From: Salipiger pallidus
Lineage (GTDB): Bacteria; Pseudomonadota; Alphaproteobacteria; Rhodobacterales; Rhodobacteraceae
Direction: 5' to 3'
DNA length: 64,000 nucleotides
Assembly (NCBI RefSeq): GCF_014643635.1
Contig: NZ_BMJV01000005.1
Span: 274-64,273 of the forward strand
Of this stretch, positions 1-64,000 are shown piece after piece (the first letter of the stretch is position 1; the number at the start of each line of letters is the position of its first letter). Below the pieces are notes generated by a model. The model was not told the origin of the DNA and searched no databases. It saw only the letters and a program-made list of their open reading frames with translations. The position numbers were made by a program, and so were the translations under genes.

Positions 1-68
1 CGGATTTGGCTCACCTTGTATGCGCACAGATTCCGGTGGCCTCCTGCCCGTGGCCAAGGTCCTGCAGT

Positions 69-91
69 GCGTATTTGACAAGAGAAGAAAC
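69..91 (+). repeat. short 3'-end repeat, type 2, copy 1
   Basis: Contains GTATTTGACAAGAGAAGAA, nearly identical to copies at 9650-9672 and 61318-61340. It stands directly before the hairpin at 91-124. The gene it would follow lies to the left of the window. Confidence 0.6.
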
Positions 92-128
92 AAGGGGTGC
101 GCGCCATCAAGACCGCGCCCCTTGTTTC
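91..128. terminator. bidirectional terminator-like hairpin downstream of mfd
   Basis: CAAGGGG (91-97) pairs with CCCCTTG (118-124), with a further CGCG/CGCG stem inside. It is followed by TTTCC on the plus strand and preceded by a type 2 repeat on one side and a type 1 repeat on the other, so it looks like the meeting point of two convergent transcripts. Confidence 0.55.
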
Positions 129-185
129 CTTTGACCTCAAATATCCCGGGGGAGGCCGCCGAAGGCGGACGGGGGCAGCGCCCCC
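125..185 (-). repeat. structured 3'-end repeat, type 1, copy A
   Basis: Read on the minus strand after the mfd stop: hairpin GGGGGCGCTGCCCCC, hairpin CCGCCTTCGGCGG, then CCCGGGATATTTGAGGTCAA and AAGGAAAC. Same architecture as copies at 6295-6352, 38809-38867 and 48057-48117. Confidence 0.75.
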
Positions 186-224
186 ACCCGGGCCGCGCCG
201 AAAGGCGTGGCAGCGCGCAGCGCC

Positions 225-3200
225 TTATTTCTTCTCCTTGATGCGGATGGTCCCTGCCTTCTCGGCAAGGTCCCGGGCAATGGCATAGGCGCCCTTGATC
301 TTGTCGCTGTCCCGGGCCCAGTCACGGCGCACGACGATCTTGTTGTCCTTGATCTTGGCCTGACCCCGCTCGCCTTGGATGTACTCCACGAGCCCCTCGG
401 GCTTGGCAAACTTGTCGTTGTGGAACTGCACCGTCGCGCCCTTGGGGCCCGCGTCGAGCTTGGCGATCCCTGCCCTTTTGCACATGTCCTTGATCCGCAC
501 CACCAGCAGCAGCGTGTTGACCTCCTTTGGCAGCTTGCCGAAGCGGTCGATGAGCTCGGCGGCAAAGCCTTCGAGTTCGACCTTCGTGGTCAGCTGGGAC
601 AGGCGGCGGTACAGGCCAAGGCGGACGTCGAGATCGGGCACGTAATCCTCAGGGATGAGGACCGGCACGCCAAGGCTGATTTGCGGCGCCCACTGGCCAT
701 CATCGTCCATAAGGCCTTGGCTTTCGCCCGAGCGGATCTTGGCAATCGCCTCTTCGAGCATCGATTGGTAGAGTTCGTACCCAACGTCGCGCATCTGGCC
801 GGACTGTTCTTCGCCAAGCAGGTTGCCTGCCCCACGGATGTCGAGGTCCTGGCTTGCCAGCGTGAACCCAGCCCCCAGCGTGTCGAGAGAGCCCAGAACC
901 CGCAGGCGCTTTTCGGCGGTGTCGGTCAGCTTGGTGCGCGGCTTGGTGGTGAGGTACGCATAGGCGCGGGTCTTGGACCGGCCCACACGGCCCCGGATCT
1001 GGTAGAGTTGCGACAGGCCAAACATGTCCGCCCGGTGCACCACCATGGTGTTGGCCGTCGGGATGTCGAGGCCCGATTCCACGATCGTCGTCGCCAGCAA
1101 CACATCATACTTGCCGTCGTAGAAGGCATTCATCCGGTCGTCGAGCTCGCCCGCCGCCATCTGACCGTGGGCGACCACGTAGCTGACCTCGGGGACCTGT
1201 TCACGCAGGAACTCCTCTATTTCGATAAGGTCCGAAATGCGCGGCACGACGTAGAAGCTCTGGCCGCCTCGGAAATGTTCGCGCAGCAGCGCCTCGCGGA
1301 TGGTCACCGCGTCGAATTCCGACACATAGGTGCGGATCGACAGGCGATCCACCGGGGGCGTGCCGATGATCGACAAATCGCGCACCCCCGAGAGCGACAG
1401 TTGCAGCGTGCGCGGAATCGGTGTCGCCGTCAGAGTCAGCACGTGGATGTCAGAGCGCAGCTGCTTCAGCCGCTCCTTGTGACCAACGCCGAAATGCTGC
1501 TCTTCGTCGATGATCAGCAGCCCGAGGTTCTGGAACTTGATCCCCTTGGCCAGCAGCGCGTGGGTGCCCACCGCGATATCCACGGTGCCTTTCGAGATGC
1601 CATCCCGCGTCTTGGCCGCATCCCCCGAAGACACGAAGCGCGACAGCGGCGCTACGTTGATGGGGAAGCCCCGGAAGCGTTCCGCGAAGCTTTTGTAATG
1701 CTGTCGGGCCAGCAGCGTGGTCGGCGCTATCACCGCCACCTGCACGCCGGACATGGCTGCAACGAAGGCCGCACGCATGGCAACCTCGGTCTTGCCGAAG
1801 CCCACATCGCCACAGATCAGACGGTCCATGGGCTGGCCGCTGTCCATGTCCGACAGCACATCCTCGATTGCCGAGACCTGATCGTCGGTTTCCGTGTAGG
1901 GGAAGCGGGCGCAGAAGCTTTCCCAAGCCCCCGGCGGCGGGTCGATGACTGGCGCCTTGCGTAGCGCCCGCTCGGCCGCGATGCGGATGAGCCTGTCGGC
2001 CATCTCCCGGATGCGTTCCTTCATGCGGGCCTTCTTGGCCTGCCATGCGCCGCCGCCGAGCTTGTCCAAAAGCCCTTCATCATGGCCATAGCGCGACAAA
2101 AGCTCGATGTTCTCGACCGGCAGGTAGAGGCGCGCACTTTCAGCGTATTCCAGAAGCAGGCATTCATGCGCCGCGCCGGCCGCAGTGATCACCTCCAAGC
2201 CATGGTAACGCCCAATGCCGTGATCGACGTGGACCACGAGATCACCCGGCGACAGGGACTGCGTTTCGGTCAGGAAATTCTCGGCCTTGCGACGCTTTTT
2301 CGGGGCACGGATCAGCCGGTCTCCAAGCACGTCCTGCTCGGAGATCACCGTAATTCGGCCATCCCCGAAAGGCGCCTCGAAGCCCGTCTCCAGCGCCCAG
2401 ACCGCAAGATGCAGCCCGCGCTTGCCAATGCGGGCGCCGTTGGCGACGGGCACTGCCTCGGACAGACCTTCATCTTCGATAAGGCCGGTCAGACGTTCCC
2501 GCGCGCCTTCGGACCACGAGGCGATGAGGACAGGGCCCTGCGCCATCTTCTTCTTCACATGGTCCGCGAGAGCCGCAAAAAGGCTGATGTTCTCCTGCTG
2601 CCGCTCGGGTGCGAAGTTTCGTCCGATGCGCCCGCCTGCATCCACCACGCCGGGGCCCGAGCCCTGCTGCAGCGGATGGAACTGCACCACGCGGCGGCCT
2701 TCGGTGGCCATCTCCCACGCGGTGTCGTCGAGGTATAGCTGCCCCGGCGGCACGGGTTTGTAGACCGAATCCAGCCGGCCCTTCTGCGTCATGGCGTGGC
2801 GGCGGGTGTCGTACTGGTCGGAAATGCTCTCCCACCGTGCCAACCGCGCGGCGGTGAGCTGATCGTCCATCAGCAGCGGCGCACCGGGCATGTAATCGAA
2901 CAGCGTCTCGAGGCGCTCGTGGAAGAACGGCAGCCAGTGTTCCATACCCTGCTGCTTGCGCCCGGCGGTGACGGATTCATACAGCGGATCGTCCGCGCCG
3001 CCTGCCCCGAACTCCACCCTGTAGTTCTGGCGGAAGCGCAGGATCGCGGCCTCGTCGAGGATGACCTCGGAGACCGGAGCCAGCTCGACCGCGTCAAGCG
3101 TCTCGGTGGTGCGCTGAGTCACCGCATCGAAGCGGCGCGCCCCGTCCAGAACATCACCGAAAAGATCGAGCCGCACCGGACCGCCATCGCCGGGCGGGAA

Positions 3201-3704
3201 GATGTCGATGATGCCACCACGAACCGCGTAGTCTCCCGGCTCGGTCACCGTGGGTGACTGCACGAAGCCCATGCGCACGAGGAACTGCCGCAAGGCCGCC
3301 TCATCGATGCGATCGCCGACGCGGGCCCCGAAGGCGGCCTCGCGCAGTGTATCCCTTGGCGGTAGGTATTGCGTGGCCGCCGACAGCGTGGTGAGCAGGA
3401 TGAAGCGCTCGGGCATGCCGTGGACCAGCCCCGCCAGCGTCGCCATCCGCGTGGCGGAAATGTCGGGATTGGGTGACACCCGGTCATAGGGCAGGCAATC
3501 CCAGCCCGGGAATGTGATCACCGGCATGTCCGGCGCGAAGAACGCCAGCGCATCGCGCAGCGCCGCCATGCGTTGGTCGTCGCGGGCGACGTGCAGCACC
3601 GGGCCGCCGGCCTTCTCGACCTCGGCCAGAACAAGCGTTGCGTCGAAACCTTCGGGCGCGCCGCCCATGGTGATGCGGGCCGGGGGGATCTGGGTCTTTG
3701 CCAT
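225..3704 (-). CDS. mfd: transcription-repair coupling factor Mfd
   Basis: Superfamily 2 translocase that pushes RNA polymerase stalled at DNA damage off the template and recruits UvrA. The 1159-residue length is normal for Mfd. An N-terminal UvrB-like region is followed by the CarD-like RNA polymerase-interaction domain (about residues 480-540, with GDLVVHVDHGIG) and the helicase core with Walker A GDVGFGKTEVA near residue 635 and the Walker B box DEEQ. The C-terminal part contains QIRGRVGRS (motif VI) and the TRCF domain. The reading frame extends 12 codons further upstream, but the internal ATG giving MAKTQIPPARITMGG matches usual Mfd N-termini. The gene appears monocistronic, with the 3775-side neighbour on the same strand. 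Confidence 0.97.
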   Translation of the reverse strand: MAKTQIPPARITMGGAPEGFDATLVLAEVEKAGGPVLHVARDDQRMAALRDALAFFAPDMPVITFPGWDCLPYDRVSPNPDISATRMATLAGLVHGMPERFILLTTLSAATQYLPPRDTLREAAFGARVGDRIDEAALRQFLVRMGFVQSPTVTEPGDYAVRGGIIDIFPPGDGGPVRLDLFGDVLDGARRFDAVTQRTTETLDAVELAPVSEVILDEAAILRFRQNYRVEFGAGGADDPLYESVTAGRKQQGMEHWLPFFHERLETLFDYMPGAPLLMDDQLTAARLARWESISDQYDTRRHAMTQKGRLDSVYKPVPPGQLYLDDTAWEMATEGRRVVQFHPLQQGSGPGVVDAGGRIGRNFAPERQQENISLFAALADHVKKKMAQGPVLIASWSEGARERLTGLIEDEGLSEAVPVANGARIGKRGLHLAVWALETGFEAPFGDGRITVISEQDVLGDRLIRAPKKRRKAENFLTETQSLSPGDLVVHVDHGIGRYHGLEVITAAGAAHECLLLEYAESARLYLPVENIELLSRYGHDEGLLDKLGGGAWQAKKARMKERIREMADRLIRIAAERALRKAPVIDPPPGAWESFCARFPYTETDDQVSAIEDVLSDMDSGQPMDRLICGDVGFGKTEVAMRAAFVAAMSGVQVAVIAPTTLLARQHYKSFAERFRGFPINVAPLSRFVSSGDAAKTRDGISKGTVDIAVGTHALLAKGIKFQNLGLLIIDEEQHFGVGHKERLKQLRSDIHVLTLTATPIPRTLQLSLSGVRDLSIIGTPPVDRLSIRTYVSEFDAVTIREALLREHFRGGQSFYVVPRISDLIEIEEFLREQVPEVSYVVAHGQMAAGELDDRMNAFYDGKYDVLLATTIVESGLDIPTANTMVVHRADMFGLSQLYQIRGRVGRSKTRAYAYLTTKPRTKLTDTAEKRLRVLGSLDTLGAGFTLASQDLDIRGAGNLLGEEQSGQMRDVGYELYQSMLEEAIAKIRSGESQGLMDDDGQWAPQISLGVPVLIPEDYVPDLDVRLGLYRRLSQLTTKVELEGFAAELIDRFGKLPKEVNTLLLVVRIKDMCKRAGIAKLDAGPKGATVQFHNDKFAKPEGLVEYIQGERGQAKIKDNKIVVRRDWARDSDKIKGAYAIARDLAEKAGTIRIKEKK

Positions 3705-3758
3705 GAGCGCTGATTTGGCCCGCGCGAGCCCTGCCGTCAACTGCGCAAATGCGTGCGC

Positions 3759-4286
3759 TCAGCCGCCGAGGGCCGTGAAGGTCATGTTGTGGAACATCCC
3801 CCACAGCGCGGTGATGAAGATCGACATCATGCCGATCAGCTGGATGACGAACCGATGTGTGCCAAGCTTTCGCCACAGGTCCGGGCCGGTGAGGCCGAAA
3901 CCGCGGATGCGCAGGGCGATCCGCACGCTCAGAAGCCCGACCAGCGCCATGGGGCAGCCCAGCAGGAACAGGGCCTGGCTGATCTCGGCCCCGTAGACGA
4001 ACCCGGACACCAGAAGGGCGCTGAGGATCATGCAGCCAATGCCGATGACCCAGACGCCGGAAACCTCGGAGATATAGAGCAGGCGGTTCACGTTGATCCG
4101 GACCATGTCCTCAAGATCAAGCTCGGCCTGTCCACCCTGCCGGCGGGCGCGCATCACCATGTCGAAGGGAACGCCCAGCACCCAGTGGCTCGCGCTCGAC
4201 CACATGACGGCAAGGGCAATCCAGAACCACAGGTTGGAAAAGGATCGCAATTCAATGGTTTCCAGAACGATGCGATACCAGTCCAC
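3759..4286 (-). CDS. four-helix membrane protein (annotated elsewhere as 'component of SufBCD complex')
   Basis: 175-residue inner-membrane protein with four predicted membrane helices (segments around FWIALAVMWSSASHWVLGV, WVIGIGCMILSALLVSG, LFLLGCPMALVGLL and IQLIGMMSIFITALWG). Rhodobacterales relatives are often labelled as a SufBCD component, but nothing in this sequence or its neighbourhood shows a role in Fe-S cluster assembly; no suf gene is nearby. I chose the GTG start at 4286 because relatives begin at DWYxxxxExxxMRSFSNLW; an ATG in frame at 4331 would add 15 residues. It lies between mfd (same strand) and divergent hemB. Function unknown. Confidence 0.75.
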   Translation of the reverse strand: MDWYRIVLETIELRSFSNLWFWIALAVMWSSASHWVLGVPFDMVMRARRQGGQAELDLEDMVRINVNRLLYISEVSGVWVIGIGCMILSALLVSGFVYGAEISQALFLLGCPMALVGLLSVRIALRIRGFGLTGPDLWRKLGTHRFVIQLIGMMSIFITALWGMFHNMTFTALGG

Positions 4287-4414
4287 TAGGCCTTGAACCC
4301 CTGTCGGTGCCGGCCGGGGCCGGGCCTTCATGCGCAGCCCTGTGACAGCGCGCCCTCTTGTGAGGGCGCTCTTTCCATGCCACCCAAGAGGCACGTTTAC
4401 AAGAGAGGCCCGTC

Positions 4415-5413
4415 ATGAAACCCACCCTTGCCGCCTTTCCGGCAACACGTCTGCGCAGGCTCCGCAAATCGCCGGCCATCCGCGCGCTGGTGAACCAGTC
4501 GGTGCTGAGCCCGGGCGATTTCATCTGGCCGGTCTTCGTGCGCGACGGAGACGGCGTGATGGAACCCGTGGCCTCCATGCCCGGCGTCAACCGGCTGTCG
4601 GTGGACAAGGTGGTCGAGGCGGCGCGCGAGGCCCATGCCCTTGGCATCCCGGCGATCTGCCTTTTCCCCTACACGCCCGAGCATCTCAAGACCGAGGATT
4701 GCGCCGAGGCCTGGAACCCCGAGAACCTGTCCAACCGCGCCACGCGGGCGATCAAGGATGCGGTTCCCGACATGGCGGTGATGACCGACGTGGCGCTCGA
4801 TCCCTACAACATCAACGGCCATGACGGGTTCGTCCGGGATGGCGAGATCATCAACGACGAAACCGTCGAAGCCCTCGTGAAGCAGGCCCTGAGCCAGGCC
4901 CGCTCAGGCGCCGACATCATCGGCCCGTCGGACATGATGGACGGTCGTATCGGCGCGATCCGGGCCGAGCTGGAGCGCGAAGGGTTCCGCAACACGCTGC
5001 TGCTGAGCTATGCTGCCAAGTTCGCTTCGGCCTTCTACGGCCCCTTCCGCGATGCGGTGGGCGCGTCTGGTGTATTCAAGGGCGACAAGACCACCTATCA
5101 GATGCAGCCCGGCAACTCCGACGAGGCCATGCGCCTGATAGAGCGCGACCTTTCTGAAGGCGCCGACATGATCATGGTGAAGCCGGGGATGCCCTATCTC
5201 GACATCTGCCGCCGCGCCAAGGACATGTTCGGCGCGCCCACCTTCGCTTATCAGGTGTCCGGCGAATACGCGATGCTGGCGGGCGCTGCCGAGCGCGGCT
5301 GGCTCGACCACGACAAGGTCATGCTGGAAAGCCTGACCGGATTCAAACGCGCGGGCTGCGATGGCGTACTCACCTACTTTGCGCCGGCGGCGGCACGCCT
5401 GCTCAACGGCTGA
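4415..5413 (+). CDS. hemB: delta-aminolevulinic acid dehydratase (porphobilinogen synthase)
   Basis: Condenses two 5-aminolevulinate molecules to porphobilinogen in heme, siroheme, cobalamin and, where present, bacteriochlorophyll synthesis. The 332-residue protein has both active-site lysines, in SYAAKFASAFYG (about residue 201) and MVKPGMPYLDI (about 256, Schiff base). At about residues 127-140 it reads DVALDPYNINGHDG, where zinc enzymes have a cysteine triad; it therefore belongs to the cysteine-free class that uses Mg2+ or no catalytic metal. The start is well placed behind GAGAGG. The gene is divergent from the membrane protein at 3759-4286. A small GGCGGAATGCCGCC hairpin follows the stop (about 5449-5462). 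Confidence 0.97.
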   Translation: MKPTLAAFPATRLRRLRKSPAIRALVNQSVLSPGDFIWPVFVRDGDGVMEPVASMPGVNRLSVDKVVEAAREAHALGIPAICLFPYTPEHLKTEDCAEAWNPENLSNRATRAIKDAVPDMAVMTDVALDPYNINGHDGFVRDGEIINDETVEALVKQALSQARSGADIIGPSDMMDGRIGAIRAELEREGFRNTLLLSYAAKFASAFYGPFRDAVGASGVFKGDKTTYQMQPGNSDEAMRLIERDLSEGADMIMVKPGMPYLDICRRAKDMFGAPTFAYQVSGEYAMLAGAAERGWLDHDKVMLESLTGFKRAGCDGVLTYFAPAAARLLNG

Positions 5414-5559
5414 TCTCCGCGCAGCGACGCGCAAAGCGCCTTCGAACGGCGGAATGCCGCCCTCCAGGCCCGGTTCGGCGTGACAGCCCCGGCAACCGCA
5501 GCTATGGTTTTGGCCAGCAACCGGCGGGACAGTCGGGCGGACAGGCTATTGTCGGCATG

Positions 5560-5620
5560 GCCGGCTTACAAGGGGCCGGCTCAGCCGGCTTGCACAGGGG
5601 CCGGGATCGCCCGGCTTGGA
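5560..5620 (+). repeat. three degenerate direct repeats in the hemB/SYLF intergenic region
   Basis: CCGGCTT occurs at 5561, 5585 and 5611, each followed by a similar purine-rich stretch (ACAAGGGG, GCACAGGGG, GGACAGAG). The period is 24-26 bp. Only the last unit abuts the leader of the following gene. Confidence 0.45.
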
Positions 5621-5645
5621 CAGAGACAGGACGAAAGAGCAGATC

Positions 5646-6200
5646 ATGACCATCAGCAGACGCAGCCTTGCTCTCGGGTTGGGCGCTTCGGGGCTTCTTG
5701 CCGCATGTGGAAACGGTGTCGGCAGCGTTGGCGCGCCGACCATCGACGCGCGCGTGGACAGCACCCTGAGCCAGATGTACTCGCAGTTCCCCGGCACGGT
5801 GGATCTTGCCAACAAGTCCACCGGCATGCTCGTGATGCCGCTGGTGACCGAAGCCGGGCTTGGCCTTGGCGGCGCCTACGGCCGCGGCGCGCTGCGCGTG
5901 GGCGGTGCCACCGTGGATTACTACTCCATGGTCAAGGGCTCCGGCGGCTTGCAGATCGGCGCCCAGCAATATGCCCATGTGCTGTTCTTCATGACGCAAG
6001 ACGCGCTGCAGAACTTCCGCTACTCCCCCGGCTGGGCCGCCGGCGCGAACGTGGAATATGCCACCCCCGAACGCGGCGAGACCCTGGCGGCGGAAACCAC
6101 TACCTCGCTCGCGCCCGTCATCGCGGTGATCTTCGGCCAGTCCGGCCTGCGCCTCGGCGCGACACTCGAAGGCACGAAATACACCCGGATCATTCCCTGA
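5646..6200 (+). CDS. SYLF/Ysc84-domain lipoprotein exported by Tat
   Basis: 184-residue protein of the SYLF (YSC84, DUF500) family, whose eukaryotic members bind lipids and actin; the bacterial role is poorly known. The N-terminus has a twin-arginine signal SRRSLALGLG and a lipobox LLAAC, so it should be a Tat-exported lipoprotein. The body has the family's glycine-rich strands (GLGLGGAYGRGALRVGG). The ATG at 5646 puts the signal at the N-terminus; an in-frame start 30 bases upstream would bury it. It is followed by a type 1 repeat and convergent usg. Confidence 0.85.
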   Translation: MTISRRSLALGLGASGLLAACGNGVGSVGAPTIDARVDSTLSQMYSQFPGTVDLANKSTGMLVMPLVTEAGLGLGGAYGRGALRVGGATVDYYSMVKGSGGLQIGAQQYAHVLFFMTQDALQNFRYSPGWAAGANVEYATPERGETLAAETTTSLAPVIAVIFGQSGLRLGATLEGTKYTRIIP

Positions 6201-6294
6201 TCTCATGGCGATGGAGGGGCGCTGCCCCTCTTCGCCTGCGGCGCAGCGCCCCAGGATACGTGCAGCGACTGGACGCGCCAAGCGCGGCTCCCGG

Positions 6295-6352
6295 TTTCCT
6301 TTGACCAAAATATCCCGGGGGAGTCTCCACAGGAGACGGGGGCAGAGCCCCC
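6295..6352 (-). repeat. structured 3'-end repeat, type 1, copy B
   Basis: On the minus strand, just beyond the usg stop: GGGGCTCTGCCCCC hairpin, GTCTCCTGTGGAGAC hairpin, then CCCGGGATATTTTGGTCAA and AAGGAAAC. One base shorter in the ATATTT...GGTC spacer than the other copies. Confidence 0.75.
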
Positions 6353-6372
6353 TGTTGCCACCGGGCCCGGAC

Positions 6373-6642
6373 CTAGTGGTAGCGGAATTCGCCAACCACC
6401 TGCCGCCACTCCCCGGCACCGATCATCTTGCGATGTGTAAAGCGGATCGAATGCAGAGGCCCCTCGATGCTATCCTGCCAGAATTCAATGAACTCAAAGA
6501 GCCTTTTGTGGTCCGGGGCAAGATCATACTCCTGCCAGACGAAGGTGTTGAGAACATTCCTGTAATCCGGCATGCGATAGAAGATTTCCGCGGTGGTCAG
6601 CCCGTAGCCTTTCAGCATGAGTTCCGTCGGCGTTTCCTGCAT
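6373..6642 (-). CDS. usg: Usg family protein
   Basis: 89-residue cytosolic protein of the alphaproteobacterial Usg family, named for the open reading frame upstream of trp genes in Caulobacter; its biochemical role is not established. It carries the family's conserved core (LMLKGYGLTTAEIFYRMPDY and WQDSIEGPLHSIRF). It is divergent from gyrA across a 191 bp gap, and no trp gene is nearby. An RBS-like AGGTAAA lies upstream of the ATG. It is unrelated to E. coli usg, which is an asd homologue. Confidence 0.85.
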   Translation of the reverse strand: MQETPTELMLKGYGLTTAEIFYRMPDYRNVLNTFVWQEYDLAPDHKRLFEFIEFWQDSIEGPLHSIRFTHRKMIGAGEWRQVVGEFRYH

Positions 6643-6760
6643 CGCTTTACCTCCTGTCTGCCCTGTTGTAACAGCTTGCGGACAGTTCAGTTATTTTTCA
6701 ATGAAAACAGGTTGTTGGCAGGCAATCAAGGTGGCTGCCAGAAATGCGGGCGCGCCACCA

Positions 6761-6790
6761 TTGCGCCCCATATCCTGTCTCTGGTATAAG
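6761..6790 (+). promoter_or_regulatory. candidate sigma-70 promoter of gyrA
   Basis: TTGCGC (6761-6766) and TATAAG (6785-6790), separated by 18 bp and about 44 bp before the gyrA GTG start. Sequence match only. Confidence 0.3.
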
Positions 6791-6833
6791 CGGTTTCAAC
6801 AAGATATAGCTTCACGACGGACAGGCGAGCAAC

Positions 6834-9584
6834 GTGACGGATACGCCGGAACCCCCTGAAAACGATGACGAAATGAGCAGACCCGAGCGTCCTGCTCCCA
6901 CCGGACCCGGTATTTCGATCATCGACGAGATGAAATCGAGCTATCTCGATTACGCCATGAGCGTGATCGTGAGCCGCGCGATTCCGGACCTGCGGGACGG
7001 TCTCAAACCGGTCCACCGCCGGATCCTCTATACCATGTGGGAAAACGGCCAGACCCGCGCCAAGGGCTATCGCAAATGCGCGACCGCCGTCGGCGATGTC
7101 ATGGGCCGCTACCACCCCCACGGCGACAGCGCGATCTACGACGCTCTGGTGCGGATGGCGCAGGACTTTTCCATGTCCCTGCCGCTGATCGATGGCCAGG
7201 GCAACTTCGGCTCCATGGACGGCGACCCGCCCGCGGCCTACCGTTACACGGAGGCCCGACTCGACAAGACCGCCGAGGCGCTGCTCGAGGACATCGACAA
7301 GGACACCGTCGATTTTGTTCCGAACTACGCCAACGAGCGCAGCGAGCCTGTGGTTCTCCCGGCGCGCTACCCCAACATCCTTGTAAACGGCTCCGAGGGC
7401 ATCGCCGTCGGCATGGCCACCCGCATCCCGCCACACAACCTTGGTGAAGTGGCGGACGCGACACTTGCGCTGATCGAGAACCCGGACCTGTCGTCCGAGC
7501 AGCTGATCGAATACATCCCTGCCCCGGACTTTCCCACGGGTGGCGTGATCCTTGGTCGATCGGGCGCGCGAAAGGCCTACCTCGAGGGGCGCGGCAGCGT
7601 CATCATCCGGGCCAAGACCCGGATCGAGGAGATCAAGCGCGACCGCTATGCCATCGTCATCGACGAGATCCCCTACCAGGTGAACAAGGCGGTGATGATC
7701 GAGCGGATCGCCGAATCCGTCCGTGACAAGAAGATCGAAGGCATCTCGCACGTTCAGGACGAATCCGACCGCTCCGGCGTGCGCGTGGTAATCGAGCTCA
7801 AGCGCGATGCCACCGCCGAGGTGGTGCTGAACCAGCTCTACCGCTTCACGCCGATGCAGACCTCTTTCGGCTGCAACATGCTGGCGCTGAACGGCGGCAA
7901 GCCTGAGCAGCTGACCCTGCGGGCCTTCCTCACCGCCTTCGTGGACTTCCGCGAGGACGTGGTGGCGCGCCGCACGGCCTACCTGCTGCGCAAGGCGCGC
8001 GAGCGGGCGCATATCCTCTGCGGTCTGGCCGTGGCAGTGTCGAACGTCGACGAGGTGGTGCGCACCATCCGCCAGTCCGCCGATGCGGCCGAGGCGCGCG
8101 ACAAGCTGATGACCCGGCGCTGGCCCGCCGAGGATATCCTGCCCTACATCGCGCTGATCGATGACCCGACCCACACCGCGAACGAGGACGGCACCTATAA
8201 CCTGTCGGAAACGCAGGCCCGGGCCATCCTCGAGCTGCGGCTGCAGCGCCTGACCCAGATCGGGGTCAAGGAAGTCACCGACGAGCTCGAGGAACTGGCA
8301 GGCAAGATCCGCGAATACCTCGAGATCCTCGGCAGCCGCGAGCGGATCATGGAGATCGTGTCAAACGAGCTTAGCGCGGTGAAGGAACAGTTCGCCGTTC
8401 CCCGCCGGACCGAGATCATCGACTGGGCCGGCGACATGGAGGACGAGGACCTCATCGAGCGTGAGGACATGGTCGTCACCGTCACCGCCGGCGGCTACAT
8501 CAAGCGCACGCCGCTGGGTGAATTCCGCGCCCAGAAGCGTGGCGGCAAGGGGCTTTCGGGCGGCGGCCTGAAAGAGGACGACGTGGTCACGCAGCTGTTC
8601 GTGGCCAACACCCACACCCAGCTGCTGTTCTTCACCACCGAGGGCATGGTATACAAGCTCAAGACCTGGCGCCTGCCGCAGGGTGGCCGGACCTCGCGCG
8701 GGAAGGCGATCGTCAACATCCTGCCGATCCCGCAAGGGGTGTCGGTGGCGGCGATCATGCCGGTGGACCGGGAAGAGGCCGACTGGGACGATCTGCAGAT
8801 CGTCTTTGCCACCTCCAAGGGCTCTGTGCGCCGCAACCGGCTTTCGGATTTCACCAACGTCATGCGCAACGGCAAGATCGCGATGAAGTTCGATGGCGAA
8901 GACGAAACCACTCGTCTCATCAACGCCCGGATCTGCTCCGAGGATGACGACATCATGCTTGTCACCAACTCGGGCCGCGCGATCCGCTTCCCGGTGCCGG
9001 AGGTGCGGGTGTTCAACTCGCGCAACTCCACCGGGGTGCGGGGCATCAAGCTGTCGAATGGGGACGAGGTCGTGTCCATGTCCATCATCCGCCACTTCGA
9101 GGCGGAATCGGACGAGCGGGCCTCCTACCTCAAGATGCGCCGTGCCATGGCCGGGCTCGCGGACGATGCCGAAGGCTCTTCGGATGAAGAGGAAGGCAAC
9201 GCCGACAGCCTGCTGCCGGCCGAGCGCTATGCCGAGATGTCCGCTGCCGAGAACCTGCTGCTGACGATCACCGCCAAGGGTGTCGGCAAGCTGTCTTCGA
9301 GCCATGACTACCCCGTTCGGGGCCGTGGCGGCATGGGCGTGACCGCGTGGGAGAAATCCATGCGCGGCGGCGAGATCGTGGCCTCCTTCCCGGTCGAAAT
9401 GGACGACCAGATCATGCTGGCAACCTCGACCGGCCAGTCGATCCGGGTGCCCGTGGAAGGCATTTCCTTCCGGTCCCGCGCAGCGGGCGGTGTGAAGGTC
9501 TTCAATACCCGCGAAGGCGAGGTCGTCGTGTCGGTGGCCTGGATTGCCGACCAGGGCGACGAAGACGAGGTCGAAGAGGGCTGA
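6834..9584 (+). CDS. gyrA: DNA gyrase subunit A
   Basis: Breakage-reunion subunit of gyrase, which introduces negative supercoils with GyrB. 916 residues starting at GTG. The catalytic tyrosine lies in [12 protein letters not shown] (about residue 135). The quinolone-resistance region reads [15 protein letters not shown], with the serine and aspartate of sensitive enzymes both present. The C-terminal domain opens with a GyrA box variant QKRGGKG (about 565). An acidic insertion, roughly residues 775-805 ([13 protein letters not shown]), interrupts the C-terminal beta-pinwheel, a feature known in alphaproteobacterial GyrA. A strong terminator follows at 9612-9644. Confidence 0.98.
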
Positions 9585-9611
9585 GCCCCTCCCGCCCCGA
9601 AGTGATCAATA

Positions 9612-9644
9612 CGTCCCGGCCGGGGTTCTGGCCGGGACGTTTTT
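9612..9644 (+). terminator. intrinsic terminator of gyrA
   Basis: CGTCCCGGCC (9612-9621) and GGCCGGGACG (9630-9639) form a perfect 10 bp stem, followed by TTTTT. Confidence 0.85.
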
Positions 9645-9649
9645 CTTTT

Positions 9650-9672
9650 GCGTATCTGGAAAGAGAAGAAAC
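9650..9672 (+). repeat. short 3'-end repeat, type 2, copy 2
   Basis: Contains GTATCTGGAAAGAGAAGAA, directly after the gyrA terminator and 72 bp before the M48 protease start. One mismatch to the copy at 61318-61340. Confidence 0.6.
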
Positions 9673-9743
9673 AGCGGGTCATGCCCAAGAACCGGCGCAG
9701 GTTCGGCTTGGAACCGGCGCAGGCCGGGCCCATATTGTGTGGT

Positions 9744-10436
9744 ATGTTGAAGTTTACCCCGATCCTGCTGGCGCTGCTTTACGGCTTTGCGATGTATCGC
9801 TTTTCGGTCTGGCGTACCTCTCGCGAGCTGGACGCGAAATCGACCGAGCTTGCGGATGGGCAGCTCAGGGCGCTGACCGACCGGATGGCCAAGGCGCTGG
9901 ACCTGCCGCGAATCCGCGTGAACATTTACGAGATCGAGCCGGTCAACGGGCTGGCGGCGCCGGATGGACGGATCTTCATCACGCGCGGGTTCTACAACCG
10001 TTACCGTGCCGGTGAGGTGTCGGCCGAGGAGCTCGCCAGCGTCATCGCGCACGAGCTGGGGCACGTGGCGCTGGGGCATTCGCGGCGGCGGATGATCGAC
10101 TTTTCCGGGCAGAATGCTATCCGGACAGCCCTCGTGATGGTGTTGGGACGGATCCTGCCGGGTGTTGGTCCATGGGTTGCAAGCATGCTCATGCGCCTGC
10201 TGTCGGCACGACTGTCGCGCGGCGATGAATACGAGGCGGATGCCTATGCCGCGGCCCTCCTGCACAAGGCGGGGATCGGCGTGACCCATCAGAAGTCGTT
10301 GTTCCGCAAGCTCGATCAGCTCTCCGGCGGCGGGCGCGGTGTGCCCGCATGGCTGCTGTCACACCCCAAGACCGAAGAGCGTATCGCCGCGCTCGAGGTG
10401 CTCGAGGCGCGCTGGGACGATGCTTCGAAACACTAA
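9744..10436 (+). CDS. M48-family membrane-anchored zinc metalloprotease
   Basis: 230-residue peptidase of family M48 (HtpX/Oma1-like), probably acting at the inner membrane in protein quality control. One N-terminal hydrophobic segment (LKFTPILLALLYGFAM) is followed by the zinc-binding HELGH motif (about residue 103) and the downstream metal-ligand glutamate in RGDEYEADAYAA. A second hydrophobic stretch (ALVMVLGRILPGVGPWVASML) may contact the membrane. I chose the ATG at 9744 because it puts the anchor at the N-terminus as in relatives; in-frame ATGs at 9648 and 9681 are also possible, and no strong Shine-Dalgarno decides. The substrate is unknown. Confidence 0.85.
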   Translation: MLKFTPILLALLYGFAMYRFSVWRTSRELDAKSTELADGQLRALTDRMAKALDLPRIRVNIYEIEPVNGLAAPDGRIFITRGFYNRYRAGEVSAEELASVIAHELGHVALGHSRRRMIDFSGQNAIRTALVMVLGRILPGVGPWVASMLMRLLSARLSRGDEYEADAYAAALLHKAGIGVTHQKSLFRKLDQLSGGGRGVPAWLLSHPKTEERIAALEVLEARWDDASKH

Positions 10437-10456
10437 GCCAGCCCTTTTCGGCGCGG

Positions 10457-10762
10457 TCAGTTTCGCAGGATCATCCGGAGGCGGCTGCGCTTGTTGCTGT
10501 CGCTTCGGTTGCTGTGGAGGATGCCCCTCACCCGCCCGGCCTGTTCGGGCGTGATGCTGGCCGGGTCAGCCCGGGGCATCAGGAAAGCAAGGCGGCTTTT
10601 TTCGCCTCGGGTCAGCGTTACGGGGCGTCCGATGCTGAGGGTCCAGTTGCGCTCGTGCACGCCTGTGCTGCCCTGCGCGTAACCTTGCGCGGCGGCAAGG
10701 CCAGGGGCCGCCGCTCCGAGCGCGGCGGTGAAAAGAACCATGGCATATGTGCGACGGATCAT
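10457..10762 (-). CDS. small secreted protein, function unknown
   Basis: 101-residue protein with a Sec signal peptide (MIRRTYAMVLFTAALG, cleavage around AAAQG). The mature part is basic and arginine-rich (NRSDSNKRSRLRMILRN at the C-terminus), with a central RNWTLSIGRPVTLTRGEKSRL segment. The frame is open 17 codons further upstream, but the start at 10762 has GGAGACAG before it and a proper signal peptide. I do not recognise a domain. It lies convergent with the M48 gene and divergent from thrS. Confidence 0.6.
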   Translation of the reverse strand: MIRRTYAMVLFTAALGAAAPGLAAAQGYAQGSTGVHERNWTLSIGRPVTLTRGEKSRLAFLMPRADPASITPEQAGRVRGILHSNRSDSNKRSRLRMILRN

Positions 10763-10967
10763 ATCGCTGTCTCCTGTTGCCGTTCGGGATGGCGCGCCCG
10801 CCGGCGCCCGCATCCCGTTCCATTAAAAGGATAAGCCGCATCGCCAGCACCACAAGGGGGCACCACGGGTTCTTGACACCCCTGACCACGGGGGTCACAA
10901 GGCGCAGGTAACCATATACCCGCAACCGGGCGTTCCGTGGGCGCCAGACCGACGAGGAGAGCCATAG

Positions 10968-12914
10968 ATGGCCCAGATCTCCCTAACCTTTCCCGATGGC
11001 AATGCACGTGAGTTCGAGGCCGGCGTAACCGCCGCCGATGTCGCTGCGTCGATCTCCAAGAGCCTGTCGAAGAAGGCGATTTCCGCCACCGTCGACGGCC
11101 AACACTGGGATCTTCAGTGGCCGATCGAGGCCGATGCCGCCATCGCCATCAACACCATGTCCGAAGAGGACGCCGCGCTTGAGCTGATCCGTCACGACAT
11201 GGCGCATGTCATGGCCCGCGCGGTCCAGGCGATCTGGCCGGACACCAAGGTCACCATTGGCCCGGTGACCGAGAACGGCTGGTTCTACGATTTTGACCGC
11301 ACCGAGCCCTTCACCCCCGAGGATCTTGGCGAGATCGAAGCCAAGATGAAGGAAATCATCGCGGCCCGAGATCCCGTCCGCACCGAGGTCTGGGACCGGG
11401 AGCGTGCGCGCAAGCATTACGAGGACAGCGGCGAGCCCTACAAGGTCGAGCTGCTCGATCGTATCCCCGAAGGCGCGCCGATCCGCATGTACTGGCACGG
11501 TGCGTGGCAGGATCTGTGCCGCGGCCCGCACCTTCAGCACACCGGCCAGCTGCCCGCCGACGCGTTCAAGCTGATGGGCGTCTCGGGCGCCTACTGGTTC
11601 GGCGATGTCACCCGCCCCATGCTGCAGCGCATCCAGGGCGTGGCCTTCAAGAACCGCGATGATCTGAAGAAATACCTCAACTTCCTCGAAGAAGCGGCCA
11701 AGCGCGATCACCGCAAGCTGGGCCGCGAGATGGACCTGTTCCACCTGCAGGCCGAAGCGCCGGGCCAGATCTTCTGGCATCCGAACGGCTGGTCGATCTA
11801 CACCAGCCTGCAGGATTACATGCGCCGCATGCAGACCGCCGGCGGCTATGTGGAAGTGAACACTCCGCAGGTCGTCGACCGCAAGCTGTGGGAAGCCTCC
11901 GGGCACTGGGACAACTACCAGGAAAACATGTTTATCGTCGAAGTGGACGAAGAACATGCCCGTGAAAAGGCGATCAACGCGCTCAAGCCGATGAACTGCC
12001 CCTGCCACGTGCAGATCTTCAACCATGGGCTCAAGTCCTACCGCGACCTGCCGCTGCGCATGGCCGAATTCGGCTCGTGCAACCGCTACGAGCCGTCGGG
12101 CGCGCTGCACGGCATCATGCGGGTGCGCGGCTTTACGCAGGACGACGCCCACATCTTCTGCACCGATGACCAGATCGAGGCGGAGACCAAGAAATTCATT
12201 GAATTTCTTGCCCGCATCTACGCCGACCTCGGCTTCGAGAACTGGACCATCAAGCTTTCCACCCGTCCCGAAAAACGTATCGGGTCCGAGGAGAGTTGGG
12301 ACCGGGTCGAGGCGGCGCTTGGCGATGCCTGCAAGGCGGCCGGCTACGGGTTCGAGCTGCAGGAAGGCGAAGGCGCCTTCTATGGCCCGAAACTCGAGTT
12401 CACGCTGACCGACGCAATCGGCCGCGAATGGCAGTGCGGCACGCTTCAGGTGGACCCCAACCTGCCGGAGCGGCTCGATGCCAGCTATGTGGGCCAAGAT
12501 GGTGAAAAGCACCGCCCGGTCATGCTCCACCGCGCCGTGCTGGGTAGCTTCGAGCGCTTCATCGGCATCCTGATCGAAGAACACGCAGGCAAGCTGCCCT
12601 TCTGGCTGGCCCCGCGCCAGGTGGTTGTCGCCTCGATCACGTCCGAGGCCGACGATTACGTTCTGGAGGTTGTCACCGCACTCAAGGCCGCTGGCGTGCG
12701 CGCCGAGGCCGACCTGCGCAACGAGAAGATCAACTACAAGGTCCGCGAGCATTCCGTGGGCAAGGTGCCGGTCATCCTTGCGGTTGGTCATCGCGAAGTG
12801 GAGGAACGCACCGTCACCGTGCGCCGACTTGGCGAAAAGCAGACCAAGGTTGCCTTGCTCGACGAGATCACCGCAGAGCTTGGCCACGAGGCCACCGCAC
12901 CCGACCTGCGCTGA
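10968..12914 (+). CDS. thrS: threonine--tRNA ligase
   Basis: Charges tRNA-Thr and edits mischarged Ser-tRNA-Thr. The 648-residue protein has the full bacterial layout: TGS domain (1-60), editing domain with HDMAHVMA and DLCRGPH, class II catalytic core with the zinc-site cysteine in [10 protein letters not shown], motif 2 around [17 protein letters not shown], motif 3 ([13 protein letters not shown]), and a C-terminal anticodon-binding domain. Upstream, TTGACA at 10873-10878 is a good -35 hexamer, but the -10 region at the right distance (CACAAG) is poor. A bidirectional terminator follows. Confidence 0.98.
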
Positions 12915-12945
12915 GCCCTGAGCCGGGCCACGGTCGCAACACAGC

Positions 12946-12984
12946 AAAACGCCCCCGCGCAGCGCTCTGCCGGGGGCGTTTTCA
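12946..12984. terminator. bidirectional terminator between thrS and the ArsC-like gene
   Basis: AAAACGCCCCCG pairs with CGGGGGCGTTTT around a GC-rich loop; T runs occur on both strands, fitting two convergent genes. Confidence 0.85.
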
Positions 12985-13012
12985 TGTCTGGCTTCATCAC
13001 CTTTGACGCGGT

Positions 13013-13327
13013 TCAGACCCCGAGCGATGCCTGCGTGGCCTTGTCCCAGCCAAGGTACAGTGTCTCTCCGTCATCGATAAGTGGGCGTTTCATCAAGGTG
13101 GGATGCTGGGTCAGCAGCTCCTGCGGGGTGCCCTTGCGGTCTTCCTCAGAGAGCTCGCGCCAGGTGGTGGAGCGTGTGTTCACCAGCTTGTCACCAAAGC
13201 GCACGAGCGCTGCGCTCAGCAACTCGGCGGGGACGCCCTCCTCGCGCACGTCGATGAAGTCCGCCTCCGGCAGCGCCTTTTTCGCCTTGCGGCAGGTGTC
13301 GCAGGTCTTGAGCCCGTACAGCTTCAT
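13013..13327 (-). CDS. ArsC/Spx-family reductase-like protein
   Basis: 104-residue thioredoxin-fold protein of the ArsC/Spx/YffB family. It begins MKLYGLKTCDTCRKAKKAL, with a CxxC pair at residues 9 and 12 as in Spx proteins. The conserved arginine-proline of the family is present in LMKRPLIDDG. Members include glutaredoxin-dependent arsenate reductases and uncharacterised YffB-like proteins; no ars gene is adjacent, so an arsenate role is not supported here. Two ATGs are possible (13336 and 13327). I prefer 13327, because AAAAGGA lies 9 bases before it but directly abuts the other. Confidence 0.8.
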   Translation of the reverse strand: MKLYGLKTCDTCRKAKKALPEADFIDVREEGVPAELLSAALVRFGDKLVNTRSTTWRELSEEDRKGTPQELLTQHPTLMKRPLIDDGETLYLGWDKATQASLGV

Positions 13328-13381
13328 TTTGGCCATTCCTTTTGCCTCTGAAGGGGCAAAATAGCGCCTGACGCTGCGAGA

Positions 13382-13439
13382 GCGAAGTCTTTGTCTTGAT
13401 TTTTGCCGAACCTGTGCAACGCTCAGGTTGTAACTTCGC
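13382..13439 (+). promoter_or_regulatory. nested inverted repeats upstream of the cold-shock gene
   Basis: GCGAAGT (13382-13388) pairs with ACTTCGC (13433-13439), and inside it AACCTG (13409-13414) pairs with CAGGTT (13424-13429). It could fold in the mRNA leader of the cold-shock gene or mark a binding site between the divergent genes. Confidence 0.4.
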
Positions 13440-13554
13440 CGACCGGACACGGGGAGACGGTGCGCCAGCCGCTGCTCCCCCCAAAAGCGAACGTTGCGGG
13501 GCGCCCGGCATGACCGGGCAGAACATTGGGAACGACTGGAAGGAGCACGGGAAC

Positions 13555-13761
13555 ATGCCGAATGGCACCGTGAAATGGTTCAACACCACAAAGGGCTACG
13601 GTTTTATAGCCCCGGACGACGGCGGCAAGGATATTTTCGTCCATATTTCAGCGGTAGAACGCTCTGGCCTGACCGGCCTCGCCGACAATCAGAAGGTCAG
13701 CTATGAACTCAAGGAGGGTCGCGACGGGCGCATGATGGCGTCTGATCTCCAGACCCTCTGA
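13555..13761 (+). CDS. cold-shock domain protein, CspA family
   Basis: 68-residue single-domain cold-shock protein, an RNA/DNA chaperone that melts secondary structure. Both nucleic-acid-binding motifs are intact: RNP1 KGYGFI and RNP2 DIFVHIS. The frame is open upstream of the true start; MPNGTVKWFN is the standard beginning, and GGAAGGAG lies 9-11 bases before the ATG. The leader from the divergent ArsC-like gene is long (about 225 bp) with nested inverted repeats, compatible with post-transcriptional control, although I see no sequence matching the E. coli cold box. Confidence 0.95.
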   Translation: MPNGTVKWFNTTKGYGFIAPDDGGKDIFVHISAVERSGLTGLADNQKVSYELKEGRDGRMMASDLQTL

Positions 13762-13770
13762 CAATACGGC

Positions 13771-13797
13771 CGTCCCGGCCTTTTGCGGGCCGGGACG
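13771..13797. terminator. hairpin between convergent csp and metR genes
   Basis: CGTCCCGGCC (13771-13780) and GGCCGGGACG (13788-13797) form a perfect 10 bp stem identical to that after gyrA, but without a clear T run on either side. Confidence 0.6.
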
Positions 13798-13803
13798 TGC
13801 TGT

Positions 13804-14706
13804 TCATCGCTGCAGCTTTCTCGCCTCGACACCGGCAAGACGGACAAGGTCCTTCATGAAGGGCTTTTCCAGGTCATCCGTGCGGTTGGCGGCGTAAAGC
13901 GTGCGCTTGAGGCCGGTTTCGGTCAGGGGCCGGGTGATGTAGTCCGAGCTGTATTTCACCTCGCGCACCACCCAATCCGGCAACACCGAGATGCCGCGAT
14001 TCGATGCCACCAGCAGCAGGATCACCGCCGTCAGCTCCACTTGGCGGATGCCAGCAGGCTCGACCTTGGCCGGGCTCAGAAGCTGCGAGAAAATGTCGAG
14101 CCGCGCCCGGTCCACCGGGTAGGTGATAAGCGTTTCGCCCCGGAAGTCCTGCGCGTCAATCCAGTCCTTTTCCGCCAGCGGATGGGTGGCAGCGGCCACG
14201 AACACCGGGCTGTAGTCGAAGAGCGGCGTGAAAGTGACCCCCGGCAGCACCTCCGGATCGGATGAGATCACCACGTCCACGTCTTCCTTCTGCAGCGCGG
14301 GCAGCGCGTCGAAGGCAAGGCCGGGGCGGATGTCGACGTCCACGTCGGGCCAGCTCTTGCGAAACGCCTCGAGCACCGGGAAAAGCCATTCGAAACAGGC
14401 GTGGCATTCGATGGCGATGTGCAGCCGCCCCGATTTGCCCGCGCGCAGACCATCGAATTCGGCCTGTGCCGCCTCGACCTGGGGCAGCACCTGTTCGGCC
14501 AGGCGAAGCAGCCGCATCCCCGCCGCCGACAAGCGCATGGGCTTGGACCGGCGCACGAAAAGCTCGACCCCGGTCTGATCCTCGAGCCCCTTGATCTGGT
14601 GGGACAGGGCCGATTGCGTGATGTTCAGCACGTCCGCCGCCCGCGCGAGGCCGCCGGAATCGTGAATGGCCTTGATGGTCCGCAAGTGACGGAACTCGAT
14701 ATGCAT
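13804..14706 (-). CDS. metR: LysR-type regulator MetR
   Basis: 300-residue LysR-family regulator, divergent from metF, the usual MetR arrangement. In gammaproteobacteria MetR activates methionine genes with homocysteine as co-inducer. The N-terminal winged helix-turn-helix spans about residues 18-60 (LARAADVLNITQSALSHQIKGLE). The effector domain includes IECHACFEWLFPVLEAF, characteristic of MetR. The frame extends 65 codons upstream into the metF leader, but MHIEFRHLRTIKAIHDSGG is the proper N-terminus. Palindromes in the 95 bp shared intergenic region (14719-14753) are probable binding sites. It is convergent with the cold-shock gene. Confidence 0.92.
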   Translation of the reverse strand: MHIEFRHLRTIKAIHDSGGLARAADVLNITQSALSHQIKGLEDQTGVELFVRRSKPMRLSAAGMRLLRLAEQVLPQVEAAQAEFDGLRAGKSGRLHIAIECHACFEWLFPVLEAFRKSWPDVDVDIRPGLAFDALPALQKEDVDVVISSDPEVLPGVTFTPLFDYSPVFVAAATHPLAEKDWIDAQDFRGETLITYPVDRARLDIFSQLLSPAKVEPAGIRQVELTAVILLLVASNRGISVLPDWVVREVKYSSDYITRPLTETGLKRTLYAANRTDDLEKPFMKDLVRLAGVEARKLQR

Positions 14707-14718
14707 CCTAGCGTTTCG

Positions 14719-14753
14719 CTCATGTTGTTGTTGAGATTTATGAGTTTGTCTCA
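14719..14753 (+). promoter_or_regulatory. candidate MetR operator between metR and metF
   Basis: TGAGTTTGTCTCA (14741-14753) is TGAG-N5-CTCA and has the T-N11-A form of LysR sites. A second inverted pair, CTCA (14719-14722) and TGAG (14732-14735), lies next to it. Known MetR sites are of the form TGAA-N5-TTCA, so this is a close variant. Confidence 0.55.
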
Positions 14754-14801
14754 CATCCGCATCTGTGCGACAAGAGGCCAACCAAGACGAGGACCCAAGG
14801 C

Positions 14802-15668
14802 ATGAACCGCCCCGAGATCTCTTTCGAATTTTTCCCGCCCCGCAACATCGAGGCGACCTTCCGCCTGTGGGACACCATGCAGACGTTGTCCCCGCTCGCA
14901 CCCCGCTTTGTCTCCGTGACTTATGGTGCCGGTGGTACGACGCGCGAGCTGACCCGTGACGTGGTGGCGACCCTGCACAAGCATTCCGGCCTGCCGGTCG
15001 CGGCGCACCTCACCTGCGTTAACGCCACCCGCGAGGAAACCCTTGGCATCGCGAAGCAGTTCCGCGAAGCCGGTGTTCGCGACATCGTCGCTCTGCGGGG
15101 CGATCCGCCCAAGGGCTCGGATGGGTTCGTGCCCCACGAGGACGGCTTCAAGAGCTCGGTCGAGCTGATCGAGGCACTGCGTGAGACCGGTGATTTCAAC
15201 ATCCGCGTCGGCGCCTATCCCGACATCCACCCCGAGGCCCCCAGTGCCACATCGGACGTGGAGTACCTCAAGCGCAAGTTTGACGCCGGTGCCTCCGAGG
15301 CGCTGACCCAGTTCTTTTTCGAGGCAGACAGCTTCTTCCGGTTCCGTGATGCCTGCGAGAAGGCCGGGATCGACAAGCCGATCGTGCCGGGCATCCTGCC
15401 CATCGAGAACTGGAAGGGCGCGCGCCGCTTTGCCGAGGCCACCGGGACCAAGATCCCCGCATGGGTGATCGAGGCCTTTGAGGCCGCCGAACGCGATGGT
15501 CGTACGGATCTGCTTGCCACGGCAATCTGTACCGAACTGTGCACCGAGCTGCTTGAAGGCGGTGTCGACAAGTTGCACTTCTACACGCTCAACCGTCCGG
15601 AACTGACCCGCGATGTCTGCCACGCGCTCGGCGTGACACCGGAAGTCAGCCTCGAAAACGTCGCCTGA
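14802..15668 (+). CDS. metF: methylenetetrahydrofolate reductase
   Basis: Flavoenzyme that reduces 5,10-methylene-THF to 5-methyl-THF, the methyl donor for methionine synthase. 288 residues, with the N-terminal FEFFPPRN motif of the MTHFR barrel, the TYGAGGTTRE segment and the folate/FAD-binding ALRGDPP loop. The ATG lies 8-9 bases after GACGAGGA. It is divergent from metR with candidate operators between them, and a strong terminator follows. No metH is within the window. Confidence 0.96.
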   Translation: MNRPEISFEFFPPRNIEATFRLWDTMQTLSPLAPRFVSVTYGAGGTTRELTRDVVATLHKHSGLPVAAHLTCVNATREETLGIAKQFREAGVRDIVALRGDPPKGSDGFVPHEDGFKSSVELIEALRETGDFNIRVGAYPDIHPEAPSATSDVEYLKRKFDAGASEALTQFFFEADSFFRFRDACEKAGIDKPIVPGILPIENWKGARRFAEATGTKIPAWVIEAFEAAERDGRTDLLATAICTELCTELLEGGVDKLHFYTLNRPELTRDVCHALGVTPEVSLENVA

Positions 15669-15692
15669 GCGATCCGCTCCCGACCCAACCGG

Positions 15693-15724
15693 AACGCCGC
15701 CCCTCACCGGGCGGCGTTTTTCGT
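15693..15724 (+). terminator. intrinsic terminator of metF
   Basis: AACGCCGCCC (15693-15702) and GGGCGGCGTT (15710-15719) form a 10 bp stem followed by TTTTCG. Confidence 0.85.
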
Positions 15725-15845
15725 TTCAACTACGGGCTGTGGCCTGCACAGAATCGCTTGGCAAAGTGGCAAGTTGCCTTGTCGCGGCGAGGCAAAGGCG
15801 CGTGGAATGTTCCCCCGTCAATTGGGATATGGTTACCTCATCTTC

Positions 15846-16652
15846 ATGAAGACCCTGCATGAATGGCACGGACGGCTGATCGTCTTTACCGATCTCGACG
15901 GAACCTTGCTGGACCACGCCACCTACAGCCACGCCGCCGCGGCCCCTGCGCTGCACGCACTGTCGCAGCTTGGCGTGCCGCTGATCCTTGCCAGTTCCAA
16001 GACCGCGCCAGAGATGCTGCCGCTGCATGCGGCGCTTGGCCTTGGGGACACGCCGATCATCGTCGAGAACGGCGCCGCCCGAGTGACACCGGGCGATACC
16101 CTTGGCGCTCATGGCGATTACGACAGGCTGCGTACCATCCTGTCCGAGCTGCCCCAAGACCTGCGGGCGCCCTACCGCGGATTCGGCGACATGACCGATG
16201 CGCAGGTCGCGCAGATTACCGGCCTGAACCCCGAGGGCGCGGGGCTTGCCCGACAGCGCAGCTTTACCGAACCGGGCCTGTGGTCCGGATCCGACGCCGG
16301 GCAGCGCGCCTTCCTTGCGGCGCTGGAGGCACGCGGCGTCACCGCCCGCAGCGGCGGACGCTTCCTCACCTTGTCTTTTGGTGGCACGAAAGCGGGCCAG
16401 ATGCAGGGCATCATGGGTGATCTGGGCCGCGACATCGCCATCGCGCTTGGCGATGCGCCCAACGATATCGAAATGATCGAGACCGCCACCCGCGGCGTCA
16501 TCATCCGCAACGACCATGGCAAGGGAATCGCCCCCCTGTCCGGCGAGGCAGAGGGGCGCATCCTGCGCACCACCCTGCCCGGCCCCGAAGGCTGGAATGC
16601 CGCCATCCTCGGGCTGCTCGATCAGCCCGCCCTCATGCAAGGACACGACTGA
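15846..16652 (+). CDS. mannosyl-/glucosyl-3-phosphoglycerate phosphatase (HAD superfamily)
   Basis: 268-residue HAD-IIB phosphatase resembling mannosyl-3-phosphoglycerate phosphatase (MpgP). HAD motif I is FTDLDGTLLD (nucleophile Asp16) and motif IV is GDAPNDIEM. Its stop codon abuts the start of the glycosyltransferase gene, so the two are surely co-transcribed. Together they would make a glycosylglycerate: the transferase forms the 3-phosphoglycerate glycoside and this enzyme removes the phosphate. Whether the sugar is glucose or mannose cannot be told from sequence alone. The ATG at 15846 gives a compact N-terminus; in-frame ATGs at 15774 and 15807 are less likely. Confidence 0.82.
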   Translation: MKTLHEWHGRLIVFTDLDGTLLDHATYSHAAAAPALHALSQLGVPLILASSKTAPEMLPLHAALGLGDTPIIVENGAARVTPGDTLGAHGDYDRLRTILSELPQDLRAPYRGFGDMTDAQVAQITGLNPEGAGLARQRSFTEPGLWSGSDAGQRAFLAALEARGVTARSGGRFLTLSFGGTKAGQMQGIMGDLGRDIAIALGDAPNDIEMIETATRGVIIRNDHGKGIAPLSGEAEGRILRTTLPGPEGWNAAILGLLDQPALMQGHD

Positions 16653-17879
16653 ATGGCCGACTTCCAGCAGAACGGCAACATTGCCCAGTTCCACAACCTG
16701 CGCTCACGCCGGCACGAAGAGCTGGTCTACGAGCTCGACACCTTCGCGCAAAGCCGCAAGATCTCGTTGGTCCTGCCGTCGCTGTTCTCGGAACTCGAAG
16801 GGGATGCGCTTCCCAATATCCTGTCGGAGCTGGCGAAGGTAAGTTACCTGCATCGCATCATCGTCGGGCTCGACCGTGCGAACGAGGCACAGTATCGCCA
16901 CGCCCGCCAGTTCTTCTCGGGGCTGCCTCAGCTCACCACGGTGATCTGGAACGACAGCCCCCGAATGACCGCCATCATGAAGCGGCTCGAAGGGCTGGGC
17001 CTTGCGCCACAAGAGCCGGGCAAGGGCAAGAACGTCTGGGGCTGCATGGGTTACCTCATCTCCTGCGCTGACAGCGCGGTGATGGCGATCCATGATTGCG
17101 ACATCGTCACCTACAAGCGCGAGATGCTCGACCGGCTGGTCTATCCCGTTGCCAATCCGACCTTTTCCTACCAGCTGTCCAAGGGGTATTACGCCCGAGT
17201 TGGCGGCGGCAAGCTCAATGGCCGGGTAACGCGCCTCCTGGTCTCGCCCCTTCTGATTGCGCTCAAGCGCACCATCGGGGACCGAGATTACATCGATTAC
17301 CTGCGCGCCTTCCGATACCCTTTGTCGGGCGAGATGGCGCTGCGGACCGGGCCGCTGCCGGACCTGCGGATCCCGTCCGACTGGGGGCTCGAGATCGGTG
17401 TGTTGTCAGAGGCGTGGCGCAACCTCGGGCCCCGGCAGGTCTGCCAGGTGGAGGTCGCCGACAACTACGACCACAAACACCAGGATCTGTCGCCCGAAGA
17501 TGCAAGCCGGGGCCTGTCGCGGATGTCCACGGACATCTGCAAGGCGATCTACCGCAAGCTGGCTGCCGATGGTACGGTGTTTACGCCGCACGTGTTCCGC
17601 ACGCTGAAGGCCACCTATTACCGTTCCGCGCTTGATCTGCTTGAGGCCTATTCGGCAGATGCTCGGATGAACGGGCTGACCATAGACCGCCACGCCGAGG
17701 AGCGATCCATCGAGATGTTCGGCGAGAACATCGTGAGAGCCGGGCAGCTCTTTATCGAGAACCCGCAGGAAACGCCCTTCATTCCCACCTGGAACCGCGT
17801 GCATTCGGCCGATCCGACGTTGCTTGGGGATTTCCGCGCGGCGGTTGCGGCGGACGAACAAGAGTTCGGCTCAGAGTAA
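16653..17879 (+). CDS. glycosyl-3-phosphoglycerate synthase-like glycosyltransferase (GT81 type)
   Basis: 408-residue GT-A-fold transferase related to glucosyl-3-phosphoglycerate synthase. It probably joins a nucleotide-activated hexose to 3-phosphoglycerate. The metal-binding DxD motif is visible in AIHDCDIVTY (about residues 147-156); the C-terminal region with VFTPHVFRTLKATYYRSALD and HAEERSIEMFGE resembles GpgS enzymes. It begins on the base after the phosphatase stop. Glucosylglycerate and mannosylglycerate are compatible solutes, made by several marine bacteria in response to salt or nitrogen limitation. Assignment to GT81 is from recalled similarity and should be tested by profile search. 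Confidence 0.75.
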   Translation: MADFQQNGNIAQFHNLRSRRHEELVYELDTFAQSRKISLVLPSLFSELEGDALPNILSELAKVSYLHRIIVGLDRANEAQYRHARQFFSGLPQLTTVIWNDSPRMTAIMKRLEGLGLAPQEPGKGKNVWGCMGYLISCADSAVMAIHDCDIVTYKREMLDRLVYPVANPTFSYQLSKGYYARVGGGKLNGRVTRLLVSPLLIALKRTIGDRDYIDYLRAFRYPLSGEMALRTGPLPDLRIPSDWGLEIGVLSEAWRNLGPRQVCQVEVADNYDHKHQDLSPEDASRGLSRMSTDICKAIYRKLAADGTVFTPHVFRTLKATYYRSALDLLEAYSADARMNGLTIDRHAEERSIEMFGENIVRAGQLFIENPQETPFIPTWNRVHSADPTLLGDFRAAVAADEQEFGSE

Positions 17880-17895
17880 TGTTAGCGCCTTACAT
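17879..17895 (+). promoter_or_regulatory. candidate CceR/GntR (LacI-family) operator upstream of eda
   Basis: ATGTTAGCGCCTTACAT overlaps the stop of the preceding gene and lies about 55 bp before eda. The left half is a perfect TGTTAGCGC half-site of the TGTTAGCGCTAACA consensus I recall for this regulator in Rhodobacterales; the right half is degenerate with one extra base. Confidence 0.5.
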
Positions 17896-17947
17896 CGGAA
17901 CCGGATCGTGCTAAACGGCACTGAAACAGACCCGCGAGGAGGCCCGC

Positions 17948-18592
17948 ATGATCACCCCGAAGGACGCAAGCCTGTCGAATGAAAAGCTCTGCCGCATGGC
18001 GCCGGTGATCCCGGTGCTGGTGGTTGAGGATGCCGCGAAGGCCGCGCCCCTTGCGCAGGCGCTGGTCAAGGGCGGGCTTCCGGCGCTGGAAGTGACGCTG
18101 CGCACCCCCTGCGCGCTCGAGGCCATCGCTGAAATGGCGAAGGTCGAGGGCGGCATCGTCGGCGCGGGAACGCTTCTGACCCCGGCGGATGTCCACGCGG
18201 CAATCGACGCGGGCGCAACCTTTGGCGTCTCGCCCGGTGCCACGGACCGGCTCCTAGATGCCTGCGAGGAAGCGGGCCTGCCGCTGCTGCCGGGGGCCGC
18301 CACCTCGTCGGAGGCGATGCGCCTTTATGAACGCGGCTATACCATGCTGAAGTTCTTCCCCGCCGAAGCCAATGGCGGCGCGCCGGCGCTGAAGGCCATA
18401 GGCGCGCCGCTGCCCCAGCTGAAATTCTGTCCTACGGGCGGCGTCAGCATGAAGAACGTGGGCGATTACCTGAAGCTGTCCAACGTTCTGTGCTGCGGCG
18501 GAAGCTGGGTGGCGCCGAAGGACATGGTGAACGTGGACGATTGGGCAGGGATCGAGGCGCTTGCCGCCGAGGCCGCTGCCCTGCCGCGCTGA
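17948..18592 (+). CDS. eda: 2-keto-3-deoxy-6-phosphogluconate (KDPG) aldolase
   Basis: Class I aldolase of the Entner-Doudoroff pathway, splitting KDPG to pyruvate and glyceraldehyde 3-phosphate, often also acting on 2-keto-4-hydroxyglutarate. 214 residues. The Schiff-base lysine is K135 in MLKFFPAE and the catalytic glutamate is E48 in ALEVTLRT; the phosphate-binding PTGGVS loop is present. AGGAGG lies shortly before the ATG. It stands alone, without edd, but behind a CceR-like site, and a terminator follows. Confidence 0.96.
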   Translation: MITPKDASLSNEKLCRMAPVIPVLVVEDAAKAAPLAQALVKGGLPALEVTLRTPCALEAIAEMAKVEGGIVGAGTLLTPADVHAAIDAGATFGVSPGATDRLLDACEEAGLPLLPGAATSSEAMRLYERGYTMLKFFPAEANGGAPALKAIGAPLPQLKFCPTGGVSMKNVGDYLKLSNVLCCGGSWVAPKDMVNVDDWAGIEALAAEAAALPR

Positions 18593-18612
18593 TTTCGACA
18601 GTACGACACAAG

Positions 18613-18648
18613 ACGGGCGTGGCAGAGGCGATCTGCCGCGCCCGTTTC
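18613..18648 (+). terminator. intrinsic terminator of eda
   Basis: ACGGGCGTGGCAG (18613-18625) pairs with CTGCCGCGCCCGT (18633-18645) with one mismatch, followed by TT. Confidence 0.7.
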
Positions 18649-18681
18649 CTGCAAGCCCAACGCGTCCCCCCGGGGTAGGCT

Positions 18682-19791
18682 TCAGCCAATCAGCCCGCCG
18701 CCCTTGGCATTGGTCTCCTCGTAGAACCGCTGGAGGCGCTGCAGCGCGATACGTAGGACAACCTTGCCGGACCGCGCGGCCCAGCCCATACGCTTTTCGG
18801 TTATCTCAAGGCCTTCGAGATAGCAGCAGCATTGCAGCGCAACGTCACCAAGCCCCGGCCCAAGCTCCTTGAGGGCGGCGATGAAACGCCCTCTCGCCGC
18901 CTCCGGACCACGGGGCAGCTCTGTCACCTCCATGTCCGCACCCGGTGTCAGGAACTGATCCCAGTTTTGCGCGCCGCGATTGCCGATCTGCGCCAGTTCG
19001 AAATCCTCGCGAAGGCGCTCCCCTGCCCGGACCAGATCATCGCAGATAAAGGGCATACCGGATTTGTCCCGGCGCCGGGAAAGCAGCACCAGCGGGCTTT
19101 CCGTCATCATCGCCCGCCGGCGCGCCTGTGGATCGGCGGCGGCGGCCTCCATGGCCGCCTCTGCATCCGAGGTCCGGGCAAAGCCGGCCTGAGCCTCGGC
19201 AAAGCCGCGCAGCTTGTTTTCTTGATCTGCCAGCAACTTGCTCAGTGCCACCCGCCCCGCTGACGTGATCCGGTAGCGCGAGATCCGGCCCGGCGCATGG
19301 CAGGCAATCCAGCCTTTCAGCGCCATCGCCTGTGCCACCGGCGCATCCACCACGGCAGTGCGGGTAGAGCCGCCGTCGCCAAGGTCGCGGACCACCACGG
19401 CCTTTTCCATCTTATCCGCGACCGCAAGCACGGCGCTGGTTTCACACAATCTGCGCAACACGCGCCGCGCTTCGCGGGCAAGCATGGCGGAATCCGGTGT
19501 CTGGTCATCCCGGAGAGGCTCTGTCATCTTTCCGAACTCCTTGTCGGCGGTCCGGGCATTGAGGCGTCCCAACCGCCTCAGGGCCCCGTCGACAAGCGGA
19601 TCGTCCCGCAAGGTTTCGATCTTTCGCACCTGGCGCAAGACCGTCGAAGCGTGGCAACCCGCGTGTCGCGCCAGTTTCCGTATCGCCTCTCCACCTTCCG
19701 TATGGGCAAGATAGTGCTTTGCATCTTCCGGCACCCAGGCAGGAAGGCGAACGGCAACATCTGTTTCGCTACGGCAAACCATGTCTTTCAT
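18682..19791 (-). CDS. DUF6456 helix-turn-helix protein
   Basis: 369-residue, probably cytosolic DNA-binding protein. The N-terminal third contains a helix-turn-helix-like segment (AIRKLARHAGCHASTVLRQVRKIE, about residues 36-59). The C-terminal ~130 residues carry the DUF6456 signature (SPLVLLSRRRDKSGMPFI, then AGERLREDFELAQIG and NWDQFL). The family is typical of Rhodobacterales and other alphaproteobacteria; its function is not known to me, but the architecture suggests a transcription factor. A consensus DnaA box lies 17 bp upstream of the start, and the divergent neighbour encodes DUF6477. An alternative ATG nine bases downstream (19782) fits the GGGG ribosome site slightly better. Confidence 0.8.
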   Translation of the reverse strand: MKDMVCRSETDVAVRLPAWVPEDAKHYLAHTEGGEAIRKLARHAGCHASTVLRQVRKIETLRDDPLVDGALRRLGRLNARTADKEFGKMTEPLRDDQTPDSAMLAREARRVLRRLCETSAVLAVADKMEKAVVVRDLGDGGSTRTAVVDAPVAQAMALKGWIACHAPGRISRYRITSAGRVALSKLLADQENKLRGFAEAQAGFARTSDAEAAMEAAAADPQARRRAMMTESPLVLLSRRRDKSGMPFICDDLVRAGERLREDFELAQIGNRGAQNWDQFLTPGADMEVTELPRGPEAARGRFIAALKELGPGLGDVALQCCCYLEGLEITEKRMGWAARSGKVVLRIALQRLQRFYEETNAKGGGLIG

Positions 19792-19807
19792 CCCCTAGGC
19801 CAGTCAT

Positions 19808-19816
19808 TTATCCACA
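19808..19816 (+). promoter_or_regulatory. consensus DnaA box between DUF6456 and DUF6477 genes
   Basis: TTATCCACA, an exact match to the strict E. coli consensus, in an AT-rich stretch that also contains TTTTCCCCA (19820-19828) and GTTGGTTAACAAC further right. Whether DnaA binds here is untested. Confidence 0.5.
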
Positions 19817-20008
19817 GAGTTTTCCCCAGAATATCGCAACCTTGGGCAGTGTGGGGTTACCTGTTGGTTAACAACAATTGCGACCACCTGAAATTAGCTT
19901 CAATTTATAAACAATTCTGAACAAGCCGCGCGCTGCGCGCGACAGCTCCGCAACATCGCCCGGAGCATGCCACCATGGGCTCGTCACCTCATTGAAAGGA
20001 TACGAGAC

Positions 20009-20305
20009 ATGCAGGATGTCATGGGAATGCTGTCGTCGCTGCGCCGGCCGAAACTGCTGGTTGAGGCCGCACGCGTCGGGGCGAGCGAGTATCGGCGAGA
20101 ACGGCACCTGGGGCGGATACTGGGGATGACGCCGTTGCGCAGCGGGCCTGCCGTTTTCAGCCTGTTCGAGATAGAAACAACGCTGAACGATTGCCGGGTC
20201 AGCGGTGAAGGCGGCTATTCCGCCAGCCGCCATGTCGAAGTGCTGGCGGCACTGATTGGCGAAGCGCACCTGCTCGAAGCCGCGCGCGCGGACGCTGCAT
20301 CCTGA
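20009..20305 (+). CDS. DUF6477 family protein
   Basis: 98-residue protein starting MQDVMGMLSSLRRPKLLVEAA, the usual DUF6477 N-terminus, with a conserved RHVEVLAALIGEAHLL segment near the end. Predicted all-helical and cytosolic; no enzymatic motif visible. The ATG at 20009 has GAAAGGA 9 bases upstream. It is divergent from the DUF6456 regulator-like gene with a 217 bp shared region containing a DnaA box. The two DUF families occurring side by side suggests a functional link, but this is inference. Confidence 0.75.
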   Translation: MQDVMGMLSSLRRPKLLVEAARVGASEYRRERHLGRILGMTPLRSGPAVFSLFEIETTLNDCRVSGEGGYSASRHVEVLAALIGEAHLLEAARADAAS

Positions 20306-20330
20306 CAAGGCAGCGCCCGCAGATGTATGA

Positions 20331-21875
20331 TCAGGTAAAGCTGTCGGGCTGCGCCGCCTTTTTTTCCGCCACGAAAGCGCTCAGGGCCTCGGCGATAGCG
20401 GGATCCAGCGGCGGCTGTTCGTAGGTGTCGAGCAGCTTCCTGACCCGCGCCCCGGCGAGGACCATGGTATCGCGGCTGCCTTCTTCGGCCCAGGTTTCGA
20501 ACGGCTTGTAATCGAGCAGCTCCGAGCGCCAGAACGCCTCCTTGAAGTTGGCCTGCGTGTGGGCGCAGCCAAGATAATGCCCGCCCGGCCCCACTTCGCG
20601 CAGCGCATCCATCGCCTGAGCGTTTTCATCCATGGCAACACCGGCTGCCATCTTGTGCAATGCGCCAAGCTGGTCCGCATCCATCACGAACTTCTCGTAA
20701 GAGGCCACGAGCCCTCCTTCGAGCCATCCGCAGGCGTGCAGCATGAAGTTTACCCCGGCATAAAGCCCGTTGTTGAGCGTGTTTGCCGTCTCGTAGGCGG
20801 CCTGCGCATCGGGCAGCTTCGAGCCGCAGAACGAGCCGGCCGAGCGGAACGGCAGCCCGAGCCGCCGAGCCAGCTGACCCGCCCCATAGGTGATCTGCGA
20901 AGCCTCGGGGGTGCCGAAGGTCGGCGCGCCAGAGTTCATGTCGATCGATGTCACGAAGGCGCCGAAGATTACCGGCGCGCCCTTGCGCACCAGTTGGCTG
21001 TAGGCAACGCCTGCCATCACCTCGGCCAGCACCTGGGTCAGTGTCCCCGCGACCGACACCGGCGCCATGGCACCGCCGACGATGAAGGGCGACACGATGC
21101 AGGCCTGGTTGTTGGCGGCATAGACTTCGAGCGCGCCCATCATGGTGTCGTCGAAGGTCAGCGGCGAGTTGATGTTGACCAGCGAGGTCATCACCGTGTT
21201 GTCCTGCACGAAGTCCTTGCCAAAGAGCACACCGCACATGTCGACGCTGTCCTGCGCCCGGCTGGGTTCGGTGACCGAGCCCATGAAGGGCTTGTCCGAC
21301 AGGGTCATGTGAGCGTGCAGCATGTCGAGGTGCCGCTTGTTCACCGGCACATCCGTCGGCTCGCACACGGTGCCCCCGGAATGGTGCAGCCAGCGCGACA
21401 TCTGGCCGAGTTTCACGAAGTTCCGGAAATCCTCGATGGTGGCATACCGGCGGCCACCGACGGCGTCATGCACGAAAGGCGGGCCGTAAACCGGGGCGAG
21501 GACCAGGTTGCGGCCACCGATTTCGACATTGCGGGCGGAGTTGCGGGCAACTTGAGTGAACTGCGACGGCGCGGTGCTGCAAAGCTGCCGGGCAAGGCCG
21601 CGGGGGATGCGGACACGCTCGCCCTCGATCTCGGCGCCGGCCTCTTTCCAGCGGGCCAGTGCCCCGGGATTGTTCACGAAGTTGACGCCGATCTCTTCCA
21701 GCACCGTCTCGGCATTGTGCTCGATGATCTCCAGCGCTTCCTCGTTCAGGATCTCCATGTCGGGGATGTTGCGCGTGATGAAACGTGCGGTCTCCACCGA
21801 GGTCACGCTACGGGCAGCCCGGCGCGCGGCACCGCCACCGCTTCTGCCGCGCCTCTGGGCGGTTGCTTCCGTCAT
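20331..21875 (-). CDS. MttB-family (non-pyrrolysine) methyltransferase
   Basis: 514-residue member of the trimethylamine methyltransferase (MttB) superfamily. Archaeal MttB reads an in-frame amber codon as pyrrolysine; this gene has no internal TAG, so it belongs to the large non-pyrrolysine group, whose characterised members (such as MtgB) demethylate glycine betaine or related quaternary amines to a corrinoid protein. No corrinoid protein or activating enzyme gene is adjacent. The N-terminus is basic (QRRGRSGGGAARRAARS). GGAGGG lies 6 bases before the ATG. Substrate unknown; betaine-like osmolytes are plausible in a marine bacterium. Confidence 0.85.
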   Translation of the reverse strand: MTEATAQRRGRSGGGAARRAARSVTSVETARFITRNIPDMEILNEEALEIIEHNAETVLEEIGVNFVNNPGALARWKEAGAEIEGERVRIPRGLARQLCSTAPSQFTQVARNSARNVEIGGRNLVLAPVYGPPFVHDAVGGRRYATIEDFRNFVKLGQMSRWLHHSGGTVCEPTDVPVNKRHLDMLHAHMTLSDKPFMGSVTEPSRAQDSVDMCGVLFGKDFVQDNTVMTSLVNINSPLTFDDTMMGALEVYAANNQACIVSPFIVGGAMAPVSVAGTLTQVLAEVMAGVAYSQLVRKGAPVIFGAFVTSIDMNSGAPTFGTPEASQITYGAGQLARRLGLPFRSAGSFCGSKLPDAQAAYETANTLNNGLYAGVNFMLHACGWLEGGLVASYEKFVMDADQLGALHKMAAGVAMDENAQAMDALREVGPGGHYLGCAHTQANFKEAFWRSELLDYKPFETWAEEGSRDTMVLAGARVRKLLDTYEQPPLDPAIAEALSAFVAEKKAAQPDSFT

Positions 21876-22149
21876 GTGATCCCTCCGAACTGGTTTGCGG
21901 ACGCACTTCGACCGCGATTGTCCCTTCCTTCTAGCTTGCCCTGCCCAGCCTTACCGGGCGGTTAGCGGCACCTGACGGGAAAAAGCGACATTCCGTCGTC
22001 TCCTGCCCACCAGTCAAGTCCACCTGTCCGAAGGGGATACTCCGTCAAAGATTAAAAACCCATGTATCGCTTTGATGACGTTAACAGCTCGTTGACCGGT
22101 GGTGGGGATGATGGAGGCGGGCAGCAAGGCCCGATCGGGAGCAGAGCCA

Positions 22150-22971
22150 ATGTCAGCAGGCGCAGAAACAGCATGGCACACCGCAAGGCGGCGCGGCGCA
22201 CACGCACGAGTCATCGGTCCCGAAGGAACGGACCGGGACACCGTACGCATCACCAGCACCGGGCCCACCAGCCGCAATCGTGACGGCGACGGCCCCGGCG
22301 GCGGAGCCGGGCTACCCGACCTCACCACCGCGGAAATCGGCGCGTTGGCGCATCTTTACAGGGGCGAGGTGTATCGCTGTTCGGTATGGCGCACGCGGCT
22401 CGACACGACCACGAATTGGGCAGTGGTGACGCTGGGGGTCGCGCTGTCAATTTCCTTTGCTGCGCCGGAGGCGTCCCCCTTGCCGCTGGTCCTGGTGGGC
22501 ATCCTCAACTTGTTTTTCCTGACGCTCGAAGCCCGGCGTTACCGGTATTGTGACATCTGGCGCACCAGGTTTCGCGGCATGGAAAAGAACTTCTACGCGG
22601 CGCTTCTCGACCCGCGGGCGCGTTCCCCCAACCCCCTATGGCGCCAGATGCTCGCCCATGATTACGTCTATCCTGTGTTCCACCTATCCTACGCGCAGGC
22701 CCTCGGACGCCGACTGAGGCGCAGCTACATCTGGATCATGTTCATCCAGGTGGCCGCCTTCCTCGGCAAGATTACCGTCCACCCCACGCCCGTATCCTCC
22801 TGGGACGAGGCGACGCAGCGCGCCTCGGTCGGCGCCATCCCGGGCGAGGTCATCTTTGCGGGCGGCGTGACCTACGTCGTCATCTTCTGCGCCATCGCAG
22901 TCTACAGCGCATGGCGCGACCGCCGCCGCTTCCATTCGGACAATATGCCCCTGCCGGACGCCATCTACTGA
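22150..22971 (+). CDS. DUF2270 integral membrane protein
   Basis: 273-residue protein with a ~70-residue hydrophilic N-terminus followed by four predicted membrane helices: NWAVVTLGVALSISFAA, PLVLVGILNLFFLTLEA, YIWIMFIQVAAFLGKI and VTYVVIFCAIAVYSAW. Between them lies the conserved EARRYRYCDIWRTRFRGMEKNFYA of DUF2270. The function of the family is unknown. The ATG at 22150 follows GGGAG by 8 bases; a GTG 51 bases upstream is in frame but has no advantage. The carbonic anhydrase gene follows on the same strand after 88 bp. Confidence 0.82.
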   Translation: MSAGAETAWHTARRRGAHARVIGPEGTDRDTVRITSTGPTSRNRDGDGPGGGAGLPDLTTAEIGALAHLYRGEVYRCSVWRTRLDTTTNWAVVTLGVALSISFAAPEASPLPLVLVGILNLFFLTLEARRYRYCDIWRTRFRGMEKNFYAALLDPRARSPNPLWRQMLAHDYVYPVFHLSYAQALGRRLRRSYIWIMFIQVAAFLGKITVHPTPVSSWDEATQRASVGAIPGEVIFAGGVTYVVIFCAIAVYSAWRDRRRFHSDNMPLPDAIY

Positions 22972-23059
22972 TCCATTAGGAGCCACTTCAGGGTTTTGCG
23001 CCATGTTGCGCACCAACGAGTCACGGCACGAACCGCCCAATTCCGGAGCTTTCACAGAA

Positions 23060-24034
23060 ATGTATCGCTTTGTCGTTTCCCTGATCTGTGTCCTCGGCCT
23101 GACTGCCGGCACGGCCTGCGCTGAAGCCACTCACGGAAGAAGTCGTTCCGCCCTGCCGCCGGGAACCCATGGCCAAGATACCGGATTCGGCGCCACGGCG
23201 GCCGGTCACGACAGCGGTGGCCAGGGCGCTGAACGGCATATAGCGAAGGACCCGCATGCGACAGGCGCTACGCAGGCGAGCGTCTCGGCCCCGGTGTCGT
23301 CCGGCCATGGTGCGACCTGTCAGGGCTTCGGCCCGCAGACACCGCGTGACATCACCAATCCCTACGGACGCAATCCCTCACGATTCCAGATTGCACCGCC
23401 GCCCGAAGAGATGAACCTGTGCAATATCCACACGCACACCAATGCCGAACACATGGGGCCGGGCTTTTCCATCTATGCAGGGCCGGGTGACCATGGCGGG
23501 TTCCGCTGCTCTGGAGGGCAGAACCTCAGCCCGTCGGAACTCAGCCGGCCCCGGCGCAACGGCGCCCGCTTCGAAGGGGTCGAACCCGGCGACACGATCG
23601 AAGTGCACTGGGTCTATTCCAGCTGCAATATCGCACCGGGGCCGGGCCTTGGCTCGTGTCTGTCGGATGCCTGTCGGAACCCCGAGCTTCGGGTGGAAAG
23701 TCAGGTCTTCCTTGTCGTGAACGACCCAACGGCGCTGGATTTTCGCGACTTCGTCTACATGGGGACCATGCGCAATGGCCTCAGCCAAGCGCGGTCCCTG
23801 CCTACCGGGACAGGCAATCCGGTGGTATTTCTCGGCTCGACCACCGGGCCGAGCTATAGCCAAGAGATCTGCTCGCCCCTGCAAGTGACATGGTCCGTGC
23901 GCCCACGCTGTGCCCGGCTCGACATCACCTCCCTTGATGCGTGGGCCGCCATGGGCAACATTTTTGAGGAAATCCAAAGTCACGGGGTGCGGCAGCTTGT
24001 CACCGCGCCAGACCTTCTGTCCCCCATCGAATGA
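23060..24034 (+). CDS. delta-class carbonic anhydrase, exported
   Basis: 324-residue protein with a Sec signal peptide (MYRFVVSLICVLGLTAGTACA) and a low-complexity His/Gly-rich linker to about residue 85. The catalytic domain has CNIHTHTNAEH (residues 121-131) followed by GPGFS, resembling the zinc-histidine region of delta carbonic anhydrases (Pfam CA_like), first described in diatoms such as Thalassiosira. It would interconvert CO2 and bicarbonate in the periplasm. Several paired cysteines in the mature part (FRCSGG, SSCNIAP, GSCLSDAC, EICSP, PRCARL) suggest disulfides. The frame also has an ATG at 23003, but 23060 places the signal peptide correctly; no strong Shine-Dalgarno is seen. Confidence 0.8.
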   Translation: MYRFVVSLICVLGLTAGTACAEATHGRSRSALPPGTHGQDTGFGATAAGHDSGGQGAERHIAKDPHATGATQASVSAPVSSGHGATCQGFGPQTPRDITNPYGRNPSRFQIAPPPEEMNLCNIHTHTNAEHMGPGFSIYAGPGDHGGFRCSGGQNLSPSELSRPRRNGARFEGVEPGDTIEVHWVYSSCNIAPGPGLGSCLSDACRNPELRVESQVFLVVNDPTALDFRDFVYMGTMRNGLSQARSLPTGTGNPVVFLGSTTGPSYSQEICSPLQVTWSVRPRCARLDITSLDAWAAMGNIFEEIQSHGVRQLVTAPDLLSPIE

Positions 24035-24142
24035 CTCCCGGCTGCCCCGGTGAGCCGTCGACCTCGAGACTGGAAGCATCATCGGTACACAACTGGCACC
24101 TCGCCTCTTGCGCAGGGGCGCAAGCGCCCCTAAAGCGTCGCC

Positions 24143-25708
24143 ATGACCCAGCATGATCGCCTCCTCATCATCGACTTCGGTTCCCAGGTGACGCAGCTCA
24201 TCGCGCGCCGCCTGCGCGAGCTGAACGTCTACTGCGAAATCCACCCCTACCAGAATGTCACCGACGCGTTCCTGGCCGAGTTCGCCCCTAAGGCGATCAT
24301 CTTTTCCGGCGGCCCCGACTCGGTGATGCGCGAGGGCTCGCCCCGTCCGCCGCAATCGGCCTACGAGCTTGGCGTGCCGATCCTCGGGATCTGCTATGGC
24401 CAGCAGGTCATGATGCAGGATCTCGGCGGTCGTGTCGAAGCGGGAGAACACGCCACGGCGGAGTTCGGCCGCGCCTACGTGCTTCCGACCGAGCGCAGTA
24501 CTGATTTCTTCAACGGCTGGTTCCTCGACGCCACCGGACGCGAACAGGTCTGGATGTCGCACGGCGACCACGTGGCGGAAATCGCCCCGGGCTTCGAGGT
24601 CTACGGCACATCGCCCGGCGCCCCTTTCGCGATGATCGCCGACCTCGACCGCCGCTTCTACGCGGTGCAGTTCCATCCCGAGGTACACCACACCCCTAAC
24701 GGCGCAACGCTTTACGAGAACTTCGTCAAGATCGCGGGCTTCACCGGCGATTGGACCATGGGCGCCTACCGCGAGGAGATGATTGCCAAGATCCGCGAAG
24801 AAGTCGGCGACCGCCAGGTGATCTGCGCGCTCTCGGGCGGTGTCGACAGCTCGGTCACCGGCATCCTGCTGCACGAAGCCATCGGCGACCAGCTCACCTG
24901 CGTCTTCGTGGATCACGGCCTTCTGCGCCTTGGTGAGGCCGAGCAGGTGGTGTCGATGTTCCGCGACAACTACAACCTTAACCTCATTCACGCCGATGAA
25001 ACCGAGCTGTTTCTCGGTGAGCTCGAAGGCGTCTCGGACCCCGAGACCAAGCGCAAGATCATCGGCCGCCTGTTCATCGACGTGTTCCAGAAATACGCCG
25101 ACCAGATCGAGGGTGCCGAGTTCCTCGCCCAAGGCACGCTTTACCCCGATGTCATTGAATCGGTGAGCTTCTCCGGTGGTCCGTCCGTCACCATCAAGAG
25201 CCACCACAACGTCGGCGGTCTGCCCGAGAAGATGGGCCTCAAGCTGGTTGAGCCGCTGCGCGAGCTCTTCAAGGACGAGGTCCGGGCGCTGGGCACCGAG
25301 CTTGGCCTGCCGAGCAGCTTCATCGGCCGTCACCCCTTCCCCGGGCCGGGCCTTGCCATCCGCTGCCCAGGCGAGATCACCCGCGAGAAGCTCGAGATCC
25401 TGCGCAAGGCGGATGCGGTCTACATCGACCAGATCCGCAAGCACGGCCTCTACGATGAGATCTGGCAGGCCTTTGCCGCAATCCTGCCCATGCGTACCGT
25501 GGGCGTGATGGGCGACGGGCGGACCTACGACTACGCGCTCAGCCTGCGCGCCGTAACCTCTGTCGACGGCATGACAGCCGATTACTACCCGTTCACCCAC
25601 GAGTTCCTAGGCGAAACCTCGACCCGGATCATCAACGAGGTGAAGGGCATCAACCGCGTGTTCTACGATTGCACCTCCAAGCCGCCGGGCACCATCGAGC
25701 TCGAATGA
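24143..25708 (+). CDS. guaA: GMP synthase (glutamine-hydrolysing)
   Basis: Converts XMP to GMP with ATP and glutamine. The 521-residue protein has an N-terminal class I glutamine amidotransferase domain (nucleophile Cys84 in GICYGQQVM; His/Glu in FHPEVHHT), an ATP-pyrophosphatase domain with the PP-loop LSGGVDSS, and the C-terminal dimerisation domain ending KPPGTIELE. The start [15 protein letters not shown] is canonical. It stands alone with guaB not in the window. A GC hairpin at 25779-25801 (GGCGGCACGG/CCGTGCCGCC) follows without a T run. Confidence 0.97.
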
Positions 25709-25778
25709 GCCAAGGCGCTGGCGCGCTGGTCGCAGCGCCCTAGGCAGCGCCCGGGAGGGCACCAGACGTCCTGCGCGG

Positions 25779-25801
25779 GCGGCACGGAGACCGTGCCGCC
25801 T
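25779..25801 (+). terminator. hairpin downstream of guaA
   Basis: GGCGGCACGG and CCGTGCCGCC form a 10 bp stem 70 bp after the guaA stop and 44 bp before the next gene; no T run, so either a factor-assisted terminator or leader structure. Confidence 0.4.
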
Positions 25802-25844
25802 GCTTGCATGTGAAGGCCGCCCCGGTGGCCAAGGGAGAGAGACC

Positions 25845-26723
25845 ATGAGCCAGACCCTCCGAGCCGTCCTGTGGATGACCGGTGCCGTCGTGTCCTTCAC
25901 CGCGATGGCCCTTGCCGGCCGTGCGATCAGCCTCGACCTCGATACGTTTGAGATCATGTTCTACCGCTCTGCCCTGGGCGTGATCATCGTCTGCGTGGTC
26001 CTGAGCGCGACGCGGAGCTGGGGTCAGATCACCACCCGGCGCATGGGTTTGCAGCTAGTGCGCAACCTGTGCCACTTCACCGGCCAGAACCTGTGGTTCT
26101 ACGCCATCGCCACGATCCCGTTGGCGCAGGTCTTCGCGCTGGAATTCACCTCGCCGCTCTGGGTGATCCTGCTTTCGCCGCTGGTACTGGGTGAACGGCT
26201 GACCAAGAGCCGCGCGGTGGCGGCGGTATTCGGTTTCGTCGGCATCCTCGTGGTGACCCGCCCGGGCGCCGAGCCGCTGTCGCCCGGACTTGTCGCCGCA
26301 GCGCTGACCGCCATCGGTTTTGCCGGCTCGGCGGTGTTCACCCGCCGCCTCACCCGGACCGAAACCATCGCCTGCATCCTGTTCTGGCTCACCGCCATGC
26401 AAGCGGCTATGGGCCTGTTCTGCGCTGGTATCGATGGTGACATTGCCCTGCCTGCTGCAGAAAGCTGGCCCTTCGTGGTGGTTATCGCCATCGGTGGCCT
26501 CGTGGCGCATTACTGCCTGACCACCGCGCTGAGCCTGGCGCCCGCGCCAGTGGTCATGCCCATCGACTTCACCCGTCTTCCCCTGATCGCACTGATCGGC
26601 ATGGCCCTTTACAGCGAGGTTCTCGATCCGTGGGTATTCCTCGGCGCTGCCATCATTTTCGGTGCGAACTACTACAACATTCTGAACGAAACAGGCGTAC
26701 TCGGTCGAAAACTGCAAAAGTGA
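25845..26723 (+). CDS. EamA/DMT-family transporter
   Basis: 292-residue inner-membrane protein of the drug/metabolite transporter superfamily with about ten predicted helices arranged as two EamA repeats (roughly residues 8-138 and 150-283). The conserved first-repeat motif LEFTSPLWVILLSPLVLGERLT and the second-repeat motif PIDFTRLPLIALIGMALYSE are present. Such proteins commonly export metabolites or small amines; the substrate cannot be read from sequence. AAGGGAGAGAG lies just before the ATG. It sits between guaA and the FadL-like gene, with no obvious operon partner. Confidence 0.9.
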   Translation: MSQTLRAVLWMTGAVVSFTAMALAGRAISLDLDTFEIMFYRSALGVIIVCVVLSATRSWGQITTRRMGLQLVRNLCHFTGQNLWFYAIATIPLAQVFALEFTSPLWVILLSPLVLGERLTKSRAVAAVFGFVGILVVTRPGAEPLSPGLVAAALTAIGFAGSAVFTRRLTRTETIACILFWLTAMQAAMGLFCAGIDGDIALPAAESWPFVVVIAIGGLVAHYCLTTALSLAPAPVVMPIDFTRLPLIALIGMALYSEVLDPWVFLGAAIIFGANYYNILNETGVLGRKLQK

Positions 26724-26738
26724 CGTTACGGAGTTTTA

Positions 26739-26774
26739 CGTCAACCTGACGCCTCGTCATCGCTTGACCGTCAA
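26739..26774 (+). promoter_or_regulatory. paired inverted repeats upstream of the FadL-like gene
   Basis: CGTCAACCTGACG (26739-26751) and TTGACCGTCAA (26764-26774) are both perfect inverted repeats containing GTCAA; a third half-site CCGTCAACC follows near 26790. They lie in the only 111 bp leader of the gene, a likely operator for an unidentified repressor. Confidence 0.4.
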
Positions 26775-26834
26775 ATCGACAGGCCACTACCGTCAACCTT
26801 GGAGGAGTGACAGGTTCAAGGGGAGAGGAACGTC

Positions 26835-27995
26835 ATGAAATCGCTATACGTCGGGGCTGCAGCCCTGGCTTTGACCACCGGTGCCGCTCAGGCCGGGGGT
26901 ATCGAGAGGACATCGCAATCGCTGATGATCCTGTTTGAAACGGGCAACCTGCTGGAGTTCTCACTCGGCAAGGCCTCGCCAGAGCTCAGCGGGCGCAATA
27001 TCGCATTCGTAGAGGGCCTGCCGGTCGAGGACATCGATAATGTCGGCAAGGACTTCTGGCTGCCGTCTTTCGCGCTGAAGTACGACGTGAACGACCGCTG
27101 GGCACTGGCGCTGATCTATGACCGTCCGTGGGGAGCGGACGTGGAATACGGCGGCGAGAACCCTGTCTTCGGCGGCACCACCGCCGAGGCGAACACCCAC
27201 ACCATCACCGCACTGGCAAAGTACCAGTTCAACGACAATTTCAGTGCGTTCGGGGGGCTGCGGTTCCAGCAGGCGGGCGGAGACATCCACCTGGAGGGCA
27301 TCGCCTATGGCCCGGTGACCGGCTACGATGTCAGTCTGGATGACGACTGGGCCGCAGGCTACGTGGTTGGTGCCGCTTACGAGCTGCCGGACATCGCACT
27401 GCGCGTGGCGCTCAGCTACCAGTCCGAGATCACCCATGACATGGAGACCCGCGAACGCGGCCCGCTGGTGGACCCGGATGGCCCCGGCCCTATCCCGGCG
27501 CTGCCGCTGCTCAACGCCTCGGGCGAGACCGAGGTGAAGACACCGGAAAGCTGGAACCTCGACTTCCAGACCGGCATCGCGCAGGACACGCTGCTGTTCG
27601 GCTCGGTGCGCTGGGTGCACCATTCGCAGTTCCGCGTCGATCCCGCCGCCTTCACTGCTGTCACCGGCGACGGCCTCATCGACCTGGAAGACACCACCAC
27701 CTGGACCCTGGGCGTGGGACGCAAGTTCAATGACAAGTTCTCGGGGGCGGTCAGCGTCACCTATGAAGCACCGGGGGACGAGCTCGTCTCGCCGCTGGCG
27801 CCCAAGACCGGCTATACCCAGCTGCGCCTCGCGGGAACCTACAACATCAACGAACAGCTAAGCGTGTCGGGCGGGGTCAGCCACTTCTGGCTGGGAGATG
27901 CCAAGCCGGAAACCAGCACGCCCGACGTGGCGCGCGCCTCGTTCGACGACAACACTGCATGGGGTGTGGGGGCCAAGATCACCTACCGCTTCTGA
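26835..27995 (+). CDS. FadL/OmpP1/TodX-family outer-membrane transporter
   Basis: 386-residue outer-membrane beta-barrel protein of the FadL family, which imports long-chain fatty acids or other hydrophobic compounds. It has a Sec signal peptide (MKSLYVGAAALALTTGAAQAGG) and a short N-terminal hatch segment, then alternating-strand barrel sequence (KYQFNDNFSAFGGLRFQ, GAAYELPDIALRVALSYQ). It ends with an aromatic residue (AKITYRF), as outer-membrane proteins do. The leader holds perfect palindromes that may control expression. GGGGAGAGGA precedes the ATG. A terminator follows. The substrate is unknown. Confidence 0.9.
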   Translation: MKSLYVGAAALALTTGAAQAGGIERTSQSLMILFETGNLLEFSLGKASPELSGRNIAFVEGLPVEDIDNVGKDFWLPSFALKYDVNDRWALALIYDRPWGADVEYGGENPVFGGTTAEANTHTITALAKYQFNDNFSAFGGLRFQQAGGDIHLEGIAYGPVTGYDVSLDDDWAAGYVVGAAYELPDIALRVALSYQSEITHDMETRERGPLVDPDGPGPIPALPLLNASGETEVKTPESWNLDFQTGIAQDTLLFGSVRWVHHSQFRVDPAAFTAVTGDGLIDLEDTTTWTLGVGRKFNDKFSGAVSVTYEAPGDELVSPLAPKTGYTQLRLAGTYNINEQLSVSGGVSHFWLGDAKPETSTPDVARASFDDNTAWGVGAKITYRF

Positions 27996-28001
27996 GCATG
28001 A

Positions 28002-28025
28002 CGGGGGCCATCCGTGGCCCCCTTT
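28002..28025 (+). terminator. intrinsic terminator of the FadL-like gene
   Basis: GGGGGCCA (28002-28009) and TGGCCCCC (28014-28021) with loop TCCG, then TTTT. Confidence 0.8.
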
Positions 28026-28167
28026 TCCGCCGCAACGCTCCATGGCGCCCCGGCGGACCTTCAAGGCCGGATCGCCAGGACCGGTACGCCTTATCAGCGC
28101 CTTGGGCATTTGACGCCGGGGCCGCGCCTCTTTACCTCTGGCGCGGACGAATCCCGGAGCCTTCCCC

Positions 28168-29025
28168 ATGCCTTACGAAACCGCCCGAGCGTGGCGCGAT
28201 GCCCCCAGCAGACGCGCCGTGATCTTTGCCATGTCGGGGCTTGGCAAGACCCATGTCTCATCGATGTTGCGCGACGCGGGAAGCTGGTTCCACTACTCGA
28301 TCGACTACCGCATCGGCACCCGCTACATGGGCGAGTACATCGTCGACAACGCCAAGCGCGAGGCGATGCAGGTGCCCTTCCTGCGCGATCTTCTGCTGTC
28401 GGATTCGATCTACATCGGCTCGAACATCACCTTCCAGAATCTCACCCCGGTCTCCACCTACCTTGGCAAGCCTGGCGACGTGGCCAAGGGTGGGCTGCCC
28501 ATGGACACCTACCGCGCGCGACAGGACCAGTTCCGCCGTGCCGAGGAACAGGCGCTTCTGGACACGGGCTATTTCATCGACCGGGCAAAGGATCTGTATG
28601 GCTACCCGCATTTCGTCTGCGATACCGGCGGGTCGATCTGTGAATGGGTGAATCCCGAAAACCCCGACGATCCGATCCTCGCACACCTGTCGGACCGCGC
28701 CCTGATGATCTGGATCCGTGGGACCGACGCGCACACCGAAGAGCTGGTGCGCCGCTTCGACAAGGCGCCGAAACCAATGGCCTACCAGCCCGATTTCCTC
28801 GAACGCTGCTGGCGTGACTACCTTGAGGAAACCGGCCTGCCCGAAGCGCAGATAGACCCCGACAGCTTCATCCGCTGGACCTATGCCCGTGCGCTCGCCC
28901 ATCGCCAGCCGCGTTACGAGGCGATGGCCCGCCACTGGGGTGTCACGGTCGAAGCCGCCGACATGGCCACCGTCCGCGACGAGGCCGATTTCACCGAAGT
29001 GGTCGCTGCTGCGCTTCCCACTTGA
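28168..29025 (+). CDS. P-loop protein of unknown function upstream of metA
   Basis: 285-residue cytosolic protein. Near the N-terminus VIFAMSGLGKTHVSSML looks like a Walker A loop (AxSGxGKT form), followed by a region like those of nucleotide or small-molecule kinases (FHYSIDYRIGTRYM). No Walker B is obvious. Relatives in Rhodobacterales are labelled simply 'ATPase'. The stop lies 53 bases before metA on the same strand, with only a hairpin between, so co-transcription with metA is likely. I cannot assign a function. Confidence 0.75.
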   Translation: MPYETARAWRDAPSRRAVIFAMSGLGKTHVSSMLRDAGSWFHYSIDYRIGTRYMGEYIVDNAKREAMQVPFLRDLLLSDSIYIGSNITFQNLTPVSTYLGKPGDVAKGGLPMDTYRARQDQFRRAEEQALLDTGYFIDRAKDLYGYPHFVCDTGGSICEWVNPENPDDPILAHLSDRALMIWIRGTDAHTEELVRRFDKAPKPMAYQPDFLERCWRDYLEETGLPEAQIDPDSFIRWTYARALAHRQPRYEAMARHWGVTVEAADMATVRDEADFTEVVAAALPT

Positions 29026-29038
29026 GCAATGCCCCCCG

Positions 29039-29062
29039 GGGGTCTACATCAGCAGACCCCTG
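29039..29062 (+). promoter_or_regulatory. hairpin in the metA leader
   Basis: GGGGTCT pairs with AGACCCC around an 8-base loop, ending 17 bases before the metA ATG. It does not match the SAM-II or SAM/SAH riboswitch consensus as I remember them, so it may be an attenuator, terminator or simple leader hairpin. Confidence 0.4.
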
Positions 29063-29078
29063 AGACAGGATAGATACG

Positions 29079-30032
29079 ATGCCCATCAAGCTGCCCTCCG
29101 AGCTTCCCGCCTATGACGTTCTCACCCGCGAGGGCGTCATGGTCATGGACGAGGACAGCGCATCGCGGCAGGACATCAGGCCGATCAAGATCGCCCTGCT
29201 CAACCTGATGCCCAAGAAGATCCAAACCGAGAACCAATTCGCCCGGCTTATCGGTGCAACGCCGCTGCAGATCGAGTTCAGCCTGATCCGCATGTCCGAG
29301 CACCAGACCAAGAACACCGCCGCCGAGCATATGGAGGCGTTTTATCGCCCCTTCGCGGAGGTCGAGGCCTCAGGTGAAAAGTTCGACGGTCTCGTCATAA
29401 CCGGCGCGCCGATCGAACATCTGGAGTTCAACGAGGTCACCTACTGGGAAGAGCTGGCGCGGGTCTTTGCCTGGTCGCAGACCCATGTGCATGCCACCAT
29501 GGGCGTGTGCTGGGGCGGCATGGCGATGATCAACTATTTCCATGGGGTGAAGAAACACATTCTCGATCACAAGGCCTTTGGCTGCGTGCGGCATCAGAAC
29601 CTTGCGCCCGCGTCACCCTTCCTGCGCGGCTTTTCGGATGACATGGTAATGCCTGTCTCGCGCTGGACCGAAATGCGCCGGGCCGAGGTCGAGGCGGCGG
29701 GCCTTCCGGTGCTGATCCATTCGCCCGAAACGGGGCCCGCGCTGGTCGAGGACAAGGCGCATCGTGCGCTCTACATCTTCAACCATCTTGAGTACGATTC
29801 CGGCACGCTCAAGGAAGAATACGACCGCGATGTCGCCGCCGGCAAGCCGATCAACGTGCCCGCGAACTACTACCCGGACGATGACCCCACCCGCACGCCG
29901 CTGAACCGCTGGCGCAGCCATGCGCATCTGCTTTACGGCAACTGGATCAACGAGATCTACCTCACCACGCCCTTCGACGTGGCACGGATCGGGACCGACT
30001 CCACCGACTGGCGGGCGCCCAAGACCTTCTGA
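29079..30032 (+). CDS. metA: homoserine O-acetyltransferase of the MetA type
   Basis: First committed step of methionine synthesis: O-acylation of homoserine. 317 residues, class I amidotransferase-like fold; nucleophile Cys144 in [10 protein letters not shown], with the His and Glu of the triad in [11 protein letters not shown]. Enzymes of this family use succinyl-CoA (E. coli, Gly111) or acetyl-CoA (Glu at that position). Here [14 protein letters not shown] has Glu113 at the equivalent place, so acetyl-CoA is the predicted donor despite the traditional 'succinyltransferase' name. It follows the P-loop gene and is convergent with holC across a shared terminator. Confidence 0.96.
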
Positions 30033-30053
30033 AGACCATCTGCCAAGTAGCTG

Positions 30054-30084
30054 AAAACAGGAGCGTCTAGCGCTCCTGCTTCTT
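30054..30084. terminator. shared terminator of metA and holC
   Basis: CAGGAGCG (30058-30065) and CGCTCCTG (30071-30078) with loop TCTAG, A run before and CTTCTTTT after. The holC stop codon lies inside the loop and stem. Confidence 0.75.
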
Positions 30085-30519
30085 TTCCCAGCGGCCCGAC
30101 TCCTCGGACCAGTATTGCGCCGAACAGCCTGCGGCGGTCAGCGCCTTCCACTGCCCGCGCGCCACGTTCAGCGCCGCCTCGTCATGGCCATCGAACAGGA
30201 TGCACACCCGGTCGAGCCGCTTGACCTCGTCCGCGTCCACCTCGGCGCCATGCACGGACATCAGGCACGACGGCTCGTTGGTCATGTCGGTCCCTGCGGT
30301 CAGAAGCACCGGCTGCAGCGCATCATGCGGCCCGCCTGCAAGGCCGTGGGGCAGGAAACTGTCCTCCGGGCCCCACAGCGCGTGGTCGAGCCGCTCAAGC
30401 CGATCCGCCGCCCCGCGCACCACCACCCGCCAGCCCTGCGCGAGCGACCGCTCGAGCAGGACCGGCAGCGTGGCTTCCATGGGACGCCGGGTCAGGTGGT
30501 AGAACATGGCCGCGCCCAT
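30067..30519 (-). CDS. holC: DNA polymerase III chi subunit
   Basis: 150-residue chi subunit of the DNA polymerase III clamp loader, which connects the loader (through psi) to single-strand-binding protein. It has the chi-family pattern: MFYHLTRRPMEATLPVLLERSLAQGWRV at the N-terminus, DRLERLDHALWGPEDSFLPHG, and the C-terminal RVCILFDGHDEAAL. It starts four bases after the pepA stop, so the two genes form one transcription unit; the pepA-holC order is common in proteobacteria. The stop codon sits within the terminator shared with metA. Confidence 0.92.
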   Translation of the reverse strand: MGAAMFYHLTRRPMEATLPVLLERSLAQGWRVVVRGAADRLERLDHALWGPEDSFLPHGLAGGPHDALQPVLLTAGTDMTNEPSCLMSVHGAEVDADEVKRLDRVCILFDGHDEAALNVARGQWKALTAAGCSAQYWSEESGRWEKKQER

Positions 30520-30523
30520 CGGA

Positions 30524-32008
30524 TCAGGCCTTTCCGTCGTCGGCTTGCACTTCGAAGCGGTCCCTCACCAGCCGGTCGAGCGCAAGCACTCCCCAGCCCG
30601 ACGCGCCCTTGGGCGACAGCGGGCCTTCGGATTTCAGCGAGGCGACCCCGGCGATGTCGAGGTGGATCCACGGCATGTCCTCACGCACGAAACGGCGCAG
30701 GAACTGGGCGGCGGTGACGGAGCCCGCCGGGCGGCCACCGATGTTCTTCATGTCGGCGACATTGGATTTCAGCAGATCGTCATAGGCCTTGCCCATGGGC
30801 ATCCGCCATGCGCCCTCGCCCTCGGTTCCGGCCGCACGCAGGAATGCGTTGGCGAAGGGATCGTCGTTGGAGAAGACGGCGGCGTTCTCGTGCCCGAGCG
30901 CCACGATGCAGGCCCCTGTGAGGGTCGCAAGATCGACGATGGCAGCGGGTTTGACGTGTTCCTGCGTGTACCACAGCACGTCGCCCAGCACGAGGCGGCC
31001 TTCGGCGTCAGTGTTGATGACCTCGACCGTGTCACCCTTCATCGAGGTGACCACGTCGCCGGGCCGCACCGCCTCGCCCGAGGGCATGTTTTCGACCAGA
31101 CCGACGAGGCCAACCACATGGGCGGGCGCCTTGCGCATCGCCAGCGCCTTCATGACGCCAGAAACAACGCCCGCGCCGCCCATGTCCATGGTCATGTCTT
31201 CCATGCCGCCCGCGGGTTTCAGCGAAATACCGCCGGTGTCGAACACCACGCCCTTGCCCACGAGCGCCAGCGGATCGGCCTCGGCCCCCTTCCAGCGCAT
31301 CACCACCACCTTCGACGGCGAGGCAGAGCCCTGCCCGACACACAGCAGCATGTTCATGCCCAGCTCGGCCAGCCTGTCCTCTTCGAGCACCTCGACCTCG
31401 ACCCCGAGCTCGCGCAGCCCCTCGAGCCGGGTGGCAAATTCCGTGGTGGTGAGCACGTTGGCGGGGGCGTTCACCAGATCGCGGGTGAAGAACACCCCCG
31501 AAGCGACGCCCAGCAGCGGGGCACAGGCCGCCTCGATTTCGGCGGGCTTGGGGCAATGGACGGTGGCGGGCTCCAGCGGCTTGCCCTTGTCGCTGCGCAC
31601 CTCGGTGTAGCCATAGCCGCGCAGGGCGAGGCCCAGAACCACCTGCGGCAGGCGCACCAGCGTCTCGCCCAGCACGGTCACCGGCGATGCCCCCGCCAGA
31701 CGCGCCAGAGCCGCACCGGCCTTGCGCGCCGGCTCGACCTCGGCGCGGCGTTCCAGCTTCACGATATCGATGGCATCCGCCGCCATGCCGCCCGGAAAGG
31801 CCAGCGACACAACCCCGCCCTCGGGCAGCTTTTCCCAGGCCTCACCCTCGACCGCCCGGGCAACGCTGCCCCGCGTCAGCCGGTTCAGCCGCCGGGCGCC
31901 CCGCCCCAGCTGGCCCGCCGCGTTGACGAACACCGCAACCCGTCCGGGCGCGTCCTTGAGCGCATCGAGATCGGTTTCGACGAAGGTGATCTGGCGCAGA
32001 TCTGTCAT
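30524..32008 (-). CDS. pepA: leucyl aminopeptidase (M17 family)
   Basis: Cytosolic di-zinc exopeptidase releasing N-terminal residues from peptides; 494 residues. Signature M17 sequences: VGKGVVFDTGGISLKPAGGMEDM (first metal lysine and aspartate) and the family active-site NTDAEGRLVLGD, followed by DLATLTGACIVALG. The catalytic region spans roughly residues 180-490. The two adjacent ATGs at 32011 and 32008 are equivalent; the second is 6 bases from GGGAG. It is divergent from the lptF operon and directly upstream of holC, a conserved arrangement. Confidence 0.95.
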   Translation of the reverse strand: MTDLRQITFVETDLDALKDAPGRVAVFVNAAGQLGRGARRLNRLTRGSVARAVEGEAWEKLPEGGVVSLAFPGGMAADAIDIVKLERRAEVEPARKAGAALARLAGASPVTVLGETLVRLPQVVLGLALRGYGYTEVRSDKGKPLEPATVHCPKPAEIEAACAPLLGVASGVFFTRDLVNAPANVLTTTEFATRLEGLRELGVEVEVLEEDRLAELGMNMLLCVGQGSASPSKVVVMRWKGAEADPLALVGKGVVFDTGGISLKPAGGMEDMTMDMGGAGVVSGVMKALAMRKAPAHVVGLVGLVENMPSGEAVRPGDVVTSMKGDTVEVINTDAEGRLVLGDVLWYTQEHVKPAAIVDLATLTGACIVALGHENAAVFSNDDPFANAFLRAAGTEGEGAWRMPMGKAYDDLLKSNVADMKNIGGRPAGSVTAAQFLRRFVREDMPWIHLDIAGVASLKSEGPLSPKGASGWGVLALDRLVRDRFEVQADDGKA

Positions 32009-32134
32009 CATGCTCTCCCATTGATTGGCAATAGTGGTAAGGCCGCCGGACGACATTGACCAGAGGCAGCTTTTCCAGCACAAGCCGTTGGTCTAGGGTA
32101 ACCGAAAACATGCAAGAATGACGGGGGACGGGCA

Positions 32135-33274
32135 GTGCAGAGATTCGACAGGTACATGCTGTCGCAGCTCATGGTCGTGTTCGGATTTTTCGCCCTCGTC
32201 CTCGTGATGGTCTACTGGGTCAACACCTCCGTGGGCCTGTTCGACGAACTCATCGCAGACGGGCACACAGCGGGAATTTTCCTTGAATTCACCATGCTTG
32301 CCCTGCCCGGCGTCATTGGCATCGTGCTGCCCATGGCGGCTTTCGGCGCAGCGGTCTACGTCACAAACCGCATGTCCAATGACAGCGAGCTGACCGTCGC
32401 AAGCGCCACCGGCCTGTCGCCGTGGCGGTTGGCGCGCCCGGTGCTTGTGTTCGGTGTCATAATCGGCCTGATGATGGCGGTGCTGGCCAATGCGCTGGTA
32501 CCCGCATCGGTATCACAGTTGCGTCTTCGCGAAGGAGAGATCTCGAACTCGGTGACCGCGCGGCTGCTGCACGAGGGCACTTTCCTTCACCCGGTGTCGG
32601 GGATCACCTTCTACATCCGCGACATCACGCCTGAGGGTGAATTGCTTGACGTGTTCCTGTCGGACCGTCGCAGCGAGGACCGGGTGACCACCTACACTGC
32701 CGAAACCGCCTTCCTCCTGCGCGAGAACGGTGCCTCCCGGCTGGCCATGCAGTCGGGCATCGCCCAGACCCTGCGCCTGTCGGACCAGACTCTGTCCACC
32801 ACCAATTTCGACGACCTGACTTACGACATCTCCGAGATGGTCGCCGCAGGCGGGGCCAAGCGGCGCCGTGCCGAACAGGTCCCCACGCTGGAGCTGCTGA
32901 CGCAGACCGCTGCCGTGGCCGAGGAAGTCCGCGATGATCCGGGCGAGCTGCTCGAGGAGGCGCATGGCCGCATCGCGCAGCCGCTGCTGTGCATCGTCGC
33001 CGCGCTGATCGGCTACGCGGCGCTGATGAGCGCGAGCTACTCGCGCTTCGGAGTGACCAAACAGGTGGTCGGTGCGATCTTCCTTTTGGTGCTGGTCAAG
33101 GTCATCGAAAGCGCCGTGGGCGGCCCGGTGCGAGCCAACCCCGCGCTCTGGCCACTGATTTACGTGCCAGCGCTGAGCGGCCTGCTCATGGCGCTGCTGC
33201 TGCTGTACCAGGCCGCGCGACCCTTCCGGCCGGGCAGCCCGGCCGCGCCTGATGAAGACGGGACAACCGCATGA
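32135..33274 (+). CDS. lptF: LPS export ABC transporter permease LptF
   Basis: 379-residue permease of the LptB2FG complex, which extracts lipopolysaccharide from the inner membrane and pushes it onto LptC/A toward LptD. YjgP/YjgQ family: one N-terminal and several C-terminal helices flank a large periplasmic beta-jellyroll domain (about residues 130-260), e.g. MVVFGFFALVLVMVYWV at the start. The first codon is GTG (32135). It overlaps lptG by four bases (ATGA). First gene of a tight envelope operon running to pdxA or rsmA. Confidence 0.95.
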   Translation: MQRFDRYMLSQLMVVFGFFALVLVMVYWVNTSVGLFDELIADGHTAGIFLEFTMLALPGVIGIVLPMAAFGAAVYVTNRMSNDSELTVASATGLSPWRLARPVLVFGVIIGLMMAVLANALVPASVSQLRLREGEISNSVTARLLHEGTFLHPVSGITFYIRDITPEGELLDVFLSDRRSEDRVTTYTAETAFLLRENGASRLAMQSGIAQTLRLSDQTLSTTNFDDLTYDISEMVAAGGAKRRRAEQVPTLELLTQTAAVAEEVRDDPGELLEEAHGRIAQPLLCIVAALIGYAALMSASYSRFGVTKQVVGAIFLLVLVKVIESAVGGPVRANPALWPLIYVPALSGLLMALLLLYQAARPFRPGSPAAPDEDGTTA

Positions 33275-34365
33275 TCCTGCACCGCTATTTCGCCCGCCGC
33301 TTCCTGTGGATGTTCCTGTCGATCCTAGGGGTCTTTGCCCTGTTCATCGGCCTTTTGGATTTCGTCGAACAGTTGCGCAAGTTCTCGGGCGAGGCGAATT
33401 TCGCCCAAGTCCTCCAGGTCACACTGCTGCGCCTGCCCGACGGCATCTACGAGATCCTGCCGCTGGTCATGATCCTTGCCACCGCGGCGCTTTTCCTGAT
33501 GCTGGCCCGCTCGTCCGAGCTGGTGGTGGTGCGCGCCTCGGGGCGCGCCGGGCTTACCGCGCTGATGGGGCCAATCACGGTGGCGCTTATCATCAGCGCC
33601 GTCACCGTGGCCATCTTCAACCCGCTTGTCGCGGCGACGTCGAAACGTGCCTCGGCCCTGTCGGAAAGCTACGAAAGCAGCGGCGCATCGGTAATCTCCA
33701 TCGGGCGCGATGGACTGTGGCTGCGCCAGGGCGGCCCACAGGGCCAGACCGTGATCCGCGCCTCCAGCGCGAACCCCGACGCCACCATCCTCTACGACGT
33801 GAGCTTTCTCAGCTATGCTCCCGGCGCCGGCCCGGTGCAGAGGGTCGAGGCCGAGGAGGCAGAGCTCGAGGACGGTGCATGGGTGCTGCGCAACGCCAAG
33901 GCCTGGCCGCTGGCCGAAGGGATCAACCCCGAGGCCGGGGCCCAGCAGCACGACACCCTGCGCATCCAGAGCGACCTGAGCCGCGACGACATCCGCGACC
34001 GCTTTGGCAGCCCCTCTGCGGTGGCGATCTGGGATCTGCCCGACTTCATCGCCGGGCTTGAAGAGGCCGGCTTTTCCGCCCGCCGCCATCTTGTATGGTT
34101 CCAGATGGAACTGGCACGGCCGGTTTTCCTCGTGGCCATGGTTCTGGTGGCCGCGGGCTTTACCATGCGCCCCTCGCGCATGGGCCGCACCGGGCTGCAT
34201 GTGCTGGCGGCGGTGCTCTTGGGCTTTGGCCTCTACTACGTGCGCAACTTCGCGCAGATCATGGGTGAGAACGGCCAGTTGCCGCCGGTTCTCGCCGCCT
34301 GGATTCCGCCCGTCGCGTCGCTTTTGCTGGCGCTCGGGCTGGTCCTTCAGATGGAGGACGGTTGA
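33271..34365 (+). CDS. lptG: LPS export ABC transporter permease LptG
   Basis: 364-residue partner of LptF in the LptB2FG exporter. Same YjgP/YjgQ fold: helix RRFLWMFLSILGVFALFIGLL at the N-terminus, periplasmic domain around residues 125-260 and three helices at the C-terminal end (AVLLGFGLYYVRNFAQ, WIPPVASLLLALGLVLQ). Translationally coupled to lptF by an ATGA overlap and to lptD by TGATG. The ATPase gene lptB and lptC/lptA are not in the window. Confidence 0.95.
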   Translation: MILHRYFARRFLWMFLSILGVFALFIGLLDFVEQLRKFSGEANFAQVLQVTLLRLPDGIYEILPLVMILATAALFLMLARSSELVVVRASGRAGLTALMGPITVALIISAVTVAIFNPLVAATSKRASALSESYESSGASVISIGRDGLWLRQGGPQGQTVIRASSANPDATILYDVSFLSYAPGAGPVQRVEAEEAELEDGAWVLRNAKAWPLAEGINPEAGAQQHDTLRIQSDLSRDDIRDRFGSPSAVAIWDLPDFIAGLEEAGFSARRHLVWFQMELARPVFLVAMVLVAAGFTMRPSRMGRTGLHVLAAVLLGFGLYYVRNFAQIMGENGQLPPVLAAWIPPVASLLLALGLVLQMEDG

Positions 34366-36548
34366 TGCGTCTTGCCCGCCACTTCGCCCTTGCCGCCCTT
34401 CTGGGCATGACCGCCCCTGCCGCTCTTCTGGCGCAGGAGACGGTGATCCGTGGCGGGGCCGAGGCTGAACAGTCTCAGCCCGCCCTCCTGATCGCCGACG
34501 CGGTCTACGTGGAGGACGGCGCGCAGCTTGTGGCCACCGGCAATGTCGAAGCGCTGCATGACGGGGTGCGTCTGACCGCCACGCGCATCGTATACGATCA
34601 GGAAGGCAATACCCTCTCCATCGACGGGCCGATCCGCATCACCGACGATACCGGCAACCTGCTGCTGGCGGATGCGGCGCAGATGGATCAGGGGCTGCGT
34701 AATGGTCTGCTGTCCGGCGCACGCATGGTGATGGAGGAACAGCTGCAGCTTGCTGCCGTCGAGGCGCAGCGCGTCGATGGCCGCTACACCCAGCTCAGCC
34801 GCGTTGCGGTCACCTCGTGCCAGGTCTGCGGCCGCAACGAGGTGCCGCTGTGGCAGATCCGCGCCGACCGGGTGATCCACGACGAGGACGCCCGTCAGCT
34901 TTATTTCGAGGGCGCGCAGTTCCGGGTGCTCGACGTGCCGCTGCTGTGGCTGCCGCAGCTTCGCCTGCCGGACCCGTCGCTGAGCCGCGCACGCGGCTTC
35001 CTGACGCCGACGATCCGCAGCACCTCTCTTCTGGGGACAGGCATCCGGGTGCCCTATTTCATCCCGATCGGCGACGACAAGGACCTTACCCTGACGCCCT
35101 ACCTGTCGTCGGAAACCCGCACCCTCGAGGCACGCTACCGCCAGGCCTTCGCCAATGGCACCATCGAGCTGAACGGCGCCGTCACCCGCGACACGCTGGT
35201 CGAGGATGAAACCCGCGGCTATCTCTTCGCCCTCGGGGAATTCGGCCTGCGCAACGATTACAAGCTCGAGTTCGAACTGCAGAGCGTCTCCGATGACGCC
35301 TATTTCAACGAATACGATTATGGCCCGTCGGAGCGCCTCGAAAGCTACGTTCTGGTCAGCCGCGCCCGGGCGGACGAATACATACAACACGATCTTACCG
35401 CTTACGAGACCCTGCGCGCCGCCGAGGACAACGACACCCAGCCGTCCCTGATCCTTGGCAGCAGTATCGAGCGGCGATACTTCCCGTCGCGGATCGGCGG
35501 AGAGCTGCGGCTTGGGGCCGAACTGCACGGGCATTACCGGCGCTCCACGCTTGATGTGGACAGCAACGACGACGACAGCGTCGTCGATGGCCGCGACATG
35601 GCGCGCCTGACCGCCGAGGCTGCATGGTACCGCCGCTGGACGCTGGCAGGCGGCATCCGGGCGGGCGTGCAGACTCACCTCTGGGCCGACCGATACATCA
35701 CCTGGGACGATGCCGCCGCCGACGGTGAGGCCGACCAGCTGACGCCCGGCGCCGCGCTTGAACTTCGCTGGCCCTTTGTGCGCCGCGGCGCAGGCGGTGA
35801 ACGCACCCTGATCGAGCCGGTGCTGCAATACGGCTGGGTCGGCGGCGAGCGCCTGAACGTTCCCACCGACGAAAGCACCCGCGTCGAATTCGACGAAGCC
35901 AACCTGCTTGAGCTCTCGCACTTTCCCGCCGCCGACCGGCGGGAGCGTGGCGAGCTTGGCGTCGCTGCTATGCGCATGACCCATCAGGGACGGTCCGGCT
36001 GGACTGCCGGGCTGACCCTTGGCCGGGTCTGGCGCAGTGATCTCGACAGTGGGCTGAGCCGGTCATCGGGGCTCGACGATCACCAAAGCGACTGGCTGAT
36101 CTCGGGCGGCTTCACCAACCCGCTGGGCCTCAGCATCTCGGTGCGCGGACTGATGGACGACGACTGGCAGTTTTCCAAGGCCGAAAGCCGGGCCGCGTGG
36201 TCCAACGACCGGGTGGATCTGGGGGCCACTTACGTGATGCTCGTCGAGGATCCGCTGGAGGACCGCGACGAAAGCCAGGCCGAATGGGGCTTTGATGGCA
36301 GCTACCGCTTCGGCCGCCACTGGACCGGCTCCGCGGAATGGCGCTACGACCTCGCCGACCGGCGACTTGACCGCACCGGCCTCGGGCTGCAATACCGCAA
36401 TGAATGCGTACAGGTGGACCTCACGGTGTCCCGCAAATTCGCGTCCGCGACGAACCTTGAACCTTCGACCGATTTCGGCCTGATGGTGGGTCTGACCGGG
36501 TTCGGCACCGCCGCCAGCGCCAAGGAGTATCGACGCACATGCAACTGA
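34365..36548 (+). CDS. lptD: LPS-assembly outer-membrane protein LptD
   Basis: 727-residue outer-membrane translocon that with lipoprotein LptE inserts LPS into the outer leaflet. Signal peptide MRLARHFALAALLGM to about ALLAQ; OstA-like periplasmic domain (about residues 35-130) and large C-terminal barrel. Four cysteines, C152, C155, C681 and C726, are placed as two N-terminal and two C-terminal ones, as needed for the interdomain disulfides of LptD, although here the N-terminal pair is only two residues apart (SCQVC). The ATG at 34365 shares one base with the lptG stop. It overlaps surA by ten bases. Confidence 0.95.
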   Translation: MRLARHFALAALLGMTAPAALLAQETVIRGGAEAEQSQPALLIADAVYVEDGAQLVATGNVEALHDGVRLTATRIVYDQEGNTLSIDGPIRITDDTGNLLLADAAQMDQGLRNGLLSGARMVMEEQLQLAAVEAQRVDGRYTQLSRVAVTSCQVCGRNEVPLWQIRADRVIHDEDARQLYFEGAQFRVLDVPLLWLPQLRLPDPSLSRARGFLTPTIRSTSLLGTGIRVPYFIPIGDDKDLTLTPYLSSETRTLEARYRQAFANGTIELNGAVTRDTLVEDETRGYLFALGEFGLRNDYKLEFELQSVSDDAYFNEYDYGPSERLESYVLVSRARADEYIQHDLTAYETLRAAEDNDTQPSLILGSSIERRYFPSRIGGELRLGAELHGHYRRSTLDVDSNDDDSVVDGRDMARLTAEAAWYRRWTLAGGIRAGVQTHLWADRYITWDDAAADGEADQLTPGAALELRWPFVRRGAGGERTLIEPVLQYGWVGGERLNVPTDESTRVEFDEANLLELSHFPAADRRERGELGVAAMRMTHQGRSGWTAGLTLGRVWRSDLDSGLSRSSGLDDHQSDWLISGGFTNPLGLSISVRGLMDDDWQFSKAESRAAWSNDRVDLGATYVMLVEDPLEDRDESQAEWGFDGSYRFGRHWTGSAEWRYDLADRRLDRTGLGLQYRNECVQVDLTVSRKFASATNLEPSTDFGLMVGLTGFGTAASAKEYRRTCN

Positions 36549-37774
36549 CCCCTGCCCGCCTTATCCGCTCGCTGAGCGTTGCCGCCGTCCTGGCCTTGAC
36601 GGTCGCGCCGGTGGCCGCCCCCGCGCAGAACATGTTCGGCCCGGCGATCACCGTGAACGAGATGGTGGTGACCGGCTACGAGCTGTCGCAACGCCAGCAG
36701 ATGCTGACCCTGCTCAACAGCCCTGGCAATCCCGCCGAAATCGCACGCCAGCAGCTGATCGAAGAGCGACTGAAGCTCCAGGCCGCTCGCGACCAGGGCA
36801 TTGTTCCTACCGAGACTGAAGTGGCCGAGGGCATGGAAGAGTTCGCCGGCCGCGCCGACATGAACGCCGAGCAGTTCATCCAGGCCCTTGCCGGCGGCGG
36901 TGTCGCCGAGCAGACCTTCCGCGATTTCGTCTACGCCGGCATCGCATGGCGCAACTTCGTGCGCGCTCGGTTCGGCGCCCAGGTCAGCCAGATCAGCGAT
37001 GACGAGGTCGACCGCGCCCTTGCCGGGGCCGGCGGTCAGTCCAACGTGCGGGTGCTTCTCTCCGAAATCATCATGCCGCTGACTCCGCAGAACGCCGCTG
37101 AAGTTCGCGCCCGGGCCGAGCGCATCTCGCAGCTGACCTCGGTGTCCGAGTTCTCGGCGCAGGCGCGGCAGTATTCCGCCACCGCCACCCGCGACGAAGG
37201 CGGTCGCCTGCCTTGGCGCGACCTGACCGATCTGCCTCAGGCACTGCAACCGCTGATGCTCGGCCTTGCGCCAGGAGAGGTCACCGACCCGCTGCCCATT
37301 CAGGGTGCCGTGGCACTGTTCCAGCTGCGCGACATCGAAGAAAGCGGCTACACCCCGCCCGAGATCTCGAGCATCGACTATGCCGCCTATTACATGGCTG
37401 GTGGTCGGTCGCCGGAAACGCTGGCGAAGGCCCGCGTGCTGGCCTCCCGCGTGGACCGCTGCGACGATCTCTACGGCGTTGCGAAGGGTCAGCCCGAACA
37501 GGTGCTGGATCGCAGCGCGCTGCCGCCCTCGGAAATCCCCACCGACATCGCCTATGAACTCTCGAAGCTCGATCCCGGCGAAGTGTCCACCGCGCTTACC
37601 CGGTCGGACGGTCAGACGCTGGTCTTCCTGATGCTCTGCGGGCGCACGTCTTCGGCGGTCGAGGACGTGGACCGCAACCAGGTAGAGATGGGTCTGCGCA
37701 ACAGGCGCCTCGCCGAGCTGTCCGACAGCTTCCTTGCGCAGCTGCGATCCAACGCGCGCATCGTCGAGCAATGA
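36539..37774 (+). CDS. surA: periplasmic chaperone/peptidyl-prolyl isomerase SurA
   Basis: 411-residue SurA homologue assisting folding of outer-membrane proteins such as LptD, encoded just upstream. Signal peptide to about PVAAPAQ. The N-terminal chaperone region includes ELSQRQQMLTLLNSPGNPAEI, and a parvulin-type domain spans about residues 165-265 (VRVLLSEIIMPLTPQNAAEV, AGGRLPW-like DEGGRLPWRDLTDLP). A second parvulin domain is not evident; the C-terminal part is probably chaperone core. Translation is coupled at both ends: 10-base overlap with lptD and ATGA with pdxA. Confidence 0.88.
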   Translation: MQLTPARLIRSLSVAAVLALTVAPVAAPAQNMFGPAITVNEMVVTGYELSQRQQMLTLLNSPGNPAEIARQQLIEERLKLQAARDQGIVPTETEVAEGMEEFAGRADMNAEQFIQALAGGGVAEQTFRDFVYAGIAWRNFVRARFGAQVSQISDDEVDRALAGAGGQSNVRVLLSEIIMPLTPQNAAEVRARAERISQLTSVSEFSAQARQYSATATRDEGGRLPWRDLTDLPQALQPLMLGLAPGEVTDPLPIQGAVALFQLRDIEESGYTPPEISSIDYAAYYMAGGRSPETLAKARVLASRVDRCDDLYGVAKGQPEQVLDRSALPPSEIPTDIAYELSKLDPGEVSTALTRSDGQTLVFLMLCGRTSSAVEDVDRNQVEMGLRNRRLAELSDSFLAQLRSNARIVEQ

Positions 37775-38748
37775 GCGCACCCCGGCAGCCCGTGGCCCTG
37801 AGCTGCGGTGATCCCTCCGGCATCGGGCCGGAGCTGGCCGAGGCCGCCTGGGCGGCCCTTGGACCTGAACTGCCCTTCGTTTGGCTGGGCGAGCCGTCGC
37901 ACCTGCCGGGCAATGTACCTGCAGTGGTCATCAGCGATCCGTCTCAGGCTGCGGATGCGGCCGTGCGCGGCCTGCCTGTGCTGCCGGTCGGCATGCCCGG
38001 TCCGAGGGTGCCCGGCACGCCTCAGCCCACCCAGGCGGCGGGGGTCATCGCCTCCATCGCCCGCGGTGTGGAGCTGGTGCAATCTGGCGCCTGTTCGGCG
38101 CTGTGCACCCTGCCGATTTCCAAGCAGGCGCTGGCCGAGGGGGCGGGCTTTGCCTACCCTGGCCACACGGAATACCTTGCCGATCTCGCCGGGGTAGACG
38201 AGGTGGTGATGATGCTGGCATCGGACGAGCTTCGGGTGGTGCCTGTCACCATCCACATCGCCCTGTCGGAGGTGCCCGCCGTCCTAACGCCTGCACTGCT
38301 GGAAACGCGCCTGAGGATCACGCACGCCGCGCTTGTAGCGCAATTCGGCATCGCAGAGCCCCGGATTGCCGTGGCCGGCCTGAACCCGCACGCGGGCGAA
38401 GGTGGCCGCATGGGCCGCGAAGAGATCGACCTCATCGTGCCGGTGCTGGATCGGCTGCGGGGCGAGGGCATGGACTTATCGGGCCCGCTGCCCGCGGACA
38501 CCATGTTCCACGCCGAGGCGCGTGCGGGCTATGATGCAGCGGTGTGCATGTACCACGACCAGGCCCTGATCCCGATCAAGACGCTGGCCTTCGACCGTGG
38601 GGTGAACGTGACCTTGGGCATGCCTTTCATCCGGACCTCGCCCGATCATGGCACCGCCTTCGGCATTGCCGGCAAGGGCATTGCGAACCCGACGTCGACC
38701 ATCGAGGCGCTGCGCACGGCCTGGCGGATGTCTGGGGCGGCGGCGTGA
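37771..38748 (+). CDS. pdxA: 4-hydroxythreonine-4-phosphate dehydrogenase
   Basis: NAD-dependent oxidation/decarboxylation step of DXP-dependent vitamin B6 synthesis. 325 residues; the metal-binding histidines are visible in GHTEYLAD (about residue 131), GLNPHAGEGG and CMYHDQALIPIK. The start SAPRQPVALSCGDPSGIGPE is characteristic. ATGA overlap with surA. surA-pdxA-rsmA is a classical proteobacterial cluster. A type 1 repeat lies between its stop and rsmA. Confidence 0.96.
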   Translation: MSAPRQPVALSCGDPSGIGPELAEAAWAALGPELPFVWLGEPSHLPGNVPAVVISDPSQAADAAVRGLPVLPVGMPGPRVPGTPQPTQAAGVIASIARGVELVQSGACSALCTLPISKQALAEGAGFAYPGHTEYLADLAGVDEVVMMLASDELRVVPVTIHIALSEVPAVLTPALLETRLRITHAALVAQFGIAEPRIAVAGLNPHAGEGGRMGREEIDLIVPVLDRLRGEGMDLSGPLPADTMFHAEARAGYDAAVCMYHDQALIPIKTLAFDRGVNVTLGMPFIRTSPDHGTAFGIAGKGIANPTSTIEALRTAWRMSGAAA

Positions 38749-38808
38749 TTTGCGAAGACAGCGGAGCCGCTGCGCGGCTGGTGGGTAGCGCCGCTGCGCG
38801 GCGCCGTG

Positions 38809-38867
38809 AGGGGCTCTGCCCCCGCAGCCTGCGGCTGCTCCCCCGGGATATTTGGAGTCAAAGGAAG
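38809..38867 (+). repeat. structured 3'-end repeat, type 1, copy C
   Basis: Between pdxA and rsmA: GGGGCTCTGCCCCC hairpin, GCAGCCTGCGGCTGC hairpin, then CCCGGGATATTTGGAGTCAA and AAGGAAG. The terminal AAGGAAG is the Shine-Dalgarno sequence of rsmA, whose ATG begins at 38870. Confidence 0.75.
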
Positions 38868-38869
38868 CG

Positions 38870-39706
38870 ATGAGCGCCATCGATGGATTGCCGCCCCTGC
38901 GCGAGGTGATTGCCAGCCATGGGCTGTCAGCGCGCAAGTCGCTGGGGCAGAATTTTCTTCTTGATCTCAACCTGACCGCCAAGATCGCGCGGCAGGCGGG
39001 GGATCTGTCGGGGATGGATGTGCTTGAGGTCGGGCCGGGACCCGGTGGGTTGACCCGTGGGCTGCTGGCCGAGGGCGCCCGCAAGGTGCTGGCTGTCGAG
39101 AAGGACACGCGTTGTCTGCCGGCACTGGCTGAGATTGCCGAGGCCTATCCCGACCGGCTCGAGGTGATCTCGGGCGATGCGCTGGAGCTGGACCTGCTCT
39201 CGCGGCTCACGCCACCGGTCGCGATCTGCGCCAACCTGCCCTACAATGTCGGCACCGAGCTTCTGGTGCGCTGGCTGACCCCCGAGGCCTGGCCGCCGCA
39301 GTGGCAGACCCTGACGCTGATGTTCCAGCGCGAAGTGGCCGAGCGCATCGTGGCGACCCCTGGCAGCAAGGCCTATGGACGGCTGGCGGTGCTGGCGCAA
39401 TGGCGCTGCGACGCGCGGATCGTATTGAGCCTGCCGCCCGGCGCCTTTACCCCGCCGCCCAAGGTGTCTTCGGCGGTCGTGCATCTGAAAGCGCTGCCCG
39501 AGCCGCGGTTCGAGGCGGATCGCAAGGTGCTGGAGCGGGTGGTCGCCGCGGCCTTCAACCAGCGGCGCAAGATGATGCGCGCCTCACTCAAGGGCCTTGC
39601 CCCGGATATCGAGGACAAGCTTCACACCGCCGGTATTCTGCCCACCGAGCGGGCCGAGCAGGTGTCCCTGGAGCAATTCTGCGCGCTGGCACGGCTGCTG
39701 GCGTGA
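38870..39706 (+). CDS. rsmA: 16S rRNA dimethyladenosine transferase
   Basis: KsgA/RsmA, which dimethylates A1518 and A1519 of 16S rRNA late in 30S assembly, using SAM. 278 residues: SAM motif [17 protein letters not shown] (about residue 50), catalytic motif [11 protein letters not shown], and the C-terminal helical domain ([14 protein letters not shown]). The ATG at 38870 is preceded by AAGGAAG, which is the tail of the type 1 repeat; an ATG 18 bases further upstream has no such site. Confidence 0.96.
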
Positions 39707-39783
39707 TCCGGCATCAGCCCGGGTTTCCCTCGGGCCACGATCCGCGCTACACCCGGCTCCGAGGCAGAGAACAGGAGATCCCC

Positions 39784-40077
39784 ATGAAAGCAACCATCCT
39801 GGCAACCGCTCTGGCGGCGCTGGCCCTTGGCGGCTGCGGTGCCACGTCCAGCCTGGCCGAGCGGCACGTGGTCTATGGCGTTGGTGAAGACGACATGCTG
39901 AAGCTGCGCGGCGGCCCCGGCACCGGGTTCGAGCAACATGCCGGCCTGCCTAACGGCACCGTCGTGCGGGTTCTGGACTGCACCTCGACAGGCGGCACCA
40001 GCTGGTGCGAGGTTGCCTTGGATCGATCCCCGGGCATGCGGGGCTATGTCTCGCAGGCGTACCTGCGGCGTCTCTGA
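39784..40077 (+). CDS. small SH3-domain lipoprotein
   Basis: 97-residue protein with a lipoprotein signal (LAALALGGC lipobox) and a single bacterial SH3 (SH3b) domain: MLKLRGGPGTGFEQHAGLPNGT, GTSWCEVALDRSPGMRGYVSQAYL. Such domains commonly bind peptidoglycan or peptides in the periplasm. AGGAGA lies 7 bases before the ATG. A strong terminator follows. Specific role unknown. Confidence 0.85.
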   Translation: MKATILATALAALALGGCGATSSLAERHVVYGVGEDDMLKLRGGPGTGFEQHAGLPNGTVVRVLDCTSTGGTSWCEVALDRSPGMRGYVSQAYLRRL

Positions 40078-40095
40078 TCAGACCCGCCACACATG

Positions 40096-40133
40096 CAAAA
40101 GGCGCCGTTCCGAGGAACGGCGCCTTTTTTGTT
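40096..40133. terminator. bidirectional terminator after the SH3 lipoprotein gene
   Basis: AAAAGGCGCCGTTC and GAACGGCGCCTTTTTT form a 13-14 bp stem with a 4-base loop; T runs on both strands. Confidence 0.88.
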
Positions 40134-40214
40134 CTGCACCGGATTTATGTTGCCCCGGCTTGCCCCTCGTCCAAGATCTCGCGGACTAGCCAGGGCAGCC
40201 AGCCTGGCCAGACG

Positions 40215-40949
40215 TTACTCTGCCGCGTCGGGGGCCGGAGTGTCGCCGGAGGGCGCGGGCTCGTCGCCCTCGGCCTTGGGGGCGGGTTTTTTGCGGGGAC
40301 GGCGGGGCTTCTTGGGCTTTTCCTCGGGCGCAGGAGCCTGTTCGGCCGAGCGGTTTTCCGGGGTTTCCACGAGGCCGCTCTCAGGGGTATCTTCACTGCC
40401 TTCGGGGCTGTCGACACTGCCGAGCGGATCACCCTGCCGGGCTTCGCTCCGGTCATTGCGGTTGCTTCGGTCAGAGCGGCTCTTGCGCGGCTGGGCCTGC
40501 GGCTGCGGCTGAGCCTCGCCCTCGGGCGCGGGTTTTGCCTCGGGCTGCTGGTGCGACTGGTTCGAGCCCTCGTTCGAGGACTGGTTGCCGTCGTCGCCTC
40601 CCTGCTGTGGCTTGCCCTGTTCGCGTTCGGCCCGCTCGCGGTCGCGCTGCGACTGGCGTTCACGGTTCTCGCGCTCCTGCGCCTCACGCTTGGAATCAGC
40701 CTCGCGCTGCGCTTCGGAAAGCATGCGCATGTAATGTTCGGCATGCTGCTGGAAGTTCTCGGCAGCGACGCGGTCGTTCGCCAGCCAGGCATCGCGTGCC
40801 AGCTGGTTGTACTTGTCGATGATCTGCTGCGGCGTGCCGCGGACCTTGCCCTCGGGGCCACTGCTGTCGAACACGCGGTTGACGACGTTGCCCAGCGAGT
40901 TGCGGTTGCGGTTGTTCTTGGACCGCGAACGGGTTTTCGAGGATCGCAT
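40215..40949 (-). CDS. DUF4167 domain protein
   Basis: 244-residue protein with the DUF4167 domain at residues 1-80: MRSSKTRSRSKNNRNRNSLG, NRVFDSSGPEGKVRGTPQQI, then YNQLARDA and NFQQHAEHYMRML. The rest is a low-complexity, charged tail rich in Glu, Arg, Gln, Pro and Lys, ending in acidic and proline repeats, and probably disordered. The composition suggests nucleic-acid or ribosome association, but the function is not established. It follows prmC on the same strand, a common alphaproteobacterial order with prfA-prmC. A further 26 codons upstream are open but unlike the family. Confidence 0.88.
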   Translation of the reverse strand: MRSSKTRSRSKNNRNRNSLGNVVNRVFDSSGPEGKVRGTPQQIIDKYNQLARDAWLANDRVAAENFQQHAEHYMRMLSEAQREADSKREAQERENRERQSQRDRERAEREQGKPQQGGDDGNQSSNEGSNQSHQQPEAKPAPEGEAQPQPQAQPRKSRSDRSNRNDRSEARQGDPLGSVDSPEGSEDTPESGLVETPENRSAEQAPAPEEKPKKPRRPRKKPAPKAEGDEPAPSGDTPAPDAAE

Positions 40950-41195
40950 AGTGTCTGCTATAAGCCTTGTGTCTGACGGAAGTCCGACTGCCCTGTGTCC
41001 CGGCTGGGCCTCGAGAGGCGTCTTCATGCTGGGTCACGTCGATTTCGGGTTGCTGTCGGGCGGGACCGCATCGCTTGAGCTATGCGAGGCATCCACCGCT
41101 CCAACGCCCCCTGATAATCATGTCCTGCCGTGAGAAACAAGGAAAAATGCGAAAACCATCCGCAAGAAACGGCGGTTTCTGCCGTCAGGGCGCGA

Positions 41196-42050
41196 TCAAC
41201 CGGCAGCTTTGCGCCCTGCAACCACGCGGTCGCGACCATCTAGATCAGGGATGATCGCCACGTCCTGCAGCCCCTGCGCGGCGAACATCGCCGCCACCTC
41301 TGCCCCCTGCGTCGGGCCGATCTCGACCAGCGCCCGCCCGGCGGGCGCAAGATGCGCGGCAAGCTGCGACGAGATGGCGCGGTAGGCCGCGAGCCCGTCG
41401 CCTTCGTCGGTCAGCGCCATTCGCGGCTCGTGGTCGCGCACTTCGGGCGACAAGCCCGGCATCTCGGAAAGAGCAATGTAAGGCGGGTTCGACACGATGA
41501 GATCAAAAAGCGGCGCATCGCCGGGGAGCGCCTCCCACCAGCTGCCCTGCCGGAACGAAGCGCGGTCCTCGAGTTTGCAGGCGTCACGGTTCCACGCGGC
41601 AACCTCGAGAGCGGCAGCAGACAGGTCCGTGCCGATCCCACGGCTGGTGGGCCGTTCCGCGAGCAGCGTCAGCAGGATGCAGCCGGAGCCGGTGCCAAGG
41701 TCGAGCACATCCTCAAACGGGGCCCCCAGCGCGGCCTCGATCAGCATCTCGGTTTCCGGGCGCGGGTCGAGCACATCGCCGTTCACACGGAAATCGCGCC
41801 CGTAGAAGGCCCGCCGCCCGGTGAGATGGGACATGGGCACCCTGCCCGCGCGGCGCGTCACCAGCGCGCTGAAATCCTCGGCCTGCTCGTCGGCCACCGG
41901 TTCGGGCAGGAACAACGTCAGGCGCCCCGGCGGCACGCGCAGCACATGGGCCAGCAGGCGCCGGGCGTCGCGTCCGGCATCGGCAATCCCGGCGGCCGAC
42001 AGCTGACGGGTCGCCTCGACCAGCAAGGCAGAGCCGGTGGGCGGGCTCAT
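41196..42050 (-). CDS. prmC: release factor glutamine methyltransferase
   Basis: Methylates the glutamine of the GGQ motif in RF1 and RF2 using SAM. 284 residues: N-terminal helical domain, SAM motif [16 protein letters not shown] (about residue 117) and the diagnostic catalytic NPPY ([13 protein letters not shown]). Its ATG overlaps the prfA stop by four bases, so it is coupled to its own substrate. Confidence 0.96.
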
Positions 42051-43096
42051 GCGCCCATCTCGGCAAGCATGGTCGCCTGTGCGTCGGCGGTGAGCGCGTC
42101 GATGATCTCGTCAAGATCGCCGCCTATGATTGCATCCAGCCGGTAGAGCGTCAGGCCGATACGGTGATCGGTCATGCGCCCCTGGGGGAAGTTGTAGGTC
42201 CGGATCCGTTCGGACCGGTCGCCGCTGCCCACCTGCGACTTGCGATCCGAGGCGCGGGCATCGTCTGCCTTCTGCCGTTCAAGATCGAATAGCCGCGCAC
42301 GCAGCACGTTCATGGCAATCTCGCGGTTGCGGTGTTGAGACTTCTCAGAACTGGTCACCACGATCCCGGTCGGGATATGGGTGATCCGCACTGCTGAATC
42401 GGTGGTGTTGACATGCTGGCCGCCCGCACCTGAGGCGCGCATCGTGTCGACGCGAATGTCGGCGGCGGCAATGTCGATATCCACCGCCTCGGCCTCGGGA
42501 AGCACTGCGACAGTCGCGGCAGAGGTATGGATGCGCCCGCCACTTTCGGTTTCAGGCACACGCTGCACGCGGTGCACGCCGGATTCGTACTTGAGCCGGG
42601 CGAATACGTGGTCGCCCTCGATCCGCACCACCAGTTCGCGCAGGCCGCCAAGCTCGGTAGGCTGTTCTTCGATCACCTCCCAGCGCCATCCGTGGGCCTC
42701 GGCGTGGCGCTGGTACATGCGGGCCAGATCGGCGGCGAAAAGGCTGGCCTCTTCGCCCCCGGTGCCGGGCCGGATCTCGAGGATCGCGGGGCGGCCATCG
42801 GCGGCATCGCGGGGCAGCAGCGCAAGTTGCAGTGCATGCTCCACCTGCGGGATGCGCGCCTTCAGGCCGGGCATCTCCTCTTCGGCGAGGGCCTTCATTT
42901 CGGGGTCGGCCAGCATCTCCTGCGCCTCGGCCAGATCGGCCTCGAGCGTTTCCCATTCGAGGATCTGGTCGACCACGGGCTTCAGCTCGGAATACTCGCG
43001 CCCGAGGGCGGCGATGTCGCCTTGCCCTGTGGCCATCATCGCCTCGAGATACTCGAAGCGCTGCTTGATCTGGTGAAGTCTGTCAGCGGGGATCAT
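42047..43096 (-). CDS. prfA: peptide chain release factor 1
   Basis: Class I release factor recognising UAA and UAG. 349 residues. The GGQ motif that enters the peptidyl-transferase centre lies at about residues 226-228 ([12 protein letters not shown]); the stop-codon-reading tripeptide is the RF1-type PxT, as PET in [10 protein letters not shown]. Canonical C-terminal region [18 protein letters not shown] overlap with prmC. An in-frame GATC-rich leader shows no special signal. Confidence 0.97.
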
Positions 43097-43150
43097 GCCG
43101 CCTTCTGTTCCCTATCGCCACGGCGCCGTCAAGGGCGCGCGGGCGCTGGG

Positions 43151-43570
43151 TCAGTCGTCTCCGCGCTCGGCAGCCAGCTGCGACAGCCAGGCGTCCACAC
43201 GGGTGCGATTGGTGCCCATGTCACTCTGGCCAAAGCGCTGGCGGCCATAGATTTCGATCCGTCCGTCTTCGAGCTGCGTGGTGGTGTAGTCAGGAAAGCC
43301 CATCCACTGCGACCGGGTGATATAGGTCACACGGCCTTCGCCGGGGCTGCCCGCCAGCACCTCGGTGCGCGGCGTCTCGAGTATGATGCGGTGCAGCGCG
43401 GCATAAAGCGTGTCATTGCCGGGCGTGCTGCGCCGCACACCGCTGGCCAGATCCTGGTCGGCGGCGACCTGCGGATCCACGTTCCAGGTAGCGGGGTCAG
43501 AAGGGGCAAGCCTGATCCACGCGAGCCCACCGACCACGACCAGAATGATGATCCAGAAGATAAGCCTCAC
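43151..43570 (-). CDS. DUF1499 family membrane-anchored protein
   Basis: 139-residue protein with one N-terminal membrane helix (RLIFWIIILVVVGGLAWI) and a periplasmic domain of the DUF1499 family (RTEVLAGSPGEGRVTYITRS, GFPDYTTTQLEDGRIEIYGRQ, FGQSDMGTNRTRVDAWLSQL). Function unknown. It ends 54 bases before prfA on the same strand and might be its upstream operon partner. Confidence 0.8.
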   Translation of the reverse strand: MRLIFWIIILVVVGGLAWIRLAPSDPATWNVDPQVAADQDLASGVRRSTPGNDTLYAALHRIILETPRTEVLAGSPGEGRVTYITRSQWMGFPDYTTTQLEDGRIEIYGRQRFGQSDMGTNRTRVDAWLSQLAAERGDD

Positions 43571-43796
43571 GCGTACGATCCTTTCCCGATGGCGCAGACA
43601 GAGGGCCTGCCCGGCACTTTCCTTTCACACGATTCCCGCCGGCAGGAAAAGGCCGGTCCGGGCCCCTTCGCGGGTTTTTGCCGGCAAACCCGCTCTTGCC
43701 CACGGCCTTCGGTCCTGCCTCAATCTTCAGTTCCTGCCTGCTGATCGAGGTTCCGCCTCCGGCTGCGAGCAGTCCGGATCGCTGCCGCTCCGCGCC

Positions 43797-44762
43797 TCAG
43801 GCGCTGCGGCGGGTCCAGCCCCAGAGGCACAGCAGTTCCGTCGCCACGTGAGCCGCCGCAATGGCGGTGGCGCCAGTGGTGTCGAACGGGGGAGACACCT
43901 CCACCACGTCACCGCCCTTGAGATCGATCCCCGCAAGCTCGCGCAGACAGACCGCAGCCTGATGGCTGGAAAGCCCGCCCCACACCGGCGTACCGGTGCC
44001 CGGCGCGAAGGCGGGGTCAAGCGCGTCGATATCGAAGGTCAGGTAAACCGGATGCGCGCCCACGATCTCGCGCGCTTTTGCTGCCGCCGCTTCGGGACCG
44101 ATGCTGTGCAGCTCGCGCGCGTCGATAATGTTAAAGCCAAGCGTGTCGGGATTGTCCGTGCGAATGCCGATCTGAACCGAGCGCGCCGGATCGACGTAGC
44201 CAAGCTTCACCGCCTTGTACATGAACGTGCCGTGATCGATCCGGTCGAAATCGTCATCCGCCCATGTATCCGTGTGAGCGTCGAACTGTATCACGCTGAG
44301 CGGGCCGTATTTTTCTGCATGCGCTTTCAGCAGAGGCAGTGTGATAGAGTGATCTCCACCGAGTGTGATGGATGCTGCACCCGCCTCAAGTATGCTCTTA
44401 ACATGAGCCTCCAAGGTGCTGGGAAACATTGGAACATTTGCATAATCAAAGGCAAGGTCGCCATAGTCCGCAATGGCGAATTCGCTGAGCACGTCATAGC
44501 CCCAGCCATAGGGGGCATCGCACGGTTGCAGCGCGCTGGCCTCGCGGATGGCGCGCGGCCCAAGCCGCGTGCCTGTGCGGTTGGTCACCGCCTGATCAAA
44601 GGGCACGCCAGTTACAGCGACATCCACGCCCCGCAGGTCCTTGGTATATTTGCGCCGCAGGAACGAGGTTGCGCCGCCGAAGACATTCTCGAAACTCGGC
44701 CCCTTCAGGTCATCGCGGGTGAAGGCGTGGTCAATTTGGGTTTTGGCGTCTTCGAGAGCCAT
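43797..44762 (-). CDS. speB: agmatinase/ureohydrolase family enzyme
   Basis: 321-residue ureohydrolase with the complete dinuclear manganese site: GGDHSITLP (about residue 142), DAHTDTW (about 161) and DIDALDPAFAPGTGTP (about 245). Family members hydrolyse agmatine to putrescine and urea, or other guanidino acids such as guanidinobutyrate or guanidinopropionate; the sequence does not distinguish them for me. The M20 amidohydrolase gene lies 42 bases upstream on the same strand, so the two probably work together in guanidino- or acyl-amino-compound degradation. No arginine decarboxylase (speA) is nearby. Confidence 0.9.
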   Translation of the reverse strand: MALEDAKTQIDHAFTRDDLKGPSFENVFGGATSFLRRKYTKDLRGVDVAVTGVPFDQAVTNRTGTRLGPRAIREASALQPCDAPYGWGYDVLSEFAIADYGDLAFDYANVPMFPSTLEAHVKSILEAGAASITLGGDHSITLPLLKAHAEKYGPLSVIQFDAHTDTWADDDFDRIDHGTFMYKAVKLGYVDPARSVQIGIRTDNPDTLGFNIIDARELHSIGPEAAAAKAREIVGAHPVYLTFDIDALDPAFAPGTGTPVWGGLSSHQAAVCLRELAGIDLKGGDVVEVSPPFDTTGATAIAAAHVATELLCLWGWTRRSA

Positions 44763-44804
44763 GAAATTTCCCTCCTGTCAGTGTATTACGCCTTGTAGCT
44801 GAGG

Positions 44805-45962
44805 TTATGCCAGAGGCTGGCGTGTCTCGATCAGCCGGGCGAAGAAGCTTGCGCCGATAGGGGCGATCTCGTCGTTGAAGTTGAACATCGGGTGGTGACA
44901 GAGCGGGCCAACCCCCTGACCAAGATAGAGAAAGGCACCCGGCCGCGCCTCGAGCATGTACGAGAAATCCTCGGCCCCCATCGAAGGCACCGCCTCATCG
45001 TCAACCTGAGGCGAAATTTCCCTCGCGACATCAACAGCAAAGCCTGTTTCCCTCATGTGGTTCACAGTGGGCGGGTAATTGCGCTGGTAGTCCAGATCCG
45101 CAGAGACGCCATAGGCCATGGCCTGTCCTGAAACAATCTCGCGGATCCGCCGTTCAGCCATGTCGCGAATGCCCGGATCAAAGCTGCGCACGGTCCCGGC
45201 CATGTAGGCGCTGTTTGGGATCACGTTGGTGGCCGAGCCGCTTTGTACCACAGTCAGTGACACGACGAGTGATTCAAGCGGATCGGTATTGCGCGACGGC
45301 ACGGTCTGAAGCGCCTGCCCGATGGCAAGCGCGCAGGGAATGGGGTCGATGCAGGTGTCTGGATGCGCCGCGTGGCCGCCACGCCCGGTGAGGCGCAATT
45401 CGAAGTCATCCACCGCGGCCATCAGCGGACCCGGCCGCGTGGCAAATTCGCCCGCCGGGCGCGACGGATCGGTGTGCAGGGCATAGACCTGGGATATGCC
45501 GAAGCGCTCCATGATGCCTTCCTCGACCATGATGCGCCCGCCGCCGATGGTCTCCTCGGCGGGCTGGAAGATCAGCGCCACCTTGCCCGAGAACCTCCGC
45601 GTTTCAGCAAGGTATTTCGCAGCGCCCAGAAGCATCGTGGTGTGCCCGTCGTGACCACAGGCGTGCATCTTGCCCGGTACGTCCGAGGCGTACTCAACCC
45701 CGGTTTCCTCGTCCATCGGCAACGCATCCATGTCCGCACGCAGGCCCGTCACTGGGCCGTCCCCCTGGCCTTCGATGATTGCCACGACGCCGCTGGTGGC
45801 GATGCCTTCATGGATCTCCGAAATGCCGAACTCTCGCAGCTTTTTCACCACGAAGGCGGCAGTCTGGTGGCAATCCAAGCTCAGCTCGGGATTGCGGTGA
45901 AGGTGATGCCGCCAGTCCGCCATCTCCGAGGCGTAATCTGCGATGCGGTTGACGATGGGCAT
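44805..45962 (-). CDS. M20-family amidohydrolase (aminoacylase/hippurate hydrolase type)
   Basis: 385-residue zinc peptidase of family M20D. Metal-ligand and catalytic motifs visible: GLRADMDALPMDEETG, MHACGHDGHTTMLLGAA, FQPAEETIGGGRIMVEEG, and PSMGAEDFSYML near the C-terminus. These enzymes cleave N-acyl amino acids (aminoacylase, hippuricase, IAA-amino acid hydrolase). GGAG lies 8 bases before the ATG. It is divergent from mazG; the shared 93 bp region holds eight CAGAA units, so repeat length could influence both promoters. Probably an operon with speB downstream. Confidence 0.92.
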   Translation of the reverse strand: MPIVNRIADYASEMADWRHHLHRNPELSLDCHQTAAFVVKKLREFGISEIHEGIATSGVVAIIEGQGDGPVTGLRADMDALPMDEETGVEYASDVPGKMHACGHDGHTTMLLGAAKYLAETRRFSGKVALIFQPAEETIGGGRIMVEEGIMERFGISQVYALHTDPSRPAGEFATRPGPLMAAVDDFELRLTGRGGHAAHPDTCIDPIPCALAIGQALQTVPSRNTDPLESLVVSLTVVQSGSATNVIPNSAYMAGTVRSFDPGIRDMAERRIREIVSGQAMAYGVSADLDYQRNYPPTVNHMRETGFAVDVAREISPQVDDEAVPSMGAEDFSYMLEARPGAFLYLGQGVGPLCHHPMFNFNDEIAPIGASFFARLIETRQPLA

Positions 45963-45993
45963 GGGTGGACTCCGGATGATGCTTGGCGCAGGA

Positions 45994-46033
45994 CAGAACA
46001 GAACAGAACAGAACAGAACAGAACAGAACAGAA
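45994..46033 (+). repeat. CAGAA tandem repeat, eight units
   Basis: Eight perfect copies of CAGAA, followed by a partial CA, in the 93 bp region between the M20 amidohydrolase and mazG starts. It occupies the position where promoter elements would be expected. Confidence 0.95.
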
Positions 46034-46055
46034 CACCTTATGCCGGGGGAAGTCC

Positions 46056-46907
46056 ATGAGTGACAACAGGTCCGAAGCCCAGATCCGCAGTGATGCCCTC
46101 GTGCATAATCCCAAGGGAGGGATGCCGCGCCTGATCGAGATCATGCGCCGCCTGCGCGATCCCGAGACCGGCTGTCCCTGGGACGTGGCACAGGATTTCG
46201 CGTCGATTGCACCCTACACAATCGAGGAAGCCTACGAGGTCGCAGACGCCATCGAGCGCGAGGCCTGGGATGAGCTGCGCGGCGAGCTGGGTGACCTGCT
46301 GTTCCAGTCGGTTTTCCACGCGCAGATGGCCTCCGAGCGGGGTCTTTTCGGGTTCAATGACGTGGCTGACACCATGTCCGACAAGATGGTCGCACGGCAC
46401 CCGCATGTGTTCGGAGCCGACAGCAACGAGAAGAGCCCCGAGCAGCAGGTTGCCGATTGGGAGACCATCAAGGCCGCCGAGCGCGCGGACCGCGCCGAAA
46501 AGGGCGTTCTCGACGGGGTCGCCATGGGGCTTCCGGCGTTGATGCGGGCAGTAAAGCTGCAAAAGCGCGCGGCGCGGGTGGGCTTCGATTGGCCGTCCAC
46601 AGACGAGGTTATCGACAAGATTGTCGAGGAAGCACAGGAGCTGCGCGAGGCGGAAAGCCCTCAACATGCCGAAGAGGAATTCGGAGACCTGCTGTTCGTC
46701 ATGGCCAACCTTGCCCGGCACATGGACATTGACCCTGAGGCTGCGCTGCGGGCTGCAAATGCCAAATTCACGCGCCGTTTCGGACAGATAGAGGACGCTC
46801 TTGCCACAGAGGGGAAACACCCTTCGGACAGCACGCTCGAAGAGATGGACCGCCTTTGGGACGCGGCGAAGGCCCGAGAGAAAGCGGCCAAAGCAGCCTC
46901 GGAATAG
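46056..46907 (+). CDS. mazG: nucleoside triphosphate pyrophosphohydrolase MazG
   Basis: 283-residue all-alpha NTP pyrophosphatase that removes noncanonical or excess NTPs (and affects ppGpp levels in E. coli). Two tandem MazG domains: first with EEAYEVADAIE and ELRGELGDLLFQSVFH (residues ~40-115), second with EEAQELREAES and EEFGDLLFVMANLARH (~170-245). The true start MSDNRSEAQ is preceded by GGGGGA. The frame stays open far upstream through the CAGAA repeats, which are not coding. Confidence 0.94.
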   Translation: MSDNRSEAQIRSDALVHNPKGGMPRLIEIMRRLRDPETGCPWDVAQDFASIAPYTIEEAYEVADAIEREAWDELRGELGDLLFQSVFHAQMASERGLFGFNDVADTMSDKMVARHPHVFGADSNEKSPEQQVADWETIKAAERADRAEKGVLDGVAMGLPALMRAVKLQKRAARVGFDWPSTDEVIDKIVEEAQELREAESPQHAEEEFGDLLFVMANLARHMDIDPEAALRAANAKFTRRFGQIEDALATEGKHPSDSTLEEMDRLWDAAKAREKAAKAASE

Positions 46908-46927
46908 CCAATCGTTTTTATCGGGCA

Positions 46928-46956
46928 TTGACCCGACTGTTTCAATCGGCTTTATG
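46928..46956 (+). promoter_or_regulatory. candidate promoter/operator of the iron-binding protein gene
   Basis: TTGACC (46928-46933), 17 bp, TTTATG (46951-46956): a good sigma-70-type match. An inverted repeat ATTGA-N10-TCAAT (46927-46946) overlaps the -35 and spacer; it resembles the alphaproteobacterial iron box TGA-N9-TCA but with one extra base. Confidence 0.45.
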
Positions 46957-46995
46957 TCCCGTCGTTTGCAATCCGCACGAAGGGAGCCCAGAGAC

Positions 46996-48009
46996 ATGCG
47001 CCTTGCAGTATCCGCCATCGCCTTGGCCGCCGTGGCCGCACCGGCCCTCGCTCAGGACCAGTCCGGTGAGGTCAACCTCTATTCCTACCGCCAGCCCGAG
47101 CTGCTGGCACCACTGACCGAAGCCTTCACCGAGGCGACCGGCATCGAGGTCAACGTGGCCTATCTCGAGGATGGCATGGTGGAGCGCCTGCAGGCCGAGG
47201 GCGACCGCTCGCCCGCCGACCTGGTGTTCACCGTGGACATTTCGCGCCTGTCGGCCGTCGTTGACGCGGGCGTCACGCAGGCCGTGGAAAGCGATGTTCT
47301 GTCGCAGAACATCCCCTCCACTTACCACGATCCAGACGGCCACTGGTGGGGCCTGACCACCCGCGCGCGCATCGTCTACGCGTCCAAGGACCGCGTCGAT
47401 CCTTCGGAAGTGACCAGCTATGAAGACCTCGCCGACCCCAAGTGGGAAGGACGCATCTGCACCCGCTCGGGCACCCACCCCTACAACGTGGCGCTAGCCT
47501 CGGCCTTCCTCGCGCATCACGGTGCGGAAGAGACCAAGACCTGGCTCGAGGGCCTGAAGTCCAACCTTGCGCGCAAGCCGCAGGGCAATGACCGCGCGCA
47601 GGTCAAGGCGATCTGGGCCGGTGAGTGCGACATCTCGCTCGGCAACACCTATTACATGGGCCAGATGCTGAACGATGACGAGCAGAAGGAATGGGCGGAG
47701 TCGGTCAACGTTCTGTTCCCCGAGTTCGAGGACGGCGGCACCCACGTGAACATCTCGGGCGTGGCGATGACGAAATCTGCGCCGAACCGCGAGAACGCGC
47801 TGAAGATGATGGAATTCCTCAGCTCGCCCGAGGCGCAGGAAATCTATGCCCACGCCAACTACGAGTATCCGGTCGCGCCGGGCACCGAGGCGGACGAGCT
47901 CGTGGAAAGCTGGGGCAGCTTCGAGGCGGACGAGCTTAACCTGATGGAGCTTGCGGGCTACCGGGGCGAGGCGCTGCGCCTGATTGAAGAGGTCGATTTC
48001 GACGGCTGA
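46996..48009 (+). CDS. periplasmic Fe(3+)-binding ABC transporter protein (FbpA/FutA type), orphan
   Basis: 337-residue periplasmic substrate-binding protein. Signal peptide MRLAVSAIALAAVAAPALAQ. The mature N-terminus GEVNLYSYRQPELLAPL and the adjacent tyrosines in LGNTYYMGQM (about residue 219) are typical of ferric-iron-binding FbpA/FutA/AfuA proteins. No permease or ATPase gene is adjacent on either side, so it is an orphan that must use an exporter partner encoded elsewhere. AGGGAG precedes the ATG. A promoter with an inverted repeat, possibly iron-responsive, lies upstream; a type 1 repeat and a terminator follow. Confidence 0.9.
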   Translation: MRLAVSAIALAAVAAPALAQDQSGEVNLYSYRQPELLAPLTEAFTEATGIEVNVAYLEDGMVERLQAEGDRSPADLVFTVDISRLSAVVDAGVTQAVESDVLSQNIPSTYHDPDGHWWGLTTRARIVYASKDRVDPSEVTSYEDLADPKWEGRICTRSGTHPYNVALASAFLAHHGAEETKTWLEGLKSNLARKPQGNDRAQVKAIWAGECDISLGNTYYMGQMLNDDEQKEWAESVNVLFPEFEDGGTHVNISGVAMTKSAPNRENALKMMEFLSSPEAQEIYAHANYEYPVAPGTEADELVESWGSFEADELNLMELAGYRGEALRLIEEVDFDG

Positions 48010-48056
48010 TCGACGGCCGGGCGCACGAGCCTTTCGACCGCCTGACCGGCGGCGAA

Positions 48057-48117
48057 GGGGGCTCTGCCCCCGTCTCCTGCGGAGACTCCCCCGGGATATT
48101 TGGGGTCAAAGGAAACA
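48057..48117 (+). repeat. structured 3'-end repeat, type 1, copy D
   Basis: After the iron-binding protein gene: GGGGCTCTGCCCCC hairpin, GTCTCCTGCGGAGAC hairpin, then GGGATATTTGGGGTCAAAGG and AAAC. Immediately followed by the terminator hairpin at 48123-48153. Confidence 0.8.
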
Positions 48118-48122
48118 CGAAG

Positions 48123-48153
48123 GGGCGCTGCGGCATCGCGGCGCCTTTTTCCT
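48123..48153 (+). terminator. terminator downstream of type 1 repeat copy D
   Basis: GGCGCTGCGG and CGCGGCGCC form an imperfect stem followed by TTTTTCC. Confidence 0.65.
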
Positions 48154-48197
48154 TGGGCAATAAGCTGCTGAGGGTTGGTTCCCGGCGAGCCAGGCGC

Positions 48198-48232
48198 AAA
48201 AGGAAAGCGGCGCCCCCACAAGGGAGCGCCGC
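48198..48232 (-). terminator. intrinsic terminator of acpP
   Basis: On the minus strand GGCGGCGCTCCC pairs with GGGGGCGCCGC around TTGT, followed by TTTCCTTTT; 28 bases after the acpP stop. Confidence 0.75.
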
Positions 48233-48259
48233 CTGAAATCCGGTCGGATCGGGAGAAGC

Positions 48260-48493
48260 TTACTGGGCTTCCTTGATGAACTTGACCGCGTCGCCGAAGG
48301 TCTGGATGGTTTCGGCTGCGTCGTCCGGGATTTCGATGCCGAACTCTTCTTCGAAGGCCATCACCAGCTCGACGGTGTCGAGGCTGTCTGCGCCGAGATC
48401 GTCGATGAACGAAGCGCTTTCGGTCACCTTGTCTTCTTCAACGCCGAGATGCTCGACAACAATCTTGCGAACGCGATCAGGGATATCGCTCAT
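48260..48493 (-). CDS. acpP: acyl carrier protein
   Basis: 77-residue acidic carrier of fatty-acid synthesis; the phosphopantetheine attachment serine is S37 in [19 protein letters not shown]. Starts [18 protein letters not shown]. Third gene of fabD-fabG-acpP on the minus strand; the usual next gene, fabF, is missing, since the following gene is the convergent iron-binding protein. A terminator lies 28 bp after the stop, so acpP ends the transcription unit here. Confidence 0.97.
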
Positions 48494-48742
48494 TCTTCCG
48501 TCCTCACAATGTCCTGGGCCATGCGGCCCTTTCTCTTTTGCCCTCGCCCCACCGGGGTGGCGGCGTATCGCCCGTGCCATGGCAGCGTGCCTGTCAGCAG
48601 CGGGCGGCTCACCCCGGGAGAATTCCCCCGGGAACGGCCATGCAACGCGGTTGCCCGCGCCCCCCGGCCTAATTCTTTTCGCGCCTATATCACAAGGAAA
48701 CAGCTTGGCAAATGCTTTGTGCCCCCTCGTGCCGGGGCGCTT

Positions 48743-49480
48743 TTACAGCATCGCCATACCGCCGTTGACGTGCAGCGTGGCGCCCGTCACGTAGGCGGAT
48801 TCCGGGCTCGAGAGGTACAGGACGGCAGCTGCGATTTCCTGCGCGGTGCCCATACGGCCTGCCGGCACCTGGTTCAGGATCCCGGCCTTTTGGTCATCGT
48901 TCAGCTTGTCGGTCATCGCGGTTTCGATGAAGCCCGGAGCTACCGCGTTCGCGGTGATGCCACGTGAGGCAACCTCGTAGGCGAGCGACTTGGTCATGCC
49001 AACCATGCCGGCCTTGGCGGCGGCGTAGTTGCCCTGGCCGGGGTTGCCGGTGGCCCCTACGATGGACGAAATGTTGACGATGCGGCCCCAGCGCGCCTTC
49101 ATCATGCCACGCAGCACGCCCTTGCAGAGCTTGTAGGTGGCGGTGAGGTTCACGTCGATTACCGACTGCCATTCATCGTCGGACATGCGCATGAAGAGAT
49201 TGTCGCGGGTGATGCCGGCATTGTTCACGAGGATGTCGACGCTGCCCATGGCATCGGCGGCCTGCTTGGGCAGCGCGGTGACCGCCTCGGGGTCCGAGAG
49301 ATTGCACGGCAGCACGAAGGCGCGTTCACCCAGTTCGTCCGCCAGCGCCTGCAGTGGCGCTTCGCGGGTGCCCGAAAGGCCGACGGTTGCGCCTGCCGCG
49401 TGGAGCGCCTTGGCGATCTCGCCGCCGATACCGCCCGAAGCGCCGGTGATGAGTGCGCATTTGCCTGTAAGATCGAACAT
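48743..49480 (-). CDS. fabG: 3-oxoacyl-ACP reductase
   Basis: NADPH-dependent short-chain dehydrogenase of fatty-acid elongation. 245 residues: cofactor-binding TGASGGIGGEIA, NNAG, and the catalytic Ser-Tyr-Lys in ISSIVGATGNPGQGNYAAAKAG. The ORF is open 53 codons upstream, but MFDLTGKCALITGASGG is the standard beginning and GGAAGGG precedes it. Lies 363 bp downstream of fabD and 249 bp upstream of acpP; the wide gaps suggest each has its own promoter. Confidence 0.97.
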   Translation of the reverse strand: MFDLTGKCALITGASGGIGGEIAKALHAAGATVGLSGTREAPLQALADELGERAFVLPCNLSDPEAVTALPKQAADAMGSVDILVNNAGITRDNLFMRMSDDEWQSVIDVNLTATYKLCKGVLRGMMKARWGRIVNISSIVGATGNPGQGNYAAAKAGMVGMTKSLAYEVASRGITANAVAPGFIETAMTDKLNDDQKAGILNQVPAGRMGTAQEIAAAVLYLSSPESAYVTGATLHVNGGMAML

Positions 49481-49842
49481 GACCTGCCCTTCCAAGTGAT
49501 GTGACTGTTGCATTTGTTGCGCCCGCGTATGGCATCGGTCCGGGTTCGGGGCAAGTCCGGAGGCGCACTGCAACGCCCTATGCGGGCGACCGTTTTGCTG
49601 CGGCCTTATGTGGACCAAAGCGGCTTGAGAGTGCCACAAGGGCGTCTCGCAAGCTGTTCAGGCGCTAGTGGGGTGGGACGTTGCCACGGCAGATGCCGCT
49701 ATTTGCCGTCAGGCCCTGCCGCGGATCCGAAAGGTCCCCGGGGCCTGTCGGGGCTGCGCCCAGGCAGGACGCAACGCGCGGGACTGCGCATCTGCTCGAC
49801 CCGCCGGGGTGGTCCGGCGGGCCGCGGGGTGCCCAAGAGGCC
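49481..49842. other. fabD-fabG intergenic region (362 bp)
   Basis: No gene is supported. It contains a GC-rich hairpin at 49799-49820 (CCCGCCGG/CCGGCGGG) just after the fabD stop, without a T run, and a candidate minus-strand promoter at 49526-49554 for fabG. The long frames crossing it are shadows of high GC content. Confidence 0.5.
49526..49554 (-). promoter_or_regulatory. candidate sigma-70 promoter of fabG
   Basis: On the minus strand TTGCCC (49554-49549), 17 bp, CATACG (49531-49526), 45 bp before the fabG start. Sequence match only. Confidence 0.3.
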
Positions 49843-50784
49843 TTAGCCGGCGTTCGCGAGGAGTTTGGCGAGATCCTCGGACGTGCCGATGTTCTGGACC
49901 GCAGCGCTGCGTTCGATCCGGCGGACCATGCCCGAAAGCGCCTTGCCCGCGCCGATTTCCCAGAATTCCGTGACGCCCTCGGCGACCATGTACTGCACGC
50001 TTTCACGCCAGCGCACGGAGCCGGTGACCTGCGCCACCAGAAGCTCTCGGATCTCTGCCGGGTCGGTGACGGCGGCGGCACGAACGTTGGCCACCAGCGG
50101 CACGGCGGGCGCCTTGATCTCGACCGCAGCCAGAGCCTCGGCCATCACGTCGGCGGCGGGGGCCATCAGGGCGCAGTGGAAGGGTGCGCTGACCGGCAGC
50201 AGCAGGGCGCGCTTGGCACCGCGGGCCTTGGCGATCTCGACCGCGCGCTCCACGGCGGCCTTGTTGCCCGAGATCACCACCTGCGAGGGATCGTTGTCGT
50301 TGGCCGCCTCGCACACGCCGCCTTCACTGGCGGCCTCGGCGGCCACCTCGCGCGCGGCCTCGAGATCGAGGCCAAGCAGGGCGGCCATGGCACCTTCGCC
50401 CACGGGCACGGCGCTTTGCATCGCGGCACCACGGGTGCGCAGCAGGCGGGCGGCGTCACCAACGCCAAGCGCGCCAGCAGCGGTCAGCGCAGAGTATTCG
50501 CCCAGCGAATGGCCTGCGACGAAGGCGGCGGAGCCGATCTCGATGCCCTCGGCCTCGAGCGCGCGCATCGCGGCCATTGAGGTGGCCATCAAGGCGGGCT
50601 GGGCGTTCTCGGTCAGGGTCAGGGCCTCGATCTCGCCTTCCCATACGAGACCGGAGAGCGATTGACCCAGCGCCTCGTCCACCTCGTCGAACACCGCGCG
50701 GGCGGCAGGATAGGCGTCGGCAAGGGCGCGGCCCATTCCGATGGTCTGTGCCCCCTGTCCGGGGAAGATGAAGGCCTTGGACAT
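49843..50784 (-). CDS. fabD: malonyl-CoA:ACP transacylase
   Basis: Loads malonyl groups onto ACP to start fatty-acid elongation. 313 residues with FPGQGAQTIGMG at the N-terminus, the catalytic serine in GHSLGEYSAL (about residue 92) and the catalytic histidine in PVSAPFHCALM (about 200). Heads the minus-strand series fabD-fabG-acpP. Divergent from the b561-YceI gene with 230 bp between. Confidence 0.96.
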   Translation of the reverse strand: MSKAFIFPGQGAQTIGMGRALADAYPAARAVFDEVDEALGQSLSGLVWEGEIEALTLTENAQPALMATSMAAMRALEAEGIEIGSAAFVAGHSLGEYSALTAAGALGVGDAARLLRTRGAAMQSAVPVGEGAMAALLGLDLEAAREVAAEAASEGGVCEAANDNDPSQVVISGNKAAVERAVEIAKARGAKRALLLPVSAPFHCALMAPAADVMAEALAAVEIKAPAVPLVANVRAAAVTDPAEIRELLVAQVTGSVRWRESVQYMVAEGVTEFWEIGAGKALSGMVRRIERSAAVQNIGTSEDLAKLLANAG

Positions 50785-51014
50785 CGGCGTGGTCTCCTGT
50801 CGTTTGTCTGTGGCGCCGGTTGGCGCGGGTCCGTCTGCGGCGTGCTGTCACACCACCGTCATGCTGGGGGCTTCCATTAACGTCCTTGGCCCGTGCAGGC
50901 AACATGTGCGGGCAACAGTGCGCACGGGGGCTGTGCGCCCTTGGACAATTGGTTGTGCGCCCCGGGGCCGCTACCTTCGCCCAAAGCCATCCCCCTGAGA
51001 AGGAGCCAGCCCGC

Positions 51015-52208
51015 ATGTCCATCGCCAACACCTCAACCAGCTACGGCAGCCTTGCCCGCGCCTTTCACTGGCTGATCGCGGTCGGCATCCTTGCCATGAT
51101 CCCACTGGGCTGGACGGCGCATCTGTGGCCCATGTCCAACCCTGATGAGATTGCGTTCAAGACGCAGCTGTTCTCGGTCCACAAAACCATCGGCGTGCTG
51201 ATCTTCGTGCTGGCGCTGGCGCGGATCCTTTGGGCCATCGTTCAGCCGCGCCCGGCCCCGCTGCACCCCGAGCGCCGTGCCGAGACCCTCGCCGCCGAGG
51301 TGGTGCACTGGGTGCTTTACGCCGCGCTGGTGATCGTGCCGCTGTCAGGCTGGATCGAACACGCGGCCACGGACGGGTTCGCGCCGATCCTGCTGCCCGT
51401 GGGTCAGGATCTGCCGCTGGTGCCGAAATCCCCCGCCGTGGCCGAAACCTTTGCCGCCGTCCACTTCCTGTCTCAATGGCTGCTGGTGGCGGCGCTGGTG
51501 CTGCATGTGGCCGGTGCGATCAAGCACGCGGTGATCGACAAGGACGCGACGCTGGTCCGCATGGCCCGTGGCCGGGATGCAGGAACGCCCCACCCACGGC
51601 GCGGCCATGCCTCTGCTCTCGTTCTGGCGGTGGCGGCATGGGCCGCAGTGCTGGGCGGCGGTGCTGCGGCGGGCATGTACGGCACGGACGGCGACGGTGC
51701 GCCGCAACTGGAGCAGGCCGCGTCGGACTGGACCGTCAAGGAGGGCACGCTGGGCATCGTGGTGATGCAGAACGGCCGCGAAGTCAGCGGCAGCTTCTCC
51801 GACTGGACCGCCGCCATCAGCTACGAGCCGCGCGATACCCCCGGCCCGGCAGGCGAGGTCGAGGTGACGATCTCGGTGCCCTCGCTGACGCTGGGGTCGG
51901 TGACGAGCCAGGCGCTGGGGGCGGACTTCTTCGCCGCCGAGACCCATCCCACCGCTACCTTCCGCGCCGACATCGTGCAGCTTGAGGATGGCAGCCTTGA
52001 AGCGCAGGGCACCCTGGCCCTCAAGCAGGCCGAGGTGCCGGTCACACTGCCCTTCACCCTCGCGATCGAAGATGGGACCGCCCAGATGGAAGGGGCAACC
52101 ACGCTTGACCGACGCGACTATGCCATTGGCGACAGCATGAGCGATGGAGAACAGTTGGGCTTTGACGTCTCGGTGAACGTCGCGCTGACGGCGACCCGGG
52201 CGGAGTGA
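51015..52208 (+). CDS. cytochrome b561-YceI fusion protein
   Basis: 397-residue protein joining two domains that are usually separate. Residues ~8-180 are a di-heme cytochrome b561 with four helices and histidines in ARAFHWLIAVG, FSVHKTIGVL, EVVHWVLYAA and LVLHVAGAIKHAV. A fifth hydrophobic segment (SALVLAVAAWAAVLGGGAAAG, ~205-225) leads to a periplasmic YceI lipocalin-like domain (~235-395; SQALGADFFAAETHPTATFRA). YceI binds polyisoprenoids, so a role in membrane electron transfer to or from a quinone-like lipid is plausible. Start chosen at 51015, where AAGGAG lies 9 bases upstream. Divergent from fabD; terminator follows. Confidence 0.92.
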   Translation: MSIANTSTSYGSLARAFHWLIAVGILAMIPLGWTAHLWPMSNPDEIAFKTQLFSVHKTIGVLIFVLALARILWAIVQPRPAPLHPERRAETLAAEVVHWVLYAALVIVPLSGWIEHAATDGFAPILLPVGQDLPLVPKSPAVAETFAAVHFLSQWLLVAALVLHVAGAIKHAVIDKDATLVRMARGRDAGTPHPRRGHASALVLAVAAWAAVLGGGAAAGMYGTDGDGAPQLEQAASDWTVKEGTLGIVVMQNGREVSGSFSDWTAAISYEPRDTPGPAGEVEVTISVPSLTLGSVTSQALGADFFAAETHPTATFRADIVQLEDGSLEAQGTLALKQAEVPVTLPFTLAIEDGTAQMEGATTLDRRDYAIGDSMSDGEQLGFDVSVNVALTATRAE

Positions 52209-52252
52209 TCCACCCGCGGCCCCCCGCCGGACCACCGTGACAGACAAATGCC

Positions 52253-52287
52253 AAGGGCGCCGCGCTTTCACGCACGGCGCCCTTTTT
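52253..52287 (+). terminator. intrinsic terminator of the b561-YceI gene
   Basis: AAGGGCGCCG and CGGCGCCCTT pair around a short GC-rich loop, followed by TTTC. Confidence 0.85.
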
Positions 52288-52483
52288 CACGCCGCCGTTC
52301 CGTATGTCCTTTATCGTGTCCTCTATCATGCGCCCGGACGGTGATGCAGCGGCGCTGCCGGTTCGGAGCAGGTACCGCGCGGGGCCACAGGACCGCACCC
52401 TGCCCCGAGCGCTGACGCGACGGCACGTCACGACGCGCCGGTGGGATCGCCGCTTGCATCCCCCGGCGACTCTCGGCACAATC

Positions 52484-52497
52484 TGAACAACCGTTCA
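52484..52497 (+). promoter_or_regulatory. candidate operator of the valine-catabolism operon
   Basis: TGAACAACCGTTCA, a perfect TGAAC-N4-GTTCA inverted repeat, 30 bp before the first gene's start. The form suits a TetR-type repressor of acyl-CoA metabolism; the regulator is unidentified. Confidence 0.45.
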
Positions 52498-52526
52498 ATT
52501 TCCGGCAAGGCATGGGAGGGCCCGGC

Positions 52527-53666
52527 ATGGATTTTGCGCTGACCGACGAACAGTCGGCCATCTTCGACATGGCACATGGCTTCGGACAGGAGCACATCGC
52601 GCCACACGCCCGCGACTGGGAGGCAGCGGGCACCATTCCGCGCGAGCTGTGGCCCAAGCTGGGTGAGCTCGGGCTCGGCGGGATCTATGTCAGTGAAGAA
52701 CGCGGTGGCTCCGGCCTCACGCGGCTTGACGCGACGCTGGTGTTCGAGGCGCTGAGCATGGCATGCCCGGCGGTTGCAGCGTTCCTGTCCATCCACAATA
52801 TGTGCGCCCGGATGATCGACAGCTACGGCTCGGATGATCTCAGGGACCGGTTCCTCGGCCCCGCCTGCCGGATGGAAACGGTGCTGTCCTACTGCCTGAC
52901 CGAACCCGGCTCCGGCTCGGATGCGGCGGCGCTGCGCACGAAGGCCGAGGCGTCGGGCAATGGCTGGGCGCTGACCGGCACCAAGGCGTTCATCTCGGGC
53001 GGCGGCTATTCCGATGCCTACGTGGTCATGGCCCGCAGCGGCGAGGATGGCCCTCGCGGCATCTCAGCCTTCGTGATCGAGGATGGCACCGAGGGGCTGA
53101 GCTTTGGCGGGCTCGAGCAGAAAATGGGCTGGAAGGCACAGCCGACCCGGCAGGTGCAGATGGACGGCGCACTCATCCCGGCGGGCAACCTGCTCGGCGA
53201 GGAAGGCAAGGGCTTTCGCTATGCCATGGCCGGGCTCGATGGCGGCCGGCTCAACATATCCGCCTGCTCGCTCGGGGCGGCGCAGGCGGCGCTGGACACG
53301 ACGCTGGCCTACATGGCCGAACGCCGCGCCTTCGGTCAGAGCATCGACCAGTTCCAGGCGCTGCAATTCCGCCTCGCGGACATGGAGATCGAACTGCAGG
53401 CGGCACGCACCTTCCTGCGGCAGGCCGCGTGGAAGCTGGACACGGGCGCGCCCGATGCCACAAAATTCTGCGCCATGGCCAAGGCCTTCGTGACCGAGGC
53501 GGGATCGCGCATCGTTGACCAATGCCTGCAACTGCACGGCGGCTACGGGTATCTCGCGGATTACGGGGTCGAGAAACTTGCGCGGGACCTGCGGGTGCAC
53601 CAGATCCTCGAAGGCACAAACGAAATCATGCGGGTGATCGTGGCGCGCGGAATGGTCTCGGCCTGA
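52527..53666 (+). CDS. acyl-CoA dehydrogenase, probably isobutyryl-CoA dehydrogenase
   Basis: 379-residue FAD-dependent dehydrogenase. Signature elements: YCLTEPGSGSDAAAL (flavin/substrate loop), DRRAFG-like ERRAFGQSIDQFQALQF, and catalytic Glu362 in LEGTNEIMRVI at the C-terminus. The two following genes encode 3-hydroxyisobutyryl-CoA hydrolase and 3-hydroxyisobutyrate dehydrogenase, so isobutyryl-CoA, from valine, is the probable substrate; by sequence alone another short branched acyl-CoA is possible. The ATG at 52527 matches the usual MDFALTDEQ; an upstream in-frame ATG at 52512 is less likely. A TetR-like palindrome lies upstream. Confidence 0.9.
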   Translation: MDFALTDEQSAIFDMAHGFGQEHIAPHARDWEAAGTIPRELWPKLGELGLGGIYVSEERGGSGLTRLDATLVFEALSMACPAVAAFLSIHNMCARMIDSYGSDDLRDRFLGPACRMETVLSYCLTEPGSGSDAAALRTKAEASGNGWALTGTKAFISGGGYSDAYVVMARSGEDGPRGISAFVIEDGTEGLSFGGLEQKMGWKAQPTRQVQMDGALIPAGNLLGEEGKGFRYAMAGLDGGRLNISACSLGAAQAALDTTLAYMAERRAFGQSIDQFQALQFRLADMEIELQAARTFLRQAAWKLDTGAPDATKFCAMAKAFVTEAGSRIVDQCLQLHGGYGYLADYGVEKLARDLRVHQILEGTNEIMRVIVARGMVSA

Positions 53667-53702
53667 GCCAGCCGCGCCCCGGACCCGTCTTCGGAGGGGT
53701 CC

Positions 53703-53726
53703 GCCAAGTCCTTGCAAGGAATTGGC
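53703..53726 (+). repeat. intergenic palindrome, AAGGAATT family, copy 1
   Basis: A 24 bp near-perfect palindrome with arms GCCAAGTCCTTG and CAAGGAATTGGC (one mismatch), between two genes of the valine operon. Core TCCTT...AAGGA shared with 60504-60526. Confidence 0.6.
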
Positions 53727-53747
53727 CCGCCGCAACAGGGAAACACC

Positions 53748-54779
53748 ATGACAGACCTCAAGACGCAAATCAGCGGCCGCGCCGGGATCATCACGCTCGA
53801 CCGCCCCAAGGCGCTCAACGCCCTCACGCATGACATGTGCCTTGCGATCACCGCGGCGCTGGACGAGTGGCGCGACCATCCGGGCGTGGACCTCGTGATC
53901 CTCGAAGGCGCGGGCGAGCGTGCCTTCTGCGCCGGGGGCGACATTGCCGAGATCTATCGTCGGGGTCTTGAGGGCGACTTCGAGCCGGGTCGTCAGTTCT
54001 GGCGGGACGAATATGTCATGAATGCCGCGCTTGCCGAGTATGCCAAGCCTATCATCAGCTTCATGCACGGCTTTGTCATGGGCGGCGGCGTGGGCCTTGC
54101 GGGGCATGTGCGGCACCGGGTGGTGGGCGAAAGCGCCCAGATCGCCATGCCAGAATGCGGCATCGGCTTCGTTCCGGACGTGGGCGGCACGCTGCTTCTG
54201 GCCCGCGCGCCGGGACGGCTGGGCGAACATCTGGGCCTGACGGCCACGCGAATGGGCCCCGGGGATGCGATCCATGCCGGTTTCGCCGACCTGCACGTGC
54301 CCGAGGCGGACTGGCCCCTGCTGAAGGAGAGGCTTGCCGAAACCGGTGAGACCTCGGCCCTTGGCGAAGCCTCGGCCCCCACCGCCCCCGGCCAACTGGC
54401 CGAAGCTGCACCGTTTATTGACCAGATCTACGCCAAGCGCGAACTGCCCGCCATTCTCGCCGCTGCCAAGGCGTCTGACACGCCCACGGGCGAGATCGCC
54501 CACAAGGCGCTATCGCGCAATTCCACGCTGTCCATGGCCATGACGCTGAAGCTTATCGCTGCCATGCGCGCGCCTGGCACCGACATCCGCAGCGCGCTGC
54601 GGCAGGAATACCGTGTCGCCCACCGCATCGCCCAACAAGGCGATTTCCTCGAAGGGGTGCGGGCGCAGATCATCGACAAGGACCGCAACCCTCAGTGGCA
54701 GCGCAATATCGACACGCTGGACCCTGCCGAGGTGGATGCGCTGCTCGCCCCACTGGGAGAGGACGAGCTGGCGCTCTGA
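53748..54779 (+). CDS. 3-hydroxyisobutyryl-CoA hydrolase (enoyl-CoA hydratase/isomerase fold)
   Basis: 343-residue crotonase-fold enzyme of the HIBCH type, which hydrolyses 3-hydroxyisobutyryl-CoA to free 3-hydroxyisobutyrate in valine breakdown. Characteristic elements: ITLDRPKALNALTHDM near the N-terminus, FCAGGDIAEIYRRG, HGFVMGGGVGLAGH (oxyanion hole) and MPECGIGFVPDVGG with the catalytic glutamate; the length and C-terminal helical extension separate it from simple enoyl-CoA hydratases. No hydratase for the methacrylyl-CoA step is adjacent. Second gene of the operon, 81 bp after the dehydrogenase and carrying a palindrome between. Confidence 0.9.
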   Translation: MTDLKTQISGRAGIITLDRPKALNALTHDMCLAITAALDEWRDHPGVDLVILEGAGERAFCAGGDIAEIYRRGLEGDFEPGRQFWRDEYVMNAALAEYAKPIISFMHGFVMGGGVGLAGHVRHRVVGESAQIAMPECGIGFVPDVGGTLLLARAPGRLGEHLGLTATRMGPGDAIHAGFADLHVPEADWPLLKERLAETGETSALGEASAPTAPGQLAEAAPFIDQIYAKRELPAILAAAKASDTPTGEIAHKALSRNSTLSMAMTLKLIAAMRAPGTDIRSALRQEYRVAHRIAQQGDFLEGVRAQIIDKDRNPQWQRNIDTLDPAEVDALLAPLGEDELAL

Positions 54780-54838
54780 ACACCGCCCGCGCGCCGCGCC
54801 GGGCATGCAACCATGGCTTAGGGAGAGGACCTCAGAGC

Positions 54839-55711
54839 ATGAAGATCGCATTCATCGGGCTTGGCAACATGGGAGCCCCCATGGCCCGGAACCTTGCCGC
54901 CGCCGGCCACGAGGTCACCGGCTTCGACACTGCAGGCACCAGCGCAGAAGGCGTCACGGCAGCAGGCTCGGCCATCGAGGCCGTGAGCGGCGCCGAGATT
55001 GTCATTACCATGCTGCCCAGCGGCGCCATCCTGCGCGCCGTTGCCGATGAGATCCTGCCCGCCATAGCCCCCGGTGCGGTCCTTTTGGATTGCTCGACCG
55101 TCGACGTGGACAGTGCCCGCGACGTGGCTGCACTGGCCCAAGCGCGTGGGCTCGGAGCGCTTGACGCACCGGTGTCGGGCGGTATCGGCGGCGCAGCGGC
55201 AGGCACGCTGACATTCATGGTTGGCGGCAGCGACGACGCCTTCGCCCGCGCCGCGCCTCTTTTCGAGATCATGGGGCAGAAGGCTGTCCACTGCGGCCCC
55301 TCCGGCAATGGACAGGCGGCGAAGATCTGCAACAACATGATCCTCGGGGTCACCATGATTGCCACATGCGAAGCCTTCGCATTGGCTGACAAACTTGGCC
55401 TGTCGCGCGAGGCGATGTTCGATGTCGTCTCCACATCGTCCGGGTACAGCTGGTCAATGAACGCGTATTGCCCCGCGCCCGGCGTGGGACCGGCTTCGCC
55501 CGCCGACAACGACTACACCCCCGGCTTTGCCGCAGAACTCATGCTCAAGGATCTCGGCCTGTCCCAACAGGCGGCCACGGCGGCGGACGCTGACACTCCG
55601 ATGGGGGCACGCGCGCTCGAGCTCTACCGCAGTTTCGTCGAAGACGAGAACGGCCGCGGCAAAGATTTCTCGGCCATGCTGCCACGATTTGAGAGCCGGC
55701 GCCGCGATTGA
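54839..55711 (+). CDS. mmsB: 3-hydroxyisobutyrate dehydrogenase
   Basis: 290-residue NAD-dependent beta-hydroxyacid dehydrogenase, oxidising 3-hydroxyisobutyrate to methylmalonate semialdehyde. Rossmann motif FIGLGNMGAPMARNLAAAGH at the N-terminus, substrate-binding DAPVSGGIGGAAAGTL, catalytic Lys162 in GNGQAAKICNNM. Start fixed by the Rossmann strand; GGGAGAGGA lies upstream. Third gene of the valine operon (59 bp gap). The next step, mmsA, is not present here. Confidence 0.94.
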   Translation: MKIAFIGLGNMGAPMARNLAAAGHEVTGFDTAGTSAEGVTAAGSAIEAVSGAEIVITMLPSGAILRAVADEILPAIAPGAVLLDCSTVDVDSARDVAALAQARGLGALDAPVSGGIGGAAAGTLTFMVGGSDDAFARAAPLFEIMGQKAVHCGPSGNGQAAKICNNMILGVTMIATCEAFALADKLGLSREAMFDVVSTSSGYSWSMNAYCPAPGVGPASPADNDYTPGFAAELMLKDLGLSQQAATAADADTPMGARALELYRSFVEDENGRGKDFSAMLPRFESRRRD

Positions 55712-55844
55712 ACAGCCCCGCAAGGTAGGCTCGGGCGGACGGGCGGCGTCCGAGCCCGGGCGCTATGGGCGGGAGCCGTTCGGGATATCCGGTCGCACAC
55801 CGGCCACGGGGCTGCTAAGACTCCCCGAAAAGGAGCCTTCGCGC

Positions 55845-56471
55845 ATGGTAACGCTCGACATTTTCTCGGACCCGATCTGCCCATGGTGCTATATCGGCAA
55901 GGCGCAGCTGGACGCGGCGCTGCTCGACGCACCGGACCACCCGTTCCAGATGCGTTGGCGGCCTTTCATGCTCAACCCGGACATGCCCGCCGAGGGCATG
56001 GACCGTCGTGCCTATCTCGAGACCAAGTTCGGCGGTCAGAAGGGTGCGGTGGACGCCTACATGCCCATCTCGGAGCATGCGGCGCAAGCCGGGGTCGAGA
56101 TCAACCTCGACGCCATTTCTCGGACGCCCTCAACGGTCGATGCCCACCGGCTGATCCACTGGGCCGGGATCGAGGGCGTGCAGCAGGCGGTGATCTCGGC
56201 ACTTTTCAGGGCCTATTTCGTCGACGGGCGCGACATCGGGGACACCGAGATACTGGGGGACATCGCCGATGCCTGCGGCCTTGATGCCAGCCTCGTGCAG
56301 CGGTTGCTGCGCTCGGATGCGGACAGGCGCGAGATTTTCGAGATGGATGCCGCCGCGCGCGGGATGGGTGTAACCTCGGTCCCCACCTTCGTGGTTGCGG
56401 GTCAGCATGCGGTGCCCGGAGCCCAGCCGCCCGCCCTTTGGGCCCGCGTCATCGACGAACTCAAGGCGTAG
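55845..56471 (+). CDS. DsbA/FrnE-like oxidoreductase
   Basis: 208-residue thioredoxin-fold protein of the DsbA/2-hydroxychromene-2-carboxylate isomerase superfamily, closest to FrnE. It lacks a signal peptide, so it is cytosolic. The active-site CPWC is at residues 12-15 (SDPICPWCYIGK) and the cis-proline is in TSVPTFVVAG. FrnE-like proteins act as disulfide isomerases or polyketide-modifying factors; the role here is not known. It may be the last gene of the valine operon (133 bp gap) or separate. AAGGAG precedes the ATG. Confidence 0.88.
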   Translation: MVTLDIFSDPICPWCYIGKAQLDAALLDAPDHPFQMRWRPFMLNPDMPAEGMDRRAYLETKFGGQKGAVDAYMPISEHAAQAGVEINLDAISRTPSTVDAHRLIHWAGIEGVQQAVISALFRAYFVDGRDIGDTEILGDIADACGLDASLVQRLLRSDADRREIFEMDAAARGMGVTSVPTFVVAGQHAVPGAQPPALWARVIDELKA

Positions 56472-56753
56472 GGCAACGTCGGCTGAGCGGCCAGGACCGG
56501 TCTGATGCACCTTCTGGCGGGGCTTGCGCTCGGCCTTTTCAAAACCGATAGTATGCGAACAAATCTGGCAAACGGGCGCGTCAAGGTGCGGGCATGCTTT
56601 ACACGCATACCGAACTTGTAGGCGCGCAACCGCCCTCCAAGGTGGTTGTGCGACAACGGCAGTTTCCGATAGCCGGTCAAGAAGCTGCAATCGCTTTCCA
56701 ATACCATAATCCGGCAGGGACGGCCCTATCGTCCTGCCGCATCGGAGTCCGTC

Positions 56754-57959
56754 ATGAAGTCTGTCCCGGGTCGTGCCGAATTCATCGCCCTGCTGGCGAT
56801 GCTGTTCGCCACCATTGCCTTTTCCATCGACGCGATGCTTCCCGCCCTGCCCCAGATCGGCGCAGAGCTGACGCCTGACGACATCAACCGGGCGCAGCTG
56901 GTGGTCACCAGCTTCGTCTTTGGCATGGGCGTTGGGACATTCTTTACCGGCCCGCTGTCGGACACCTTTGGGCGAAAGCCCGTGATCCTCGCGGGCATCG
57001 CGCTCTATATCGCGATGTCCTTGCTGGCGGCATCGGAAGAATCGCTCGAAATGCTACTGATGGCGCGGTTCTTTCAGGGCCTGGGGGCCGCCGGCCCTCG
57101 GGTGGTGGCGCTAGCCATCGTGCGCGATCTGCACGCCGGGCGTGAAATGGCGCGTATCATGTCCTTCGTCATGATGATCTTTACCATCTTCCCGGCCCTT
57201 GCCCCTTCTCTAGGAGCGGTCATCATCTCGGTCGCCGGCTGGCGGGGCATCTTCTGGGCATTTGTCGTATTTTCGGCGATCTCGGCCACCTGGCTGACCC
57301 TGCGCCTGCCTGAAACCCATCCACGCGCCAACCGCCGGCCGTTCAGCTTCGCAGCCCTCGGCGCCGCGTTGAAAGAGCTGTTAGGGCACCCGGTCGTTCG
57401 TATCTCGATCGCGGTGCAGGCGCTGATCTTCGCCATGCTGTTCTCGATGATCTCGAGCATCCAGCAGATCTATGACATCAGCTTCGGACAGGCCGAGCAT
57501 TTCCCGCTCTGGTTCGGAGGCGTCGCAATCCTTGCGGCGTCAGGGAGCGTGCTGAACGCAAAGCTGGTGGGCCGGCTCGGGATGCGTTTCATGGTGACGG
57601 CGATGCTCACGGCACAGGTAGGCCTTGCGGGGGTCGCGCTACTGCTGTTTTCCTCCGGAGCGCAAGGAGCGCTTGGCTTCGGCGTCTTCTTGGTGTGGCA
57701 GCTTTCAGTGTTCTTTCAGATGGGTCTGACCGTCGGCAACATCAACGCCATCGCCATGGAGCCGGTAGGCCATATCGCGGGGCTTGCGGCATCGGTGATT
57801 GGGGCTGTTGCCACGGTCCTGGCGGTGGTGATCGCCGTGCCCAACGGCTTGATGTTCAATGGAACCCCCATTCCGCTTGCTGCCGGCATCTTCATCGAGG
57901 CCGCGCTGGCCCTCATCTTGATGCGGCGCCTTGCACGGATCGAAGACCGCGACGCATGA
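56754..57959 (+). CDS. Bcr/CflA-family multidrug MFS exporter
   Basis: 401-residue major facilitator with twelve predicted helices. Loop 2-3 motif GPLSDTFGRKPVILAG matches the MFS signature; N-terminal LLAMLFATIAFSIDAMLPALPQIG is typical of Bcr/CflA drug:H+ antiporters (bicyclomycin, chloramphenicol, sulfonamide). Natural substrate unknown. The 282 bp before it hold no gene; a CGGCAGG/CCTGCCG inverted repeat (56712-56739) lies directly before the start. It is convergent with the decayed chemoreceptor locus. Confidence 0.9.
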   Translation: MKSVPGRAEFIALLAMLFATIAFSIDAMLPALPQIGAELTPDDINRAQLVVTSFVFGMGVGTFFTGPLSDTFGRKPVILAGIALYIAMSLLAASEESLEMLLMARFFQGLGAAGPRVVALAIVRDLHAGREMARIMSFVMMIFTIFPALAPSLGAVIISVAGWRGIFWAFVVFSAISATWLTLRLPETHPRANRRPFSFAALGAALKELLGHPVVRISIAVQALIFAMLFSMISSIQQIYDISFGQAEHFPLWFGGVAILAASGSVLNAKLVGRLGMRFMVTAMLTAQVGLAGVALLLFSSGAQGALGFGVFLVWQLSVFFQMGLTVGNINAIAMEPVGHIAGLAASVIGAVATVLAVVIAVPNGLMFNGTPIPLAAGIFIEAALALILMRRLARIEDRDA

Positions 57960-57969
57960 CACCATCCCG

Positions 57970-58926
57970 CACCGCGCTCAGGCGCGGCATTTGTCGGCGC
58001 TTGTCGGCGTGGTGCGGAGGCTGAACGAGCTCATCTCGATGAGCATTCTCTGGGCATGGTCCCGCAGGCGCATGGTGTTGATCGCATCGGATGTCACGCC
58101 ACCACCCTGTTCGGCGCTCTGCATCCAAGCAGCGTACGGTCACACGCCGTGCCAGCCTGTCCGAAAGGTCCGTTCAGGCGTTGGTGATGGCGCTCACCGC
58201 AGGGGTGGCCCGACTCAGCACATGGGCTTGGCGTTGGCTGCGGCTGGACATGTCGCCAGTGGCAGCCTCAAGCGCATTGGTATTCATTTCGAAGGGACGG
58301 GCCTTGCCGTCCGTGCGCCACAACGTGTCCCACCAGTCGGCCAATCGCCCTGTTGAAATCAAGGGGCATGTCCTCGAAGCATCCTGTAACGCGGTCGTGC
58401 GTGACGCAATCGAGATTTCGCAGCGCAGATTGCGACAAAGCCAGCCCCGAACAACATTGCGAGCATCCGGCCAAGGATTGAGATCCCCGCGGGCATGATA
58501 AAGTTCAGCATGTGGGTGTCGATCTGCCATGGCTGCGTCTGGAAACTCGCAATCAGGATCATCGTCTCGGTCGGTACCGAGGCGGCCAGAACCTGATCGC
58601 GCCTCCCCCTTTGCAGCCTTTGGGACAGCAGCGCCAGGCCACGGCAGGCGACGCCCCCCGCGCGTTCCTGGCGGAGTCCAGCGTTCAAAGTACGGGTCGG
58701 TGTCCAGCTGCGTCGGCAATGGCATCACGCCAAGCAGGAAAGTCAGCGCAGCTTCTTTGAGCTGGCGGATCCTGAAGACCAGCGATCTGATCGTCGGGAA
58801 ACTCGAAACAAGAATGCCATCGCGCGGCTCATGGATGGTACGGGCACCCAAGTGTGGTGGAAAATCCACCGGCGGCTTACCCCGAGCCGTCCAACGCCCC
58901 CCTAAGGCGACAAGCGACGGCTCCAC
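57970..58926 (-). pseudogene. decayed methyl-accepting chemotaxis protein gene
   Basis: No intact frame covers this 1 kb, but on the minus strand successive fragments in different frames follow the order of a Rhodobacterales chemoreceptor. First, QLDTDPYFERWTPP (near 58700). Then, frame-shifted, LAASVPTETMILIASFQTQ and PWQIDTHML, fused directly to NFIMPAG (58530-58480), as if the membrane helices between were deleted. Next DTLWRTDGKARPFEMNTN and ATGDMSSRSQRQAHVL (58330-58210), like the region before the signalling domain, then MQSAEQGGGVTSDAINTM (about 58130-58080). A stop lies near 57985. The signalling hairpin core is missing. Assignment is from remembered family similarity. Confidence 0.6.
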
Positions 58927-58962
58927 AGGCTCCCGAGCTCCGGACAGGATGATCTCGTCGAC

Positions 58963-59115
58963 CTACCCTCTCCCCGGCAGAACCGCCGCGAGCTCCGGCT
59001 GCCCGGCCTCCTGCGCCGCCGGACCCAGAGCAGCGGCGAAGGTGATCGCGATTCCCGTCACGAGCATGACAACGAAGAGCGCGACATCGAAATACATACG
59101 GACATGCATGGACAT
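58963..59115 (-). CDS. possible small single-helix membrane protein
   Basis: 50-residue frame starting MSMHVRMYFDVALFVVMLVTG with one strong membrane helix (VALFVVMLVTGIAITFAAAL) and a short C-terminal tail. No homologue recognised. It lies between the chemoreceptor remnant and icd, on the opposite strand to icd. Base composition is like coding sequence, but at this length the frame could be fortuitous. Confidence 0.3.
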   Translation of the reverse strand: MSMHVRMYFDVALFVVMLVTGIAITFAAALGPAAQEAGQPELAAVLPGRG

Positions 59116-59189
59116 GACGCCTTTGTACCGCTCGTTTCCTTTCCAGCCCCTTACGCGATGCTCAATTTTTCGGCCTTCCCTCACGTTTA

Positions 59190-59199
59190 TGGTATACCA
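59190..59199 (+). promoter_or_regulatory. candidate GntR-type operator upstream of icd
   Basis: TGGTATACCA, a perfect 10 bp palindrome of the form common for FadR-subfamily GntR regulators, about 80 bp before icd. A weaker relative TGGTCTACA lies near 59233. Confidence 0.35.
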
Positions 59200-59279
59200 G
59201 TGCATACAATACTTTTCCTTTATGCCTTTCTGGTCTACAGCGCTCACACTGCAATGGCGCAATCAGGAAAGGGAGCGGC

Positions 59280-60494
59280 ATGTCGAAGATCAAGGTAGAC
59301 AACCCGATCGTCGAGATGGACGGCGACGAGATGACCCGTATCATTTGGGATTTCATCAAGAAGAAGCTGATCCTGCCCTATCTCGACATAGATCTTCTGT
59401 ACTACGATCTTGGCATCGAAAGCCGGGATGCCACCAGCGACCAGATCACCATCGACGCCGCCGAAAAGACGAAAGAGGTCGGTTGCGCGGTCAAATGCGC
59501 CACCATCACCCCCGACGAACAGCGCGTCGAGGAATTCGGCCTCAAGAAGATGTGGAAGTCACCCAACGGCACGATCCGCAACATCCTTGGCGGGGTGGTG
59601 TTCCGTCAGCCGATCATCTGCCGCAACGTGCCGCGGCTCGTGCCAGGCTGGACGCGCCCAGTGGTGATCGGGCGCCATGCTTTCGGCGACCAGTACAAGG
59701 CAACCGATTTCACCTTCCCCGGTTCGGGCAAACTGACGATGAAATTCGTCGGAGATGACGGCACGGTGATCGAGAAAGAGGTTTATGACGCGCCCTCCGC
59801 CGGGGTCTACCAGGCGATGTACAACCTTGATTCGTCGATTATCGACTTTGCCCGGGCGTCGTTCAACTACGGCTTGAACCTCGGCTGGCCGGTGTACCTG
59901 TCCACCAAGAACACCATTCTCAAGGCCTACGACGGGCGCTTCAAGGACCTGTTCCAGCAGGTGTTCGACGAGGAGTTTGCCGATGCCTTCAAGAAGAAGG
60001 GCATCTGGTACGAACACCGTCTGATCGACGACATGGTCGCCTGCTGCATGAAGTGGAATGGCGGCTTCGTCTGGGCCTGCAAAAACTACGACGGCGACGT
60101 GCAGTCCGATACCGTGGCACAGGGCTTCGGCTCGCTGGGGCTGATGACCTCGCAGCTGATGACCCCCGATGGCAAGATCGTCGAGGCCGAGGCTGCTCAC
60201 GGCACCGTCACGCGCCACTATCGCCAGCACCAGGAGGGCAAGTCGACCTCGACCAACTCCATCGCGTCGATCTTCGCCTGGACCGGAGGGCTCAAGCATC
60301 GCGCAAAGCTTGACGACAACCAGAAGCTCATGGAGTTCGCGACGACACTCGAGAAGGTCATCGTGTCCACCGTGGAAGACGGCTGGATGACCAAGGACCT
60401 CGCGCTGCTCGTGGGGCCGGATCAGAAGTGGCTGACCACCATGGGCTTCCTCGAGAAGATCGACGAGAACCTCAACAAGGCACTGGCAGGCTGA
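59280..60494 (+). CDS. icd: isocitrate dehydrogenase (NADP-dependent)
   Basis: TCA-cycle enzyme oxidising isocitrate to 2-oxoglutarate. 404 residues, of the subfamily shared with eukaryotic NADP enzymes rather than E. coli Icd: [20 protein letters not shown] at the start, [16 protein letters not shown] (substrate serine region), [14 protein letters not shown], and [21 protein letters not shown]-type cofactor region. GAAAGGGAG precedes the ATG. The leader has a GntR-type palindrome. A perfect palindrome follows ten bases after the stop. Confidence 0.97.
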
Positions 60495-60503
60495 GCCGGG
60501 CAA

Positions 60504-60526
60504 CAAATTCCTTTGAAAGGAATTTG
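60504..60526 (+). repeat. intergenic palindrome, AAGGAATT family, copy 2
   Basis: Perfect 23 bp palindrome with arms CAAATTCCTTT and AAAGGAATTTG around a single G, starting 10 bp after the icd stop. Could serve as a terminator stem but has no T run. Confidence 0.65.
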
Positions 60527-60687
60527 CGGCCCTGATGGCTGAAGTTACGCGGGCGTGGGCAGAAGGGTCCGCGCCCGTTGCTATATTGCCGGATATGTAG
60601 GCGTAAACCAGTCGGGACGTCGTGTTCCGCAGGCTGCAATCACACTGGCGGATTGACCTTCAGAGAAAAGGTCAGCATCACTGCCTC

Positions 60688-61305
60688 ATGCAGATTCTGG
60701 GATCCCCTCCACCCGACAGGCACACGCTCTGGGAAGACGTCCACGGCATTCTCGTGGGCACGCTTCTCGTGGCCCTGTCGATCCAGTTCCTCCGGGCGAC
60801 CGGGCTGTTCACCGGGCAAGTGGCGGGCCTTGCGCTCGTGCTGTCCTACCCCACAGGTTTGCCCTTCGGTCTGCTGTTCTTTTGTATCAATCTGCCGTTC
60901 TACTTCTTGGCGGTGAAGCAGCTGGGCTGGAGGTTCACAATCAAGAGCTTCGTGTCGGTGCTGCTCATGTCGGCCATGGCGGACAGCCTGCCACTGGTCA
61001 TGACACTGGATGTTCCTGAATGGCTCGGGGCGATCATGTTCGGCGTGCTGTCGGGCATCGGCCTGCTGTCGCTGTTCCGGCACGGGGCAACGCTGGGCGG
61101 CGTGGGGATCGTGGCGCTGTGGCTGCAGGACACGCGGGGGATCAAGGCAGGCTACATCCAGCTTGGCTTTGATCTGTGCGTTTTCCTCGTAGCCCTGACG
61201 CTGTTCGACTGGGACCGCGTGGCGTGGTCACTCCTGGGGGCCGTGATCCTGAACGCACTTATCACCATCAATCACCGCAGGGATCGCTATATCGCGCGAT
61301 CCTGA
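60688..61305 (+). CDS. YitT-family membrane protein
   Basis: 205-residue inner-membrane protein of the YitT (DUF161) family with about six predicted helices: HGILVGTLLVALSIQFLRA, GLALVLSYPTGLPFGLLFF, LGAIMFGVLSGIGLLSLF, GFDLCVFLVALTLF among them. It contains the family's ATLGGVGIVALWLQD and lacks the C-terminal DUF2179 domain found in longer Bacillus members. Function unknown. Start chosen at ATG 60688; a GTG at 60622 is in frame but would add an unusual hydrophilic stretch. Ends 73 bp before convergent fda. Confidence 0.82.
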   Translation: MQILGSPPPDRHTLWEDVHGILVGTLLVALSIQFLRATGLFTGQVAGLALVLSYPTGLPFGLLFFCINLPFYFLAVKQLGWRFTIKSFVSVLLMSAMADSLPLVMTLDVPEWLGAIMFGVLSGIGLLSLFRHGATLGGVGIVALWLQDTRGIKAGYIQLGFDLCVFLVALTLFDWDRVAWSLLGAVILNALITINHRRDRYIARS

Positions 61306-61317
61306 GGGCGGTAAATT

Positions 61318-61340
61318 GCGTATTTGGAAAGAGAAGAAGC
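61318..61340 (+). repeat. short 3'-end repeat, type 2, copy 3
   Basis: Contains GTATTTGGAAAGAGAAGAA, starting 13 bases after the YitT stop and followed by a GCGCAG/CTGCGC hairpin (61339-61368). Confidence 0.6.
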
Positions 61341-61377
61341 GCAGCCCCGCGCGATAGGGACTGCGCCTGCGCCAGGC

Positions 61378-62271
61378 TCAGAGCGAGGCTTCGTAGATCT
61401 TGGTGATGTTGGCACCAAGCGCGGCATCGAAGTCGCTGTCCGCCTGCTTCTTCAACAGGCCCTCGGCCAGGGCACGGCTGAAGGACGCGATCATCTTCGG
61501 CTGCTTCGCCAGCTTTTCGCAGGCCACATCGGTGGAGTAGCCGCCCGACAGCGCAACGACACGGACGACGCGGGGGTGATCGGCGAGGCTGTCATAAAGG
61601 CCGTCCACGGTCGGGATCGTCAGCTTCAGCATGACGTCATCGCCCTCGGGCAGCGTGTCGAGCTGGGCGGCGATCTCGGCCTTGAGCATCTCTTCGGCCT
61701 CGGCCTTAGTGGTGGAATTGATGTCCACCTCGGGCTCAATGATGGGCACGAGGCCAGCGGCGATCACGGTGCGGCCAACCTCGAACTGCTGCGCGACGAC
61801 GGCCTTGATGCCAGCCTCGTTGGCGGCGTGGATGACCGAGCGTTCCTTGGTTCCAAAGATGCCGAACGTCTCTTTCGCTTCTTTCAGAAGCTCTTCGAGG
61901 CCCGGCATCGGCTTCATCACCTGCACGTCGTTTTCCTTGTCGGCAAGGCCCTTGTCGATCTTGAGGATCGGCACGACACCGCGCTTTTCCCACAGGTACT
62001 GGCCGGTGGGGATACCCTCGATCTCGGCGCGCATGGTGCGCTCGAAGAGGATTGCGCCCAGCACCTTGTCCGAGGTGAAGTCCGGCGCCGTGATGATGCG
62101 GGTGCGCATCTTGTGGATCTCGCCGTACATCTCGGCTTCGCCGTCGTATTCGTCTTCCTCAACGCCGTAGAGCTTGAGGGCCTTGGGGGTCGAGCCACCG
62201 GACTGATCGAGCGCGGCGATGAAGCCCTTGCCCGTCGCCATCCTCGCCTTCTGCTCTTCAAAAACGCTCAT
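61378..62271 (-). CDS. fda: fructose-bisphosphate aldolase, class I
   Basis: 297-residue class I (Schiff-base) aldolase cleaving fructose 1,6-bisphosphate in glycolysis/gluconeogenesis. Visible elements: GFIAALDQSGGSTPKAL near the N-terminus, PILKIDKGLAD, IEPEVDIN and the Schiff-base lysine in DVMLKLTIPT (about residue 214); phosphate loop VVALSGGYS. The neighbouring YitT gene is convergent. A palindrome like that of the CceR regulator lies 80-110 bp upstream, which would tie it to the same control as eda. Confidence 0.94.
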   Translation of the reverse strand: MSVFEEQKARMATGKGFIAALDQSGGSTPKALKLYGVEEDEYDGEAEMYGEIHKMRTRIITAPDFTSDKVLGAILFERTMRAEIEGIPTGQYLWEKRGVVPILKIDKGLADKENDVQVMKPMPGLEELLKEAKETFGIFGTKERSVIHAANEAGIKAVVAQQFEVGRTVIAAGLVPIIEPEVDINSTTKAEAEEMLKAEIAAQLDTLPEGDDVMLKLTIPTVDGLYDSLADHPRVVRVVALSGGYSTDVACEKLAKQPKMIASFSRALAEGLLKKQADSDFDAALGANITKIYEASL

Positions 62272-62356
62272 CTGGACTCTCGCTCCCGTGCTGGAAATGT
62301 CTTTCGGGACAAGGCTTAAAGCATGGTTTCAACGTTGGATAGATGCGCCTGCCGGG

Positions 62357-62385
62357 TTTAACGCTAACGCGAGCGCTAGCGTTTT
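62357..62385. promoter_or_regulatory. candidate CceR/GntR-type operator upstream of fda
   Basis: On the minus strand, CGTTAGCGTTAAAC and, next to it, a core TAGCGCTC; the whole is a near-palindrome with arms AACGCTA and TAGCGTT. The first part matches the recalled TGTTAGCGCTAACA consensus at 10 of 14 positions. It overlaps the 3' end of the P450 gene. Confidence 0.4.
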
Positions 62386-63728
62386 TCGACGCGCAACTCT
62401 ATGCCATTTTGCGCCCTCACGGTGAGAAATGCCACCGGGCGCGGCACCTTGTCGGGAAACGCTCTGAGCCGGAAGTCGCGCAGGATGAGCGCCAACATCA
62501 ACACCCCTTCGGCCATGGCAAAGCCCGCCCCGGTGCAGACCCGAGCGCCGCTCGAGAACGGCATGTAGGCCTCGCGCAGGCAGGCCCGGCCATTTTCGGT
62601 GGCAAAGCGCCCGGGATTGAAGCTGTCAGGATCATCCCAGAGCCGCTCGTGCCGGTGCTGGTGCCACGGGCTCAGCACCACTTGGGCCCCCTTCGGCACG
62701 TCGCGGTTGCGGAAGCGCTCAGGGCGAGTGGTTTCGCGCACCATCATCGGCACCGGGGGGTAAAGACGCAGCGTCTCGCGGAAGACATCACGGGTGACGC
62801 GTAGCTTCGACAGGTCCGAGAACTGTGGGTCGTGGCCGAGCGCCGCGCCCTCTTCCGCAATACGTTCCTGCCACTCGGGATGCGTCGCCACGAGGTAAAG
62901 CGCCCAGGCGAGGGCCGAGGCACTGGTTTCGTGCCCGGCAAGGAAGAAGATGGCCACCTGGTCCACCATCTCCTCGGCGGTGAACGTCTCGCCGGTCTCA
63001 GGGTCGCGGGTTGTCATGATCTTGGTGGCAAGATCGTCGGGGGCGGTGCCCGCCGCGATCTCCGCCATGCGGGCCTCGGTCAGTTGGGTGATGAGGCCGC
63101 GGATGCGGGCGGCGCTGGCGCGGGTGTCTCTGCGGTGCAGGCGCGGCAGCCAGCGCGGCAGCGGCACGAAGGCAGCCACGTTCAGGATGGGCTGACTGCG
63201 CTGGTAGTCGCGAAATTCATGGAATACGCGGGATGCAAGCCGGTCCTCGATGGGCAACGAGAACAGGGTGCGGAATATGATGTCGGCGGCGGCGTGGCTG
63301 GTCTGTTCCTCGATCTCGACCACGCCGCCTGCGCCCTGCCCCAGCCGCGCCACCGCTGCGCGGCTGGCATCGAGCATGGCTGGGAAGGTCTCGCGCAGGC
63401 GCCCCCCCTCAAAGGCCGGGTCGATGATCCGCCGCTGGCGCTGCCACTGCGCACCGTTGGTCAGGAACACTGACTCCCCCAGCAGGGGTCGCAGCCCTTC
63501 GGAGATGCGGGCAGATTTCGGGAAATCGAGCGGCCTCTCCTTCAGCACCGTCTTCACCAGTGCAGGATCGTTGACCATGTAGGACCGGAAGAACGGCGTG
63601 CGGAATTCGGCCATCCATGCCCGGTAGAGCCGCGCCGGCTGGGCCGACAGGATGTCCTGCCGGAACAGCCTGAGGTAGCGCAGCAGCGACACCCGGTCCG
63701 GGCGCGACGGGGGCTTGGGCGGGATCAC
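62376..63728 (-). CDS. cytochrome P450
   Basis: 450-residue heme monooxygenase. Heme-ligand motif FSSGARVCTGAG (Cys398), I-helix AIFFLAGHETSASAL, and K-helix ExxR in ETLRLYPPV are all intact, so it should be active. No membrane anchor, so it is soluble and would need ferredoxin or other partners encoded elsewhere. The start is GTG at 63728, which overlaps the stop of the upstream gene by four bases (GTGA); the open frame extends further but is not needed. Substrate unknown. Confidence 0.9.
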   Translation of the reverse strand: MIPPKPPSRPDRVSLLRYLRLFRQDILSAQPARLYRAWMAEFRTPFFRSYMVNDPALVKTVLKERPLDFPKSARISEGLRPLLGESVFLTNGAQWQRQRRIIDPAFEGGRLRETFPAMLDASRAAVARLGQGAGGVVEIEEQTSHAAADIIFRTLFSLPIEDRLASRVFHEFRDYQRSQPILNVAAFVPLPRWLPRLHRRDTRASAARIRGLITQLTEARMAEIAAGTAPDDLATKIMTTRDPETGETFTAEEMVDQVAIFFLAGHETSASALAWALYLVATHPEWQERIAEEGAALGHDPQFSDLSKLRVTRDVFRETLRLYPPVPMMVRETTRPERFRNRDVPKGAQVVLSPWHQHRHERLWDDPDSFNPGRFATENGRACLREAYMPFSSGARVCTGAGFAMAEGVLMLALILRDFRLRAFPDKVPRPVAFLTVRAQNGIELRVEKR

Positions 63729-64000
63729 GGCGCCACCGAGGTGAATTTCGACACCGGCACGTCGATGCGGCTGCCAGATGGAGGGCGCTCTGAGTAACGC
63801 GTGCCGAGGGTCAGTGGCCCAGCGGTGATACGGAAGTAATCGTAGTCGAGCGGTGCGTCGAAGGCACACAGATACTGGAAATGCAGGCGGAAAAAGCGCC
63901 AGCGCAGCTGTTTCCAGCGCGCGGGACTCAAGGACTTGGTGAACTGGGCCGAGAACACCAGCGGCCAGCGCTTGTCCTCTGGCGCAACGCCGCTCACCGT
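63725..64000 (-). CDS. C-terminal part of an unrecognised protein, cut by the window edge
   Basis: At least 91 residues of a protein running off the right end of the window. The visible part is basic and aromatic (WKQLRWRFFRLHFQYLCAFD) and ends VSKFTSVAP. A GTG near the edge could be a start but the frame remains open to the window limit. It is translationally coupled (GTGA overlap) to the P450 gene, so it probably works with it. I do not recognise the family. Confidence 0.6.
   Translation of the reverse strand, partial: TVSGVAPEDKRWPLVFSAQFTKSLSPARWKQLRWRFFRLHFQYLCAFDAPLDYDYFRITAGPLTLGTRYSERPPSGSRIDVPVSKFTSVAP

Follow-up and report, generated by a model that had tools for sequence, protein, structure and literature searches.

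Gene-end DNA elements with interchangeable leaders and lineage-specific tags in Rhodobacterales

Rhodobacterales carry an order-wide family of gene-end DNA elements, each built from a leader and a tag. One of the tags is near-constant within a genome and different in relatives, which suggests that a candidate cell factor reads it. Judged from sequence comparison, the tag may be bound by a putative trans-acting, lineage-specific factor that acts mostly on DNA, a view of these gene-end elements that is held tentatively, at somewhat less than even confidence. The window, which is the whole 64,000-nucleotide stretch of Salipiger pallidus DNA analysed here, contains four type-1 (T1) copies, A to D, and three type-2 (T2) tails. 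Their parts are as follows (window coordinates):

48057..48071, + strand: copy D, first hairpin, fixed hairpin GGGGGCTCTGCCCCC
48072..48086, + strand: copy D, second hairpin, variable hairpin GTCTCC-TGC-GGAGAC
48087..48094, + strand: copy D, constant TCCCCCGG, which precedes the tail
48095..48112, + strand: copy D, tail, composed of GATATTT (48095-48101), variable GGG (48102-48104), and the species dialect GTCAAAGG (48105-48112)
48122..48152, + strand: intrinsic-terminator-like hairpin with T-run, 3' of copy D (locus L002)
38809..38864, + strand: copy C, in the pdxA-ksgA gap, with AAAGGA at the expected position of the ksgA ribosome-binding site (RBS)
6298..6352, - strand: copy B, 3' of the 89-aa ORF 6373-6642, with a 2-nt spacer
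128..185, - strand: copy A, 3' of mfd (stop at 225)
69..89, + strand: inverted type-2 tail GCGTATTTGACAAGAGAAGAA opposite copy A, the two forming composite element 69-185
9650..9670, + strand: type-2 tail GCGTATCTGGAAAGAGAAGAA, downstream of ORF 6834-9584 and preceded by a GC hairpin with a T-run
61318..61338, + strand: type-2 tail GCGTATTTGGAAAGAGAAGAA

Copies A and B lie on the - strand and copies C and D on the + strand. The genes upstream of them are mfd, the 89-aa ORF, pdxA, and a solute-binding protein gene, respectively. The 20-mer GGGATATTTGGGGTCAAAGG at up to three mismatches has three matches in the window versus none in 100 dinucleotide shuffles; it misses copy B because the spacer of that copy is 2 nt, and a flexible-spacer pattern finds the tail of copy B at C5:6571, which is window position 6298. 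Two contig starts of the same genome, L011 (C5:1-1925) and L014 (C13:1-1946), carry a near-identical copy-A composite, which is either duplicated or an unresolved assembly end. A short tandem array of CAGAA-like units at window 45989-46040 adjoins a called - strand gene.

The anatomy of the elements was read from S. pallidus copies set out in register (53 T1 and 63 T2 tails). The tag has two parts: GATATTT (or GCG/GAGTATTT), followed after usually three (two to four) free bases by a decamer. The T1 tail reads GATATTT-N3-GTCAAAGGAA, and the T2 tail reads GCGTATTT-N3-AAGAGAAGAA, with 93 matches at up to three mismatches (control, 0). Leaders are of three types: type a consists of GGGGGCKCTGCCCCC, a variable hairpin, and CCCCCGG; type b is GCCTCCGGCGGG; and type c is a plain start, in some copies preceded by a host hairpin with a T-run. 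In the aligned T1 and T2 copies, the leaders are interchangeable between tails. In the fetched loci, an inverted partner lies within 110 nt of 21 of 57 T1 and 10 of 48 T2 tails; these counts, like the terminator counts below, leave out copy B and tails near locus ends, and the T2 analyses cover 47-48 exact tails of the 62 T2 copies in this genome. Same-strand tandems also occur, with two tails 145 nt apart at L426 and three about 120 nt apart at G311:C8:40978-41235.

The earlier note, made from the letters of the window, had counted four T1 copies there. All four are present, and the family is much larger than claimed: GATATTT-N(2-4)-GTCAAAGG occurs exactly 55 times in the 4.4-Mb genome and never in the control. 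The 25-mer at up to three mismatches has 41 copies (reversed control, 0), and GATATTTNNNGTCAAAGG has 47 exact, seven one-mismatch, and two two-mismatch copies (reversed control, 2). Inexact copies of GATATTTNNNGTCAAAGG are few, and decayed T1 copies are therefore few; two of the seven one-mismatch tails show GCCAAAGG. In the fetched sequence of this genome, a small share of the whole, GTCAAAGGA lies inside elements only (54 of 54 contexts). A chance origin is ruled out, with no control matches in most searches and two in one that allowed up to two mismatches.

The hairpin arms covary, as the earlier note had proposed. Of 224 copies identified with up to two mismatches allowed, 213 have first-hairpin arms that pair throughout. 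In the variable hairpin, pairing is kept through changes in both arms: the mean longest helix is 4.97 Watson-Crick pairs in 32 distinct S. pallidus inserts versus 3.15 (maximum 3.53) with re-dealt arms, and 5.59 versus 3.34 (maximum 3.62) in 124 distinct inserts of species and viral loci. The 388 of 390 inserts with a helix of at least two net pairs contain 2,237 Watson-Crick pairs, 5 G-U, 23 A-C, and 44 other mismatches, and without one foot position that freely mixes T/C with A/C there are 4 G-U versus 10 A-C. The comparison set, terminator-like hairpins of the same loci, contains 48 G-U, 30 A-C, and 1,344 Watson-Crick pairs. The G-U count depends on the helix threshold (185 of 192 inserts give 2 G-U and 10 A-C; the stricter 358 of 398 inserts give 0 versus 22, with short G-U-containing helices lost), and the claim is therefore limited to a lack of G-U enrichment. 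A structure on the opposite strand, hinted at by 0 versus 22, was dropped since lower thresholds recover G-U helices (5 versus 23).

When folded as RNA, the four window copies have minimum free energies that do not go beyond those of shuffles (z of -1.46, 0.02, -1.03, and 0.55). Rfam has no match in the window at the gathering score; the best for window 47990-48220 is ar35 at 15.8 bits, against a cut-off of 45. Because the covariation comes without a G-U excess or a folding excess, we read the palindrome as kept at the DNA level or in both strands, rather than as a sense-strand RNA fold.

These results bear on an RNA-level 3'-UTR element, the reading toward which the earlier note leaned. Under this account, hairpins and purine-rich tail would stabilise or process mRNA ends, the decamer would serve as an A-tract or RBS, and the UAUUU of the tail would be a possible RNase E site. 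The lack of G-U enrichment and folding no better than shuffles speak against it, and placement offers it support as well as opposition.

Genes were called with an in-house codon-usage caller, independently of annotation, and the placement count drops tails less than 200 nt from a locus end or lacking a called gene on both sides. The 347 tails classified from four sets (S. pallidus T1, S. pallidus T2, three congeners, and 119 species loci) fall in convergent (131), co-directional (195), and divergent (21) gaps, and another 16 of 363 lie inside called ORFs. Divergent gaps account for 16-23% of the gaps that span 40 nt or more in these loci, a null taken from loci centred on elements; the counts support a depletion of elements from divergent gaps (21 of 347 tails). 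Among single copies in co-directional gaps, 95 are sense and 61 antisense to both genes (n = 156, p = 0.008). The earlier note had held that copies follow a same-strand stop; all four window copies do, and the rule does not hold in general, given the 61 antisense copies of 156 in the four sets.

The sense excess is compatible with some role at the RNA level. Among 82 species copies that have a same-strand upstream gene, the leader starts a median of 24 nt past the stop, which also favours the 3'-UTR account, as do the terminators after copies A and D. Against it, the upstream gene does not read into the element in 79 of 264 single copies, and antisense copies are kept in congeners (L009 and L027, and L018 with one flank only). 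A hairpin with T-run lies within 65 nt downstream of 8 of 57 T1 and 11 of 48 T2 tails (shuffle expectations of 2.4 and 1.0), and a canonical terminator within that distance of 6 of 36 T1 and 8 of 38 T2 single copies, those without an inverted partner. The passage of the tail into a terminator or RBS therefore holds for A and D (terminator) and C (RBS position) and does not generalise (6 of 36 T1 singles). What remains of the RNA proposal is a structured gene-3'-end family with a sense excess; as the main reading it gives way on G-U pairs, folding, and antisense copies, and we regard it as unlikely.

A search of Rhodobacterales genomes, which the earlier note had called for, was made by pattern. 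The full form, a fixed G5/C5 hairpin, a variable hairpin, CCCCCGG, and nnTATTT, places the family in 184 of 292 genomes and 91 of 112 genera of the order (control, 0). The leader pattern occurs in 23 of 41 relatives, comprising 19 of 20 genomes of the genus, four of five other genomes of the family, and none of 16 from other families; within the genus, its copy number ranges from 0 to 98, with the most in G309 (98). The exact T1 tail (N3) is found 47 times in S. pallidus and once each in two others among 295 family genomes. The T2 decamer AAGAGAAGAA occurs in 12 of the 20 genus genomes including S. pallidus, at 9 to 125 copies, and in none of 21 outside the genus. Genome G296 has no exact leader-pattern or T2 copies and none of the three GATATTT-class decamers described below, also searched as exact patterns; it may have lost the system, or it may carry a dialect that the patterns do not see.

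A scan of genome contigs gave at least 119 stretches with an element, and a scan of 2.9 million viral contigs gave nine. Among 80 listed stretches, the only titles outside Rhodobacterales/Rhodobacteraceae are L166, L212, L238, and L239, where the genus names of some listed element-bearing contigs are ones that we take to belong to these groups. Contig L238 is titled Enemella evansiae, an actinobacterium, and its element possibly reflects contamination. Four of five PLSDB records examined hold two to four annotated features per whole record, and the absence of a feature under a match therefore says little.

The tail, nearly invariant according to the earlier note, is so within S. pallidus, where decayed T1 copies are few, and is otherwise a species dialect that is absent from 19 congeners. 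The bases after TATTT vary across species. In the GATATTT class, GTCAAAGG occurs 55 times in S. pallidus and not in the 19 other genomes of the genus; GCCAGAAGAA occurs in G304 (94), G311 (59), G088 (57), G310 (53), G312 (46), and G300 (16), and in none of the remaining 14; and CCTAGAAGAA occurs in G301 (150), G306 (99), G308 (30), and G302 (2), and in none of the remaining 16. The three decamers are mutually exclusive between genomes, and 9 of the 20 carry none of them. S. pallidus has no exact GATATTT-N(2-4)-GCCAGAAGAA and thus no exact left-behind copies; both sides of the decamer comparison come from exact patterns, which under-count decayed and off-dialect sites. One dialect per genome is shown for the GATATTT class of 11 genomes only, since nine genomes are untyped by these decamers and T2 is common to 12 of the 20. 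A conserved processing enzyme, as in the 3'-UTR account, would not explain exclusive decamers.

Such dialects also recall uptake sequences, and a decamer favoured by DNA uptake or recombination could, by analogy, spread through biased import. With their decamer dialects, near-constant sequence, and inverted gene-end pairs, the elements resemble the DUS and USS described in PMC3630211, PMC1852404, and PMC5217627. The elements number 2-150 copies per genome, however, compared with DUS counts of 943 and 4,265 in two Neisseria genomes (PMC3630211); they lie almost entirely between genes (16 of 363 tails fall within called ORFs), and DUS have no hairpin leaders. Uptake tagging is therefore a rather improbable source of the family.

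Elements are inherited at orthologous sites, and the decamer changes at such sites. Regions were fetched around exact GCCAGAAGAA tails of G312 (41 regions, 45 of 46 tails), G088 (39, 44 of 57), and G311 (40, 51 of 59), and compared with 50 of the 55 S. pallidus tails. When the comparison was repeated by rule, 13 of the 50 tails, at 11 loci, had a same-orientation orthologous tail with another decamer in G312, G088, or G311, and 10 of the 13 share both flanking genes. At L072, the 45-nt leader is one base off those of G312 and G088 (0.98), with flanks at 0.52-0.76. At L003, the whole inverted composite is kept, with one leader at 0.93 that includes a paired A-T/C-G exchange, and neither decamer is the same. 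Random G088-G312 element pairs have a median leader identity of 0.56 and a 95th percentile of 0.80, which only the L072 and L003 leaders exceed; the other pairs rest on flanking genes and leader type, and L025, L070, L071, and L073 have unusual leader types common to the orthologues, yet within the random-pair range.

Leaders are also better conserved than their flanks. The medians are 0.91 versus 0.85 and 0.86 in 24 of 27 G088-G312 pairs (p = 0.0005), and 0.73 versus 0.53 and 0.61 at 10 of 15 S. pallidus sites (p = 0.002), leaving out L027 (masked), L002 (copy D, opposite arrangement), L011 (one gene, probable paralogue), L065, and L050. Between the two blocks, the free bases are identical in 11 of the 24 G088-G312 pairs and none of the 10 S. 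pallidus pairs. Recent copying hardly explains invariant blocks separated by two to four free bases; copying would carry the free bases along and selection on the two blocks would not, which favours selection.

There is turnover besides inheritance. In the pdxA-ksgA gap of the 20 genus genomes, examined free of pattern bias, nnTATTT is present in 12 and TATTC in three more, and the module ends just upstream of the ksgA start in 14, a placement that also fits the RNA account. Congeners carry other modules there, including AACCAGAGAAGAC and GAAAGATGAAGAC, and lockstep is therefore not universal. G295 and G296 (L295 and L300) have no element, and in both, 5 bp separate the pdxA stop from the aligned ksgA start, an apparent ATGA overlap. 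At the site of copy D, G088 and G312 have a composite in the opposite arrangement, G299 and G310 have none, and G295 is rearranged. Four Paracoccus records share three sites, where P. pantotrophus has other modules than the P. versutus/ferrooxidans group; Paracoccus modules thus drift site by site.

Turnover of this kind is what a selfish REP/BIME-like repeat would produce, with a transposase reading the tag and dispersing copies, and dialects as successive sub-families. Mosaic leader and tail modules, inverted pairs, the genus range of 0 to 98 copies, and sites filled in some congeners and empty in others all fit, as does the single Y1_Tnp match of G309, the genome with the most leader copies (98). 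Yet 17 of 20 genus genomes, S. pallidus among them, lack Y1_Tnp (PF01797), and G296 has it without any leader copy. Elements at orthologous sites are retained through changes of the decamer, the invariant tag contains free bases, and decayed T1 copies are few. A selfish repeat is, on these points, an improbable explanation, and RAYT-driven REP was rejected as a sufficient cause because S. pallidus and 16 other genus genomes lack PF01797.

A trans-acting RNA that base-pairs to the decamer and evolves in step with it would suit the purine-rich decamer and its lineage-specific change at many sites. Antisense copies are kept too, however, and no decamer lies outside elements in the fetched S. pallidus sequence, a small share of the genome; such an RNA is very improbable.

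The explanation that we think most likely is a trans-acting, lineage-specific reader, whose existence we infer. The putative factor would bind the tag mostly at the DNA level, as proposed because elements persist in both orientations and G-U pairing is not preferred. Shifts in its specificity would lead selection to rewrite the sites, and a bound site with its hairpins at gene ends could mark the ends of transcription or act as a block there. The A-rich decamer and its complement flank the loop of inverted pairs and could there serve as a two-way intrinsic terminator. A fuller version, in which tens to hundreds of sites per genome form a gene-end address code with a fast-evolving putative reader, decamers rewritten in place, and a palindromic leader that stays, is possible but doubtful. 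If true, gene ends across the genomes of a major bacterial order would be served by a system with species dialects. This would be a natural experiment in how a reader and its sites co-evolve across a whole regulon, and the reader would be expected to be the gene whose specificity residues follow the decamer from congener to congener. In practice, the elements bear on terminator and 3'-end annotation across Rhodobacterales.

No published description of these elements was found among the literature matches listed, in the available parts of open-access texts. Several known systems share features with them. The attC sites and the ends of HUH elements (IS200-605, IS91) place a variable-arm hairpin beside a short conserved single-strand motif, and the elements likewise have a variable-arm hairpin beside a short conserved motif; unlike attC sites and HUH ends, they are not in an array, and PF01797 is absent from the S. 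pallidus genome. Intrinsic terminators are also GC hairpins at gene ends, and some composites consist of an A-rich tract, a GC stem, and a U-rich tract. The elements differ in their long sequence-specific tag, and a hairpin with T-run follows only a minority of single elements (6 of 36 T1 and 8 of 38 T2).

REP/BIME sequences are short gene-end palindromes present in many copies, with inverted pairs, an unpaired tag, and avoidance of promoter gaps. The elements similarly combine a short palindrome and unpaired tag in many intergenic copies and inverted pairs and are likewise scarce in promoter gaps, but they have variable arms with a fixed tag, and this tag changes at orthologous sites. They also differ from REP/RAYT systems in that the Y1 transposase is absent from S. 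pallidus and found in 3 of 20 genus genomes (G296, G300, and G309), and inspected copies have no GTAG or CGTC tag at the foot. Rhodobacter and Paracoccus are absent from the main-text words of the GTAG/CGTC survey (PMC3733652) and of RepRanger (PMC12306157).

DUS of Neisseriaceae and USS of Pasteurellaceae have 10-12-mer dialects between related species and inverted pairs at terminators, according to the parts consulted of PMC3630211, PMC1852404, and PMC5217627, and lineage-specific decamer dialects likewise mark the GATATTT class, for which 11 of 20 genomes are typed. DUS and USS number about a thousand copies and also lie within genes, whereas the elements have 55 copies in S. pallidus and 16 of 363 in ORFs; the elements also consist of two parts around a free spacer and have GC hairpin leaders. 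Among known systems, DUS and USS come closest in behaviour through their dialects and inverted pairs at terminators, with differences in copy number and in confinement to intergenic DNA.
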